From Heliocybe sulcata (Eukaryota; Basidiomycota; Agaricomycetes; Gloeophyllales; Gloeophyllaceae): a stretch of DNA of 64,000 bases. Under the pieces are notes generated by a model, which was not told the origin of the DNA, searched no databases, and was given only the letters and a program-made list of their open reading frames with translations. The stretch is taken from contig ML213510.1 of assembly GCA_004369045.1 (NCBI GenBank), positions 383,979 to 447,978 of the forward strand, in the 5' to 3' direction. A program made the position numbers and the translations under genes. Below are positions 1 through 64,000 of this stretch, piece by piece; position 1 is the first letter of the stretch; each line of letters starts with the position of its first letter.

Positions 1-2047
1 TCGTAGAAAATCAGGTTCGGCATGCCGGGCTGAAGATGTGTCCGGAGGTGTTGCCTCCTGTGCAGCTGCCTCTCGATGCTCTCGGCCTCCCTCCGCCTCA
101 GCTATTCACGACCCCAGCCGCGGAGGTAGTCCGTCGAGCGCTTTCAACGTCTACGCATGTTAGGGCATCCGCTAAGGTATGCCGTCTTGCCTTGCACAGC
201 GAACGGGTTATTGACGCCGCGATCCAGGATGTTCCTTCTTCTTGCATTAGCTTAGAGGCATGGTCTGCAGACTTTCAAGACAGTGCACTGATGGCACCGG
301 TCCAGGCGTCTTGCCGCTCAACTCCCACCAGCAGTAGTGGAGCTTTTCAGCACCTCGAGGTCCCGGTAATGAAGCAAGCTGTGGACGTCGTCTCCCCTGA
401 TGCCGCCGAAATGGGGTCGACGTTTGCTGATGCCGCAGCGCTCGATGTCGAGATGGCTTCACCCCTCGGTTCTGTACAAGATCCTTGTGAACCGGTAGTG
501 ACGTGCAGCGGCGCTCTGTCGCAGGACGGGATGGAGGTGGATGGCGAAGACGATTCTAGGCAGCATCCTTTCTTCGCCAATTCTCCGACAGAAATTTCGC
601 CAAACCAATGGCCACTTTGCTCTGGACCTGAGGCACCATCGGTCCTGTTTCCGGAGCCGATGCAGGTGGATTCTCCCACAACGCCGTACCTGGAGTCGCT
701 CGACGTCCACATGGAGGTGCTGGTGTCGCATTCGACGGATATCGAGATGCGGTCAGCATGTGCGAATGGAGGCACCACTGGTGACCTCGACCTGATGGAT
801 TGGGAGCCGATTCATACCTACCTTGTGAGTGCCTTCGTTTCCAGATCTGTTGGAGCATACTGATGCGCTTATCCGTTAAGTCATGCCCTGAGAGTATAGG
901 GTTAGGTGGACATGAGCTGTCCAGCGACGTGGCTTCATTTCGATGCATAGACCGTCTTTAATATCTTTTGATTCTTGTTGTACTCCGTAGCTACGTAATT
1001 ATTTCTTTATCCTGTAGCTACGTAGTTCTTTCTTCTTCTCTACTCCCCTCCCGTCCAAGCAGGGCCACCATGCTCTACGGTAAGCGTTGGCCCTCTGCTT
1101 GAGTTGTTTGTCGACTGACATTTACCCCATTTCTAGATCCATGTCGAACGGCCGGCTGGGGGAGCCTATCCAACCCTTGGGTGTCTGCCCCTCGGCTCCT
1201 TCTCCGGCGATGGCTTAATCCTCCTTCCGGCACTCAGCGCGAACGGTCGTCTCAGCTTGGTCCCGACGTTCTCTGGGTACGTAGTCCACTGCTCCTCCTG
1301 TGGGCCGACCAGCTCATTGTCTTTGCAGGACCACGCCGTTCGTCGACTGCCGCCTGAACGTGGCTTCGCTCATTGACTCTGCTTGCGACACGAACACCTC
1401 TAGCGCTGATGGCAGCTGTGCACGCCGAGGCGACGCTGGGACCTACTCGCGGTAAGGTGGCGGTGGATCCTGATCTCTTTGACAGCACGGCTCGAAAGGC
1501 GCGGCGATGGGCTGGGCTCCGAAAAACAACTGTCGGATTGGGGGCACAGGCGTTCTCGTAGGATACGGCCGGCGAGAGGGTGTTCTCTCTCTACTATTGG
1601 CGGCCAAAGGCCGGTGACATGGTAAGTCATTGTTTGCACTCCTCTCACTTCATAAGTACTGACACGAGTTCATCTGGTAGATATGGCATTGCGATGGCGC
1701 GTTTGTAGGTAGCGAGGTCGGGGCGAGGAGGCGGTCGTGGCGTTTGCTGACGCCTGACGGTGAGTCTGTTCGCTTCTGAGAGAAGCAAGGTGGCTCACGC
1801 AGCCCTCTCTGAGTTGTGGAGGGCGTCGGGCTTCGGTCCTGACGCCCTCTGCCACCCCTCAGGTTGCCACTGGTCCTTTATTCTGCCCCGTCCGTGCGCA
1901 TCGTTTCCGGACCCATTCGCAATGGTGAGCCCAATCTTCCGTGACATTGGTGTCGCGCTGATCGGTCTTCGCATCGTAGCCATATCATGCCACCCAAAGA
2001 ATGACAAATTCCTATCCCCTCTTTTGACTGGCGACCGATCCGCTTGA
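1..2047 (+). CDS. Gene 1 of repeat unit, copy A, 3' part (unrecognised protein)
   Basis: I do not recognise this gene. The first 860 bases are an open frame matching the C-terminal part of the long Ser/Pro/Glu-rich frame of copy C, ending near the LMDWEPIHTYL motif. Downstream, canonical introns separate short exons that recur in all three copies: 1080-1137 (gtaagc..ttctag), about 1278-1328 (gtacgt..ttgcag) and 1622-1680 (gtaagt..tactgac..ggtag). A final frame reads through TPDGCHWSFILPRP and ends LLTGDRSA at 2047. Exon phase between 1450 and 1760 is ambiguous, because two splice choices give different frames. No known domain is visible. The start lies outside the window. Confidence 0.5.
987..1024 (+). 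repeat. Paired 11-bp repeat gtagctacgta, 27 bp apart
   Basis: The word gtagctacgta occurs at 987-997 and again at 1014-1024. The pair and its spacing recur in copy C (near 40981-41020) and, inverted and with one site slightly changed, in copy B (near 10344-10386). The word contains the palindrome gtagctac. The pair lies inside a non-coding or intronic part of gene 1. Its role is unknown. Confidence 0.6.
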
Positions 2048-3011
2048 ACGCCGTAGCCCCCTCTGCCCTCGTCCCATCCATGCGCCTGGTGAGTCCGTGC
2101 TGTCTCTGAGGCGAGAGGACGCCGGTGCTGGTCCGTTTGAGCCATGGTCTCTGGTGTCGCGGTAAGCGGACAGCTGTTGCGATGGGCCTGATCTTGCCCC
2201 CAGCAGCTGCTAGAGGTTTGGGCTGAACGTAGCCCTTGCCAAGGGTCGTGCTTCGCTAGACAGTGAGAACCTTCTTGTCAGTAGCAGACGGTCTATCTCG
2301 ACGGCGCAGCTTTCGAAGGCCGGACATTCAGCCAACTTCATGTTCAAAGAGTTTCGCCGGACACAGCAGGTGCTTAGTTACTACGATGGGGGGGATGTTT
2401 CTCTTGCCTGTGCTTTGTAGTTTTGTAGCGCACAGTCTACGCATTTATTCGTAGCGTACAACCTAATTTATTTCCTTTCGTGCTTCTCTGCGCTGGCTGT
2501 ACGTTAATAAACGTTTTTATCTCGTTACTATGTTGTGACTGGAATAAGAGTTTCGGCTCCGCTGACATTCGGTCACGTGACGTACACGTGATACTGTACG
2601 GACGCGTTGCCACAGCCCGCAACGCTTCTCATTATCAGCATCCGGGACTGAGCTGGCGCTGCCGTGGAGGTTAGGTTACTAGCGCAAGTGCTAATATCGC
2701 TTTCCCCGTGTGCTCGGTCATGACGGGATGATTGTCACTGTCCAATACTCTGGACCCATGGCTGTCCAGCTGCTTGCTAAGTTCCTATCGTCCGTATGTT
2801 TTTCGACGCGAGGAATCTTGGCCATGCGAGCGCGAAGCATAAGCATTTAATGCGGGCGGCAAGCATGTGTCTCCGTGCGCTACCTCTTCCCAAAGTTATG
2901 CGATTAATTAGGCCGTGTGGCGCGTAGAATGCTGTCTGTTTGATCATATTTGTTTCTCCTCCTACTGATACTCCTTTGTATTGAAGCACCGTCATACTAT
3001 CGTTCCGTTTC
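2048..3011. other. Spacer between gene 1 and HNH gene, copy A
   Basis: About 960 bases with no reading frame conserved across the three copies. It should contain the 3' end of gene 1 and the promoter of the HNH gene. The matching spacer in copy C carries a small DNA-transposon insertion at 42670-42786; here the site is empty, near 2625-2640. Confidence 0.5.
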
Positions 3012-4297
3012 ATGATTATGAGCAGCTTAGTCTCAGAGCCTGTTGCGGATACTCATGTTCGGTTAATCATTGCACCTGACGTGCTGTGGCTGGATATCCC
3101 ATACACCATTTTGAGCGCTTTATGCTTGTATCCTCTCAAGTATTTTCGGTATCTCGGCTGGGCAATCCTTGGCCTTCACGGCCAGGTGTACTGGCGGGAG
3201 GAAGTCGCCCGTGACGACGCCACTGTGGTTTGCGGAGAGACCTATGAATTCAGGACAGAGAACAGTAAGTCCACTGCACTTTGCTATAATCTCACCTCTG
3301 ACAACGCTTGCGCTGCTTTGCAGTGGCTGGGGCCGCGCCCGCGAATGTCGATGTGAGCAAGAAGAAGACAGAATCTATCACCCAGACGTCAAGGCGCGAG
3401 AATTTAAGACGTATGGTGGAACCTCGCGATGGCCGATGCATCTTCACTGGTGCACCTCCAGAGTTTTGTGATGCTATTCACATCATCCCATTCGCGAGAG
3501 GACAAGATGTATGTTTCGCACTGTGATGTCTCTTCAAACTGATCTTGACTCGATGAGCAGTGGTTCGAAAGCATCGTTAGAAGCCGTAGAGACACTACAC
3601 AGTCGGATTTGGAAGACGCACCGCTGGACGATTTGAAGCTCGATAGTGCTAGCAACGCCTTCTTGGCTTCCAAACCGCTGCGTGGCTTGATTGATAGTAG
3701 ATGGGCGGCGGTCTTATCGGTTGGTTCTCCATATTTATATCGCGCGATCATCTTGCTGAAGATCGTTAGGTGCCGAACCCGGTTCTGACGCGGGATGATA
3801 TTGACACCAGTATCGACCCGCACCGAGAACGCGATGGTCGCGTGGAATATTCGACAGACAAGTCGTATGTCCTCCAGTGGCTCAAGCTTCCAGATGACGA
3901 GTACGATAGGGGCCAATACCTCCGGCTTGCACCAAATAATTCACTTGCAGCATTTCTCAAAGATACCCCCATCCCGAAACCTTCGCCCCTCCTGCTGCAC
4001 TATACGTATGGATGCACCGCCATCCGTTGCTGGGGACGCGAGCACGGATCCATGTCTGAACTTCCAGGCTTTGTTCCGACACCAGAGGTAATAGTCAGGC
4101 CGACTTCTACCTCTGATTCTCGTGATGCCGGGCGCGTCGACGATACCTTCGACCGGATCCAAGACCTCGTCTATATGCTTACTTTGCGAGGGAGGCCGGA
4201 GCTGTGCAAAGCCATAGAGGCGGAGAAGAAGGACTATGACGAACGATTAGAGGCATGGCGAGAAGGAGTGATGACTGCGAACGGTGAAGGTTCGTAG
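3012..4297 (+). CDS. HNH_2-type nuclease-domain protein, copy A
   Basis: Four exons join in frame: 3012-3264, 3324-3508, 3561-3719 and 3770-4297, giving 374 aa. Exon 2 encodes the start of an HNH_2-like domain (RDGRCIFTG..., then DAIHIIPFARGQD), and exon 3 carries the central Asn (ASNAFL). The third position of the motif, His in copies B (LHGLID) and C (LHRWID), reads Arg here (LRGLID), so this copy is probably catalytically weak or dead. The domain continues into exon 4 (VPNPVLTRDDID). The C-terminal half is specific to this family. It lacks a stretch of about 45 residues that copy B has before DRIQDLVYMLTLRGRPELCKAIEAE. This family is expanded in Agaricomycetes and its role there is not established. 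Confidence 0.8.
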
Positions 4298-4637
4298 CTG
4301 GCTGCTATGGAGAGCCCGCAATTCATTCTGCAGTCATAACCCATAAGTCAGCAGCTGCATACCGCTTTGTATAACGTTTATAGTATTATATATTCACTCA
4401 ATTCTTCCGAAAAATGAATCCATACGTACTCAAGCGCTCGTATTTCAAGGTACAGCAGCGGGCTTTGCCGTGTCAATTGCACATGTCGTAATGCCGGCGG
4501 CAAACGAGTGTATCTTATCACCGTCCTTTGCCATGTCGAAGTCCCGTCCCAATTCCCAGCCTGATTGCGAACACATATAAGGCCCATGGCGCAACTTGTA
4601 TCCCTCGTCGTTCTTGACACCCCGCCTGACGTTGACC

Positions 4638-6703
4638 ATGAAGGGACCGAAGACCGTGTACGATGGCCTCCCGGCCCCGACCCAGGCGCACAAGAGCTCG
4701 AGCAGCTGCGCGACATTCAAGAAGGCACTGCTAGTGCCTGTGATTGTCGCCGCATGCCTGACCGGTAGACATTACTTGTCGTCGAACGCTGCGCCGTGGT
4801 CTTCTGGATTCTTGGATGATACAATTGGTCGCGACCTCCGTGCGAAGGAGCCTTTGTGCCCTCAGTCGGTCCCTCTGGTGCCGGAGAAAAATGCGCAAAT
4901 GTGGGCTCGCCTGGGGAGCAGCTACGGAACGAAGGAGTTCGTTACCAAGGCGGTGGAGTATCTGGGAGGTGCAGTCAGAGTGCGGTACGTCCAAATTTCG
5001 CGCCTGTGGTGCATATGATGTTGATGAAACCTTGCCCAATTGCAGTACAGAGTCATTCGATAAGATGGACGTAGTGGGCAAAGATCCTCGCTGGGAGGTC
5101 TTCGGACCATTCCATAACTACCTCCTCGAGACCTTCCCCCTTGTCCACTCGACCCTCGCATTGACGAAGGTGAACACCTACGGTCTGGTGTACGAATGGA
5201 AAGGGTCGGACTCGTCCCTAAAGCCTCTTCTTCTTGCCGCGCACCAAGGTAAGTCAGGTTTCCTAGGACCGTCGTCCGAGACTGAAAGACCACGCTCGTG
5301 GCTAGATACTGTCCCTGTTGACATGACCACCCTTGACCAGTGGGAGCATCCTCCCTGGTCCGGCTACTTTGACGGTGAGCGCGTTTGGGGCCGCGGATCC
5401 TCCGACGACAAAAGCGGGTTAATTGGTATCATGACCACCCTCGAGACCCTAATCTCCAACGAGTGGACTCCGACGCGCGGCATAGTTCTCGCATTCGGCT
5501 TCGACGAGGAGGCAAGTGGGCTGCACGGCGCGTCTGCCCTCGGCAAATACCTCGAGAAGACGTACGGCGAGAACGCGTTCTCCATGCTCGTCGATGAGGG
5601 CGGAGAATTTTCCCAGCAGAAGGGCGCTGTCATTGCTGTGCCAGGGATCGGCGAGAAGGGATACCTCGATGTTCGCGTTGAGGTTACGTCGCCCGGTGGC
5701 CACTCGAGCATCCCTCCTGCGCATACAAGCATCGGTATCCTCGCATCCTTGTTGGTGCAGTACGAGACGAATCCGTACAAGGTCTCGCTGAACCGCACGA
5801 CCCCCGTGTACGGCTTCGTGCAGTGTCTCGCGGCGCACGCTCCCGACGTCCCGGCGTCGCTCAAGAAGAAAATTCGGAAGTCCCTGGGCTCGAACAAGGC
5901 TCTGAAGGAGGCTGAGAAGGAGCTGTTCCAAGACCCTACCATCAAGAATTTGGCTGCTACCACCCAAGCTATCGATCTGATTGACGGCGGAGTAAAAACG
6001 AACGCTCTTCCCGAACGTGCCTGGGCAGTTGTCAACCACCGTATTGCTACTGAAAGGTTGGACCCTTCATGTTGGCGCATGCTTTTGATATTGACAAGAG
6101 CATAATCTGACAGCTCGGTTGACGCGACCAAAGCGCACGACACTGCTCTCCTTAAAGAACTGGCTGCGAAATTCAACCTCTCATACACGGCCTTCGGCGA
6201 GACGCTCACGTCTGAGCCTGCCTACGGTACTCTCACTCTGTCCGACGCATGGGGAGCTGCCCTCGAGCCTGCCCCGATTTCCCCCACCGATGCTGACGCA
6301 GCTGCATACAAGATCCTTAGCGGCACAATTAAGGCCACGTACAATGCTCATCGCTCCCTGAAGGACGACGGCATCGTCGTTGCACCCGGCATCATGACTG
6401 GGAACACTGGTAAGCTTCATGTGAAGCGCTCGTTAGCGATGGGCGAGGATACTGATTACTTGCAGATACCCGCTACTACTGGAAACTGACCGAGAACATC
6501 TTCCGCTACAATCACCATAACCAAGGCTCCGGCAAGGCGCTTTCTGGCGTGCATACCGTTAACGAGAGTACGCCATCCCTCCCTACTGCAAGCTCACACA
6601 CATATTTATCCTGCTTCCAGGCATTCCGGTTGACGCTTTCGTCGAGATGATCCGGTTCTTCACCACCTTGATTCTCAACGTGGATGAATCCAAGGCGTTG
6701 TAG
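4638..6703 (+). CDS. CPS1: M20 vacuolar carboxypeptidase S-like peptidase
   Basis: Six exons (4638-4984, 5046-5248, 5306-6056, 6114-6409, 6466-6567, 6621-6703) join in frame to 593 aa, the usual size for fungal Cps1. A hydrophobic stretch near residues 29-43 (KALLVPVIVAACLTG) fits a signal anchor for delivery to the vacuole, where the enzyme removes C-terminal residues from peptides. Zinc-site motifs are present: AAHQDTVPVD, WGRGSSDDKSG, FDEEASG with the catalytic Glu, LVDEGGEF, and SPGGHSSIPPAHT in the lid domain. All introns are GT-AG. The gene looks intact. It sits alone between inverted repeat copies A and B, and a relic of its first exon lies beside copy C. A paralogue is at 32822-35260. 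Confidence 0.93.
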
Positions 6704-6974
6704 AATGTCACGCAAAGTGCCATCATATGCAGCCTTTCTCTCCTGACTAGAGCTGTTGGGATGTACCAGAACCAGATTGAAAATATGGCTGATTTCAGAA
6801 GCGTGCATGTGCTAGTAGTACGCAGCGCGGCCAGCTGCCTGGATGTGAGCAGCATTACGGTTTCAAAGGGCATGAGTTCGTTTATCCCGAGCAGAGGGCA
6901 AAATACAAAGCGGTATGCAGCTGACTTATGGGTTATGACTGCAGAATGAATTGCGGGCTCTTCATAGCAGCCAG

Positions 6975-8401
6975 CTACGAACCTTCACCGTTCGCAGTCA
7001 TCACTCCTTCTCGCCATGCCTCTAATCTTTCGTCATAGTCCTTCTTCTCCGCCTCTATGGCTTTGCACAGCTCCGGCCTCCCTCGCAAAGTGAGCATATA
7101 GACGAGGTCTTGGATCCGGTCAAACTCGTCATCAAACTCGTCATCCACGCGCATAATCGCACCAGAGTCTGAGGTCCGCCATTGCTCATGGTCCTGTTCT
7201 TCTTCTGACATAGAAGATCCAGTGGTCTCTGCGCTGGACCCGAATGGTCCTGGATCGCCAAGCCCTCTGCGTTTCAACAGTGCGTTCTGCGATGACCGCT
7301 TTGTTGGGGACCCAAAGGTATGCTTCGCTGCCTCCGGAGCCCGAACGAAGCCTGGAAGGTTAGACATGGATCCGTGCTCGCGTCCCCAGCAACGAATGGC
7401 GGTGCATCCATACATATAGTGCAGCAGGAGGGGCGAAGGTTTCGGGATGGGGGTATCTTTGGCAAATGCTGCAAGCGAATTGTTTGATGCAACCCGCAGG
7501 TATTGGCCCCTATCGTACTCGTCATCTGGAAGCTTGAGCCACTGGAGGATATACGACCTGTCTGTCGGATATTTCACGCGACCATCGCGTTCTCGGTGCG
7601 GGTCGATACTGGTGTCAATATCATCCCGCGTCAAAACCGGGTTCGGCACCTAACAATCTTCAGCAAGATGATCGCGCGATATAAGTATGGAGAACCAACC
7701 GATAAGACCGCCAGCCATCTACTATCAATCAAGCCATGCAGCGGTTTGAAAGCCAAGAAGGCGTTGCTAGCACTATCCAGCTCCAAATCGTCCAGCGGTT
7801 TGTCTTCCAAATCCGACTGCGTAGTGTCTCTACGGCTTCTAACGATGCTTTCGAACCACTGCTCATCGAGTCAAGATCAGTTTAAAGAGACATCACAGTG
7901 CGAAACATACATCTTGTCCTCTCGCGAATGGGATGATATGAATAGCATCACAAAACTCTGGAGGTGCACCAGTGAAGATGCATCGGCCATCGCGAGGTTC
8001 CACCATACGTCTTAAATTCTCGCGCCTTGACGTCTGGGTGATAGATTCTGTCTTCTTCTTGCTCACATCAACATTCACGGGCGCGGCCCCATCCACTACA
8101 AAGCAGCGCAAGCGTTGTTAGATCTGAGATTATAGGAAAGTGCAGTGGACTCACTGTTCTCTGTCCTGAGTTCATAGGTCTCTCCGGAAACCACAGTTGC
8201 GTCGTCACGGGCGACTTCCGCCCCATAGTACACCTTGCCTTGAAGGCCAAGGATTGCCCAGCCGAGATACCGGAAATACTTGACAGGATACAAGCACAAA
8301 AAGCTCAAGATGGTGTACGGGATATCCAGCCACAGCGCGTCAGATGCAATGATTAACCGAACATGAGTATCCGCAACAGGCTCTGAGACTAAGCTGCTCA
8401 T
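6975..8401 (-). CDS. HNH_2-type nuclease-domain protein, copy B (most complete)
   Basis: Same four-exon plan as copy A on the reverse strand, from MSSLVSEPVADTHVRLII at 8401 to MTANGEGS at 6975. The HNH-like residues are all kept: DAIHIIPFARGQD, SASNAFL and LHGLID. The last exon encodes 224 residues (from MPNPVLTRDDID) and includes an acidic, Ser-rich insert (SSMSEEEQDHEQW) that copies A and C lack. This makes it the best candidate of the three for a working protein. Nothing shows whether it acts on host or foreign DNA. Fungal HNH_2 proteins of this shape are numerous and uncharacterised. Confidence 0.82.
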
Positions 8402-9322
8402 GATGATGGAACAGAACGATAGTATGACGGTCCATTTGCACCTTATATAGGAGGAGAAACAAATATGATCAAACAGACAGCACTGTACGCGCCACAGGGC
8501 CTAACCACACATAAGTTTGGCGAAGAAGGCATAGCGCAGGGACGCAGATGCTTGCCTCGAGTCCGCATTACATGCTTAGGCTTCGTGCTGTCCTGGCCAA
8601 GATTCCTCGCGTCGAAAAACATACGGACGACAGCCTAACGAAGAAAGCAGCTGGACAGCCATGCGACCAGAGTATTGGACAGTGACAATCATCGCGGCGA
8701 AAACGGTATCAGCACTTCCACCAGTAACCTAAACCTCCACGGCAGCACCAGGATGCTTGCTGTGGCAACGCATCACGTGTACGTCACGTGACGGAATGTC
8801 AGGTACACAGGGCAAGTTCTTCCAGGTTATGTGAGAACATAGTAACCAGATCGAAACGTTTATTAACGTAAAGCCAGCGCAGAGAAGCACGAAAGAAAAT
8901 AAATTAGGTTGTACGCTACGAATAAATGCGTAGACTGTGCGCTACAAAACTACAAAGCACAGGCAAGAGAAACATCCCCCCCATCGTAGTAACTAAGCAC
9001 CTGCTGTGCCCGGCGAAACTCTTTGAACATGAAGTTGGCTGAATGTCCGGCCTTCGAAAGCTGCGCCGTCGAGATAGACCGTCTGCTACTGACAAGAAGG
9101 TTCTCACTGTCTAGCGAAGCACGACCCTTGGCAAGGGCTACGTTCAGCCCAAACCTCTAGCAGCTGCTGGGGGCAAGATCAGGCCCATCGCAACAGCTGT
9201 CCGCTTACCGCGACACCAGAGACCATGGCTCAAACGGACCAGCACCGGCGTCCTCTCGCCTCAGAGACAGCACGGACTCACCAGGCGCATGGATGGGACG
9301 AGGGCAGAGGGGGCTACGGCAT

Positions 9323-12300
9323 TCAAGCGGATCGGTCGCCAGTCAAAAGAGGGGATAGGAATTTTTCATTCTTTGGGTGGCATGATATGGCTATGATGCG
9401 AAGACCAATCAGCGCGACACCAATGCCACGGAAAATTGGCTCACCATTGCGAATGGGCCCGGAAACGATGCGCACGGACGGGGCAGAGTAAAGGACCAGT
9501 GGCAACCTGAGGGGGTGGCAGAGGGCGTCAGGACCGAAGCCCGACGCCCTCCACAGCTCAGAGAAGGCTGCGTGAGCCACCTTGCCTCTCTCAGAAGCGA
9601 ACAGACTCACCGTCAGGCGTCAGCAAACGCCACGACCGCCTCCTCGCCCCGACCTCGCTACAAACGCGCCATCGCAATGCCATATCTACCAGATGAACTC
9701 GTGTCAGTATTTATGAAGTGAGAGGAGCGCAAACAATGACTTACCATGTCACCGGCCTTTGGCCGCAAATAGTAGAGCGAGAACACCCTCTCGCCGGCCG
9801 TATCCTACGAGAACGCCCGTGCCCCCGATCCGACAGTTGTTTTTCGGAGCCCAGCCCATCGCCGCGCCTTTCGAGCCGTGCTGTCAAAGAGATCAGGATC
9901 CACCGCCACCTTACCGCGAGTAGGTGTCCCAGCGTCGCCTCGGCGTGCACAGCTGCCATCAGCGCTGGAGGTGTTCGTGTCGCAAGCAGAGTCAACGAGC
10001 GAAGCCACGTTCAGGCGGTAGTCAACAAACGGCGTGGTCCTGCAAAGATAATGAGCTTGTCGACCCACAGGAAGAGCAGTGGACTGCGTACCCAGAGAAC
10101 ATCGGGACCAAGCTGAGACGACCGTTCGCGCTGAGAGCTGGAAGGAGGATTAAGCCATCGCCGGAGAAGGAGCCGAGGGGCAGACACCCAGGGGTTGGAT
10201 AGGCTCCCCCAGCCGGCGGTTCGACAGGGACCTAGAAATGGAGTAAATGTCAGTCGACAAACAACTCAAGCAGAGGGCCAACGCTTACCGTAGAGCATGA
10301 TGGCCCTGCGTAGACGGGAGGGGGGTAGAGAAGAAGAAAGAACTACGTAGCTACAGGATAAAGAAATAATCACGTAGCTACAGAGTATAACAAGAATCAA
10401 AAGATATTAAAGACGGTCTATGCATCGAAATGAAGCCACGTCGCTGGACAGCTCATGTCCACCTAACCCTATACTCTCAGGGCATGACTTGAGGGATCAA
10501 TGCATCGGTATGCAGCGACAGATCCGGAAACGAAGGCACTCACAAGGTAGGTATGAATCGGCTCCCAATCCATCAGGTCGAGGTCACCAGTGGTGCCTCC
10601 ATTCGCACATGCTGACCGCATCTCGATATCCGTCGATTTCGACACCAGCATCTCCATGTGGACGTCGAGCGACTCCAGGTACGGCATTGGGGAAGAATCC
10701 ACCAGCATCGGCTCTGGCAACAGGACCAATGGTGTCTCAAGTCCAGAGCAAAGTGGCCATTGGTTTGGCAAAACTCCTGTCGGAAAATGGACGAAGAGAG
10801 AGTGCTGCCTAGAGTCATCTTCGCCATCCACCTCCATCCCATCTTTCGACAGAGCGCGACTGGACGTCACTAGCGGCTCACAAGGATCTTCGACAGAACC
10901 GAGGGGTGAAGCCATCTCGATATCGAGGGCCGGAGCATCAGGAAACGTCGACACCATTTCGGCGACATCAGAGGAAACGACGTCCACAACTTGCTTCACT
11001 ATCGAGACCTCGGGGTGCTGAAGAGGTCGATGACGGCTAGTGGGAGTCGAATGGCCAGACTCCTGGACCGGTGCCATCAGTGCACTGTCTTTAAAGTCTG
11101 CAGACCATGCCTCTAAGCTAATGCAAGAAGAGGGAATATCCTGGATCGCGGCGTCAATAAACCGTTCGTTGTGCAAAGCAAGACGGCATACCTAGCGGAT
11201 TCCCTAACATGCGTAGACATTGAAAGCGCTCGACGGACTACCTCGGCTGCTGGGGTCGTAAACAGCTGAGGCGGAGGGAGGCCGAGAGCATCGAGAGGCA
11301 GATGTACAGGAGGCAACACCTCCGGACACATCTTCAGCCCGTCATGTCTTCCAGTGTGAACCTGGTTTCCTACTACTTTGATATCAGGATCGCCAGAACG
11401 TCGCCCGAGTAATCGCTCAGTGCTACCTCGATGGTCCTGTCGTTCAACCGCTCGCCTAGCAGAACACGGCTTTCGGCTCGGACGTCTTGCATGGCGCTTG
11501 ATCTTCGGGAGAATGCAGAGCAGGTTCTCGAGAACATCCCGCTCAGTCGAGGAACCGCTGTCGAGCAAGAGCACGTTGTCGACAACCGCTACAGCTGCCG
11601 ACCACGACCGAGCGCGGATAGGATGTTTGCATGGCGTCCTCGTCTTGGTACTCTTCTCTGTCCTAGGCGGACTGCCACCAGGTGTCCGCGACGGAGATTG
11701 ACGCGTCTTGTTTCTCATGGTGGAAGCGATGGCCCTCGCTGGTGTGCCAGCCGGCGTATAAGAACGCAACCGAGGAGCCTCCTCCACAAGACCCAAGGCC
11801 GGACGCGCCACTGACCAGCGTAGCGACACAGGAAGTATGTCTGAAGCGCAGCCAGGCTGCCCATTCTCTTCGCCGAAGCTGACACAAGGACGACGAGGGG
11901 TGAATCGAGCAGCAGCGCACACATAGGCAGAAGGGAGCTTCGAGTCGTGCTCCGGCTTACGAGTGGGGGCGACATCTTCAGGCACTTTGACGTCCTCTGT
12001 ACGACCGCCGGGCTTCGGGGCTTCGGCTTGCGATATCTCAACGACTTCCACGGCCACCACACCTTCGACGGCCTTGAGATGACTGGGAAAGACATTGACG
12101 TCCTCCCGATCCTCAACGGCGACAATCTTGACAAGACCAACGGCTTCACTGTGCTCGTCATCTTCTTCGAGCGTCCTGAGCGATTGCTTCAGAGCGCTGA
12201 CCGTGTTCTCTGGGTGAGCTTCCCCGTCTACAGGCGCCTCAGAGGCGCGAGCGTACCAAGGGCCCGTAGTAAGCGACTCTGTCTCGGCAGGAGCAGCCAT

Positions 12301-13851
12301 GACAGGAGCAGGATGACTTTCTTCCGGTGGACTGGGCTCGTCGATCAATAAGGTAGAAAGTTCTGCCATCACGGACGAGGCAGGGACAGGAGCCTCGGGC
12401 GATAACTGAGTCTCTCCGTGGACTATAGCTTGCCTGCTTGAGAGCACCAGATCTAGGAAGCCACTGGCCACGGGCGGTACCGTGGAGGTAGCTTGGAAGC
12501 TTGACTCGTCCTGGACGAGAGCGACGATACCGGAAAGCACCGAGCACGCTGAGACGAGCGGGGCGCTCGAGAGCAAAGGGGTCTCCAAGGAAGCTCCTGA
12601 GTCTTCGAGTACCAGACGGTTGAGTCCTGCCGTGGTAGAGGCGGACGACAAGCTCAAAGAGACAGAGCCATCTGAAAGACTTTGCGGACTGTTCTGGCCC
12701 ACGGAACCAGTACTAGCCGCCAACGATTGACTCGGCGCGAGCGAGATCTCGAGGAGGAGTCGCACGTCGTCATCGTTGTCCGAGTTGACGGGTGAGTCTC
12801 GTTTCTCGAGGCTTCCGTCCACTCCCCCTTCCTTCGCAGAGTCCAGGGAAAGAAGAGAGGTGACCGAGGCAGCCGCAACCAGGAGGCCTTCTGCGGTGGG
12901 ACTCGCAGGAGACAGTGGCAGCAGCGAGACGGAGCCGAAAGCCTAAGCTAGCAAGGGAATGAGGAAGGCGTCCGGATACATCTATGAGCTGCTGCTTACC
13001 TTTCGGACGTCCGCCAGTCCTAAAATCCCTCCTTCATCCGTAGCCTTCTCAGTCAAGGATCTCTCTGCATCGGATGGCGAGCAAAGAGATGTCTTCGCGG
13101 TCGACCAAAGACCAAGTCTTGAGGCTGCTCCGGTGGGGGGTTGACGAAGGAGCTGCCAGTAGACAGGCGGACGCGAAGAGGACCCAGACCAGGAAGGAGG
13201 ACCAGGTGGAGGGATGGCTCGAAGAGCGTATAACACTGAAGCTGTTTTGACACAGTTGCTGTTCATAATGCTTGACACTTGCTTTATACTTGCTAGTGGT
13301 GGGCGGAGAGAACCTGCGCCAGCTATACGTTCAGATTTATACATGCCTCACCATCAGGCCGATCGGTAGGGTTAATCAGCCGCTGGATGTCTCTGTCAGT
13401 TCCGCGACCGCGGCGACGTCGAGAAGAAACGCGTGTCTCGGTCAAAGGAGTAACCTCAAGAATCGCAGTCAAGTCTTCGATAGAGCGACAGTCCATTCCG
13501 AAATCTTGGGTTGGGTGGCGGAGAAAATGGCGCTCGTCGCGCAACTGTTCGGCCTCAAAAAGCAGCTTGTTTCGCACCGAAGGCTCCACACACGACTGCA
13601 GAGTCTCGAGATGTTCAAGAATACGTGGTGGAGGACTGGGATGTATGCGGATAGGGCACGAAAGCAAAGCGGCAGCCGGTCTCGTGACTCACTCACTGCA
13701 CGATTTCCTCAGACCATATTCCAGCAAACTCGACATCCATCTCACTGTCTAAGGTGTGAAACTCGTATCTCTTCTGCCTTGGCAACGTCTGCAGTCCATC
13801 GTAGGTCAAAGCATGAAGCTGTGCAAGCTGGCCAACTTTCACGTTCGACAT
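9323..13851 (-). CDS. Gene 1 of repeat unit, copy B (unrecognised, split frame)
   Basis: I do not recognise this gene. The start is best seen here: ATG at 13851 gives MSNVKVGQLAQLHALTYDG, ending EEIVH across an intron that starts gtgagtgagtcac and ends tcccag, then PPPRILEHLETLQS and TQDFGMDCRSIEDLTAI. A second intron (gtgagg..ccactag) leads to ASIKQVSSIMNS. A third (gtaagc..ttag) precedes FGSVSLL and the long Ser/Glu/Val-rich region, which in this copy is not one continuous frame (parts at 11113-12822 and 10469-11176). The 3' exons and the LLTGDRSA end at 9323 match copies A and C. It probably no longer makes the full protein. Confidence 0.5.
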
Positions 13852-13915
13852 ACGCCCAAATTGTCGTGAGCCAATCAGAAGCATGCTCTTGCAATCACGT
13901 GAAAGTGACGCGTCG

Positions 13916-14130
13916 CGTCAGGCCATCACAGCCACAGTATGCGGGATATTCATAAACCTCCCAGCTCTCAGCCACAACCTCGTAGATGGTCCTGCTCGAT
14001 GTGTATTCGTTATACGAAATGCTTCGGTACTTGATCATCTAGCTGCGGTACTGGGATCAACCTCTCGGTCATCTGGTCATTGTAAAGGACAACGGTTTCA
14101 ATGCTTCAGACTAGCTGGTTACGGAATCTG
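13916..14130. other. Gap between copy B and the amidase gene
   Basis: About 215 bases with no supported gene. It holds the 5' flank of copy B's gene 1. An inverted CCAAT box (gccaatcag) lies just inside the repeat edge near 13871. The amidase 3' untranslated region would also fall here. Confidence 0.4.
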
Positions 14131-16495
14131 TCATCGAACGAATTTGCTGGGCACCCAGCTACCCGGACCGAATCCTCTCCGTCCTAAAGCGCCATCAACT
14201 ACCCCCATCATGCCTACGACTTTCTCGTCCTCCCATGGCTTGCCCGCTACTTGCACACCTACCGGGATCCCCTTCATGGCATCCGGATCATAAGTCGGGT
14301 TACGTCCTCCATATAACATCGACTCCACTGCCTTAGCACCGTGAAGATGTTGCCATTCCTCATTAAGTTGATCCTTGGCTGGGTCTACTCGTGTAACTGG
14401 AACGACACCCGTCGGGTAGTTGAGGACGTTGTACAAGATCGTCGCTTCCGCTAACGGAGAGAGATGTGCGCAGCCCCTGCAAAGAGGTAAGATGATTAAA
14501 GGCTTTAAGCATTGTTGACTTGGACCTACCCATGAGGTATAGAGGGCATGGCCTGGACAGGCGCAATGATACCATCCAACTGCAGTTTTGTCCACACCTG
14601 TGCGCAACTCCTCAGAAACTCCTCTGGTTAGGTTCGAGCGCGTGACTGACCTCATCAAAGAACAGCTTCCTATAATCATCTCTCTTTGCCGTCCATTCCC
14701 AATAATCCTTGACGGTCTTGGGTCTGGAAGCGGCCACGATAGGGACCGATGCTGGATCACCGATTACATATTTTAATAACCAGAGACCGAACGATCGGAT
14801 GAAGCCTGATCACTCGGTAAGCTGGAGATGGCAGAAACATCGTGCACTGCTTGCCTGGTAGCTTAGGGCCCAAGGTAGCGAGAAACAGGTTCGACTCCTA
14901 TGCTAGATAGTGAGTAATTATTCTGGAATTTGACGACAAGAGATACTACCTTGGGATCGTTACCTGTGTGAGCCTCTAGTGTCTTATATCCATCTGCTGA
15001 AGTGATTCCGACGAATATTTCCAGGTGCTTCGAAGCAGCTGAAGCACTTTCTCAGTGGACGTGGATAAGGATAGGTACCAAAACACGTCTTACGGCCCGG
15101 GATTTGGAATTCAATGCATTCATGACCTTGACCCTCCAAGGCCTTTACGGTCTCTAGAACTGCACGCTTGCATGCCGGCGACGTCCTAATGAAACCGTCT
15201 GCAGCTCCTAAGCTCATTGGCCATCACGAGGGTAATGATAAGCCCACCGTCAGTGTAGTATCCGAATCGCAGTCGCTGTGGCAGCTCGATGTCCTTCCAA
15301 GGAGTGACAGGTATGTCACAATAAGCACTGGGCAACCCCAGGATGCCGCGAGATATAACTTCTATCTCCTCGATAGAGCTAATTCGACCTGCAAGTTAGT
15401 TTATTGAACTGGTGCTCTGCGTCTATAATATAACTCACCGTGCCATTGGACCTGCAGTAGTCTTGATCCCCTCGAAGCCCGGTTCGAGATCTTGCGGGAC
15501 GTTAGTTTACCAATCCTCGACAAATTGTAGATGGACCTAAGTACCTCGAACTCCTTCCATACTGACTCTACCCGCGGTCGGCCGCAAACTGTAGATCCCG
15601 GAATAACTGGCTGGTATCCTCAGACTGCCGCCTACATCGGATCCTGTACCAATAGCCGCCCCATCCATCGCCAGTAAAGCAGCTTCCCCTCCAGAGCTAC
15701 CACCACAAGTGTATTTGGCTGACCAGGGATTCAGAGTTCGCCCCCATACAGGATTGGAGCACTCGAAGGATAGCGCCATATTCTGTGGCACATTCGTCTT
15801 GATGAACGGGATAGCACCCATTGATCTGTACAGCGTCACTATCTACGATCTCGGCGATCAGACACGAACTGAGTGCTATAGGACCATAGATATTACCATT
15901 GCATCTTTGCTGCAGGGCTGATTAGCCCACTTGCTGTACCCGGACGTCGCATCCACTCCGGCGATTTCGACTAGTAGTAGTGTCGATTCGGCTGTCTGTC
16001 TATCCCCATCAAAACCTCACTCACTATGGTCCTTGAAACTAGCGGGAACGCCATGCAACGGTCCGGTCAACTGCTTGGTCCGAGAAAACTCTTCGTCCAA
16101 AGCTCGGGCCTCTGCACGGGCAGTCTCAAACAACACTGCAGCGAGGGCAAATTTAGAAAATGGGGACTGGAAAGCCGCAATAGAAACGAACCCTCTGTGA
16201 CACAATTCGTTGTCTTCTGGGCTAGAGATGCCCGAGCAATGAAAGCCTCCAAAACCTGCGAAGCGGTCCATTGCCCCTCCCCTATTCGCTTCACGATCTC
16301 CGAGGCTGATAGGGACCAGACTTTAGAGCCCGCATACCCCTCTGTCTAGCATTGTCTCGCAGCATATTCACCTGTTGCTTTCGTGATCTCTCCGTGGGTT
16401 GCTTCTGAGAATATTTGAGCGGACGCGAGACCCTTGTCGCGCGCAGCCCTCTTCGAGCTAGCAATGGCTTCAAACGTATTGGAGAAAGGCCACAT
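14131..16495 (-). CDS. Amidase-signature hydrolase (fungal acetamidase/FAAH-like)
   Basis: A many-exon gene on the reverse strand, from MWPFSNTFEAIASSKRAARDKG at 16495 to GSWVPSKFVR at 14131. Joined exons give the amidase-signature order: GPLHGVPASFKDH with the catalytic Lys, then AKYTCGGSSGGEAALLAMDGAAIGTGSDVGGSLRIPA with the cis-Ser/Ser pair and Gly-rich loop. After these come GFEGIKTTAGPMAR, LPQRLRFGYYTDGAADGF, ASRPKTVKDYW and NYPTGVVPVTRVDP...GIPVGVQVAGKPWEDEKV. Introns are 45-65 nt. One near 15400-15450 needs the 3' site gaattag to stay open. The enzyme should hydrolyse small or fatty amides to acid plus ammonia or amine in the cytosol. Substrate cannot be read from the sequence. It looks intact. 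Confidence 0.88.
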
Positions 16496-16868
16496 GTTGA
16501 TAAACCAAGTCTGAGTTCAAACCAGGAGAGTGGTAGCTGAGACACTGAGTACAGCCCACTTGCATGCAACGCCGCCCTTCCCATGAGCGTAGTCTCAGAA
16601 GCAAATCCTGTCCATCCAGAATTAGGCAGGGTCAGAGTGGCCGCTTCTGGCTATAATTAGCAAGTTTGAACGGGGAAATCCTTCAGTCGCGTTTCCGGTG
16701 TACGTTGGTGGGGTTTAGATAGACACCACGTTTGATCACAAGTGGGTGTTTGGAGGCGGCAGGAGAGGGCAATTCCTATATATAATAATCGGCCAACACC
16801 AAGGAAAGCCATCAAAGCAGCATACAGCAAAACTTTTACAGTACAGCAAACCGAGCGTACTATTATAA
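16496..16868. other. Gap between amidase start and U2AF stop
   Basis: Both neighbours lie on the reverse strand. The stretch should hold the amidase promoter and the U2AF 3' untranslated region. I see no conserved frame. A purine-rich TATA-like stretch (cctatatataataat) lies near 16773-16787. Confidence 0.4.
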
Positions 16869-19006
<2,138 letters not shown>

Positions 19007-19154
19007 TTTTTATTGTGTTTTGAGGTGAATGAAGGTCGACACGATGGAAGCGGGGGAAGCCAGAAATTGCAGCTCCGCTTCGCCAGGTACTGCGCGTCGC
19101 CGGATCGGGTAGGCGGGGCTTGCGCTCTGCACTTCTCTTCCGAAAGCACCCATA

Positions 19155-19855
19155 ATGCCTACAGAACTGCCCTACGCTGCCGACGCTGAGGTATCACTAT
19201 CCTATGACGAGCTCGAGGTACGCGTCGCAATACATTACCACGCCGTTTATGTTTTAACACTGACTCGGACTGTCGATCACAGGTATTACGACTGCAATAT
19301 GAGAAGGAGGTGGAGGCGGGACATGTAACGATCCAGACAAAGTTCAACTATGCTTGGGGCTTGGTAAAGAGTCCAGTGTCTGAAGACCAGGTGGAAGGTG
19401 TGCGACTGCTGCAAGGTACGCCGCATATTTGCAGCTCCCAGAGGCCGAAAGGATAAACATGCTTCAATGGGCAGAGATTTACCGCTCTGAGCCCGCTCGA
19501 CGTCGAGAGTGTTTATATTATTTGGCTCTGGGTCACTACAAGATGGGAAACTACGACGATGCGAAGAAATTCAACGGTACGTGCTCATGTCTTATACGGG
19601 TGAAGACGCGTGCGACCTCCTTTCCGTAGGTCTTCTGCTAGAAAAAGAACCTTCAAACCTGCAAGCACACAGTCTCCAGACTTTAGTTGACCAGCGTCTA
19701 GCAAGAGGTGCGCGATAGCTGCTTGAACTCTCTTTAAGCTTACTCATCCGACCCTTACAGACGGCTACATTGGCATGGCGTTAGCCGGTGGTGCTGCTGC
19801 GATCGGGACCATCCTCCTCGCAGGTTTAATACGGCGAGCAACTCGCTCCAAGTAA
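19155..19855 (+). CDS. FIS1: Mitochondrial fission protein Fis1
   Basis: Five exons (19155-19217, 19283-19415, 19475-19576, 19630-19707, 19761-19855) give 156 aa, the normal length. The TPR-like bundle is clear: [47 protein letters not shown] and [20 protein letters not shown]-terminal transmembrane tail ([20 protein letters not shown]) is followed by a basic RRATRSK, the tail anchor for the outer mitochondrial and peroxisomal membranes. Fis1 acts as receptor for the dynamin Dnm1 through adaptors. The start ATG lies 148 bp from the inferred U2AF start on the other strand, so the two share a promoter region. Confidence 0.95.
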
Positions 19856-20377
19856 TGACGGTGGCCACGACTTACATTGCTTCCGCCTGCACACTCGTGG
19901 ACCTATCTGCCCTCTTCCCTTAATGTTACGACGCCCGACTCTCATTATAACATAATAAATGCAACGAATCTTCCTTGACAAACGCACTCTACGTGCACAG
20001 GCCAGGGACCGGGATATAAGGACTCGGAAGCGAGGACGGGACTATGCCTGTGTGGAACGTAGAACCTCAACTACTGTATCATTAGCTCAAGTGCATTGTT
20101 TGACAATTTTACGATCTTTTCGTTTCGAGGGCAAAAACTCGGTGATTTAAATCCAGAGAGCGTATTCTACAATACACAGCGGGGTCATAGAGCTACTAAC
20201 GTTCGACCAGATACAACAAGAAACCCACGGTGAGATGTGTATGCAAGATAAAGTTACAAGTTCAGCAAGGGAGCAGGTGAAAGATGCAAGTAGGATACCA
20301 TGTGTGCGACAGTGTGGGAAGGGACAAATAGAATACAGCTTTTCGTGATGTGTCTCGCGTTTCGTTTGTGTCGTACA
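19856..20377. other. Convergent intergenic region FIS1 / M50B-like
   Basis: Two 3' ends meet here. I see no supported gene. Possible polyadenylation signals (cataataaatgcaac) lie just past FIS1, near 19948-19962. Confidence 0.4.
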
Positions 20378-21735
20378 TCATGTCGGAAGGAATTGAGCTG
20401 TGACCGGGAAGAGTCATACCTTCGCCACAAGCAAGAGGGGGCAGTTCTCTTACCAGCCTGGTACAGCATCTCATCGCCGGTCATCTGGATATTTATCAGA
20501 AAGAAAGAACGAAGCGCCAGGGAATTACCAACTCACCTTGAATGATGTAATCCCAACGAAGATAAACCCTATCAAGACGCCAGTATCGAACAGAATCCAT
20601 AGCAGTGCCCATACTGAAATTAATATTAGACGGAACAAGTAGGTAAAGGATCCTGGTGGCACCGACCATGAGCAGATATTTTCGGATACATAAGAGAAAA
20701 CTGCGTGCAGTCGCTATCGTTTGCTTTTCTGAAGAACTTGTCGTCTGCGATATCCCCTGCAATGACAGGTAAACCCGAGCTTCCAAAGTGAAGGAATGGT
20801 GAAGTCGGTCGACTGACAAACTACGTAGAAGACACTAAACACGCGGCGTTAGTATCAGTGAGGACGACTATCTCATGTCGCGCTTACTTCATAACTCCGA
20901 CGAACAGGCAATACCAGCGCAACGCATCCCTAGGTGTCACGAGTGAGTCTGGTGAGCACCGCGCTGCAAGAGGAAGATGATAAGATACATACGCATGGTC
21001 GATGAACCAGAAGCCGATCATAAGGCCCTCATACAGCAAGGTCAAGAGTAGAGTCCTGAGTCGACGTTAGTCGCAACACCTGGCGCACCAGTCCTCCAGA
21101 TACCCACAGTTTGTCCCGGACAAGCACCAAAGGACATACGAGTCCGATGCCAATAACGAAGCTCAGTATTTTGGCTGCCAGGGTGTCGAACCCAGCCATA
21201 ATGAATATGCCTCCGAAGACCGCGGAGCCTATGTACCCTGCGGCCAATATACTCGGGGGGTGCCCGCCCTCGACGATGGTGCACCCTCCGACATTCGGGT
21301 CGATAGTGACTTTCAGGATGGTCCCACCAGTCATGATCGCCTAGCGAGTATATCAAGCGTCAGCGGGAAGACAGTGTGCTGTAATGCGATGAGCATACCA
21401 CTATTATATGGCATAGCTCATGCCAACCGATCGTGAACAGCTTGAGCGGATTAATGAGATTTCGTACGGTTGGAATATTCCATATTGCGAATATCATGAC
21501 AGAATATACGACGATCTGAAAGAGGTCCACCTGAGCGCCGGGACTGCCTAAACGTACTGGCGACACGTACAACATATAATATAGGCACCTGCAATCGCCT
21601 TCAGGAAAGCCCTGGGGTATACCTGCCAGGCTGGACACTCACTTGAATTTGGGTTGGACTGAGCGGCCTGGTCTGTACTGGAGCCGCAACTGGCGGCCTA
21701 TAGGGTATATCAGGATCATAGTCAAGCTCCTCCAT
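20378..21735 (-). CDS. M50B-like membrane zinc metallopeptidase (PF13398-type)
   Basis: Starting at 21735 (MEELDYDPDIPYRPPVAAP), about eight exons join in frame to QAAQFLPT at 20378. After a first membrane helix (DLFQIVVYSVMIFAIWNI) comes INPLKLFTIGWHELCHIIV with the HExxH zinc motif, then TGGTILKVTIDPNVGGCTIVEGG. This arrangement is typical of the fungal and plant M50B-like group. Further helices follow (AAGYIGSAVFGGIFIMAGF, KILSFVIGIGLVCPLVLV, LLLTLLYEGLMIGFWFIDH), then YVVWDIADDKFFRKANDSDCTQF and a last helix (VWALLWILFDTGVLIGFIFVGI). It should be a polytopic membrane protein; substrate and organelle are unknown. It is divergent from histone H2A. Confidence 0.85.
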
Positions 21736-22047
21736 ACGACCTGCTAGTGCGCGTAGATATGCTATAGGCATGCTCGATTGAAATCGCGACGAGCAGAAGG
21801 TCTGCAAGGCAACAATGCAGCGCGTCCCCGGCAACGCTGAGATATATGGCTAACACAGCCCGGCTGGAGCTGAACGGCGTAGAAAACTGGCCTCGTGTAC
21901 CCAGTGTGTCGATGTATTCTTGACCCATCATATGATGGGCGCCTCTCTGTACGTACTAACCGTGGGAATTGCGTGGGGAACAACGCGCCCATCACGTGCT
22001 TCGCGACTTGTTTACCAGCGACGGAGTTTCAAAGTTCCTCTGGCCGC

Positions 22048-22055
22048 CATAAATA
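22048..22055 (+). promoter_or_regulatory. TATA-like box upstream of histone H2A
   Basis: The sequence cataaata lies about 83 bp before the H2A start codon, inside the 400-bp region shared with the divergent M50B-like gene. A pyrimidine-rich tract with ccctcgactacc repeats follows, as is common before start codons of highly expressed fungal genes. Confidence 0.4.
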
Positions 22056-22137
22056 GCTCGCGCGTCGCGTCTGCTGCAGCACCACCTCTTCGCCCTCGAC
22101 TACCACTACCACCCTCATCAACCCTCAAGAAATCAAG

Positions 22138-23292
<1,155 letters not shown>

Positions 23293-23802
23293 ATGGTTTA
23301 CACAGCTGCCGTAACTCGCTCAGTCCCCTCGACTATCACCAGACCTCAGCTTTGGGAAGGCCTCAGGCTCAAGGCTCGTAACCCCATCGGATTTGTGCCC
23401 ATCAATGAGTGCGAGATCTTGTCGGAAGATGAGAATGGATTGTTGCGCAAGATCGTCTTGAATGGCCAGACTATCCACGAGGAAGTGAAGTTCACCGAAC
23501 CGTATTGGGTGGGCTTTCCTGCGTACATCCCTCCTCGCTGCATGGGGTCGCTGACCTGCTTGATTACTCAGATGCTTTTCACAATGCGCGAGAGTGGCAA
23601 CGAGGTCGTGAACCTCATTAGCGCGGGCGAGAACGGCCAGACGTTCTTGACATTCACGTTCAAGTGGAAGTCGTTCCCGGGCGTCGAGCCGGGATCGGCA
23701 GAGGAGAAGAAGCAGGCCGATGGGATGCTCGAAATGGGAGGAACGGCTGTGGAGAAGACGATTGCGAAGGTGGCGGAGTTGGTGAAGGAAGGAAAGCTCT
23801 GA
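23293..23802 (+). CDS. DUF1857 / AtaL-like START-fold protein
   Basis: A single exon of 169 aa from MVYTAAVTRSVPSTITRPQLWEGL. The pattern QLWEGLRLKARNPIGFVPINECEIL ... LLRKIVLNGQTIHEEVKF ... LITQMLFTMRESGNEVVNLIS fits the DUF1857 family, a small SRPBCC/START-like fold with a hydrophobic pocket. Members sit in some secondary-metabolite clusters, but none is seen here. The upstream in-frame ATG at 23239 (MSLFSSSRVPSSPRFELP) is possible; I chose 23293 because family members normally begin close to the first strand. The ligand is unknown. Confidence 0.8.
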   Translation: MVYTAAVTRSVPSTITRPQLWEGLRLKARNPIGFVPINECEILSEDENGLLRKIVLNGQTIHEEVKFTEPYWVGFPAYIPPRCMGSLTCLITQMLFTMRESGNEVVNLISAGENGQTFLTFTFKWKSFPGVEPGSAEEKKQADGMLEMGGTAVEKTIAKVAELVKEGKL

Positions 23803-24328
23803 GCATAATTGAGGAAGTCGTATGTTCCCGCAGAGAGTTCATGCAGGACCTGTTTCAACCAATCATACCCTCAGATGTGAAGGGTCCGTCTCCTAAGATG
23901 ACCGCAACCGTTTCATCTTCGCCTCTTCACTAAAGACATTATGCATTACCCTTCAGTACTTCAGTCTCAAACAATGACTGCTTCCTCCCTAACTCGCAGA
24001 TTTGTAAGTGGGGTTTGACATCCCTACAATATATGATCTGCAGTGCTATATTGTGAAGCTGGCGATGGGACAGTGTAGTCGCAGCACACAGCCTTTGTAT
24101 CGCCTGGCCTAAAACGCCGAAAAGCCGGGAGAGCCAGGGGTTCTTACGCGCCGCTGTACTAGGCCCACTTATTAAGACATACCTTATACACTGTTCACGG
24201 CCGCGACAGCCCGGGTCGACACGTTCACGGGCACGACTTTCGAGCACCTTGACGGGAACTGCCACGTAGCCTAGAAAAGCGCGACCGCGCGTGGACGGCA
24301 AGCGTTAGCTAGCGCTTCTTGACCAACC
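23803..24328. other. Intergenic region DUF1857 / RhoGAP
   Basis: About 520 bases with no supported gene. A reverse-strand frame at 23939-24301 has no recognisable content. It should hold the RhoGAP promoter. Confidence 0.4.
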
Positions 24329-27300
24329 ATGGCGGTTCTCTCGCTTCCACTGTCGTTCAACAACTCGTTCTGGTCGCAGGACTATAGGCGCGGTCTGGAG
24401 GTTCTGTATGGGAAGCTGGGGCAGGTGAGTCGGCGGAGCTCGTTTTGTGCAATTGGAAGGGTTTAGCTGAATGTGAGGGGTAGGGCGTTGCGGAGAATGA
24501 GGAGATTGTAGCGTTCGTCAGGGTGCATGTCGTCGCTGGCAGGCATAGACGGTTTCTCAATGTTTATATAGGCTCGCGCAAATGCAGAGGCTGCACTAGC
24601 AGAGTCCTTGATGGCTCCTATGCCCACCGGCAACAAGGGTATGTTCAGCTACTCTAGGACTCGTCCTCCTGAGTTGAAGTGCCTGGAATAGGAACTGGTT
24701 TCGACGCCGACGACGGTGCTTCACTCTTGATGGCATTCCGTGGACTCCAAGGCGAGTCTGTGTCTCAAGGGAAATTGCATGAAAGCATTGCAAAGGAGCT
24801 GGACACTCTGGTCGCGGACCCCTTCGACGAGTGGGCGCAGAACTACAAGGTACGTATGGGTCGTGGTACACTTGTCTTTGTTACTCAAAGCGTGTCCATA
24901 GGAGAGACTGCGGCAGAATAGGGCAACAGTCGTAGACGGCTGGCTGAAGTCCTATGAGCATGCGCAAGCCGATGTAGGTGATGTTTTGTCTTTCTCAGTT
25001 GCGCCATGACGAATTCGTCTTTTCTCCAGGTATTGAAGCTCAAGAACTCCTACCTCTCGAAAATGCGACGCGCGGATGAGTCGGAGGACGAGTACGTTCT
25101 CATTTGAGCCGACCAATCGTACCCTGCTCATTTCGCACAGTGCCAGGTTTGCACCCACTAATGAGTACCAGGACAAGTACACTACCTCTCCTAGGCTAGG
25201 GCCGAGAGATTCGCACCGCGCCCCTCCTCAACGTACCGCAAGCGTCTCCGAACGCATTGCCCAGCGCCTCAAAGAAATCCAGCGTCGCAGCGCCGGGAAG
25301 GCCGAGGCCCGCCAGGAGTCCACCTTCGTCAACGCTGCCGAAGCCGCTTCACCGGAGAAGGACGCTGCTCTCGAGGACGGCGAGCAGCCGCCCCTCGCCA
25401 AGGTCGACAAGGGCAAAGGCAAGGAGGTGGACCAAGCGGTGACGGCGTCTCCCCCTCGCATCGCCTCCCCTCCTCCCATGTCCCCGCCTCTCCCGCCCTC
25501 GCACCTCCCGGCGGACATCCACATCCCGCCGCCCTCATCGCCGATGCCCCCGCCCCCGCCGTCCCCGATCATCCTCGCGGGTCTCTCACTGCCCCCGTCG
25601 GCGATCTCGGGTCTCCTCACGCGCTCGGCTGCGGAGCTCCCCCTCCGCCCCGTGCGCTTCCCGATCTTGGGCGAGTACCCAGACTGTTTTACGGGCGAGG
25701 AGTTGGTGACGTGGTTGATGGAGAATGTAGAGGGCTTCGGGGACAGCTTCGATAAGGCAGAAGATGCGGCGAGAGAGCTGACAGAGAGGGAGGGCTTGTT
25801 GAGGAGGATCGGGGAGTTCGGAAATACGTTTGAGGCGAGCGATGAGGCGTTTTATCAGTTCAGACCCAAGGTAGGTGATTCGCCGCCTAATAATGCGTTC
25901 CGGCTGCTCAGAAATGGATTGCAGGCATTTGAGCTGGGAGTGATCCAACAGCCGCAGCATGTTAGGTCACCCATCACCAGTCCTGCTTCGGCAACGAGGA
26001 ATCTGGCACCCATTGCAGAAGGACTCGTCAAGCGCTCTGGAAACTTTGTGAACCTCGTGCAGAAAGCTCTGAATGCGAATGCGAACGGGTCGGCAGATCC
26101 GCCGTTTGTGAGGCTGCGCAAGGAGGCGGAGGCCGCGGACAGAGATTATAGAATTGCGGTAAGGAAGCTGGATAGACAGAGACTGGGCCTTGAAGAGAGG
26201 ATTGAGGATACGTTGAAATTGCTGCAGAGGTGGGAAGGGGATAGGCTGCGGGCTGTGAAGACAGGTGGGTACATGGCTCTATGAAGTGGCCATGATACTG
26301 AATTTGGCCTGATGTGTAGTGCTCCTGCAGTATCAAGGAACCCTCTCTAACACACCGAAGGCATTGGAATCCTCGCTCGAGCGCTCAGCGACTCTCATTG
26401 CGGCCTATCAGCCGGAGTCGGATCTGACAGCACTCATCGAGCGGTACCGCACTGGACCTTTCCGCCCGCATCCGCAGATATACGAGAGTGTCTCGAGGGA
26501 TGAGAGCGACGTGGTGTTTGGGATAGATTTGAGGAAGTGGGCGGAGGGTGGGTGGGATGTGATAAACTCTGGGGAAGAGAAGAAGGAGACGGATTTGGTG
26601 CCGCCTGTGTTGGCGGCGATGTTGAAGGGGCTTGGACAGTCGTACGAGAAGTTGCCGAGCGATGCTGGTGAGTTCCTTCATCGTCTCAGATAAACCAGAC
26701 GTTGAGGGTGACCCGATGATGCAGAGAAGCGCAAGGCATGGATATATGAAGTCCCCCTCGTTGCGGTCCACCATCTGCGCGAGAGTCTGAATGCAATCAT
26801 GCCTGACCAGCCGATCCCAGAGGACTTGTTCAAGAACTATGATATTCCCGTCATAGCGAGTGCTCTGAAATTGTGGATGCTCGAGCTGGACCCTCCGCTT
26901 GGGTTGTGGGAAGGATGGGATGAGTTTCGGAAATTGTACCCTACTGGTGCGTTGCTTTTATGATGCAGGGAATACGATGGACACTGACAGTCGCTTCGTG
27001 ATATCAGTTGGCAAGTCTGTCAAGGAGGACGGTGAGGTTAGCCCTGAGCAGCATATACAAGAGTTGCAAGGTGCTTTGTTGCGTCTACCCCGCGTGCATT
27101 TGTATGTTTTGGACGTGGTCGTTGCACACCTACGAAAGTAGGTATATAGCATCTGATACCCTCCATGCGTCTGACGGCTTCGTTTCAGCTTGATTGATTC
27201 GACGACAACTGAGGAACCGAACGAAGTCTACACGACTAAGTTGGCTCTTACTATGGGTCGAAGTAAGTTCATCGAGTGCGTCTTCATGATTTGCGCGCTG

Positions 27301-28364
27301 ATACGTGTGGTCCAGCCGTGCTCAGGCCCAAGTTTGAGACTGAAATATCCGTCCAAGACCGTCATCCTACCTGTAAGAACCTTTTTATTCCACGGCTTTG
27401 ATCAGTCTCTCATAGCCTGTCAGTGCTCTTCATGGACCTGGTTAACCATTACTCTGAAATATTGCCGCCGACGATCGCCAAGAAAAAGCGAGAGTCAGAA
27501 AGGAAGATTCCGCTGCGGAAGCGCACGGCTCCTATGGACATGCGCATGAGCAGAAGTAGGATCTCTGTCAGTGCAAGCGCTTCAGAACTGCTTGCTGTAC
27601 AAGAGCGCGCGAAGAAGCAAGGCGAACCACTTCCTCCGGTTCCTGGTGCTGATAAGAGCCCGGCCCCTCCACCTGCCCCGGAGCCGCAATCCAAGCCTGC
27701 AGCGCCGGAGAGTATAGCTCCTAGTGAAACCTCCCATGAATCTGCCAGCATAAATACAGCAGAAACTGCTGCGACGACCGTTGAAGATCCGGATGTCCCT
27801 CCACGACCAGCTTTCAAGGAGCCTCCGCCAGAGGACGACGATTTACCTCCTCGCCCGAACTTCAAGGAGCCTCCCCCCGAGGATGATGAGGTCCCTCCTA
27901 GACCTAACTTCACTGAACCTCCACCTGAGGATGACGAGAAGGTCCCTTCGGCTGCGGTGATCGATGCCACATCTCCAACCAAAGCTTCCTCTCCCCAGAT
28001 ACCATCGCCGGCAAGCGGAGGAAGGTCTCCGTCGCACACGTCTCGTGCGGCATCCCCGGAGGACCAGCCTTTGACTACAGGAAAGGCATCACTGTCTCGC
28101 AATACCTCTAATGATGCCAGCCGAGTCCGAGGGCCGCGGTCGACCCGGGGTCCAAGGACGCAAGGTGGCAGCGTCAGCGCCATTGTGTCTAATCTGAACC
28201 GCCACTCGACGGCTGGCTCCCCGACGAGCCCTGGATTCAAACCCAGGTCACCCGGTTCTCCTTCGCGGCCTTCTTCGGTCGTCAATGATCGGCGTAATAG
28301 CGTACGGAGGTCCGGAGCCTTCTCCAGGAGAAACGTTGCCAGCGACGCTGAGGGGGAGCAGTAG
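24329..28364 (+). CDS. RGD2: F-BAR/DEP/RhoGAP protein (Rgd2/Rga8 type)
   Basis: The start MAVLSLPLSFNNSFWSQDYRRGLEVLYGKL is the conserved beginning of fungal F-BAR GAPs. A proline-rich insert (25440-25600) separates the first F-BAR part from a DEP domain (LRPVRFPILGEYPDCFTGEELVTWLM ... FYQFRPK). The F-BAR then resumes (DPPFVRLRKEAEAADRDYRIAVRKLDRQR). The RhoGAP domain follows (26640-27430: IPEDLFKNYDIPVIASALKLWMLELDPPLG ... LPRVHLYVLDVVVAHLR). The low-complexity tail has three near-identical PPRP-x-FKEPPPEDD repeats. This class turns off Cdc42/Rho GTPases at curved membranes in polarised growth. The position where the arginine finger is expected reads Glu (WIYEVPL). Several exons; boundaries within the F-BAR part are approximate. 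Confidence 0.9.
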
Positions 28365-28527
28365 GGCCTGCTCCTCTGGACGTAGGTATGATTCATGGGA
28401 CTATACTCGGACACTGGTCAGTGACAGCGATCGTGTAAAGCCGTACGAAAATAATAACTCTTGCGGATGACCTGACAGTAGGTTGAGATTGATACGGAAT
28501 ACATATTTTATTGAGTGTTTACTTTAG
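28365..28527. other. Convergent gap after the RhoGAP gene
   Basis: A short region where two 3' ends meet. Near 28500-28512 the sequence acatattttattg, on the reverse strand caataaaatatgt, contains an aataaa polyadenylation-like signal for the next gene. Confidence 0.4.
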
Positions 28528-28986
28528 TCACAAAATGCATACATGCGAATCAACGACGGGTCGAGGCTGCTTGTTTTCTGAAGTGTCGTAAAATTGCGAG
28601 AAACCAAACGCCTTCGCTTCGGCTTCCAACTGGTCAATATCATCGCAGCGCACAATACCCACTTCTCTAAGCGTGTGTATAGCGTCCAGGACCCAAGTTC
28701 GGCAAGTGTTGCCAGGTTCATTGTAAGGTATACTGCGAATCAATTCGTCTGCTTCTTCAAGCCGTTCCGGAGGGATCACTGCAATGCGAAGGAAGCCCAT
28801 GAGCAGAAACTGCTTTGTGGCGTCCCTGATGACATTGTGATCCGTCATCCAGACGTCGGAGACATTCCTGATGTGCCACTTGGTCCCTTTGGTCGGGTGC
28901 GTATGATGATAGAGCGCCCAGTGGTAATCGTTCGGTGTCGCGCGGGCGAATAACATTATATAGAGTCCCCCGACGTCCAGTACCAT
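28528..28986 (-). CDS. Hypothetical protein (small, fungal-type)
   Basis: A single exon of about 152 aa starting MVLDVGGLYIMLFARATPNDYHWALYHH. An ATG 18 bases upstream is also in frame. The pattern of an early hydrophobic strand, DYHWALYHH, then GTKWHIRN and a later Cys-rich mid region (NEPGNTCRTWVLDAI) resembles uncharacterised Agaricomycete proteins of the DUF6914-like kind. I am not certain of the family. No signal peptide or membrane helix is seen. Function unknown. Confidence 0.6.
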   Translation of the reverse strand: MVLDVGGLYIMLFARATPNDYHWALYHHTHPTKGTKWHIRNVSDVWMTDHNVIRDATKQFLLMGFLRIAVIPPERLEEADELIRSIPYNEPGNTCRTWVLDAIHTLREVGIVRCDDIDQLEAEAKAFGFSQFYDTSENKQPRPVVDSHVCIL

Positions 28987-29761
28987 CTTGATATCTGGGT
29001 GCAAGGGCGTAAGTTAGGCTGGTGACCGACATGGGCACGGACATACGTCTCAGTAGAGGTCTAGTAAGGTATACAATATTGGTGCACCTCTGCCCTTTAT
29101 ATGTGTCCACGGTACCGATACCGGATGACTCGCCGTGATGCGAGCTTCCACGACGTAGCTAGAAAGAAGATGGCTGCTGTGGGTCCGTTATCATTCCAAA
29201 GCTGCCTTCGGTCACGCAGACGAGCCCAGCCAGTGCACACGAGCGGTACAAGCTCAAGCAGTATGGTGTAACGTGCAAAGATCGGTCGACAAGACCTTCC
29301 AGATTATCCCATGAAGTACGTTGAGGCCTGAGGCAGGATCCATCGCCGGGATTTCCGGAGGTCTTTGTGTGCGGATATGCGTCGTCAGAGGTTATTGCCA
29401 GCCTTCACGTCTATCCGCCTAGTCGGCGACGCAACGCAGGCCGTTTTGATTCGTCCAGCATGTGCAGACATTCTATTCGATTTGGAAGGACATGCAGAAC
29501 TCGATGGCCCGCATCAAGGTTGCCTGCAAGAGTGCGATGTGCTCGCGGTCGTCGGATATAGCGAACGAGACTCATGACCTTGGATACACCTAGTAGGATT
29601 CTGGAGGGCTTTTCATGCTGTTCGGGCCCATTACCGGAGCCCTTGAAGAAGGGATTGTCCAAACTGACACTGGCTTGAAAGCATATGCCTTTCCAAGGAC
29701 ATGAGTGTTGGGAGACTCAAGACTTCTTATCCCTGGCATGATACTCATCCATCCTTTGAGG
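28987..29761. other. Gene-poor stretch upstream of the hypothetical gene
   Basis: About 775 bases. It contains the promoter of the reverse-strand gene. Short frames occur on both strands (for example 29365-29577 and 29411-29662), but none shows a domain, splice signals or a conserved partner. It may be degraded DNA linked to the neighbouring pseudogene. Confidence 0.4.
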
Positions 29762-30545
29762 TTAATTCGTCAGACATATCCAGTAGAAATTGGCACCCAC
29801 TCGGCGTTCCGCCATTGTTACTGATGAACCGAACCCTTCCCGAAGTTGGTCTGCTCCACTGTATATACCCACTACAACCTCAGGACAATTTGTGAAACGA
29901 CCTGACTCTCATAGTAATCTACGAGTAGCGGAATTGGACTCGGCTGTCACAATTCCTGCTGAGATTCAACGCACCTGGATGTAGGCCGTTCCCAGTTGAA
30001 AATGTCGACGAGCAGTTTAAGAGCCTTTTTAGGGTCTCGGAACTTGAACAGCGCTCGCATCAGGAAGAAGTCGTGCTACAAGAGGTGAATGGTGCTTGTG
30101 TACCAGGGTAATCATGGATTTGGAGACGAAGGCGGGAGCTTTAGTCAGGAGAAGAGCCTGCGGACTTAGTGGAGTCGGTAGCTACAGCGGTTGAGTAGAT
30201 GCAAGCAGCGCTCTGCGGAACAGGACATACCGTTCGATGCCACCGTAACAAAGGCATGGCTACGTACATGCTCACCGCCGCCTTTACAATACTTCTCGGC
30301 ATATACGCGTGACTCGCACTGACGTATTCGGATGCGAACACCCCCGGCAGCGAGTTTCCTAACAACGCAAGGTTTGCATTGGCCTTCGGCTTCGGATCTT
30401 GCGGATAATATCCCTGGTACAGCGGGACAAACGATGGGTGTGTGCCCGCTTGCTGCAACTCCTCCGGTGACAAAGATGTATCCTAATCCCAGTCTATGCG
30501 CGAGTGCTGGCAGCGAGGACACGGGTGGCGGTTGAAGGACGACAT
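29762..30545 (-). pseudogene. MRPL3: Decayed copy of mitochondrial ribosomal protein mL44 (MRPL3)
   Basis: Reverse-strand pieces follow the order of fungal mL44, the RNase III-fold protein of the large mitochondrial ribosomal subunit: PPPVSSLPALAHRLGL, LSPEELQQAGTHPSFVPLYQ, ANLALLGNSLPGVFASEYVSASHAYMPRSIVKAAVSMYV, APLLRWHRT-like, FKFRDPKKALKLLVDIF, and SGRFTNCPEVVVGIYSGADQLREGFGSS. They cannot be joined into one gene. A frame change lies between LGL and DTSLSPEEL, a TGA replaces an Arg codon just before ESGRF, and the piece after AAVSMYV is badly eroded. A working copy should exist elsewhere, since mL44 is needed for mitochondrial translation. Confidence 0.72.
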
Positions 30546-30996
30546 AAACCTCTGGTTGAAAGGCGCGGGGGGTTATGGATCGCCTCGGGCGGGGGAAAGG
30601 CCTGGGCGGTAGAGGGACCGAGGGCTAGCTTTACGATCGAGAATGCGAGGCGCTTGTGCACATACACTGTTCCGTATCAATGTCATGCCATTGTTGTTTT
30701 GCGTTCTTATATACTGTGATGCACGTATGAGCGTTTCCAGCCAGATTACGATACCGAAACATGTCACAGCAATGACGCCTAAGGTCATCAGTAGGACATG
30801 GTCGGGAAGCCGCTGTCTCGAACGCAAGCTTGATAATGCGGATTGCATACTTGAACGTCTCCTCAGATATGGTGCTACGAATTTCAGCAGGAGAGACCGT
30901 AAATCGACGCAGTAGAGGATGGAAACACTCCTTGTCATCGTCGAGCATACGCTACTCTCCGATCTTCCTTCTTCTGATCCATCTATTCATTGTGGA
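30546..30996. other. Stretch between the mL44 relic and COX23
   Basis: No gene is supported. A reverse frame at 30631-30948 (LDDDKECFHPLLRRFTVSPAEIRS) reads smoothly for about 60 residues but matches nothing I know and lacks a clear start or end. It may be chance or another relic. Confidence 0.35.
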
Positions 30997-31376
30997 TTAT
31001 TTCGTCAACTGAGCCGAAACAAGCGAGACCGCAGGCGGCCGTCACTTACCCAGGCCTTCTTGCAGTCACGGTATGCTTGAAAGAAGTCCAGGCATTTATC
31101 TCGCTCGTAGTCATGCCGGTTTAGGCAATCGTACGATGCTTTGGCAGCATCTTGACAAGGGCTGGAGGTACATGTTACCTCTAACATATCGCAATGAAAT
31201 AGTATGAGCGATACTGACTCAACGAGCCTCGTGGGGACGTCCTGACTCTGTGCAGACATAGTCTTCAGAGATATCTGTGGAAACGCATGACCGAGACATG
31301 CCTTGAACGTCTCCACATAGTCTTTTGGCTTTATATTGTCCCGAGGAGATGGCACCTTCCCCTTGTCGGATGCCAT
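30997..31376 (-). CDS. COX23: Cytochrome c oxidase assembly factor Cox23 (CHCH protein)
   Basis: The start is MASDKGKVPSPRDNIKPKDYVETFK. The C-terminal half has the twin CX9C motif of Cox23/CHCHD7: PCQDAAKASYDCLNRHDYERDKCLDFFQAYRDCKKAW. The four Cys form two disulfides made by Mia40 in the mitochondrial intermembrane space. An intron (gtaagt..ggctcag) after AYRDCKKAW gives a short end (LTK) at 30997; reading through gives GRLRSRLFRLS. The region between residues 26 and 62 is not conserved in Cox23 and may hold an intron that I could not place. It is divergent from the coiled-coil gene at 31608. Confidence 0.85.
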
Positions 31377-31607
31377 AGGAATCAGTCGAGAAGACGTATG
31401 GTCTATACAGTGCTTTCAGAGGACCAGCTAGCCTGAGATAGCAGCTGCTTGAGATGAAGGTCTGGGACCACCGTGCGATTTGGAGCGATGCCGCAGTGTG
31501 CCGACGGCTACTGTCACTACCACGTGACCGTGACCTACGCAAAGAACGCGATTGTGGCGCATAGCTTGGGGGTCGTCTGCCCCGCTGGAACACACAAGCG
31601 ACAATTA

Positions 31608-32780
31608 ATGGCGGGAGTAGTAAGTCTATTGCTGCACAATTTCAACCCTTAACTTCTCCAATCTTCATAGGAACTGGCGCAGTGGTCCCGTATCCGGAGC
31701 AAGATACTGCTCGCTCATCTCGAGGACTTAGCACGCAGAACCGATGACGAGGTCCGTTACAATCACATAGTCATAGATGAAATGTATTCTATGTTTTGTC
31801 TAGACTCTGCGTCGTACCCTTACTGCGACCTCCTGTGGCAACTGGGCGAAGGCTCCTCCCCCGCAAGGATACACCGATGGTCCCGGGGAATACACCCTCA
31901 AGACTTTCCCTGGAGGACTGGATGAAGATGATATACAGCACTATACAGCACCATCCAACCTTGTGAGCTTTGTTGGACAGTTTTCTGCAGTCTCCTGATC
32001 CTGTAGACTCGAAGCTGGACAATACCACTCACGAACGGCTAGCAAATGACTTGCATCGCACTGTGACGGAGATAGCGACCTTCTACTGGGTCGAAGAAGG
32101 TACTGCTGTGCTTGCTGAAGAGGTACTGAGCTGATCTGGATGGCTACGCCCTTACAGAGCTCTCTTCCGAAGAGCTGGAACAACGTCGGGAGACCCTGCC
32201 CGACGAATTGAGCTCGCATCTGGACCGCATCTGCCGCGGCGAAGAAGAATTGGCTGCAAAGCAAGAAAAGATTATCAATCTCGTGGAGGAACTGCACAAA
32301 GTACTGCGGATGAATATTCATGTATCCCATGTCTCACGGTTATTACAGATCCATCCTCGGCTGCACGAGAGACTTGCAGATCTTCTCTCCGACTACTCGG
32401 CTCCGATGCACAAGAAACACCTAGCCACGCATGACCTCCTAGCATCGAAGATCGAGGCATCTCTCCTCAAACTATCCCTCATTCGGGCCAAAGCCCATGC
32501 AGATCTGTACGGCTACCGCTTGCCAAAGAACCCGGAGGCCACGATGGCGAAGGCGTTGTCAGCAGCTCACGAGAGGTACACGGCTGAGGAGAGAAAATTA
32601 GAAGAAGAAGAGGAGCAGTTGGATAAGCAATTAGAAGAATATCGACAAATGCTCGAGTTGGTTGATGGTAAGAGCAGGGAAGGCGGCTTTGGCCAGGTGG
32701 TCGAAGATTGGGCTAGAGTGCAGAAGGAAACTGAAGAGTGTAAGCGAGATCTCCGAAGACTGGGTTGGACCGGAGACTAG
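31608..32780 (+). CDS. Coiled-coil protein, function unknown
   Basis: The ATG at 31608 gives MAGV before an intron (gtaagt..catag), then ELAQWSRIRSKILLAHLEDLARR. Another intron (gtccgt..gtctag) leads to TLRRTLTATSCGNWAKAPPPQGYTDGPGEYTLKTFPGG. A boundary near 31963-31995 is unclear. The last exons read ELSSEELEQRRETLPDELSSHLDRICRGEEELAAKQEKIINLVEELHKVL, then a long helical region rich in Glu, Lys and Leu ending RRLGWTGD at 32780. Its length (about 300 aa), coiled coils and lack of motifs could fit a microtubule or kinetochore subunit, but I cannot assign it. Confidence 0.65.
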
Positions 32781-32821
32781 GTAATCGTCACATCTATGTA
32801 CATGTATTCTAAGTCTGGACT

Positions 32822-35260
32822 TCATATGGAGTTGGACTCATCCGCATTGAGAATGAAATAGGTGAAGAAGCGAACTTGCTCGATAACGCTCTCTGCGAGG
32901 ACCGCTAACAAAGACAGCTCGTTAGCGTCTCGCTAAGCAGCATGCTGGAAGGTTCACCTTCGTTCACCGTATGTGCGCCGTTATACGCCGTCTTTCTCTC
33001 ATTCCGATGGGTGTACCGGAAGATGTGGCGGGTCAAGTTCCAGTAGGATTTGGTATCTGCTGGACGTCAATGCTGCAGCAATGACAGAAAAGAGATCTTA
33101 CTAACCAGTATTTCCTAGACAACCCGAGGATTAATTCAGGTGATAGCACAATGGAGTAATCAATACCGCACCGATTGCAAATGATGGTGTCACAACGACG
33201 GAACTGGCATTGTACCCTTTAGAGCTCTCAATCGTAGCCTTGATAGTCCCGGAGAGAATCTCCGCAGGCGCTGACTCAAAGAACGGAGATACAGGAGACA
33301 CCTCCAACTGGTTTCCAAAAGCATCTGATAATATCAATTCACCCGCAGACGCGCCAGTCTCGCTTCCAGTGATATTCCGGCCAAAGGAGTTGACAGTCAA
33401 ATTATACTTCTCCGCAAGTGGCGAAAGTAGATCAGTGAAGTAGTCTTGCAATTCGCGGACGGAGCTACAACAGCCTCGCGATTATAGGTCTCCTCCAAGC
33501 AAAAGGAAAAATCGTACCTATGCTCAGCGATCCGATGATTCACAACCGCCTTCGCCCTCTCCGGTAAAGCATTGACCTTGACCCCGCCACTAACCAAATC
33601 CACAGCCTGCGTCGTCTTCAGCGTTGCATCCCACATCGGATCCGAGCTGATCAACCCATCCTTGAACTTATCCAGCGCCTCGTCGTCCTCGAACGCCTTC
33701 TGAGCGAGCTTGCGAAGATCGGGCGGGAAGGAGGGGTCGCAGGCAGCCAGGCATTGGGCTTGGGCAAAGGGCGTGCCGGAGCGGAGAAGCTTGGCTTCGT
33801 GGGCTTGGGACTCGATGGCAACGATAATGGAGGCAAGCATGCCGATGCTCTAGCGTTTGGGTAAGAAGGGAGTAAGGAAGTGCAACACGAAGGTAGACTT
33901 GCCGTGTGTGTAGGCGGGATACTCGAGTGTCCGCCTGCAGTGTTAATTTCTATGCCAACATCCAGGTATCCTTTCTCCGATACTGCCGGGGCAGCGATAA
34001 TCACCTCCCCGCCAGCCAGGTCTTCGAACCCGCCTGTACAATGCGCAGAATGGGACTCAAGGACATCATGAGAGCGTATGAAGGAGCTCACCTCCTTCAT
34101 CGACGACCATAGCAAAGCCGTCCTTGCCGTAGGTTTCCTCCAAATAGATTGCTAGCTTCCCAGCTCCCTAAAGAGTATAAAACTCAGTTGAAGCAGCGGC
34201 ATCATTGGACTCACCTGCTCGCCGGAAGCCTCCTCGTCTATCCCGTAGGCCAGGACAAATGTACGCCTTGGTTCAAAGCCATGTTTCAGAAGGGTGTCTA
34301 CGGTTGTCCTGCACATCCGGATACAGCCATTAAGCAGATTAGTAGTGGGATTTCACGGAACACTGACAACTGCGTTATGAGGTCCGCTTTGTCGTCGACG
34401 GATCCACGACCCCAGATCCATTTGCCTAGGAGTGATCGGTCAGACCTTCTCAGTAAATGTCGGTTTGGGCGCTGCACACCATCGTAGAGGCCAGAGTACG
34501 GAGGATACTTCCACTGGTGGACAGTTGACGGCTCGACAGGGACGACATCTGGGCAGACGATTTATACCATGGGGTGACAAATTGCGGTCGCCTTGCCTTG
34601 ATGCGCCGTCAAGAGAATCGGTGACAGAGTCTCATTGCTGCCTTGCCAATGGAACACCAAACCATATGTATTGACCTTGGTTACATGCAAAAGTTGATAG
34701 CTAGTGACATCAAGGAACTCAACTGAGCCCACCGGCGTGACGCAAAGCGGAAGCTGCTCACACAAGAGGGAAGGCGGACTCCAAGTACTGATGCAACCGT
34801 CCAAAAGTCTCCCACCGAGGGTCCTCGCCGACAGGCTTCAAATCATCATAAGACTCTGTCCTGCGTGTTGATCAGGCACACGACCGTAATGAAATTAAAG
34901 CCGAAGTAATCACGGAATCTGGATGGCTGCGCCGAGCCTATTATAGACGCCCTGTTTGTAACCGGCCCAGTCAAACAATGTCTCCAACTTGGCGCTCAAG
35001 TTTGCGTGCTTGCTGGGATAAATTGGGTCGACTTGCGGGCATACTGCAGGACCGTCATAATCAATGTTGTTATGAAACACTTGAGTGCCAGAGATGTGCC
35101 AGAGAGTTAAGGCCAGGACTGATAAAAGAAGTAGAATCGGCTTTAGAGGACGGATACCCTTCTCAGGCTGTCCTGATAGGGCTGGTTTAAAGTTGTGTCC
35201 GGTCAGGTTCCGGCCGACGTCGACGGTAGATATTCTCAATTTCTCGAGGTCGCCGTGCAT
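32822..35260 (-). CDS. CPS1: M20 vacuolar carboxypeptidase S-like peptidase, paralogue 2
   Basis: Ten or so exons from MHGDLEKLRISTVDVGRNL at 35260 to NADESNSI at 32822 join in frame to about 590 aa. A signal-anchor helix (PILLLLSVLALTLWHIS) is followed by GAAIQIPTESYDDL, LLTAHQDVVPVEPS, WGRGSVDDKADL, YGIDEEASGEQ, VVDEGGG, NTAGGHSSIPPTHTSIGM and AVVNHRIAEH. These are the metal ligands and catalytic Glu of the family. Two introns use GC-AG ends (34551-34596 and 33850-33902). The gene is divergent, by about 160 bp, from the ZAP1-like regulator. It is intact but clearly different in sequence from the copy at 4638, so the two are old paralogues. Confidence 0.9.
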
Positions 35261-35421
35261 TGCAAGTCTTGAGAGCACTACAGATGTCGAGCAAACGCAG
35301 CAAAGGAGAGCAAGGGCCGGTTATAAGATGCCGGCGGCCGGCGATGCTGAACAGCGCACGTGGCTTGCGCGAGTAGTACATGAGCTTAGGTAAGCAGCAG
35401 AGAGGACCCTCCCAGTCAACC
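35261..35421. promoter_or_regulatory. Shared promoter region, M20 peptidase / ZAP1-like
   Basis: 160 bases between two divergent start codons. I looked for the yeast zinc-responsive element pattern ACCTTnAAGGT and did not see it. A GC-rich inverted stretch (gccggcggccggc) lies near 35328-35343. Confidence 0.4.
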
Positions 35422-37531
35422 ATGAAGCGTTGCAAGATGGAAAACATCGCCCCGAGGCCCGTATCGCACTCTCCTTGCAAGCATCCCGGTTCTCCCGACG
35501 GTCTCTCGGTCGTACCAGTACCGTCTCCGCCGCCCCTCTTATCCCCCTCCTTTCCTTCGACCCATCTCTTGTCCTCGCATTTGAGGACAAGAAGCCAAAA
35601 TTCACCGTCGCCCACCGTGGAAACGCGATTATCTACACCTGATTCAGTTGAGAGCGCTCTATCTGCCAGGGCCGTCGCGTCGCACGACATTGCACTTGTC
35701 GCGACTTGTGCCGATTGCGTGCAGGATTGCAAGTCCGGGTCCTGTGCTCTGGAGCTGAGTTCCCAGTGCACAGATCAGTGCGTCGTCGTTCCTTGCGACG
35801 ACCCTAGTCACGAAGATTCCGCGTTCGACGTTTCCGAGTGCACTTTGGACCATCGGCCTTGCAGAGACGACGGCGATTGCACCATGTACGAAGAATTTGT
35901 GAGTGCATTCACCACCGCGTCTGTCATCGGTACTAATTAATCGACACCTAGCTTCAATGCTGCACGGATTATAGGGGCTACTCGAGTGATCAACCCGACA
36001 CCAATCCAAGTCAAGGGCAAGGATACCCGTCGCCTCAGTTTGACCTGAACCAGTTCCTTTGCGACTGCGAGCAGGGTACAGATTTCTTCTTCAATGACTC
36101 CACATTTGATAACTCTCATGCCGTTGCTAATCCGACACTCTTTTCTCTACCAAGCGCCACCGGCGAGCTTCGTCAGAATCGCCATGGCCGTGCGTCACAT
36201 CGCCAACATCCGTACCACCGCAGGAGCGCCGCATGTGATCCCAATAACCATCCTGAACAGGGTGCTAATTCTACTCTATCGTTCCAGCGCTCAGCTTCAT
36301 CCGTCCAGGATCCATTCAGCTCTGGCAATGTACCCCCCTCGTCTTGGATACAAGACCATAGTCCCTCTGCACTGAATCCGGGGACCGTTACCTGCATGTG
36401 GGGCGACTGTCAGGCGACCTTCTCTTCTCTACAGGAACTCGTTGGACACGTGAATCTCTTTCACCTGCGACCCGAGGGCTCGACGCCAAATGTCTCGCCT
36501 GGCACAGATACGCCCTTGTCATGCCACTGGGGCGACTGTCACGTCTACCCGGATCCCACCACCGTTCCTGGGCCGTCGTCGGGGAACCAGGCCGATGCTT
36601 CACTTGGAATACTGGCCAACCACCTCTTACAGGATCACTTAGGCTTGTTCACGCTGTCGCCGCCACCATCTAGCATGCCCACGCCGCCGAAAGCGGGTAC
36701 GCCGCTACCGCCTGAAGGACATGATTGCGCGGGATCTGTGCATATTTGCAAGTGGAAAGGATGTGGACAGTCGTTCAAGGATTGCGACGAATTGACGACG
36801 CATATTAGTGGCGTTCATGTTGGCAGCGGGAGGAGCCATTATGACTGCTATTGGGAAGGGTGTAATAGACATGGTGAGAATGGGTTTACAAGCAAGCAGA
36901 AAATCTGTAGACACCTACAGGTCAGTTCCCCTAAAGTAACACCATCCAATAATTGTATGCTGATGTTTATACGCAACAGTCGCACACCGGACATCGGCCA
37001 TTCCAGTGCGAGGTATGCAAGCAGAACTTCTCCGAGGCTGCAACCCTTCAGCAGCACATGCGACGGCATACGCAGGAAAGTAAGCATTACATACAGCAAT
37101 GTATGACCGCTGTTCATGCGTTAACTCGGTTTCTTCTTTCAATATAGAGCCGTACGTCTGCGACTTCCCGGGCTGTAGCAAAGCATTCGCCATCACAGGC
37201 GCTCTGACGATCCACAAGAGGACACATAACGGCGAGAAGCCTTTCAAATGTCCTCACTGCGATAAGTACGTGCTTCTATCCCACTCGCGCGAGTTAGTTG
37301 CCCAACCGTTTCGTGTTTGCCAGAGCATTCGCGGAGTCCTCTAATCTATCGAAACATGTATGTATCCTTCTAAGGCCTGCGGAGACGATCCACTCATTCG
37401 CTCTTTAGTTACGGACTCATACCGGTGTACGACCGTATCCATGTCTGGAAGAAGGCTGTGATAAATGCTTTGCCCGGCCGGATCAGCTAACGAGACATAT
37501 GAGCGTGCATAGAAAGAAGGACGCGGCGTAG
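35422..37531 (+). CDS. ZAP1: Zap1/ZafA-like zinc-responsive C2H2 transcription factor
   Basis: Six exons (35422-35898, 35952-36920, 36980-37079, 37148-37265, 37324-37357, 37409-37531) give 606 aa. The N-terminal third is acidic and Cys/His-rich ([30 protein letters not shown]), like zinc-sensing activation domains. Eight C2H2 fingers follow: WGDC-type fingers near residues 310-380 ([20 protein letters not shown]), [10 protein letters not shown] and CYWEGC, then four DNA-binding fingers ([36 protein letters not shown]). This layout of regulatory finger pairs followed by a DNA-binding array matches Zap1/ZafA, which turns on zinc uptake genes when zinc is low. Repeat copy C begins about 120 bp after its stop codon. 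Confidence 0.85.
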
Positions 37532-37680
37532 GATGTAGCTTGCTAGATCATAGTTGTAGCATTCATTACGTGTACTGATACTGCTCACTTCTCATTATTG
37601 CCGTCTGGTTAATATGCTGCTGACAAGCTCGCACCGCCTTTGGGAGGGACCGACGCGTTATTGCTAGAGCAGTCTTCTGA

Positions 37681-40600
37681 TTGGCTTACAACAATTTGGG
37701 CGTATTTACGTCAAACGTGAAAGTTGCCCAGCTTGCACACTGTCATGATTGGCCGCCATTTTCCTTTCCTGCTCTCCTCCACCCCCATCTCGAGGTGTAT
37801 GGATCTTTCGGTGCAAAACAAGCTGCTCATCGAGGCCAAAACAATTGCGCGTCAAGCGCTTCCATCCCAACCCAAGATTTCGGAATGGACTGTCACTCGA
37901 TCCAAGACTTGACTGCGATTCCGGAGGTTACTCGTTTGACCGAGACATGCGACTCTTCTCGATGTCGTCGCTGTCGCGGAACTGACAGAGACATCCAGCG
38001 GCTGATTAACAAAACTGACAGGCCTGATGGCGAGGCATGTATAAATCTGAAGGTATAGCTGGCGCAGGTTCTCTCCGCCCACCACTAGCAAGTGTCAAGC
38101 ATTATGAACAGCAACTGTATCAAAACAGCTTCCGCGTTATACGCTCTTCGAGCCATCCCTCCACCGTCTGGTCCTCCTTTCTGGTCTGGGTCCTCTTCGC
38201 GTCTGCCTGTCTACTGGCAGCGCCCTCGTCAACCTCCTGCCGGAGCAGCCTCAGGACTTGGCTTTTGGTCGACCACGAGGACATCTCTTTGCTCGCCATT
38301 TGATGCAGAGAGATCCTTGACTGAGAAGGCGACGGATGAAGGAGGGATTTTAAAACTGGCGGACGTCCGAAAGGTAAGCAGCAGCTTATATATGTATCTG
38401 GGCGCCTGCCTCATTCCATTGCTCGTGCAGGCTTTCGGCTCCGTCTCGCTGCTGCCACTGTCTCCTGCGAGTCCTACCGCAGAAGGCCTCCTGGTTGCGA
38501 CTGCCTCGGTCACCTCTCTTCTTTCCCTGGACTCTGCGAAGGAAGGGGAAATGGACGGAAGGCTCGAGGAACGAGACTCATCCGTCTACTCAGACAACTC
38601 GGACAGCACTGACGATCGGCGATCGCACCTCGAGATTTCGCTTGCGCCGAGTCAATCGTTGGCGGCTGGTACGGCTTCCTTGGGCCAGAACATTTCGCAA
38701 AGTCTCTCGGATGGCTCTGTCTCTCTGAGCTTGTCGTCCGCCTCTACCACGACCGGACTCAAGCGTCTGGCACCCGAAGACCCAGGAGCTTCCTTGGAGA
38801 CTCCTTTGCTCTCGCGCTCCCCGCTCGTCTCAGCGTGCTCGGTGCTTTCCGGTATCGTCGCTCTCGTCCAGGACGAGTCAAGCTTCCAAGCTGCCTCGGC
38901 GGTTCCGCCCGTGTCCAGTGGCTCCCCAGACCCGGTCCTCTTGCCTAGGCAAGCTACAGTGTACGGAGAGACTCAGTTATCACCCGAGGCTTCCTCGTTC
39001 GTGATGGCAGGGGTTTCTACCTTATTGATCGACGACCCCAGTCCCCCGGAAGAAAGTCACCCAGCTCCTGTCATGGCTGCTCCTGCCGAGACAGAGTCGC
39101 TTACTACGGGCTCTTGGTACGCTAGCGCCTCTGAGGCATCTGTATGGGTGGAAGAGAACACGGTCAGCGCTCTGAAGCAATCGCTCAGGAAGCTGGAGGA
39201 AGATGATGAGCAGCGTGAGGCCGTTGGTCTTGTCAAGGCTCCCCATGTTCTCATCTTTGAGGATCGGGAGGGCGTCAATGTCTTACCCGGTCTTCTCAAG
39301 GCCGTCGAAGGTGTGGTGGCCGTGGAAGTCGTTGAGCTATCGGAAGCCGAAGCCCCGAAGCCTGGCAGTCGTACGGAAGATGTCAAAGTGCCTGAAAATG
39401 TCGCCCCCACTCGTGCGCCGGAGGACGACTGGAGGGTCCCTTCTGCCTGTGTGTGCGCTGCTGCTCGATCCACCCATCGTCGTCCTTATGTCCGCTTTGG
39501 TGAAGAGAATAGGCGACCTGGCTGCGCTCCAGACACACTTCCTGTGTCGCTGCGCTGGTTACTGGCGCGTCCGGCCTTTGGTCTTGTGGAGGAGGCTCCT
39601 CGGTTGCGTTCTTATACGCCGGCTGGCACACCAGCGAGGGCCATCGCTTCCACCATGAGAATCAAGACGCGTCCATCTCCGTCGCGGACACCTGGTGGCA
39701 GCCCGCCTAGGACAGAGAAGAGTACCAAGACGAGGACGCCATGCAAACATCTTATCCGCGCTCGGTCGTGGTTGGCAGCTGTAGCGGTTGTCGACAACGT
39801 GTTCTTGCTCGACAGCGGTTCCTCGAGTGAGCTGGATGTTCTCGAAAACCTGCTCTGCACTCTCCCGAAGACCAAGCGCCGTGCAAGGCGTCCGAGCCTA
39901 AAGCCGTGTTCTGCTAGGCGAGCGGTTGAACGACAGGAACCTCGACGTAGCACGAAGCGACTACTCAGGCGACGTTCTGACGATCTTGATATTAAAGTCG
40001 TAGAAAATCAGGTTCGGCATGCCGGGCTGAAGATGTGTCCGGAGGTGTTGCCTCCTGTGCAGCTGCCTCTCGATGCTCTCGGCCTCCCTCCGCCTCAGCT
40101 GTTCAAGACCCCAGCAGCCGAGGTAGTCCGTCGAGCGCTTTCAACGTCTACGCATGTTAGGGCATCCGCTAAGGTATGCCGTCTTGCCTTGCACAGCGAA
40201 CGGGTTATTGACGCCGCGATCCAGGATACTCCCTCTTCTTGCATTAGCTTAGAGGCATGGTCTGTAGACTTTCAAGACAGTGCACTGACAGCACCGGTCC
40301 AGGCGTCTGTCCGCTCAACTCCCACTAGCAGTGGTGGAGCTTTTCAGCACCTCGAGGTCCCGGCAATGAAGCATGTTGTGGACGTCTCCCCTGATGTCGC
40401 CGAAATGGGGTCGACGTTTGCTGATGCCGCAGCGCCCGATATCGAGATGGCTTCACCCCTCGGTTCTGTACAAGATTCCTGTGAACTGGTAGTGACGTCC
40501 AGCGGCGCTCTGTCGCAGGACGGGATGGAGGTGGATGGCGAAGACGACTCTAGGCAGCATCCTTTCTTCGTCAGTTTTCCGACAGGAGTTTCGCCAAACC

Positions 40601-42037
40601 AATGGCCACTTTGCTCTGGACCTGAGACACCATCGGTCCTGTTTCCGGAGCCGATGCTGGTGGATTCTCCCACAACGCCGTACCTGGAGTCGCTCGACGT
40701 CCACATGGAGGTGCTGGTGTCGCATTCGACGGATATCGAGATGCGGTCAGCATGTGCGAATGGAGGCACCACTGGTGACCTCGACCTGATGGATTGGGAG
40801 CCGATTCATACCTACCTTGTGAGTGCCTTCGTTTCCAGATCTGTTGGAGCATACTGATGCGCTTATCCGTTAAGTCATGCCCTGAGAGTAGAGGGTTAGG
40901 TGGACATGAGCTGTCCAGCGAGGTGGCTTCGTTTCGATGCATAGACCGTCTTTAATATCTTTTGATTCTTGTTGTACTCTGTAGCTACGTAATTATTTCT
41001 TTATCCTGTAGCTACGTAGTTCTTTCTTCTTCTCTACTCCCCTCCCGTCCAAGCAAGGCCACCATGCTCTACGGTAAGCGTTGGCCCTCTGCTTGAGTTG
41101 TTTGTCGACTGACATTTACCCCATTTCTAGATCCCTGTCGAACCGCCGACTGGGGGAGCCTATCCAACCCCTGGGTGTCTGCCCCTCGGCTCCTTCTCCG
41201 GCGATGGCTTAATCCTCCTTCCGGCACTCAGCGCGAACAGTCGTCTCAGCTTGGTCCCGACGTTCTCTGGGTACGTAGTCCACTGCTCCTCCTGTGGGCT
41301 GACCAGCTCATTGTCTTTGCAGGACCACGCCGTTGGTCGACTGCCGCCTGAACGTGGCTTCGCTCGTCGACTCTGCTTGCGACACAAACACCTCTAGCGC
41401 TGATGGCAGCTGTGCACGCCGAGGCGACGCTGGGTCCTACTCGCGGTAAGGTGGCGGTGGATCCTGATCTCTTTGACAGCACGGCTCGAAAGGCGCGGCG
41501 ATGGGCTGGGCTCCGAAAAACAACTGTCGGATTGGGGGCACGGGCGTTCTCGTAGGATACGGCCGGCGAGAGGGTGTTCTCTCTCTACTATTGGCGGCCA
41601 AAGGCCGGTGACATGGTAAGTCATTGTTTGCACTGCTCCCCTTCATAAGTACTGACACGGGTTCATTTGGTAGATATGGCATTGCGATGGCGCGTCTGTA
41701 GCGAGGTCGGGGCGAGGAGGCGGTCGTGACGTTTGCTGACGCCTGACGGTGAGTCTGTTCGCTTTTGAGAGAAGCAAGGTTGCTCACGCAGCCTTCTCTG
41801 AGCTGTGGAGGGCGCCGGACTTCGGTCCTGACGCCCTCTGCCACCCCCTCAGGTTGCCACTTGTCCTTTACTCTGCCCCGTCCGTGCGCACCGTTTCCGG
41901 ACCCATTCGCAATGGTGAGCCCAATCTTCCGTGACATTGGTGTCGCGCTGATCGGTCTTCGCATCGTAGCCATATCATGCCACCCAAAGAATGAAAAATT
42001 CCTATCCCCTCTTTTGACTGGCGACCGATCCGCTTGA
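37681..42037 (+). CDS. Gene 1 of repeat unit, copy C (unrecognised, longest open frame)
   Basis: Unrecognised. The core is a frame from 38092 to 40857 of 921 codons, or 902 after removing a probable in-frame 57-nt intron at 38374-38430 (gtaagc..gtgcag). Content: an N-terminal region shared with copy B (TQDFGMDCHSI.DLTAI), a Ser/Glu/Val-rich middle, a basic Arg/Ser/Pro stretch near 39640-39960 (RTPGGSPPRTEKSTKTRTPCKH), then a region with repeated SALSQDGMEVDGEDDS-like acidic motifs ending LMDWEPIHTYL. Smaller exons continue to LLTGDRSA at 42037. No domain, signal peptide or membrane helix is evident. Overall composition suggests a disordered nuclear protein; that is inference only. The copy B start codon is not kept here, so the N-terminus is uncertain. 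Confidence 0.5.
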
Positions 42038-43178
42038 ACGCCGTAGCCCCCTCTGCCCTCGTCCCATCCATGCGCCTGGTGAGTCCGTGCTGTCTCTGAG
42101 GCGAGAGGACGCCGGCGCTGGTCCGTTTGAGCCATGGTCTCTGGTGTTGCGGTAAGCGGACAGCTGTTTCGATGGGCCTGATCTTGCCCCCAGCAGCTGC
42201 TAGAGTTTCGGGCTGAACTTAGCCCTTGTCAATGGTCGTGCTCCGCAAGACAGTGAGAGCCTTCTTCGTCCCTTTGGAGACGACGACGCAGCTTTCGAAC
42301 GCTGGACATTAAGCCTTCCGCCCAAGTTCATTTCAAGGAGCTTCGTCGGACATACTAGGTGGTTACTACGATGGGAGGATGTTTCTCTTGCCTGTGCTTC
42401 ATACTTTTGTAGCGTACAGCCTAGTCACTGGTCTATGCATTTGTTTGTAGTGTACAGCCTAATTTATTTCCTTTCGAGCTTCTCTCCGGAGTGGCTGCAC
42501 TCTAAGCCACGCTTTTATATGGTCACCATCTTCTGACATAGCCTGGAAGAACTTGCCCTCTGCTCGAGAGACACACTCCTCAGAGCGCGCTTCGGCTGCG
42601 TTGACATCTTTGCACGTGACCCGCACCTGATACGCACGCGTTGCCACAGCCCGCAAGGTTTATTTACTACAAGGGGCGGACACCGGGAGATGCCGAGACC
42701 GGACGTGGGGGAGGGGGGGGGGCTCCGACACCCTTAACTGAGATTTCTGACGTCCGGTCTTTTATTTTATTTCTGTCCGCCCCTTGATTTACTACCAGCA
42801 TCCGGGACTGAGCTGGAGTTTGCCGTGGAGGTTTAGGTTACTGGTTGTAAGTGCTGATACCGTCATTGACGTGCGTCCGGTCACGACGGATGATCGTCAC
42901 TGTCCAATCCTCTGGAGTCTGGTCGCATGGCTGTCCAGCTTTCTTAGTTTCTATCGTCCATATGTTGTTCCAACGCAGGGAATCTTGGCCATGAGAGCGC
43001 AAAGCCTAGGTATTTAATACGGGCGGCAAGCATGTGCCTCCTTGCGCTACCTCTTCCCAAATTTATGCGATTAATTAGGCCGTGTGGCGCGTAGAATGCT
43101 GTCTGTTTGATCATATTTGTTTCTCCTCCTACTGATACTCCTTTGTATTGAAGCACCGTCATACTATCGTTCCGTTCC
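42038..43178. other. Spacer between gene 1 and HNH gene, copy C
   Basis: About 1.1 kb without a supported gene, matching 2048-3011 in copy A but enlarged by the MITE at 42670-42786. It should contain the HNH promoter. Confidence 0.5.
42670..42786. mobile_element. hAT-like MITE (117 bp) with 8-bp target duplication
   Basis: Ends are perfect 13-bp inverted repeats: caaggggcggaca at 42670-42682 and tgtccgccccttg at 42774-42786. Inside is a second perfect pair, agaccggacg (42696-42705) and cgtccggtct (42751-42760), so the element can fold into a hairpin. It is flanked by the 8-bp direct repeat atttacta (42662-42669 and 42787-42794). An 8-bp duplication with short C/A-starting ends fits the hAT superfamily. 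It has no coding capacity. The same place in copies A and B has no insertion, so it arrived after the unit was duplicated. Confidence 0.9.
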
Positions 43179-44323
43179 ATGATTATGAGCAGCTTAGTCT
43201 CAGAGCCTGTTGCGGATACTCATGTTCGGTTAATCATTGTACTCAACGTGCTCTGGCTGGATATCCCGTACACCATTTTGAGACCTTTATGCTTGTATCC
43301 CCTCAAGTATTTTCGGTATCTTGGCTGGGCAATCCTTGGCCGGGCAATCCTTGGCCTTCAGGGCAAGGTGTACTATGGAGCGGAAGTCGCCTGTGACGAC
43401 GCACCTGTGGTTTGCGGAGAGACCTATGAATTCAGGACAGAGAACAGTGAGTCCACTGCACTTCCCTATCGTCTCAGATCTGACAACGCTTGCTCTGCTT
43501 TGCAGTGGCTGGGGCCGCGCCCGTGAATGTCGATGTGAGCAAGAAGAAGTCAGAATCTATCACTCAGATGTCAAGGCGCGAGAATCTAAAGCGTATGGTG
43601 GGACCTCGCGATGGCCGATGCATCTTCACTGGTCACTCTCACTTGGGTTGTGAGGCTATGCACATCATCCCATTCACAAGAGGACAAGATGTATGCTTCG
43701 CACTGTGGTGTCTTTTGGAAATGGTCCTGACTCGATGAGCAGTGGTTCGAGCGCATCGTTAGAAGCCGTAGAGACACTTCACAATCGGATTTGGAAGACA
43801 CACCGCTAAACGATCTGAAGCTCGATAGTACCAGCAACGGCTTCTTGGTTGTCGGGGGGTTGCATCGCTGGATTGATAGATGGGTGGCGGCCTTACCGGT
43901 TAATTCTCCGTACTTATGTCGCGTGATCACCTTGCTGAAGATTATTAGGTGCCGAACCCAGTTTTGACGCGGGATGATATTGATATCAGTATCAACCCGC
44001 ACCGGGAAAGCGATGGTCGCGTGGAATATTTGACAGACAGGTCGTATATCCTCCAGTGGCTCAAGCTTCCAGATGACGAGTACGATAGGGAGGGTGTGCT
44101 GCGAATTGCACCAAATAATTCACTTGCAGCATTTGTCAAAGGTACCCCCATCCCGAAACCTTCGCCACTCCTGCTGAACTACATGTATGGATGCACCGCC
44201 ATTCGTTGCTGGGGACGCGAGCACGGGTCCATGTCTGACCTTCCCGGCTTTGTTCCGACACCAGAGGTAATAGTCAGGCGGACTTCTACCTCTGATTCTC
44301 GTGATATCGGGCGCGAAAGATAG
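43179..44323 (+). CDS. HNH_2-type nuclease-domain protein, copy C (3' truncated)
   Basis: Same exon plan as copy A: MIMSSLVSEPVADTHVRLII, then RDGRCIFTG and EAMHIIPFTRGQD, then STSNGFL and LHRWID, then VPNPVLTRDDIDISINPH. The His-Asn-His residues are present, but the loop around them differs (GHSHLGCE). A 15-bp tandem duplication near 43327-43356 adds five residues (WAILGRAILG). The frame stops early at 44323 (DSRDIGRER), lacking the conserved C-terminal block (DRIQDLVYMLTLRGRPE) seen in A and B. It is probably a shortened, perhaps non-functional copy. Confidence 0.72.
43327..43356 (+). repeat. 15-bp tandem duplication in HNH copy C
   Basis: The word gggcaatccttggcc occurs twice back to back (43327-43341 and 43342-43356). 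Copies A and B have it once. It keeps the reading frame. Confidence 0.9.
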
Positions 44324-44380
44324 CTTGACCTCGCCTGACGTCGACGATGAAGGGACTCCCAGAGCTCGAGCAGCTGCGCG
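44324..44380 (+). pseudogene. Relic of the M20 carboxypeptidase gene 5' end
   Basis: The sequence around 44324-44358 matches 4613-4647: cttgacctcgcctgacgtc then gacgatgaagggac, against cttgacaccccgcctgacg then ttgaccatgaagggac. After a gap it matches again exactly for 20 bases (agagctcgagcagctgcgcg at 44361-44380 and 4691-4710). It therefore contains the start codon region of the peptidase gene that lies beside copy A. The rest of the gene is missing. Confidence 0.8.
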
Positions 44381-44510
44381 TGGTCGCCCCTCTCGACACG
44401 ATGATGGTCTCGCACGGTAGCAGCGCTGAATGTTAACATCTAATATTCATCGTATACAGCATGCTAGTTTGATACATTGGCAAGCACTGTGTTTTGATCG
44501 TCAACTACAG

Positions 44511-45482
44511 TCATAGGTCGTTGGCAGCTCGAGACCGCAATATTTCCAGACTACGGGAATGCGAAAGTCCGCCGATCCTCCTCCAGGCCCTGCCATCCAT
44601 GTCCTCCTCTATCACGATCCGCAAAGAAGGGAAGCAGCACTGAAGAATGCTCTTGGCCAATACAGAATTCAACCGCGCGTCTCTCTTCGCTCCCTGTGAG
44701 GTTTGGAGTATGATCGTGTGCACGGTGCTGGATAGAGGGTGGAGGCTTGTGAGAGAGTCGGCGAGCGTCGTCGGTACTTCGAGCGTCTCGGTATTTGGGC
44801 AAACGCCGAGGATGTCCCGGACGAACTCGATTGGGACGCCGCTCAAGGAGACGCTCCGGATACTGCTGAGCTCGCACTTTGCGCATCTGTGCCGGACGTA
44901 GCTGCCGTGCAGGTACTCCTTGAGGCTCCGGGGGACATTCGGGTCGTTCTCGTTGTACGAATAGTTGAGGTCGAGGTGCGTGATCTGCTTGGGGAAGGCG
45001 ATCATGCGGTAGTGATCGAAGAGATCGTCGAAGCCCCAGTTTGAGTACTCGATGGACAGTCGTCTGAGGTTGGGAAGGAACCCGAGGCCGGCGACCGTGT
45101 AGAGCGTAGAGACGAGCGTGTCTCCCATGGTGTTTGTCGCGCGGTAGAGCTGCACGGGGAAGAGAGTCGAGTCTCCGCGGATGTGGAAGGTCAACGAGCG
45201 GCAGCGCGACGCTGCTGCAGCGGTCGCCATGGTCCACAGGCCCTTGGGTTCTGGAAAGGGCGTCTCCCGCAGCAGTTGGATGTAGTGTAAACCGTATTCA
45301 GGAGTGGCGATGTGCGCGTCCGTCATCGCTATCGGGGCAAAGATGGAAAGCCACGCTTTGTTGACGAGAGGCAGCGAGATCAGAAGGTCGATACGCTCCT
45401 CGTAAGAGAGCTTAGACAGCCATAGCTGTCGTAGGATAGTATCGTAAAGCTCGGCTGGGAGCCAGGACAGAGAGATGCTCAT
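44511..45482 (-). CDS. F-box/LRR-like protein
   Basis: A single exon of 323 aa. The N-terminus (MSISLSWLPAELYDTILRQLWLSKLSYEERIDLLISLPLVNKAWLSIF) reads as an F-box-like helix set: LPAELYDTIL...LPLVNKAW. The remainder has leucine-rich-repeat-like turns (LPNLRRLSIEYSNWGF, ITHLDLNYS, IRSVSLSGVPIEFV, CPNTETLEVP, FPSLRIVIE). Such proteins are highly expanded in Agaricomycetes as possible SCF ubiquitin-ligase adaptors. The target is unknown. It lies just beyond the end of repeat copy C. Confidence 0.78.
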   Translation of the reverse strand: MSISLSWLPAELYDTILRQLWLSKLSYEERIDLLISLPLVNKAWLSIFAPIAMTDAHIATPEYGLHYIQLLRETPFPEPKGLWTMATAAAASRCRSLTFHIRGDSTLFPVQLYRATNTMGDTLVSTLYTVAGLGFLPNLRRLSIEYSNWGFDDLFDHYRMIAFPKQITHLDLNYSYNENDPNVPRSLKEYLHGSYVRHRCAKCELSSIRSVSLSGVPIEFVRDILGVCPNTETLEVPTTLADSLTSLHPLSSTVHTIILQTSQGAKRDARLNSVLAKSILQCCFPSLRIVIEEDMDGRAWRRIGGLSHSRSLEILRSRAANDL

Positions 45483-46124
45483 GTCGGGTAGGATGCTGCG
45501 GTATGCACATGAGTTACCGTCATGGGACTTCTGGGGAATAGCCTACCAGAGTATAAATAGTACTATGAAGCGTTACTTTGTATTCGTGTTCCGATGCTTC
45601 CTGTGGGTAAAGTCTGCTGGGTAGGGACTGCGTAGGGGGAAGAATCCTTATAGCTTCAATTGTCCGGGACTGCACGAGATAACTTAGAATTCCATACCTG
45701 ACCGGGACGGCTGACTACGTAGATCCCTGGCCGCCGGCGTCTCGCTCGAGCTCGATACATTAGTTCAGACTTGAATCAAGTCAGCGGGTGTGGATGACAA
45801 CAAGAAGGCAGGCGCCTGCGAAGCCCGCCACAGCCGCTACCGACGCAGGGCCAAACAAGGCAATCGTCGGGACTCACGGCCACATGTCTGACAGTTTGTG
45901 TCAAACCTCTTCGCGTGCCCCCTTTGCCGCCTTCTGCGCCTCGCTCTAGGACAGTTATCTGCAACTACAGGCTTGATTTCACGGCTCTTCGAGACTCAAT
46001 TGGACCGGGAGAGCATAAGGAAATGTCGAAGCGCTCCGACGGATAGAATAAGGCGACGCTATTATGGAGCCTGACTGCATTCCCTATGCCGATCTGCAAC
46101 CAAAAGACCTACGCAAAAGGCATC
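45483..46124. other. Gap between F-box gene and cytidylyltransferase
   Basis: About 640 bases on the 5' side of the F-box gene, with no supported gene. Short frames on both strands show no recognisable content. Confidence 0.4.
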
Positions 46125-46980
46125 TCAGAAACCGATTCCGTAAATATCAATTGGCTCCGGGATCTCTTCTTCCTCTTTTATCTCCCTTTTCGAAACCAGC
46201 GGGGACGGATGTGCTGGCGCTGTCGGAACGAAACGCGCTGCCTCTGTCAGACCAGACGTTCTCCTCGTCGGTATTATCCGTCCTGAAACACGCGCTGTCA
46301 AGAACGCTATAGCATGCATCGTGCTGGCTTGCCTTACCGAGACTCTTCAGGACGTCGTAGCCGTGCAGCCGCGCTCTGTCCACATCGGGGTCCACGGACG
46401 TCCCTTCGTCCAACGCAACAAAGTCGATCCTCTGTTCTCTTAGAAACTCCTCCGTGACCACCCACGGCGCCTCGGGCAACACCTCGTCGACCCAGCGACA
46501 ATGCCGTATCACCTCGCACCTCTCCAAGTGCGGCGACGTCACTGGGTAATCATACTGGCGGCACAGGTCGTCTCCGAAGACGCCGACGACCAAGTGGACT
46601 GACGCGAACGACAACTTGGCTTGGCGCATCTGTAGGGCATGCCTGTTGCGAAAGTCTATCAATGCGTCTTCCCCCCGACCGAGCTGGACTCGCCCTGCAT
46701 GGAAGCCGTCATACGCGCCGTCCACGTATATCCTCATCGTTCTCCGATCGACATCGCCTATCGCGGAGGCCCTCTGCACGTAGGCCTGGATGTCTTCTGG
46801 GGTCAGCGAGACGGTCTTCAGCTTTTGTCGCGCCACCTCTGTCGGGGCTGGTTCGGGAATCTCCACGTGGCCGAGGTCAGCGATGCTGGATTCCAAGGAT
46901 AGCGCTCCGTTGGAGATAATGTCATAGTCCAAGTCGTCGCTGGTTACTGACGCGGCGTAGGGTTGCGGCGCGGCTGGCAT
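46125..46980 (-). CDS. Short phosphocholine/phosphoethanolamine-type cytidylyltransferase
   Basis: Three exons (46694-46980, 46338-46642, 46125-46294) give 253 aa. Signature pieces of the CTP:phosphocholine cytidylyltransferase fold are present: RIYVDGAYDGFHAGHALQMRQAK with the HxGH nucleotide-binding motif completed across the first intron, then HLVVGVFGDDLCRQY, ERCEVIRHCRWVDEVLPEAPWVVTEEFL, IDFVALDEG and RIIPTRRTSGL. Such enzymes make CDP-choline or CDP-ethanolamine for phospholipid synthesis. The first intron appears to be GC-AG (gcgagt). The DG(I/V)FDLFHxGH core is altered to DGAYDGFHAGH, and the long amphipathic membrane-binding tail of Pct1 is missing, so this is probably a divergent paralogue. 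An upstream in-frame ATG at 47046 exists. Confidence 0.8.
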
Positions 46981-47221
46981 GGTCGTCGCGGTGCTGGATG
47001 GCACGAGGCCCTCGCAAAGTCCGCAAATGGTAACAAACAGTCGCACACATCAGCAGAATCAAGAAAGCAATACAGATGAACGAGTGCCGAGGATGCCAAG
47101 TATAGTCCTGTAATGCGTCAGATGGGTTCAATGTATGGCTGTCGTGGCTATACGCCACTTTCAAAATCTTTTCTCGCCATCTATCCTGCACTGCATTTCG
47201 CGCTGTAAGTGTACAAGACGA

Positions 47222-49938
47222 TCAAAGTCCGTAGCCGCCGTGCTTGTCTCTCATATGCTTATAGACTCCGGTTGAGGTATCCTCGTCCGGGAACGTCTGC
47301 ATACAAACCCAACATATATGAGCCTTGCAGCTTATACAAGTCATATGATTGCATCCTCCGTTCTTCTCCATGTGTACCCCGCACTTCGGGCACGGGCGAA
47401 CGTCGTGCTCTTCACGCCATTTACGGAACGCGTCCTGACCTCCCGAGGAATTGTCGCGATGCTCAGCGCAGGACAGGCCTTCGTGAAACTCGACGTGGCA
47501 CGCGGCGCATATCCTATTGAGACAGACTGGGCATCGCAATACAGTCCCTTCTCCCGCTAGACGGTATATGACTGGGCAGTCAGGAGTAGGACAGTAACGG
47601 TACTCTTGCGTACGCGCGTTGATGTGCGAAGTTAATGCGGTCTCGAGCACTTTCGCCTCCTCGTCGGGGGACAGGAGCTCCCGGAGGACTGCCAATGGGA
47701 TCGGGCGGCGGCAAACGCGATTCGGATTCGCACTGACTTCCATAACGCAGGCCAGCTCCGCGGGCATGGTATCGGCGGAAGAGCGCATGAGATGCGCGAG
47801 ACATGACCTGCAGTAGGAATGGCCGCACGGCAGCGTCGTCGGATCGGTGGTATCGCAGAAGCAGACAGGGCAGTCGCTGTCTTTGGACGCGGCAGTGACA
47901 CCGTTGGTCGCTCGCATTGACGTGACGGCTCGGCGGACTCGGTCGACTTCCTCTTGACTGCCGTGCACGGTCAGAGTGTGCGCGACGACGTCGATAACGA
48001 GGCCTTCGACCCCAGTCGTTTCCCGTAGCATCTTCATACCGCCCGTCACTAGCAGCCTCATCATGTCCTTCTCCAAGTTGAGAGACTTCTCTCTCGAGAT
48101 TAGCTCCTTCGACTTTGTCGAGATCGCTTCTATCGCAGCCTGTCGCTTGCTCGCAGGGCCAGAGAGGTTGATAGTCCTACGCCGGATGTCGCACTTGACG
48201 AAGGCGCCTGACGTATCGATGATATCAGCTATGACCTTTTCGCCGTGTGGACTGGTGTAAAAGTCGTTCCAGAGCGGATGTCCTTCGAACATGAGGACTT
48301 CGCCCTGAAGCAGCGACTCCATCGCTGTCTTTATATTGCCGAGTGCTTTCGCGTCAGAGGAATAGATTCGAATGCATGCAGGGTCGGTGGCCTTTCCTTC
48401 GTGGTCCACTTCGTAGTATCGGATTTTGCATCGAGCATGGACATCGGCCATGGCATTGATGTCGTTCTTCAAGACCGCTAGTTGCTTCAGCGGAGTATTG
48501 TATTTGACAGAGTAGATTAGCTCCAGCCAGAGAGGGCTGCTCAGGAACTTCTGCGGCTCGTTCTGCAACTTTTCCACCGCAGCAGCTGCCGCCTCTGGCA
48601 TATGGAACTGGGCAAAGCCTCTGAGTTTGACGGAATTACGGTCTGCGGGTGCGAGGTCGAAAGACTCGAGAGGACCGAACTTTGATAATTTCTCCTTCAC
48701 ATGTTGCTGGCCCTCAGCCGCCTCATAGGTAGGTCTACCAAGGGTGACGGACGAAGCGCGGCACCACTGCTTGATATCATCCCGCCTAACTTTGGGGGGT
48801 AGACCCTTAATCTCAATCGAAAACGACGTCCTCTGTCGAGACTTTGGTTGCTGGAAGTGCACCAAAACCTTGCGACCGTCGAACAGGGTATTGTGTAGCC
48901 GCCTGGCCTGCGACATCGCCTCTGATATCGTGGAATAGTGGCCCCACGCAACCAAGTGCGGTGCGTACCAGCTGATCTTTATCTTGCGGCAGAGGAGAGA
49001 GGCAGAGCCTATCTCGACCGCGTTCAGATCCAGCCGAGCAGCCAACCGTTTTCCATGGTATTCCCTGCGATTGAGACCATCCACTGCTCGCGAGGCTGAG
49101 CGGCAATCCACAAAGTCGACGCGAGCAGTGGCGAAAGACGCTGCTGGACTGGCATCGACGTTCAGAGACTTGAGTTCTCCGAATTCTTCCACCAACTTGA
49201 TGACTACTGTGGTCGCACTATCGGCAGGGAGATTTGTGATGATTACGCGATGAGATTCGAAGACGGTCTGGATGCGCTCTACAGATGCCCCAGGGCCGAA
49301 CGTTACATTCGACCCAAGGATAATACGCTCATCGGTAGTCGGGGTTCCCTCCTTGTTGACCTAACATGCAAAGGTTCGCATTTGGCTATTGTGGATGGGG
49401 TTGTTATGAAACGTACAGGGTCTTGGGTGCTGCCATGGATCTTATCGATCTCCCCTTCAACACGTCCACCCTTGCTCACCGGGACAGTAGGAGGCTGTGG
49501 AACGTGGAAGTCTGCACGACCATCACCCTGGAGCGCACTCAGCGAGTACTGAGGTGGCGGCGATGGCGGCGTGATACGAGAAGTCTGCACATGCGGGAAA
49601 GGGCAGCTGTCGCCGCGAGCGCAGTTTCCGCGACTGAAGAACTTGCATGGACCAAAACCCTTTGGCACAGGACTTGGTGACACGATCCTCTTCGTCGTAG
49701 GCGCACGGTCGAAAGTCGAGGGCGGGATGTGTGCATTGCGGCATTGGTTCCCGTACCGACAGGACCCAAGGCTATAATACACACACGCTGCCCGAGCAGG
49801 CTCAGTTCGGGATGCGTTGACGTCTGTAGTCGCATTGCGTGGATGATAATAACGACAACGATCGCCCTGTGTGCAACTGTTCTGCAGAAAGAATCGGCAA
49901 ACTGGGGAGGGTACGCCCGGGGAGAATGTGGTCTTCAT
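47222..49938 (-). CDS. CCCH + RRM + RBR (RING-IBR-RING) E3 ubiquitin ligase
   Basis: Two exons (49417-49938, 47222-49360) give 886 aa. The N-terminus has three CCCH zinc fingers: CRFFLQNSCTQGDRCRYYH, CVYYSLGSCRYGNQCRNAH and CKFFSRGNCARGDSCPFPH. RNA-recognition-like folds follow (HRVIITNLPADSATTVVIKLVEEFGEL and later repeats). The C-terminus is an RBR: RING1 CPVCFCDTTDPTTLPCGHSYCRSC, an IBR with CPTPDCPVIYRL...CPVCLNRICAACHVEFHEGLSC, and RING2 CPKCGVHMEKNGGCNHMTCISC, which holds the expected catalytic Cys. RBR ligases pass ubiquitin through that Cys. The RNA-binding front end suggests a link to RNA or RNA-protein complexes, which is inference. Confidence 0.9.
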
Positions 49939-50599
49939 GGCAGTCTCTGGGCAAGGGATGGGCAACACGTGTACCTACACGTTCAATCCAAAGTTATCGA
50001 TTAGTGACCCAGTAACTTCGTTCATTCGCAGTGATCCGCGGTCATGCAGGGGGAATATCGCCGTCTCTTCTGGTCCCCAGCCAGTACCTAATTCTGGCGG
50101 CGTGCGCGGACTCGGAAACGGTCGACTGTGATAGCAGCTGTACAAGTCTCTATAACTGGACCATCAGTTGATAACAATTCCTAGTCCAATGCTTAGATGC
50201 TATACCGTTGGATCAACTCACGAGATTCAGGTCAATGGCAAGAACAAGTCGTCCGTATATTGCGAACGGACCTTAGAGTTGGACATAACACTGTGAAGTC
50301 ATCCCCGCCATCGAGGTGGGATTGAATTTTGAACGAACAGGTGTCTCAGGATTGTTCAGCAAAATGTCGCTGGCGTAGAAAGCAGAGGCAGATATCAGTA
50401 GCTGGTCCTGGAAACATGACAGGGACAGGTTAAGCAACAAATTTGCCTAATCTGGATGCTTTCTTCTCTACTTCATTTGCTCACCCGCGACTCGAAAGGC
50501 GACCCTGTTGGAGAGCAACTGAGCACTTAGCAGTACAGTCCTCGCGAAAAGACCAAGTGGACATTCACGTTCTGAGTACTGGGTCGATCAAAGACAACT
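49939..50599. other. Divergent intergenic region RBR / TMA16
   Basis: About 660 bases between divergent start codons. Frames at 49871-50131 and 50443-50688 show nothing recognisable; the latter overlaps TMA16 in another frame. It should hold both promoters. Confidence 0.4.
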
Positions 50600-51370
50600 A
50601 TGGGGAACTCGAAACCTACCAAGAGCGGATCGGAAAAGAAGGAGAAAGTCTTCCATCCTCAGTCCAGGAAGGCTGGCCAGATAACTAGGACTCAGCTACG
50701 GAAGAACAAGCTCTCGGAGGCTTCAAATAAGAAATCTAGGAAATCTCATGCGGAAAGTGAGCGCCATCCGTGCTGTTCCCCAGTCTCTACTGACACGCCT
50801 CATTAGCGGATTTCTATGGGTTCTGGTATCATGCTATGCCCCCAGAGGGGGAGACCTTGACTCTGCCAGTCATTCATGCCTTGCTAAAAGACGTCTGGTT
50901 GACGCGCCATGATACGGAACTGGCGTCAGAGCGAGCTGCTCGCCGCAAAGGAAGACCGAAGAGTACTAGAGAGCAGCACTTAGAGGATATAAAACTACGA
51001 GAGTCGGAGGAGTACCGGACTGGACTGGGTATGTCCTTGCTTCTCGCTCGAGTGTTCCCATCAGCTCGCTCAAGATGCGTTAGAAATCCCGGACCTCACA
51101 CATCTAGCAAACATGGAGCTCTTCCGAAGATGGGACCAGAAAGAGCTTGCTTTTGTTCAACTCCTCCGTTACATCCGAGTGTCCAGTAGCAAACCCGACC
51201 TCGCACTTGTATCGAGGCCAGGCAAACATCCTTCGCTTTTGCCAAAGAAGCAAGTCGCTCCGGAAACGTCAGGGGAACCGATGGAAGTCACCATGACCGA
51301 CGATTCCATATTGGCAGAACCCCCCTCACGGTTCGCGAGTACAATGATGACGATGGATGAGGTACAGTGA
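50600..51370 (+). CDS. TMA16: Translation machinery-associated protein 16 (ribosome biogenesis)
   Basis: Three exons (50600-50756, 50807-51028, 51084-51370) give 221 aa. The basic start MGNSKPTKSGSEKKEKVFHPQSRKAGQITRTQLRKNKL is typical of Tma16 (KVFHPxSRKAxQ). It is followed by FYGFWYHAMPPEGETLTLPVIHALLKDVWLTRHDTEL and LFRRWDQKELAFVQLLRYIRV. Tma16 is a 60S pre-ribosome factor in yeast. The tail (about 60 residues) is acidic and not conserved. It is convergent with the kinase gene. Confidence 0.88.
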
Positions 51371-51468
51371 AAGGACCGTGTACGATTGATACACATAGTA
51401 GATACTAATAATATATGGAACAGTACAAAACGAATAAAGACGCGACACTGGTGTTGTATGCGCCGTGA

Positions 51469-54029
51469 TTAGAGATGATAAACAGCCTCGGCATAGCTGA
51501 CGCCTGCGTTGAACGCTGAACTGGGTAGGGACAATGATAAGGAAGGCCGGGGCGCATCGAGATCCCACTCCCTTCTGAGACGGTTGTACATCAGCCGAAA
51601 ACTTGACAGCGCACCCTTCTCCTGGATAAGATTCAAAAGAATCGTGAATCCCGCTATGGTCTGGGCATGCGTCGGTCGCTGCACTTCGACACGGAACTGT
51701 ACGGCCTTGGTGGTGTCCATCACTCCAGCCGGATCCCTGACCTCTTCCAGCCTACACTTCAGCACATCCAAACCGTCCGTCGACCTGCAATGCGTGACCT
51801 GCACGCCCATCCCCATGAGCAACCGCCGGCACTCCTCCCGCGTGTTGTAGACGTCCGCCATGGACAGCAGCTGATACCTTGCAGGCTTGAACTTGAACAG
51901 CTGACCGAACCATCTTCGCTTGGGCGAGGACGAAGAAGGACTGGGCGGGAACCAAGAGTCGTCAGAGAAAGCCGGAGAGACGGGGCTGATACCCCGACTT
52001 CTCTTCTTCCTCAGCTTCGAAGGCCGTTCCGGCTCGATGATCTGTATGTGCCTGTCAGACAAGGGCGATCGCTCGCTGCTGCCGGTGGAGACGGGCGTGA
52101 GGAGAGATCGCAGCACAGGCGCTTTTGTCTGAGGGAAGTCTAAGTCTTCCGGAGTGATCAGCACAAAATTCTCTTCGTCTTCGTCCCTTCGAGCGGCAGC
52201 CAGATCAAGGGGAGGCGGACGTCGCCGGGTATTCCGCGGACCGCAATGTTCTTGCACATTTTCAAAACTGCACCAAGCTTCGTTGAGATCGCCACCTAGT
52301 GTCGCAGCCCCCCGGTTAGGCCCTTGTCCAGCAGGGAGATCTTCGTCTGCAAAGCGACTGCCCGCTGGAGTGGGAGGTGGCGCATTCGGAGGGTGGGCAG
52401 GCACGCATCTGATAGTGGGCTCCAAGCCAGAAGTGTCGGACCCAGTGGACGAAGACTGCACAGTCGACCTTTCATGAGAAGCAAGCTCCATTGCGGTTAG
52501 ATGATCGACAATCTGGCGGAAGAAGTCTTGCGTCTGATCATCTTGGGCAGCAGGTGGGCCCGCCGCAGAGTTTGATTGCACGTGCGGAGGGGTGGGAGGC
52601 AACTGTTTTTGTGGAGGCTCCGGAGGTGTATTATCAGGCAGGCTAGGATCAGACGCAGAAGGACTCGCAGAATGTAAGACGATTTCCGGTCCACGAACAG
52701 AGGTTGAGTGGTTTGCATTGGAGGCTACCGGGCAGGGTTTGGTCTGACCTAAATGCTTGGGTCTGGACGTTGTCCTCGGCATAGTAGTTTGCTTCTGGCT
52801 CGAGGATGATGCCTTTTCCCGTGGGCGTGCTTTCGGAGCAGCGACTTCCTCCTCGTCGGGGTCATAGTCTTCCAGATGTTTCGTCCGGTACTGCACCAAC
52901 AGATGGTAGACGCCCTTCTCCCATGTCGGGTCGTCAGAGGTAAGGTGCCCGATGATGTCCTCCTCTGGAACATCGTGCCAAAGTGTACGTAGGTTCGCCA
53001 GGATGTCCGGATCGACGTCTTCTGCAGCGCTTATGGGCTGAGACATGTTTTCCAGACTTCGGATTTGATGGCTTGCGGTCTTGGGCTTCTCCATGTTATA
53101 GAACGGGTGTTGCAGGATCTCAGCCATTGTGATTCGCTTCGCGGTGTCTTTCTCCAGCATCCGAGAGATGAGATCCTTGGCCAAGGGATCGAAAGAGTTA
53201 GGCATTGTGAATTTGCCGATCTTGACCTTCGCAAGGAGAGTACCGAGATCCTCGTCGTCGAAGGGTAGACGACCAGCTAGCAAGGCATATAGCACGACGC
53301 CACAGGACCAGATGTCAGAGGAGAACCCGTTATAAGACTTGCCCATGATCACTTCGGGCGCGGCATAGTGAGGGCTACCGCAGGCTGTCTGGAGCAAGCT
53401 TGAAGCACCGTTCTTCTGCCACGCGGCCATACCAAAGTCTGCTACTTTGATTTTCTTGTTCTTATCGAGCAAGAGGTTCTCGGGCTTAAGATCTCGGTGA
53501 GCTATGTTGAAGCGATGGCAGTAGTCGACAGCAGAGATCACTTGCTGGAAGTAGTCCAGAGCCTCGGAGGTAGATAGCTTGCCCTTGTCGCAGAGATACT
53601 CGAAGAGTTCGCCACCTTCCACGTATTCGAGGATCAGGTAGAGCTCGTTGGATGTTTCCCAGACGTCGTACAGCCGCAAGATACTCGGATGGTCGATAAG
53701 TTTCATGATGACAATCTCTCGCTCGATTGCCATCAGTATTCTGTCGGCTTCGTTTTCAAGGTCGTCCAGAGACATTCTTGATTCCAGAATGGCGTTCTTC
53801 GAGACGATCTTGACAGCCGCGTATTGGCCAGTCCGCGCATGTCGCGCAATACGTACTCGGCCTTGTCGCTCAAGGTAAGACACAGGTACTGTTCGACGTG
53901 GACGTATCACGAACCTGAGCTGCCTTTACCGATGACTCGTCCGATCTTCCAGGACCCGATCATTTTTGGATCGTCCTCCTTTCTGCTTTTCCGGGGTATG
54001 CAAGGGGAGTCATATTCGGTGATATCCAT
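51469..54029 (-). CDS. NIM1-family protein kinase (Gin4/Hsl1/Cdr2 type)
   Basis: Two exons (53915-54029, 51469-53861) give 835 aa. The start MDITEYDSPCIPRKSRKEDDPKMIGSWKIGRVIGKG runs across the intron into the glycine loop (GKGSSGRVRIARH). Then come YAAVKIVSK with the catalytic Lys, HRDLKPENLLLD, DFGMA, an activation loop TACGSPHYAAPEVIMG and a UBA-like segment (DPDILANLRTLWHDVPEEDI). A long disordered middle ends in a KA1-like domain (VQVTHCRSTDGLDVLKCRLEEV ... FTILLNLIQEKGALSSFRLMYNRLRREWDLD). This group acts at the bud neck or cortex to control septins and Wee1 at mitotic entry. It is divergent from LIG4. Confidence 0.9.
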
Positions 54030-54293
54030 CTCAGCCGGTGGTAGCCAGGACCAGAATGTAGCGCTGCCAAGTCAGGAGACACCAGCGTTGCAGCGAAGCT
54101 TGAGACCTCAACGCGTTTGTTACTGTGACTGTCGTGACTCAACCATCAGGTGATTTACCCATGCTCGCGTTCTTCTCACGACCTTCTCCTTTCATTGCCG
54201 CCATCACAGGAAAGGGTGGATCACGTACCCTCCGAATAACTATAATTGGGATACCTTTTCTCAACATTGAACGCTGCGCTACCCTTGAAGGCA

Positions 54294-57200
54294 ATGTCGC
54301 AACCTACTCCAGCACCCTCGTCGCCGTCGAGATCTGTAGGCCCCTCCGCAGCTGAGATCAAAGAAGAGGCCGTCTATCCGGCGCCGCCCCAGAATGTCGG
54401 CAGCGCACCCTTCACTGTGCTTGCTGGACTCTTCGACAGACTCCAGAATGAAAGGAAACCTGAGAGAAGACGTAAGCTGTTGGATAAATGGTTCAACGTA
54501 CGGATCGCATGATTGGAATAATGACGTCTCCACTAACGCGGTCTTTATCAGAACTGGCGGAAACAATTCGGGTACGACTTGTATCCCGTTCTCAGGTTGA
54601 TATTGCCACAGGCAAGGATCGTGTTGTGGACAGGATGATATACGACTGACCAGTTCCTGAGTAGAAAGACCGCGAACGTGCTGTCTATGGTCTGAAGGAG
54701 AAAAATCTGGCCAAGACGTATATCAAACTCATACCGCTTGGTATGAAGGATCCAGACGCGCTCCGGTTACTTTACTGGAAGAGGCCGTCCGAAAAGGATG
54801 TGCGTATCACCCAGCCTATGATAGAGCCGTATTGATAGATCCCAATGCAGAAAGCGTCTGGAGACTTCCCAAATGTCCTATACGAAGTCGTCGCCAAGCG
54901 ATCCTCGGTCATCGAAAGGACACTGACCGTAAACGAGCTGAATGAGATACTGGACGAACTATCCCAGCATGGCGGTAAACAGTACGAGCATTCTACGGTC
55001 CTCCCAGACGCCAGGGCTCATTTGTGTATCCAGAGACGTCCAGTCCAAACTTCTTCAAAGGGTATACAACCGATCAACTGCTGAAGATCAAAGGTGGATC
55101 GCTCGTATTATCCTTAAAGGTAACGTTCATTGTCGAAACGAAGCGCTCGTACTAATGCACGTTATCGTGAAGATATGCAGATCAATATTAAGGAGGCTAC
55201 TGTATTCTCCGTCTTCCATCCCGATGCTCAGGACTTGTACAACACTTGCTCTGACCTCAAGAAGGTTGCCTGGGAGCTTTGGGATCCTAAACGGAGACTA
55301 AAGGAAGAGGTAAGGCCACTTTTGCTCTCACGTCGTGTCCGTGCTTGACAACATTTGGGTTATTCCAGGATAAAACAATCCAACTCTTCCGCGCCTTCGC
55401 ACCCATGCTCTGTAAGCGTCCGACCCACAAATTGGAGGAGTCCATCAAGGATATGCAAGGCCGCCCATTCTACATCGAGGAGAAGCTCGATGGAGAGCGC
55501 ATGCAGCTACATAAGCGAGGCAACGAGTTCTGGTATTGTTCTAGGTGTGCTCGGATGTGCAAAGGCGAGGACCGCTACTGATGGGTTTATAGGAAGGGCA
55601 AGGATTATACATATCTCTATGGTAAGCATGTGGGGGCGGGCAGTTTGACTCCGTACATCGCTTCGGCGTTCGACGAGCGGGTAGAAGAGTAAGTACCCAC
55701 TTGTTTCATTTGAATAAGGACTTTATTGTGGCGACAGGATTATCCTGGACGGGGAGATGCTCGTATGGGATCCTGCATCGCAAAGGAATCTCCCTTTCGG
55801 TACACTGAAGACCGCTGCTCTTGGTATGTGCATTGTCACTCTCTGTACTTTGTCCCCCTCATGGGTAAGACAGATCGGACCAAGAAGGAGCTGAACCCCC
55901 GGCCCTGCTGTAAGCGTTGGTTTCAACAGTCCTGCCTGCATCGGACCTGACACCGTCACTCCCAGTCAAGGTCTTCGATCTCTTATATCTCAACGGCATG
56001 TCCCTCATTGGCAAGTCCTGCAAGTTCCGGAAACGGAACCTCCGCTCTTGTCTCAAGGAAGTCAAGGGCAGGATAGAGTTCGTCACGGAATGGGAGGGCA
56101 AGACCGCGAAAGATGTCAGGGCGAGGATGGACGAAGTCATGGAAAATAGGGGGGAGGGACTGATTCTCAAGCACCCGGACTCAGAGTATGTTCTAAATGG
56201 ACGGAATAAGGATTGGATCAAGGTGCGTGAGCCCTGGTGAAGTTGAGCCCCTATATTGAGAGACAATGTGCAGGTCAAACCGGAATACATGGTAAGTGCG
56301 GGTTACCCTAGCGGCGGCTTGCGTCTGACAACGGTGCCCAGGACAACATGGGGGAAACTGTAGATGTTCTAGTAGTTGGTACGTTGGCCTCAGTTTCATC
56401 ACAGGACACTTTTGCTGACATGTCCCGTTAAGGCGGAAACTACGGATCTGGATGGCGTGGTGGTGGTGTCTCGGGACTCGTATGCGCAGTCCTGGACGAT
56501 AGACATACCAAAGACGACGATAAATCAGCCAAGTTGACACTCCTCTTAATAGAATGTGATAATATCCTGACATGCGGATACTCACAGATACAGCACGTTT
56601 GTTCGGATTGGTTCCGGTCTGTCTTACGCGGACTACGTCTGGGTGCGATCAAAGCATTGGAAGGCGTGGGAACCGAACACTACTCCCGACTTCCTCTCGA
56701 CTGCGCGGAAGGGGCGTGATGACAAGTGCGATGTATACTTGGAGCCAGAAGAGTGGGTCCGCAATGTCCCTAGGCTGCCATATCCTGACTGGTCATTGGT
56801 ATCTTACAGCTCCTTCATTCTCAAGGTGAAAGCTGCCGAAATCACACCTTCTGGTAACCCGCTTCTTATCTCCTGCGGGGGTTCTTTCTTAAACATGCAT
56901 TAGATGGGTATCACCTGGGCTATACCATGCGTTTTCCCCGTGCTCTTGCAATTCGGGATGATCTTAACATCTCGGACTGCATGACCGCGACGAGTTGGGT
57001 GAGATCAGTTGAAAGCTGTGATCGTGACTGACTGATTCGTCAGGCGTCCTGGAGGCTCTGAGGTCTGAAAAGAAAAGGAAGATGGAAGAAGATGACAAGT
57101 GAGACCCATATCCGCCTCTACTAGACTTTGCGCTGAAGCGAACCAGGAAAACTAAGAAGAAGCGGAAGACGACGGCTAAGAAGGTGGAACGTGTCCTGCA

Positions 57201-58903
57201 ACATTATCAAGAATGAGCTGACACAGGCCATAGCCAACATTAATGCCCGAGTATCAAGGCCACGACCTCAAGGAAGTGGTCGTAGTATCTGATCTTTTTG
57301 AAGGCATGACCTTCAGTAGGTGGCTTTCTGTGTATGCCCCAGTCGCCATTGTTATTTACTTTTGATAGTGGTCGCGTCCGATCCTAAGTCAAGGACCGGT
57401 GAACAGGAGAAAAGAGAACTTCTGAAGAAGTTCGTGTCCCTGTACGAAATATGTACAAACTGTTGACTGTTTGCAGGATCAAGGCCCATGGTGGTACGTG
57501 CGTGCAGACAGTCTCGAGACGACCTCAGGCATTCATCGTCTACGGAGGGACAACTACTCGTAGGTGGTCTCGTCTTTGCTTTCATATCGCCTCAATTTGA
57601 TCCTTTATCCCTAGCATATGACCTCAATCTGATAATGAAGAAAGGGTCAAACGATATCATCAAGCCAGCCTGGATCACAGAGTCCATTTCGAGAGGGGAA
57701 CTGGCCCCGTTTCACAAACGGTACTATCCCTGCTTTCTTGATGTGGCGCCTATTTTGATCATCGCACTGCAGGTATTTCTTCTATGCTACGCCCAGTCGG
57801 GCAGACAGTGCCGAATACAACGAAGGTGATGAAGGAGAGGATCTAGAGCCCGCCACTCAGGATGCAGCGCCTGGAGCATCCTCGTCAAATGACAATCCCG
57901 TCAAGGATGACGAGACAGCATCGGACAATGACAACAGTGAATGGTTCAGGATCGAAAGACCTGCAAATCAGGGGAAACCTTCTGCGGACGAGGAGTCGGT
58001 GACGGAAACCGAAACCGACGAAGACTCTGACAATGCAGATGTCAACGCTGAAGAAGATGACGATGACTGGTTTAAGATCAAACCCGATGTCAGTGCAGCC
58101 GGTTCAGACGTGGCAGATGAGATGGTATGCGCGTTCGCGGATTTGATAAACGGGAATGCACTGAGCTACAGCAGTCTCAGATCGACCTTGCCGACGCTCC
58201 GAAGGTAGGTACTGTGCCAACGACTGTAGGGCTGATAATGATATCTCGTTAGGGCGTTCAAGCCACTCTAGAGAGCTCCCAGACTCTGAAATCCGATCAG
58301 GATGGTAGCGTGAATATGGGTGAGGACGACTCCGCCATGGAGTATGATCAAGACAAGATATTCAGGCATCTGTACGTGGTGACGCCTTTTTTGCTTGAGT
58401 AAACCGAAATGACACTGAATTGCATTGCTGGGTAGATGCTTCTATCTGGATACCCCGGAGAATGCTCGTAGACATGGCTTGGCAGTGAAGTCGACCAAAC
58501 ACGAGCAGCAAATAAACACCAGGTGAGGATATCAGTGCCAACCATGCGGAAACATGTTAAAGCAGGGCATTAGGTTGGAGGAAGTCAGAAAGCTGATCAC
58601 TGAGAATGGCGGTAGAATAGTCGGCTTGGATGATCCCAAATTGACGCACGTCGTCACCGACAAGCGGGATGACACTCGCCGAGTGGAATTGATGAAACGT
58701 ACCGCCAAGTAAATCTTCCTCGCTTGCTGCGTGCTGGTGAGTATGCTAATCGGGCCTTTTGCAGGCCGAAGCGGCGCCATCTGGTTGTCTCGGAATTCAT
58801 TCAGGCGTGTCTTGATGAGGAGACGTTGCTCGACGAGGACGGTAAGCTCGTGATGCTCTTACAACAGCAGAATATTGAATGTTTTCCAGAATTTATGCCG
58901 TAG
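54294..58903 (+). CDS. LIG4: DNA ligase IV
   Basis: A many-exon gene (about 20 short exons) from MSQPTPAPSSPSRSVGPSAA at 54294 to DEFMP at 58903. The N-terminal helical domain is seen ([61 protein letters not shown]). The nucleotidyltransferase core has YIEEKLDGERMQLHK with the AMP-accepting Lys at 55483-55485, then KDYTYLYGKHVG, IILDGEMLVWD, EGLILKHPDSEY and KPEYM. An OB fold (VDVLVVGGNYGSGWRGG) follows. Two BRCT domains (near 57300-57730 and 58360-58870) are joined by a very acidic linker, the XRCC4/Lif1-binding region. It seals double-strand breaks in end joining. One intron (54612-54664) is GC-AG. Confidence 0.92.
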
Positions 58904-59199
58904 TGTATTAAGTACTGCGAACCAACAGGTAATCTGCTATCAGTCGTATTATAATGTGGCCTATCTCTCGGAAGTATTGAATATACTAGTACAGATGTTC
59001 AGTCTGGAGGAGGTATAATCAATATGGCACGACACGACGAGCAGAACAGAAGAGGCAAAGCATATACGAACGGAAAACAAGAAATGCTCAAAGATCTATA
59101 TCAGGTACACGCAAAACTTCCCGTTCGTCGAATAGTTACAATAGTCGTACAACCGCAATCAAAAGAGCCGAGAAAACAAATCATTACAGATAGCATGCA
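58904..59199. other. Convergent gap LIG4 / forkhead gene
   Basis: Two 3' ends meet in about 300 bases. I see no gene. Confidence 0.4.
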
Positions 59200-61158
59200 T
59201 CAGAAGTAGCGCGAGTAACGACTGGGGCTCGACGCGTCCGGGCTCTCGTACAGTAGAGCCCGTTCATTGCGCCCATACAGTCCTACTGGGCTATCACCCG
59301 CAGCCCCTAACCGCGAGAGCTCGTCATTGAGGATAGCAGACGGGTCATTGGGGTCGTAAATCCCTCCAATACCCAGTAGGCTGGAGCGGAAGGGACTGGG
59401 GAAGGGACTACGGAAGGGTGTCCGTCCAGTTGTATTCCCAGGGTTCGGGAACGCGAGGCGCTTCGGCGTGACAGGCAAGAATGGTAACCCGGAGTCACTG
59501 GAACGCCTCTCCAAGCTATCGAAGCGTTCCTGCAGAGGTGTATGAGCCCGGCCATCCGCCTCAGCAGCAGTCGCGTCCTCCGCCCTGTTGGATTCATGCA
59601 GAGGGTGTGGCGCAGGAGGATCGAGGTGTGTCTTGTAGTGGGATAGCAGTGAATTAAAGGACGGGCTCATGTTCAGCCCTTTATGGGAGATGGGGGTACG
59701 CACGGGCGACAGTTGCAAGAGGCCGGAGCTCTTATGCTTACGTGGCGGCGTGTGAGGCAGCTCCAAGAGACTGTCCATCCTGGGGAAAATAGGAGGGGGA
59801 GGTGGGCTCGAGGATCTGAGGGCAGTCTTGGCTTTGGCCTTGAGTGCGGACGCCCGCCTGGAAAGAGGAGACTCCGGTCTCGGAGGCTAATTGAAAAAGC
59901 AGGTTAATATGCTAGCAGCGCAGTTTATCCGACTGCAACTCACCAGTCTTTGAGAAGCTTTGCCCTTCCGATCGAATTCACGGAGAGTAATGCTGGGTCC
60001 AAGATCGCCAAAGACGTCGCCAGGACCATCATCAAGGCCGGGGAAGCTCGCTACGCTGGGAGCAGGACTGAGGCTTCTTCCGTCAATGTCAGCGTCTAAG
60101 ATCCTCGCTAAGACATTTGGCGATCCCTGGCCCTCGTCCTCAAGCGGCGGGCTCGAGCTGCTCGAGGTGTCGTTGTGCGGCACAAGATCCGGCACACCCG
60201 AGGACGCCGCCGACTCCGGAGGAGATACAGGTCGAGAGTCGAGTGAAAGACAAGATGATGAACGCGACAAGGCCGAAGAGCTCGCGGAGGACCTGGCAGC
60301 TGGGTGAGAAGGAATCTGTTTGTAGTAGTCGGGTAAAGGCGGGAAGTAGACCTCAGCAGACATATGCCGACCAGAGGGAGCGTATATGGGGTAGTATGGC
60401 TGGTGGTGATTATAAGAATGTCTCGAAAGCGGTAAAGGCGGGAACAACGGGTTCGTATGAGAGATAGGGACCAGCTCAGGATGAGAGGACGTCGTATACG
60501 AGCTCGAAGCACCCGCGTACTCCGGACCTGACTTCTTCGCGCGCTTGGCCTTCTTACCACCTGAGTCCTCAGCGCTGCGTTTCTTGCCCTTGGAACCGTC
60601 CATCATATTCTTACAGAACCGCTTGTCGAAGTTTCCATTCTTGAAGCATTCGAGGTCGTCATTCCAGATCGCCCAGAGGGTACGACCCTTCGGTTTACCA
60701 CCCATGGCGCCCTCGCCGCCGCGCGCATTGTCATCAAGCTCCTCCCGATTCACCTTGCGGAACACGGCCGTGGTGGACAGGACGTGTCGGATGGAGTTCA
60801 TCCATGTCTGTTCCCCGCCTCCGCGCTTGAAGTGTGGGTATACGATTGTAATATATTCGTAGATCTCTTGGAGGGTGAGGCGATGGTTAGGAGAGGCGAG
60901 TATGGCTTGGCCAATGAGGGCGGCGTAGGATTGCTGGGGTTTTGCAGAGCTATAAGGACCCGACGGTAGCTTGAATGGGAGATTCTCATATTCTGACTCT
61001 GCTGGAGGAGGCCCCATCGGACCAGGTGAGGAGACGGTGTTTATGATGCGGACAGGGGAACTAGAAGGTATGGAGGACCTGTCCGGTGAAGACTGGGCCA
61101 TCGCCGCGCGATAGTAATTGTTCTGTTTCGCTGGTGTGACTGGAGGAGCCTTTGGCAT
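59200..61158 (-). CDS. Forkhead transcription factor (Hcm1/Sep1-like)
   Basis: Two exons (59944-61158, 59200-59886) give 633 aa from MPKAPPVTPAKQNNYYRAAM. The forkhead domain (near residues 73-175) reads KPQQSYAALIGQAILASPNHRLTLQEIYEYITIVYPHF, then EQTWMNSIRHVLSTTAVFRKV and GRTLWAIW. In most forkheads the recognition helix is W-Q-N-S-I-R-H-N-L-S-L-N; here Asn after RH is Val and LSLN is LSTT, so DNA contacts differ. The rest is Ser/Pro-rich and disordered, with minimal Ser/Thr-Pro sites (TPISHKG, TPKRLAFPNPG) that cyclin-dependent kinases might use. Hcm1/Sep1 factors drive cell-cycle genes; the assignment to this subgroup is tentative. Confidence 0.85.
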
Positions 61159-61304
61159 GGGGAGCTATAATTCTGTCAGAAGTGGGAATGGACGACCTGG
61201 ATGAGTTCACGCACTGTATTGCCCCTGGAATAGAGTGACGGTGACGAGGCTCGAGATGAAGACGGTACTCCGAGCTAAAAGGGGTCAGGTGTCGTCTCGT
61301 ATTA

Positions 61305-61979
61305 TTAGGTGCGAATTCTGACCTCAGGCAGGCGCGGCGAGTAAGCCTCGTCATAGTATCTATAATAGCGTAAATGTGAAGGCGACACGTCGGTCGCTTC
61401 GGGCTGAGTACACGCGTCAGCATCTCTGCAATCGAGACTACATGAAGTGCAAGTTATTACCTGTAGCTGAGAGGAGGACGGACGCGGTTCGGGGCTTGGA
61501 ACGCGTGCCGGACCACCCCCGTGCATGAAAGTATCGAGGCTGATGGACCTTGGTGGAGACGGCGACGGCTGTTGCGCCCTCCGTCTCTCCTTTTCGCGCT
61601 TTAACTTCCGTCTCTCTCTGTTCTTCTTCTCAATAACCTGGTCCATACTCGGTCTGGCACGAAGGGCTGGCAGCGGTGGTTCGAGATACTCTGATTTCAC
61701 GGGTGCCGCCGGAGACGGCGACTGCGGGCGCGCAAACGACGCGTTGACTACGGATGTTGAGCGTGAACGCGACAAGGACCTCGAGGGAGGCCTTCCAGCT
61801 TCCCGACTCTCGCTCCGGTCTTGCGAGAAAGCGCGTAACGACGTCGACTTGTCTGAGGCAAGAAATTGCCTCATTTCCACAGTGTACCGTGTCAGGTCCT
61901 CCCTCGACATGCCGAGGGCACGCAAGATTTCATATACATCTGGTTCTTGCGCAGAGGGTGCAGTAGGAGGTTCCGCCAT
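61305..61979 (-). CDS. Ser/Arg/Pro-rich hypothetical protein
   Basis: From MAEPPTAPSAQEPDVYEILRALGMSREDLTRYTVEMRQFL at 61979 the frame runs for about 224 residues to PEVRIRT at 61305. The first 40 residues form a short helical module. After that the protein is rich in Ser, Arg and Pro (GRPPSRSLSRSRSTSVV, KKNRERRKLKREKERRRAQQPSPSPPRS) with a basic helix that could be a nuclear signal. A splice site near 61460 (gtaata..ttgcag) may shorten the C-terminus. No family recognised. An upstream ATG at 62042 adds 21 residues. It is divergent from AP-1 gamma. Confidence 0.65.
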   Translation of the reverse strand: MAEPPTAPSAQEPDVYEILRALGMSREDLTRYTVEMRQFLASDKSTSLRAFSQDRSESREAGRPPSRSLSRSRSTSVVNASFARPQSPSPAAPVKSEYLEPPLPALRARPSMDQVIEKKNRERRKLKREKERRRAQQPSPSPPRSISLDTFMHGGGPARVPSPEPRPSSSQLQVITCTSCSLDCRDADACTQPEATDVSPSHLRYYRYYDEAYSPRLPEVRIRT

Positions 61980-62186
61980 CTTAGGATAATAGAGGGGGAA
62001 ACTAGAGGGGATTGTGTAGTGGGTCTCGCAGGAGGGAGGCAAATATCAGACGCGAAATGGGCGGCGAGGCGCGAATCATGCCATTATGTAATATCCAAGA
62101 AAGGCAATTTATAGCCTCTCCGCGTCACGCCTCCTGCTGCGACCTTGGATCGAGCTCGACGTCGGCGACGCTGTGAACGGGATACA

Positions 62187-64000
62187 ATGCCTTATTACAA
62201 TTTGAAGGGTGAGTAGAGTATTGCTACTGAAAGAGCACTGCTCAAATTTTGGCATACTAGCCCTGATAAAGGCCATACGGGCGTGCAAAGTGAGGTTGTC
62301 AATATACCGGCACCGCTGCAGAATGTAACTTCTTGCGCTTAGACTGTCGCAGATGAACGGGCCTTAATCCAGCAAGAGTCTGCCGCTATCCGAGCCTCGT
62401 TCAGGGAAGAGGACACCTATGCAAGATATAATAATATCGCGAAACTCTTGTACATCCATATGCTCGGCAACCCCGCGCATTTCGGCCAGATCGAATGTCT
62501 GAAGCTCGTAGCAAGTCCTCGGTTTGCAGACAAGCGGCTGGGATACCTTGGGATTATGCTTTTGCTGGATGAGAACCAGGAGGTCCTTACGTTGGTCACA
62601 AACTCCTTGAAGAAGTGTGTGCCTATGCCGGTGGTTGTTCATCGAGCCTTACTGATACTCCACGTCCGGCGCAATAGTGATATGAACCACACGAACATGT
62701 ATGCTGTCGGTCTGGCCCTATGTACTTTTGCAAACATTGCTTCCGAGGAGATGTCACGCGACTTGGCGAATGAGATTGAGAAGTTGCTGGGGTCAAGTAA
62801 CACATACATCCGGAAGAAGGTGCGAGTCTTTCTCTCCGATACTTGGCAATCACCCAGAATGTCACTGGCTACAGGCCTCTCTATGTGCCCTCCGGGTGAT
62901 CAAGAAAGTCCCTGAGCTTACCGATCACTTCACGTCGAAGTGCAAGCATCTTCTAACTGATCGGAACCACGGAGTCCTGTTGACTGCCACAACACTTGTC
63001 ACAGAGATGTGTCAAACTGATCCGTCCTGTCTGCCAGAGTTCAGAGAAGTGAAATCTCATCCTCGCCATGATAACTACTAGGCTTAACGTCTTGATCTAG
63101 GCAGTACCCCTACTTGTACGACAACTGAAAGGACTGGTTACTACGGGCTATAGCGCAGAACACGATGTATCCGGAATCGCAGATCCATTTTTGCAGGCCA
63201 AGCTCCTCCGGTTGCTTCGCATCCTGGGCAGGGGTGACCAGCAAGCGAGCGAAACGATGAACGACATCCTCGCTCAGGTAATACCGCCAGCATTGCTCTG
63301 TCTATACGCAAACTAAGACCCGTTACCATGCAATAGGTGGCAACAAACACAGACGGAACCAAGAACGTCGGCAACTCAATCCTGTACGAGACCGTGCTGG
63401 CCGTCTTGGATATCGAGGCAGACAGCGGCCTGCGTGTCATGGCGATCAATATTTTGGGCAAGTTCCTCAGCAACCGAGATAACAACATCCGGTAAAGTGC
63501 AATCCACTATCGTCTACGGTTCTCTGGATTTTTCGCTCTACCCCCGGTTGTACCGTGCTCAATGTCGATCTTGAGCATTGCTTGACACGCGAGGAGCATA
63601 GCGACTGATCCAGTCACCCACTGAAAGTCAGCGTAATCCTAATCAATCTCTTAACATAGATATGTCGCCCTCAACACTCTTAACAAGGTAGTCTCGATGG
63701 ACACCAATGCCGTCCAACGACACCGGAACACTATCCTCGATTGCCTACGTGATGGCGACATCTCCATCCGGCGGCGCGCCCTCGAACTCTCTTACGCCCT
63801 CATCAACGAGCAGAACGTCCGCCTCATGGTCCGGGAGCTCCTCGCCTTCCTTGAGGTCGCGGATGACGAGTTCAAGCTCGGTATGACGACGCAGATTTGT
63901 TTGGCTGCGGAGCGCTTCGCGCCGAATAAGCGCTGGCATATAGACACGGTACTTCGGGTGTTGAAATTGGTACGCAGTCTCATACGAGCGCGGATGCAGA
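62187..64000 (+). CDS. APL4: AP-1 complex subunit gamma (gamma-adaptin), 5' part
   Basis: It starts MPYYNLK at 62187 and runs off the window end. Joined exons give the adaptin trunk: [125 protein letters not shown], and onward to [42 protein letters not shown]. This is the armadillo-like trunk of gamma-adaptin, which links clathrin to cargo at the trans-Golgi and endosomes. Introns are short. The hinge and ear domains lie outside the window. Confidence 0.93.

Follow-up and report, generated by a model that had tools for sequence, protein, structure and literature searches.

A probable fast-evolving coding family without a recognisable domain, copied locally and mostly in inverted segments in Heliocybe sulcata

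What does the repeated stretch at 37681-42037 of this Heliocybe sulcata locus encode, and does it act together with the nuclease-like gene that lies beside it? The preliminary description had read the stretch as one large gene, present in three copies and steadily paired with an HNH nuclease gene. We analyzed the whole 64,000-nucleotide stretch of DNA around it (the window, C8:383979-447978) and searched the genome of 31.6 Mb in 51 contigs. A segment of 6.3-7.0 kb is present three times in the window, as copies A, C, and B, and the three align at 82-97% identity over the aligned pieces, bearing out the claim of three copies. Copies A and C point toward one another, C and B stand back to back, and A and B are direct repeats 40 kb apart. 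A run of N, 1385 nt long, lies inside copy A to the left of the window (C8 382594-383978). The open frame between A and C was read as a putative M20-type peptidase, and the interval from C to B contains a series of other frames read as putative ordinary genes. The positions of the features are collected in Table 1.

Table 1. Positions of the repeat copies, gene 1, its flanking regions, and the HNH_2-like gene in the window
Feature	Position	Strand	Basis or remark
Copy A	left of window edge to 4372	+	interrupted by window edge and N gap
Copy C	13870 to 6903	-	repeat alignment
Copy B	37674 to about 44315	+	repeat alignment
Gene 1, copy A	1..824	+	3' portion of exon 2; the 5' portion is left of the window, as is the 1385-nt N run
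Gene 1, copy C	10544..13266	-	in frame with B save one 1-nt indel near 11193
Upstream region of gene 1, copy B	37674..38103	+	repeat edge; even codon-position differences; frame-breaking indels; TATA box
Gene 1 exon 1, copy B	38104..38373	+	ATG and GTAAGC donor kept in C; homologous exon and same intron position in C7 pair
Gene 1 exon 2, copy B	38431..40818	+	796 codons, open; frame-keeping indels; tblastn match to C7 pair
FGEEN, copy B	39496..39510	+	opposite FGKEN (KEN box) of C7 homologues by eye; K to E
LDALGLPPPQL, copy B	40069..40101	+	within the most similar B/C7 stretch (75%, 24 aa)
Conserved non-coding block, copy B	41008..42200	+	71-78% DNA identity to C25; intron-like signals; includes LLTGDRSA
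HNH_2-like gene, copy A	3012..4297	+	gene model
HNH_2-like gene, copy C	6975..8401	-	limits by alignment
HNH_2-like gene, copy B	43179..44323	+	last about 53 codons of A and C absent

In copy B, the frame is open from 38089 to 40857. Here we modeled gene 1 as a protein of 886 aa, with a CDS of 38104-40818 that starts at an ATG, is interrupted by an intron at 38374-38430, and ends at a splice donor; if this last donor is unused, the CDS extends to 40857. Gene 1 of copy B is thus a predicted protein-coding gene, smaller than first described, and the span once taken for a single gene is composed of an upstream region, the gene, and a non-coding block. The last donor, GTGAGT, is kept in all three window copies, and both the donor and the acceptor of intron 1 are kept in B and C. 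The exon signals said to be shared by the three copies are therefore shared at the last donor, and at intron 1 only by B and C, since A is gapped there. A TATAAAT sequence is found at 38040-38046, 64 nt before the ATG of copy B, and in the C7 homologue a TATAAA precedes the ATG by 70 nt. When copy C is read in the frame of B, no stop falls in its exons and one 1-nt indel is found; of the three stops that tblastn reported in copy C, two lie in the intron and the third at this indel.

An exon within 37681-38058, the region of the TQDFGMDC.SI.DLTAI stretch that had been read as conserved coding frame, was considered and rejected. Over 37750-38103, the differences between B and C are spread evenly over the codon positions (16/14/17), and five of six indels break the frame. 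In addition, the whole region precedes the ATG at 38104, and most of it also precedes the TATAAAT. Because of these three features, we did not take it as an exon and regard it as upstream DNA.

The protein of copy B is acidic and rich in Ser and Pro, as first noted (net charge -25, Ser 13.0%, Pro 9.3%). Neither the copy B frame nor the C7 homologue matched a Pfam family, in agreement with the earlier impression that the protein belongs to no known family. The profile and structure-prediction searches proposed at that time added little: the solved-structure search gave one match at E 0.67, judged to be chance, and AlphaFold, run on exon 2 alone and without an alignment, returned a mean pLDDT of 32.6, a value uninformative on disorder. 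A charge-hydropathy test put B, C7p, and C25m (homologue and unit copies introduced below) on the folded side. Among viral contigs, two pattern matches and no relative were obtained, and nothing on the gene-1 family was found in literature listings and the opening parts of abstracts.

A tblastn search with copy B found a pair of homologues on contig C7, at 702712 (+) and 723222 (-), here C7p and C7m. A search with the C7 protein gave further matches at C24:232191-234298 and C16:79495-80226, and the C24 copy of gene 1 is broken. C7p and C7m are open over 1129 and 1130 aa, begin with the same first two residues as B, and agree with B in the position and phase of the intron. Copy B and C7 share 33% identity over about 300 N-terminal aa and 75% over the 24 aa around LDALGLPPPQL. 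The C7 arms are inverted, 6.0 kb in length, and 94% identical, with 9.2 kb between them, and their 5' edge is sharp (divergence of 56% in the flank and 3% in the arm). A second type of unit is represented by an inverted pair on C25 (C25p and C25m, 90% identical, 3.9 kb) and by a C29 copy that is split by about 2.2 kb. This unit encodes a 764-aa protein, which showed no homology to gene 1 by hhalign (probability 0.78%); one C25 copy has a stop, and the C29 copy is broken. All three loci found with more than one copy (C8, C7, and C25) contain inverted copies, and C24, C16, and C29 showed a single copy each.

To assess coding status, we counted indels in the pairs B/C, C25p/C25m, and C7p/C7m, leaving aside the A pairs, the HNH gene, and the unrelated outer flanks of the C7 pair. 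Within CDS, 12 of 13 indels keep the frame, compared with 5 of 42 in the adjacent non-coding DNA (Fisher p 1.6e-7); by pair, the frame-keeping CDS indels are 7 of 8 in B/C, 4 of 4 in the C25 pair, and 1 of 1 in the C7 pair. As the C25 pair encodes a different protein, it was dropped in a second count, in which 8 of 9 CDS indels and 4 of 31 outside keep the frame (p 5e-5). For gene 1, dN/dS is 0.85 for B/C (95% 0.65-1.14), 1.12 for A/B (95% 0.57-3.62), and 0.79 for A/C (95% 0.51-1.30). The window copies are thus indistinguishable from 1, and neutrality and diversifying selection are both compatible with these values. For C7p/C7m, dN/dS is 0.52 (95% 0.38-0.72), which points to constraint on this pair. 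The frame-keeping indels together with the C7 pair argue that the gene-1 family is coding. Past selection on the protein, which the preliminary description had suggested, finds support in these same two observations, not in the dN/dS of A, B, and C; the comparison it had proposed among the three copies gives 0.79-1.12, with 1 inside every interval, and shows no selection.

The conserved block behind gene 1 has no triplet bias and carries frame-breaking indels. The LLTGDRSA stretch (42011-42034) lies inside it, and its reading as a conserved protein end was given up. Coding exons in 41008-42200 were rejected for lack of triplet bias in the compared blocks and with C25 pair indels of 4, 1, 1, and 2. 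The C25 pair differs by 5.5% in the block and by 24.5% in the linker before it; in coding sequence, the divergence is 6.6 and 8.6% in two long exons and 3.9% in a 77-nt exon. A structured RNA was also considered and rejected, as no Rfam family reached the gathering score in five sources (three sub-threshold matches, E 0.64 to 4.4) and the folding energy was not better than that of shuffles (z of 1.54, 0.91, and -0.55). The block is common to the C25 pair and C8, though the upstream proteins cannot be aligned, and nhmmer gave no match for it on C7 up to E 10. It may represent a non-coding transcript that undergoes splicing or a regulatory element that is shared.

The C7 homologues carry an array of degron-like motifs in the middle of the protein. 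In C7p, KEN occurs at 467, 513, 609, and 829 and broadly alternates with five D-box-like motifs (RVPLRDIT, RRPLRSIT, RPPLRDIT, RRPLRDIS, and RRPLCDIT); C7m likewise has four KEN and five D-box-like motifs. Shuffles of C7p with the same composition contained on average 0.099 KEN and 0.003 strict D-boxes, and the observed numbers were not reached in any of 20000 shuffles of C7p or 3000 of C7m, figures that overstate the case, because the strict D-box pattern was picked with the sequence already in view and the C7 array owes its second half to internal duplication. The better argument for the array is the dissimilarity of its first three KEN units outside the motifs and their near neighbours. KEN and D-box motifs are also carried by clients and pseudosubstrate inhibitors of the anaphase-promoting complex (APC/C), such as Hsl1 and Acm1, which the C7 homologues resemble in their several KEN and RxPLRDIT-like motifs. 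Hsl1 is a kinase; C7p has no Pfam domain, and so no kinase domain. In the excerpts of PMC12401543 that bear on this point, the D-box is defined as RxxLxxxxN, the optimal residues in D-box peptides are reported to be Pro at 3 and Ile at 7, and RAPLSDITN is among the peptides listed. P3 and L4 are present in all five C7p motifs, I7 in five of five in C7p (four of five in C7m), and D6 and T8 in four of five in C7p. The C7p motifs thus share P3, L4, D6, I7, and T8 with the peptide in these excerpts and differ from it at position 9, where the peptide has N and the C7 motifs have D, E, or H (N9 in 0 of 5).

The window copies differ from these proteins. B and C contain no KEN and no strict D-box, and motif numbers beyond chance were found only in the C7 homologues (4 KEN and 5 D-boxes each). 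Paired by eye, FGEEN of copy B stands for FGKEN of C7, an assignment that MAFFT does not reproduce, as it puts FGEEN near other KEN units, and RRPSLKP stands for RRPLRSI. The broken C24 copy has kept one KEN and one RRPLRKIT. ABBA-like matches number three in B and two in C, and are absent from C7p, C7m, and C25m, the pattern being too degenerate to use. We consider that the anaphase-promoting complex may have a client or decoy in the C7 branch; as judged from motifs, the APC/C link is a good lead where C7 is concerned and does not amount to a result on the window gene.

The three copies do not share one history along their length. For gene 1, dS is 0.035 for A/B, 0.115 for A/C, and 0.107 for B/C, which groups A with B. 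For the HNH gene, it is 0.077 for A/C, 0.168 for A/B, and 0.210 for B/C, which groups A with C. Sites at which two copies agree against the third gave a similar picture: 85 AB, 20 AC, and 22 BC to the left of 41323, and 176 AC, 78 AB, and 43 BC to the right of 42160 (left vs right p 1e-18, a guide only, as such sites are not independent events). The HNH side is not uniformly A~C; 43100-43299 and 44100-44299 are A~B, and 42600-43150 is split (30 AB, 26 AC). Since the histories of gene 1 and the HNH gene are mostly different, they speak for conversion between the copies and against one co-inherited unit. We infer that gene conversion is the probable cause of the patchwork.

Could gene 1 and its neighbour nevertheless form a two-gene selfish or defensive system, such as a poison-antidote pair or a self-moving element, as had been proposed? 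The two adjoin in all three C8 copies, and the HNH gene is under purifying selection, with dN/dS of 0.63 for A/B (0.41-0.98), 0.50 for B/C (0.34-0.80), and 0.66 for A/C (0.32-1.40). The spliced protein of copy A matches Pfam HNH_2 (PF13391) over profile positions 1-62 of 66 at E 0.0076, with 16.5 bits, below the curated cut-off of 21. In the L-H-x-(L/W)-I-D motif, the His, which has a catalytic role, is His in B and C and Arg in copy A. Among the best candidates, the HNH protein matched C8 (three copies), C6, and C28, and the HNH_2 domain hit C8, C5 (two, inverted), C22, C45, C4, and C49. None of the best candidates, which are all that these searches score and from which absence is not proof of absence, lies on C7, C24, or C16, where the gene-1 homologues are, nor on C25 or C29. 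The co-occurrence check suggested earlier thus lists no HNH match on the homologue contigs, and the steady pairing comes down to the three C8 copies. Conversely, the contigs with the HNH relatives, C6 and C28, gave no match to gene 1. The HNH gene of copy B lacks about 53 C-terminal codons, neither gene 1 exon 2 nor the HNH gene matched any PADLOC family of anti-phage defence genes, and the two genealogies mostly differ within C8. Taken together, we regard a two-gene system as highly improbable, and the HNH_2-like gene as probably a neighbour co-duplicated in C8, not a partner, which forms part of the joint explanation that we favor.

That explanation, which we hold with modest confidence, is that gene 1 belongs to a genuine, fast-evolving coding family with no recognisable domain, copied locally and mostly inverted. 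An unlikely alternative reading is a decaying pseudogene family, whose open frames are left over from a time before selection ended. It would account for the B/C dN/dS interval that includes 1, the frame-breaking indel in copy C, the stop in one C25 copy, and the broken C24 and C29 copies; it fits poorly with a copy B that is fully open over 886 codons, with seven of eight B/C indels keeping frame, and with the constraint on the C7 pair. The units could also be remnants of a mobile element, transposon copies that lost their transposase, given that they are dispersed in low copy over C8, C7, C24, C16, C25, and C29, often inverted, and that the C7 arms have a sharp 5' edge. Yet at the junctions on C7, C25, and C8, as provisionally placed, inspection by eye showed neither terminal inverted repeats nor target-site duplications; a Pfam scan of the B frame, C7p, C25m, and the HNH protein gave no transposase, polymerase, or other domain; the copy number is low, and the unit edges vary between loci. 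We therefore consider this origin quite unlikely. The favored coding family has difficulties of its own: the dN/dS intervals of the window copies all include 1, the A~C grouping of the HNH side is broken up by A~B patches, and the APC/C part does not apply to the present window gene, as B and C are without KEN and strict D-box.

On the favored explanation, the gene has been copied locally, mostly as inverted segments (A+, C-, and B+ on C8 and the +/- pair on C7), and the copies would exchange sequence by gene conversion. Gene 1 would be a regulatory protein acting through short linear motifs, and it is probably disordered in large part, against which stands the charge-hydropathy result for B, C7p, and C25m; the pLDDT obtained without an alignment proves nothing either way. 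In the C7 branch, the mid-protein KEN/D-box array would most likely be bound by Cdc20/Cdh1, and the protein would be destroyed at mitotic or meiotic exit, or would act as a pseudosubstrate inhibitor. The C8 branch would have kept the flanks and LDALGLPPPQL and have lost the degrons, or never had them, so that its activity would not be tied to C7 timing. A far bolder version, to which we give very little credence, is that a family with tandem KEN and near-optimal D-box arrays, spreading as inverted local copies, is a pseudosubstrate decoy of the APC that profits from disturbing the timing of mitosis or meiosis, and that paralogues without degrons, the window copies among them, arose through motif loss.

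Orphan genes that evolve fast and whose local duplicates are kept alike by gene conversion are a known kind. Gene 1 shares with them inverted copies, a patchwork genealogy, a kept frame, and the want of a matching family, and shows no decisive difference; we file it there, as ordinary in kind, with one unusual paralogue in C7. The story of a nuclease and an unknown protein is thereby replaced by a testable one, in which a domain-free family has constrained C7 members that bear four KEN and five D-box-like motifs in alternation. Should this array be functional, an orphan family that evolves fast would be tied to the control of the cell cycle. Pairs of inverted copies that flank ordinary genes also offer a clear case for studying gene conversion between copies. 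As for the bias toward inverted copies, direct repeats flanking needed genes may have been lost by deletion; beside this reading stands the pair A and B, direct repeats at a distance of 40 kb.

Among the three copies of the segment on contig C8, the genealogy changes from A grouping with B to A grouping with C, and this switch likely marks a gene-conversion boundary. A run of 1385 N lies to the left of the window, within gene 1 of copy A, and therefore this gene cannot be assessed as a whole.

Behind gene 1, a non-coding block is common to C8 and C25, while the proteins of the two loci are not alignable. When the block was compared between C8 and C25, we found that about 425 nt with intron-like signals are present in C8 and missing from C25. 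In the C25-type copy on C29, an unrelated stretch of about 2.2 kb separates the two parts.

A further inverted pair, with 80% identity and a spacing of about 18 kb, was observed on C5. It has HNH_2 matches, and a search of the genome contigs with gene 1 gave no match on it. Diverged repeats of about 190 bp are located 3' of the gene-1 homologue within the C7 arms.

Coordinates of the features in the H. sulcata genome
Feature	Position	Locus extract
N run	C8:382594-383978	
Genealogy switch	window 42100-42600	
Non-coding block, C8	window 41008-42200	
Non-coding block, C25	about 8091-9060 of the extract	L010
C29 copy	C29:205000-208700	L042, L043
C5 inverted pair	C5:1499715-1501030 and C5:1519137-1520457	L030, L032
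C7 repeats	C7:707000-708548	L027, L028
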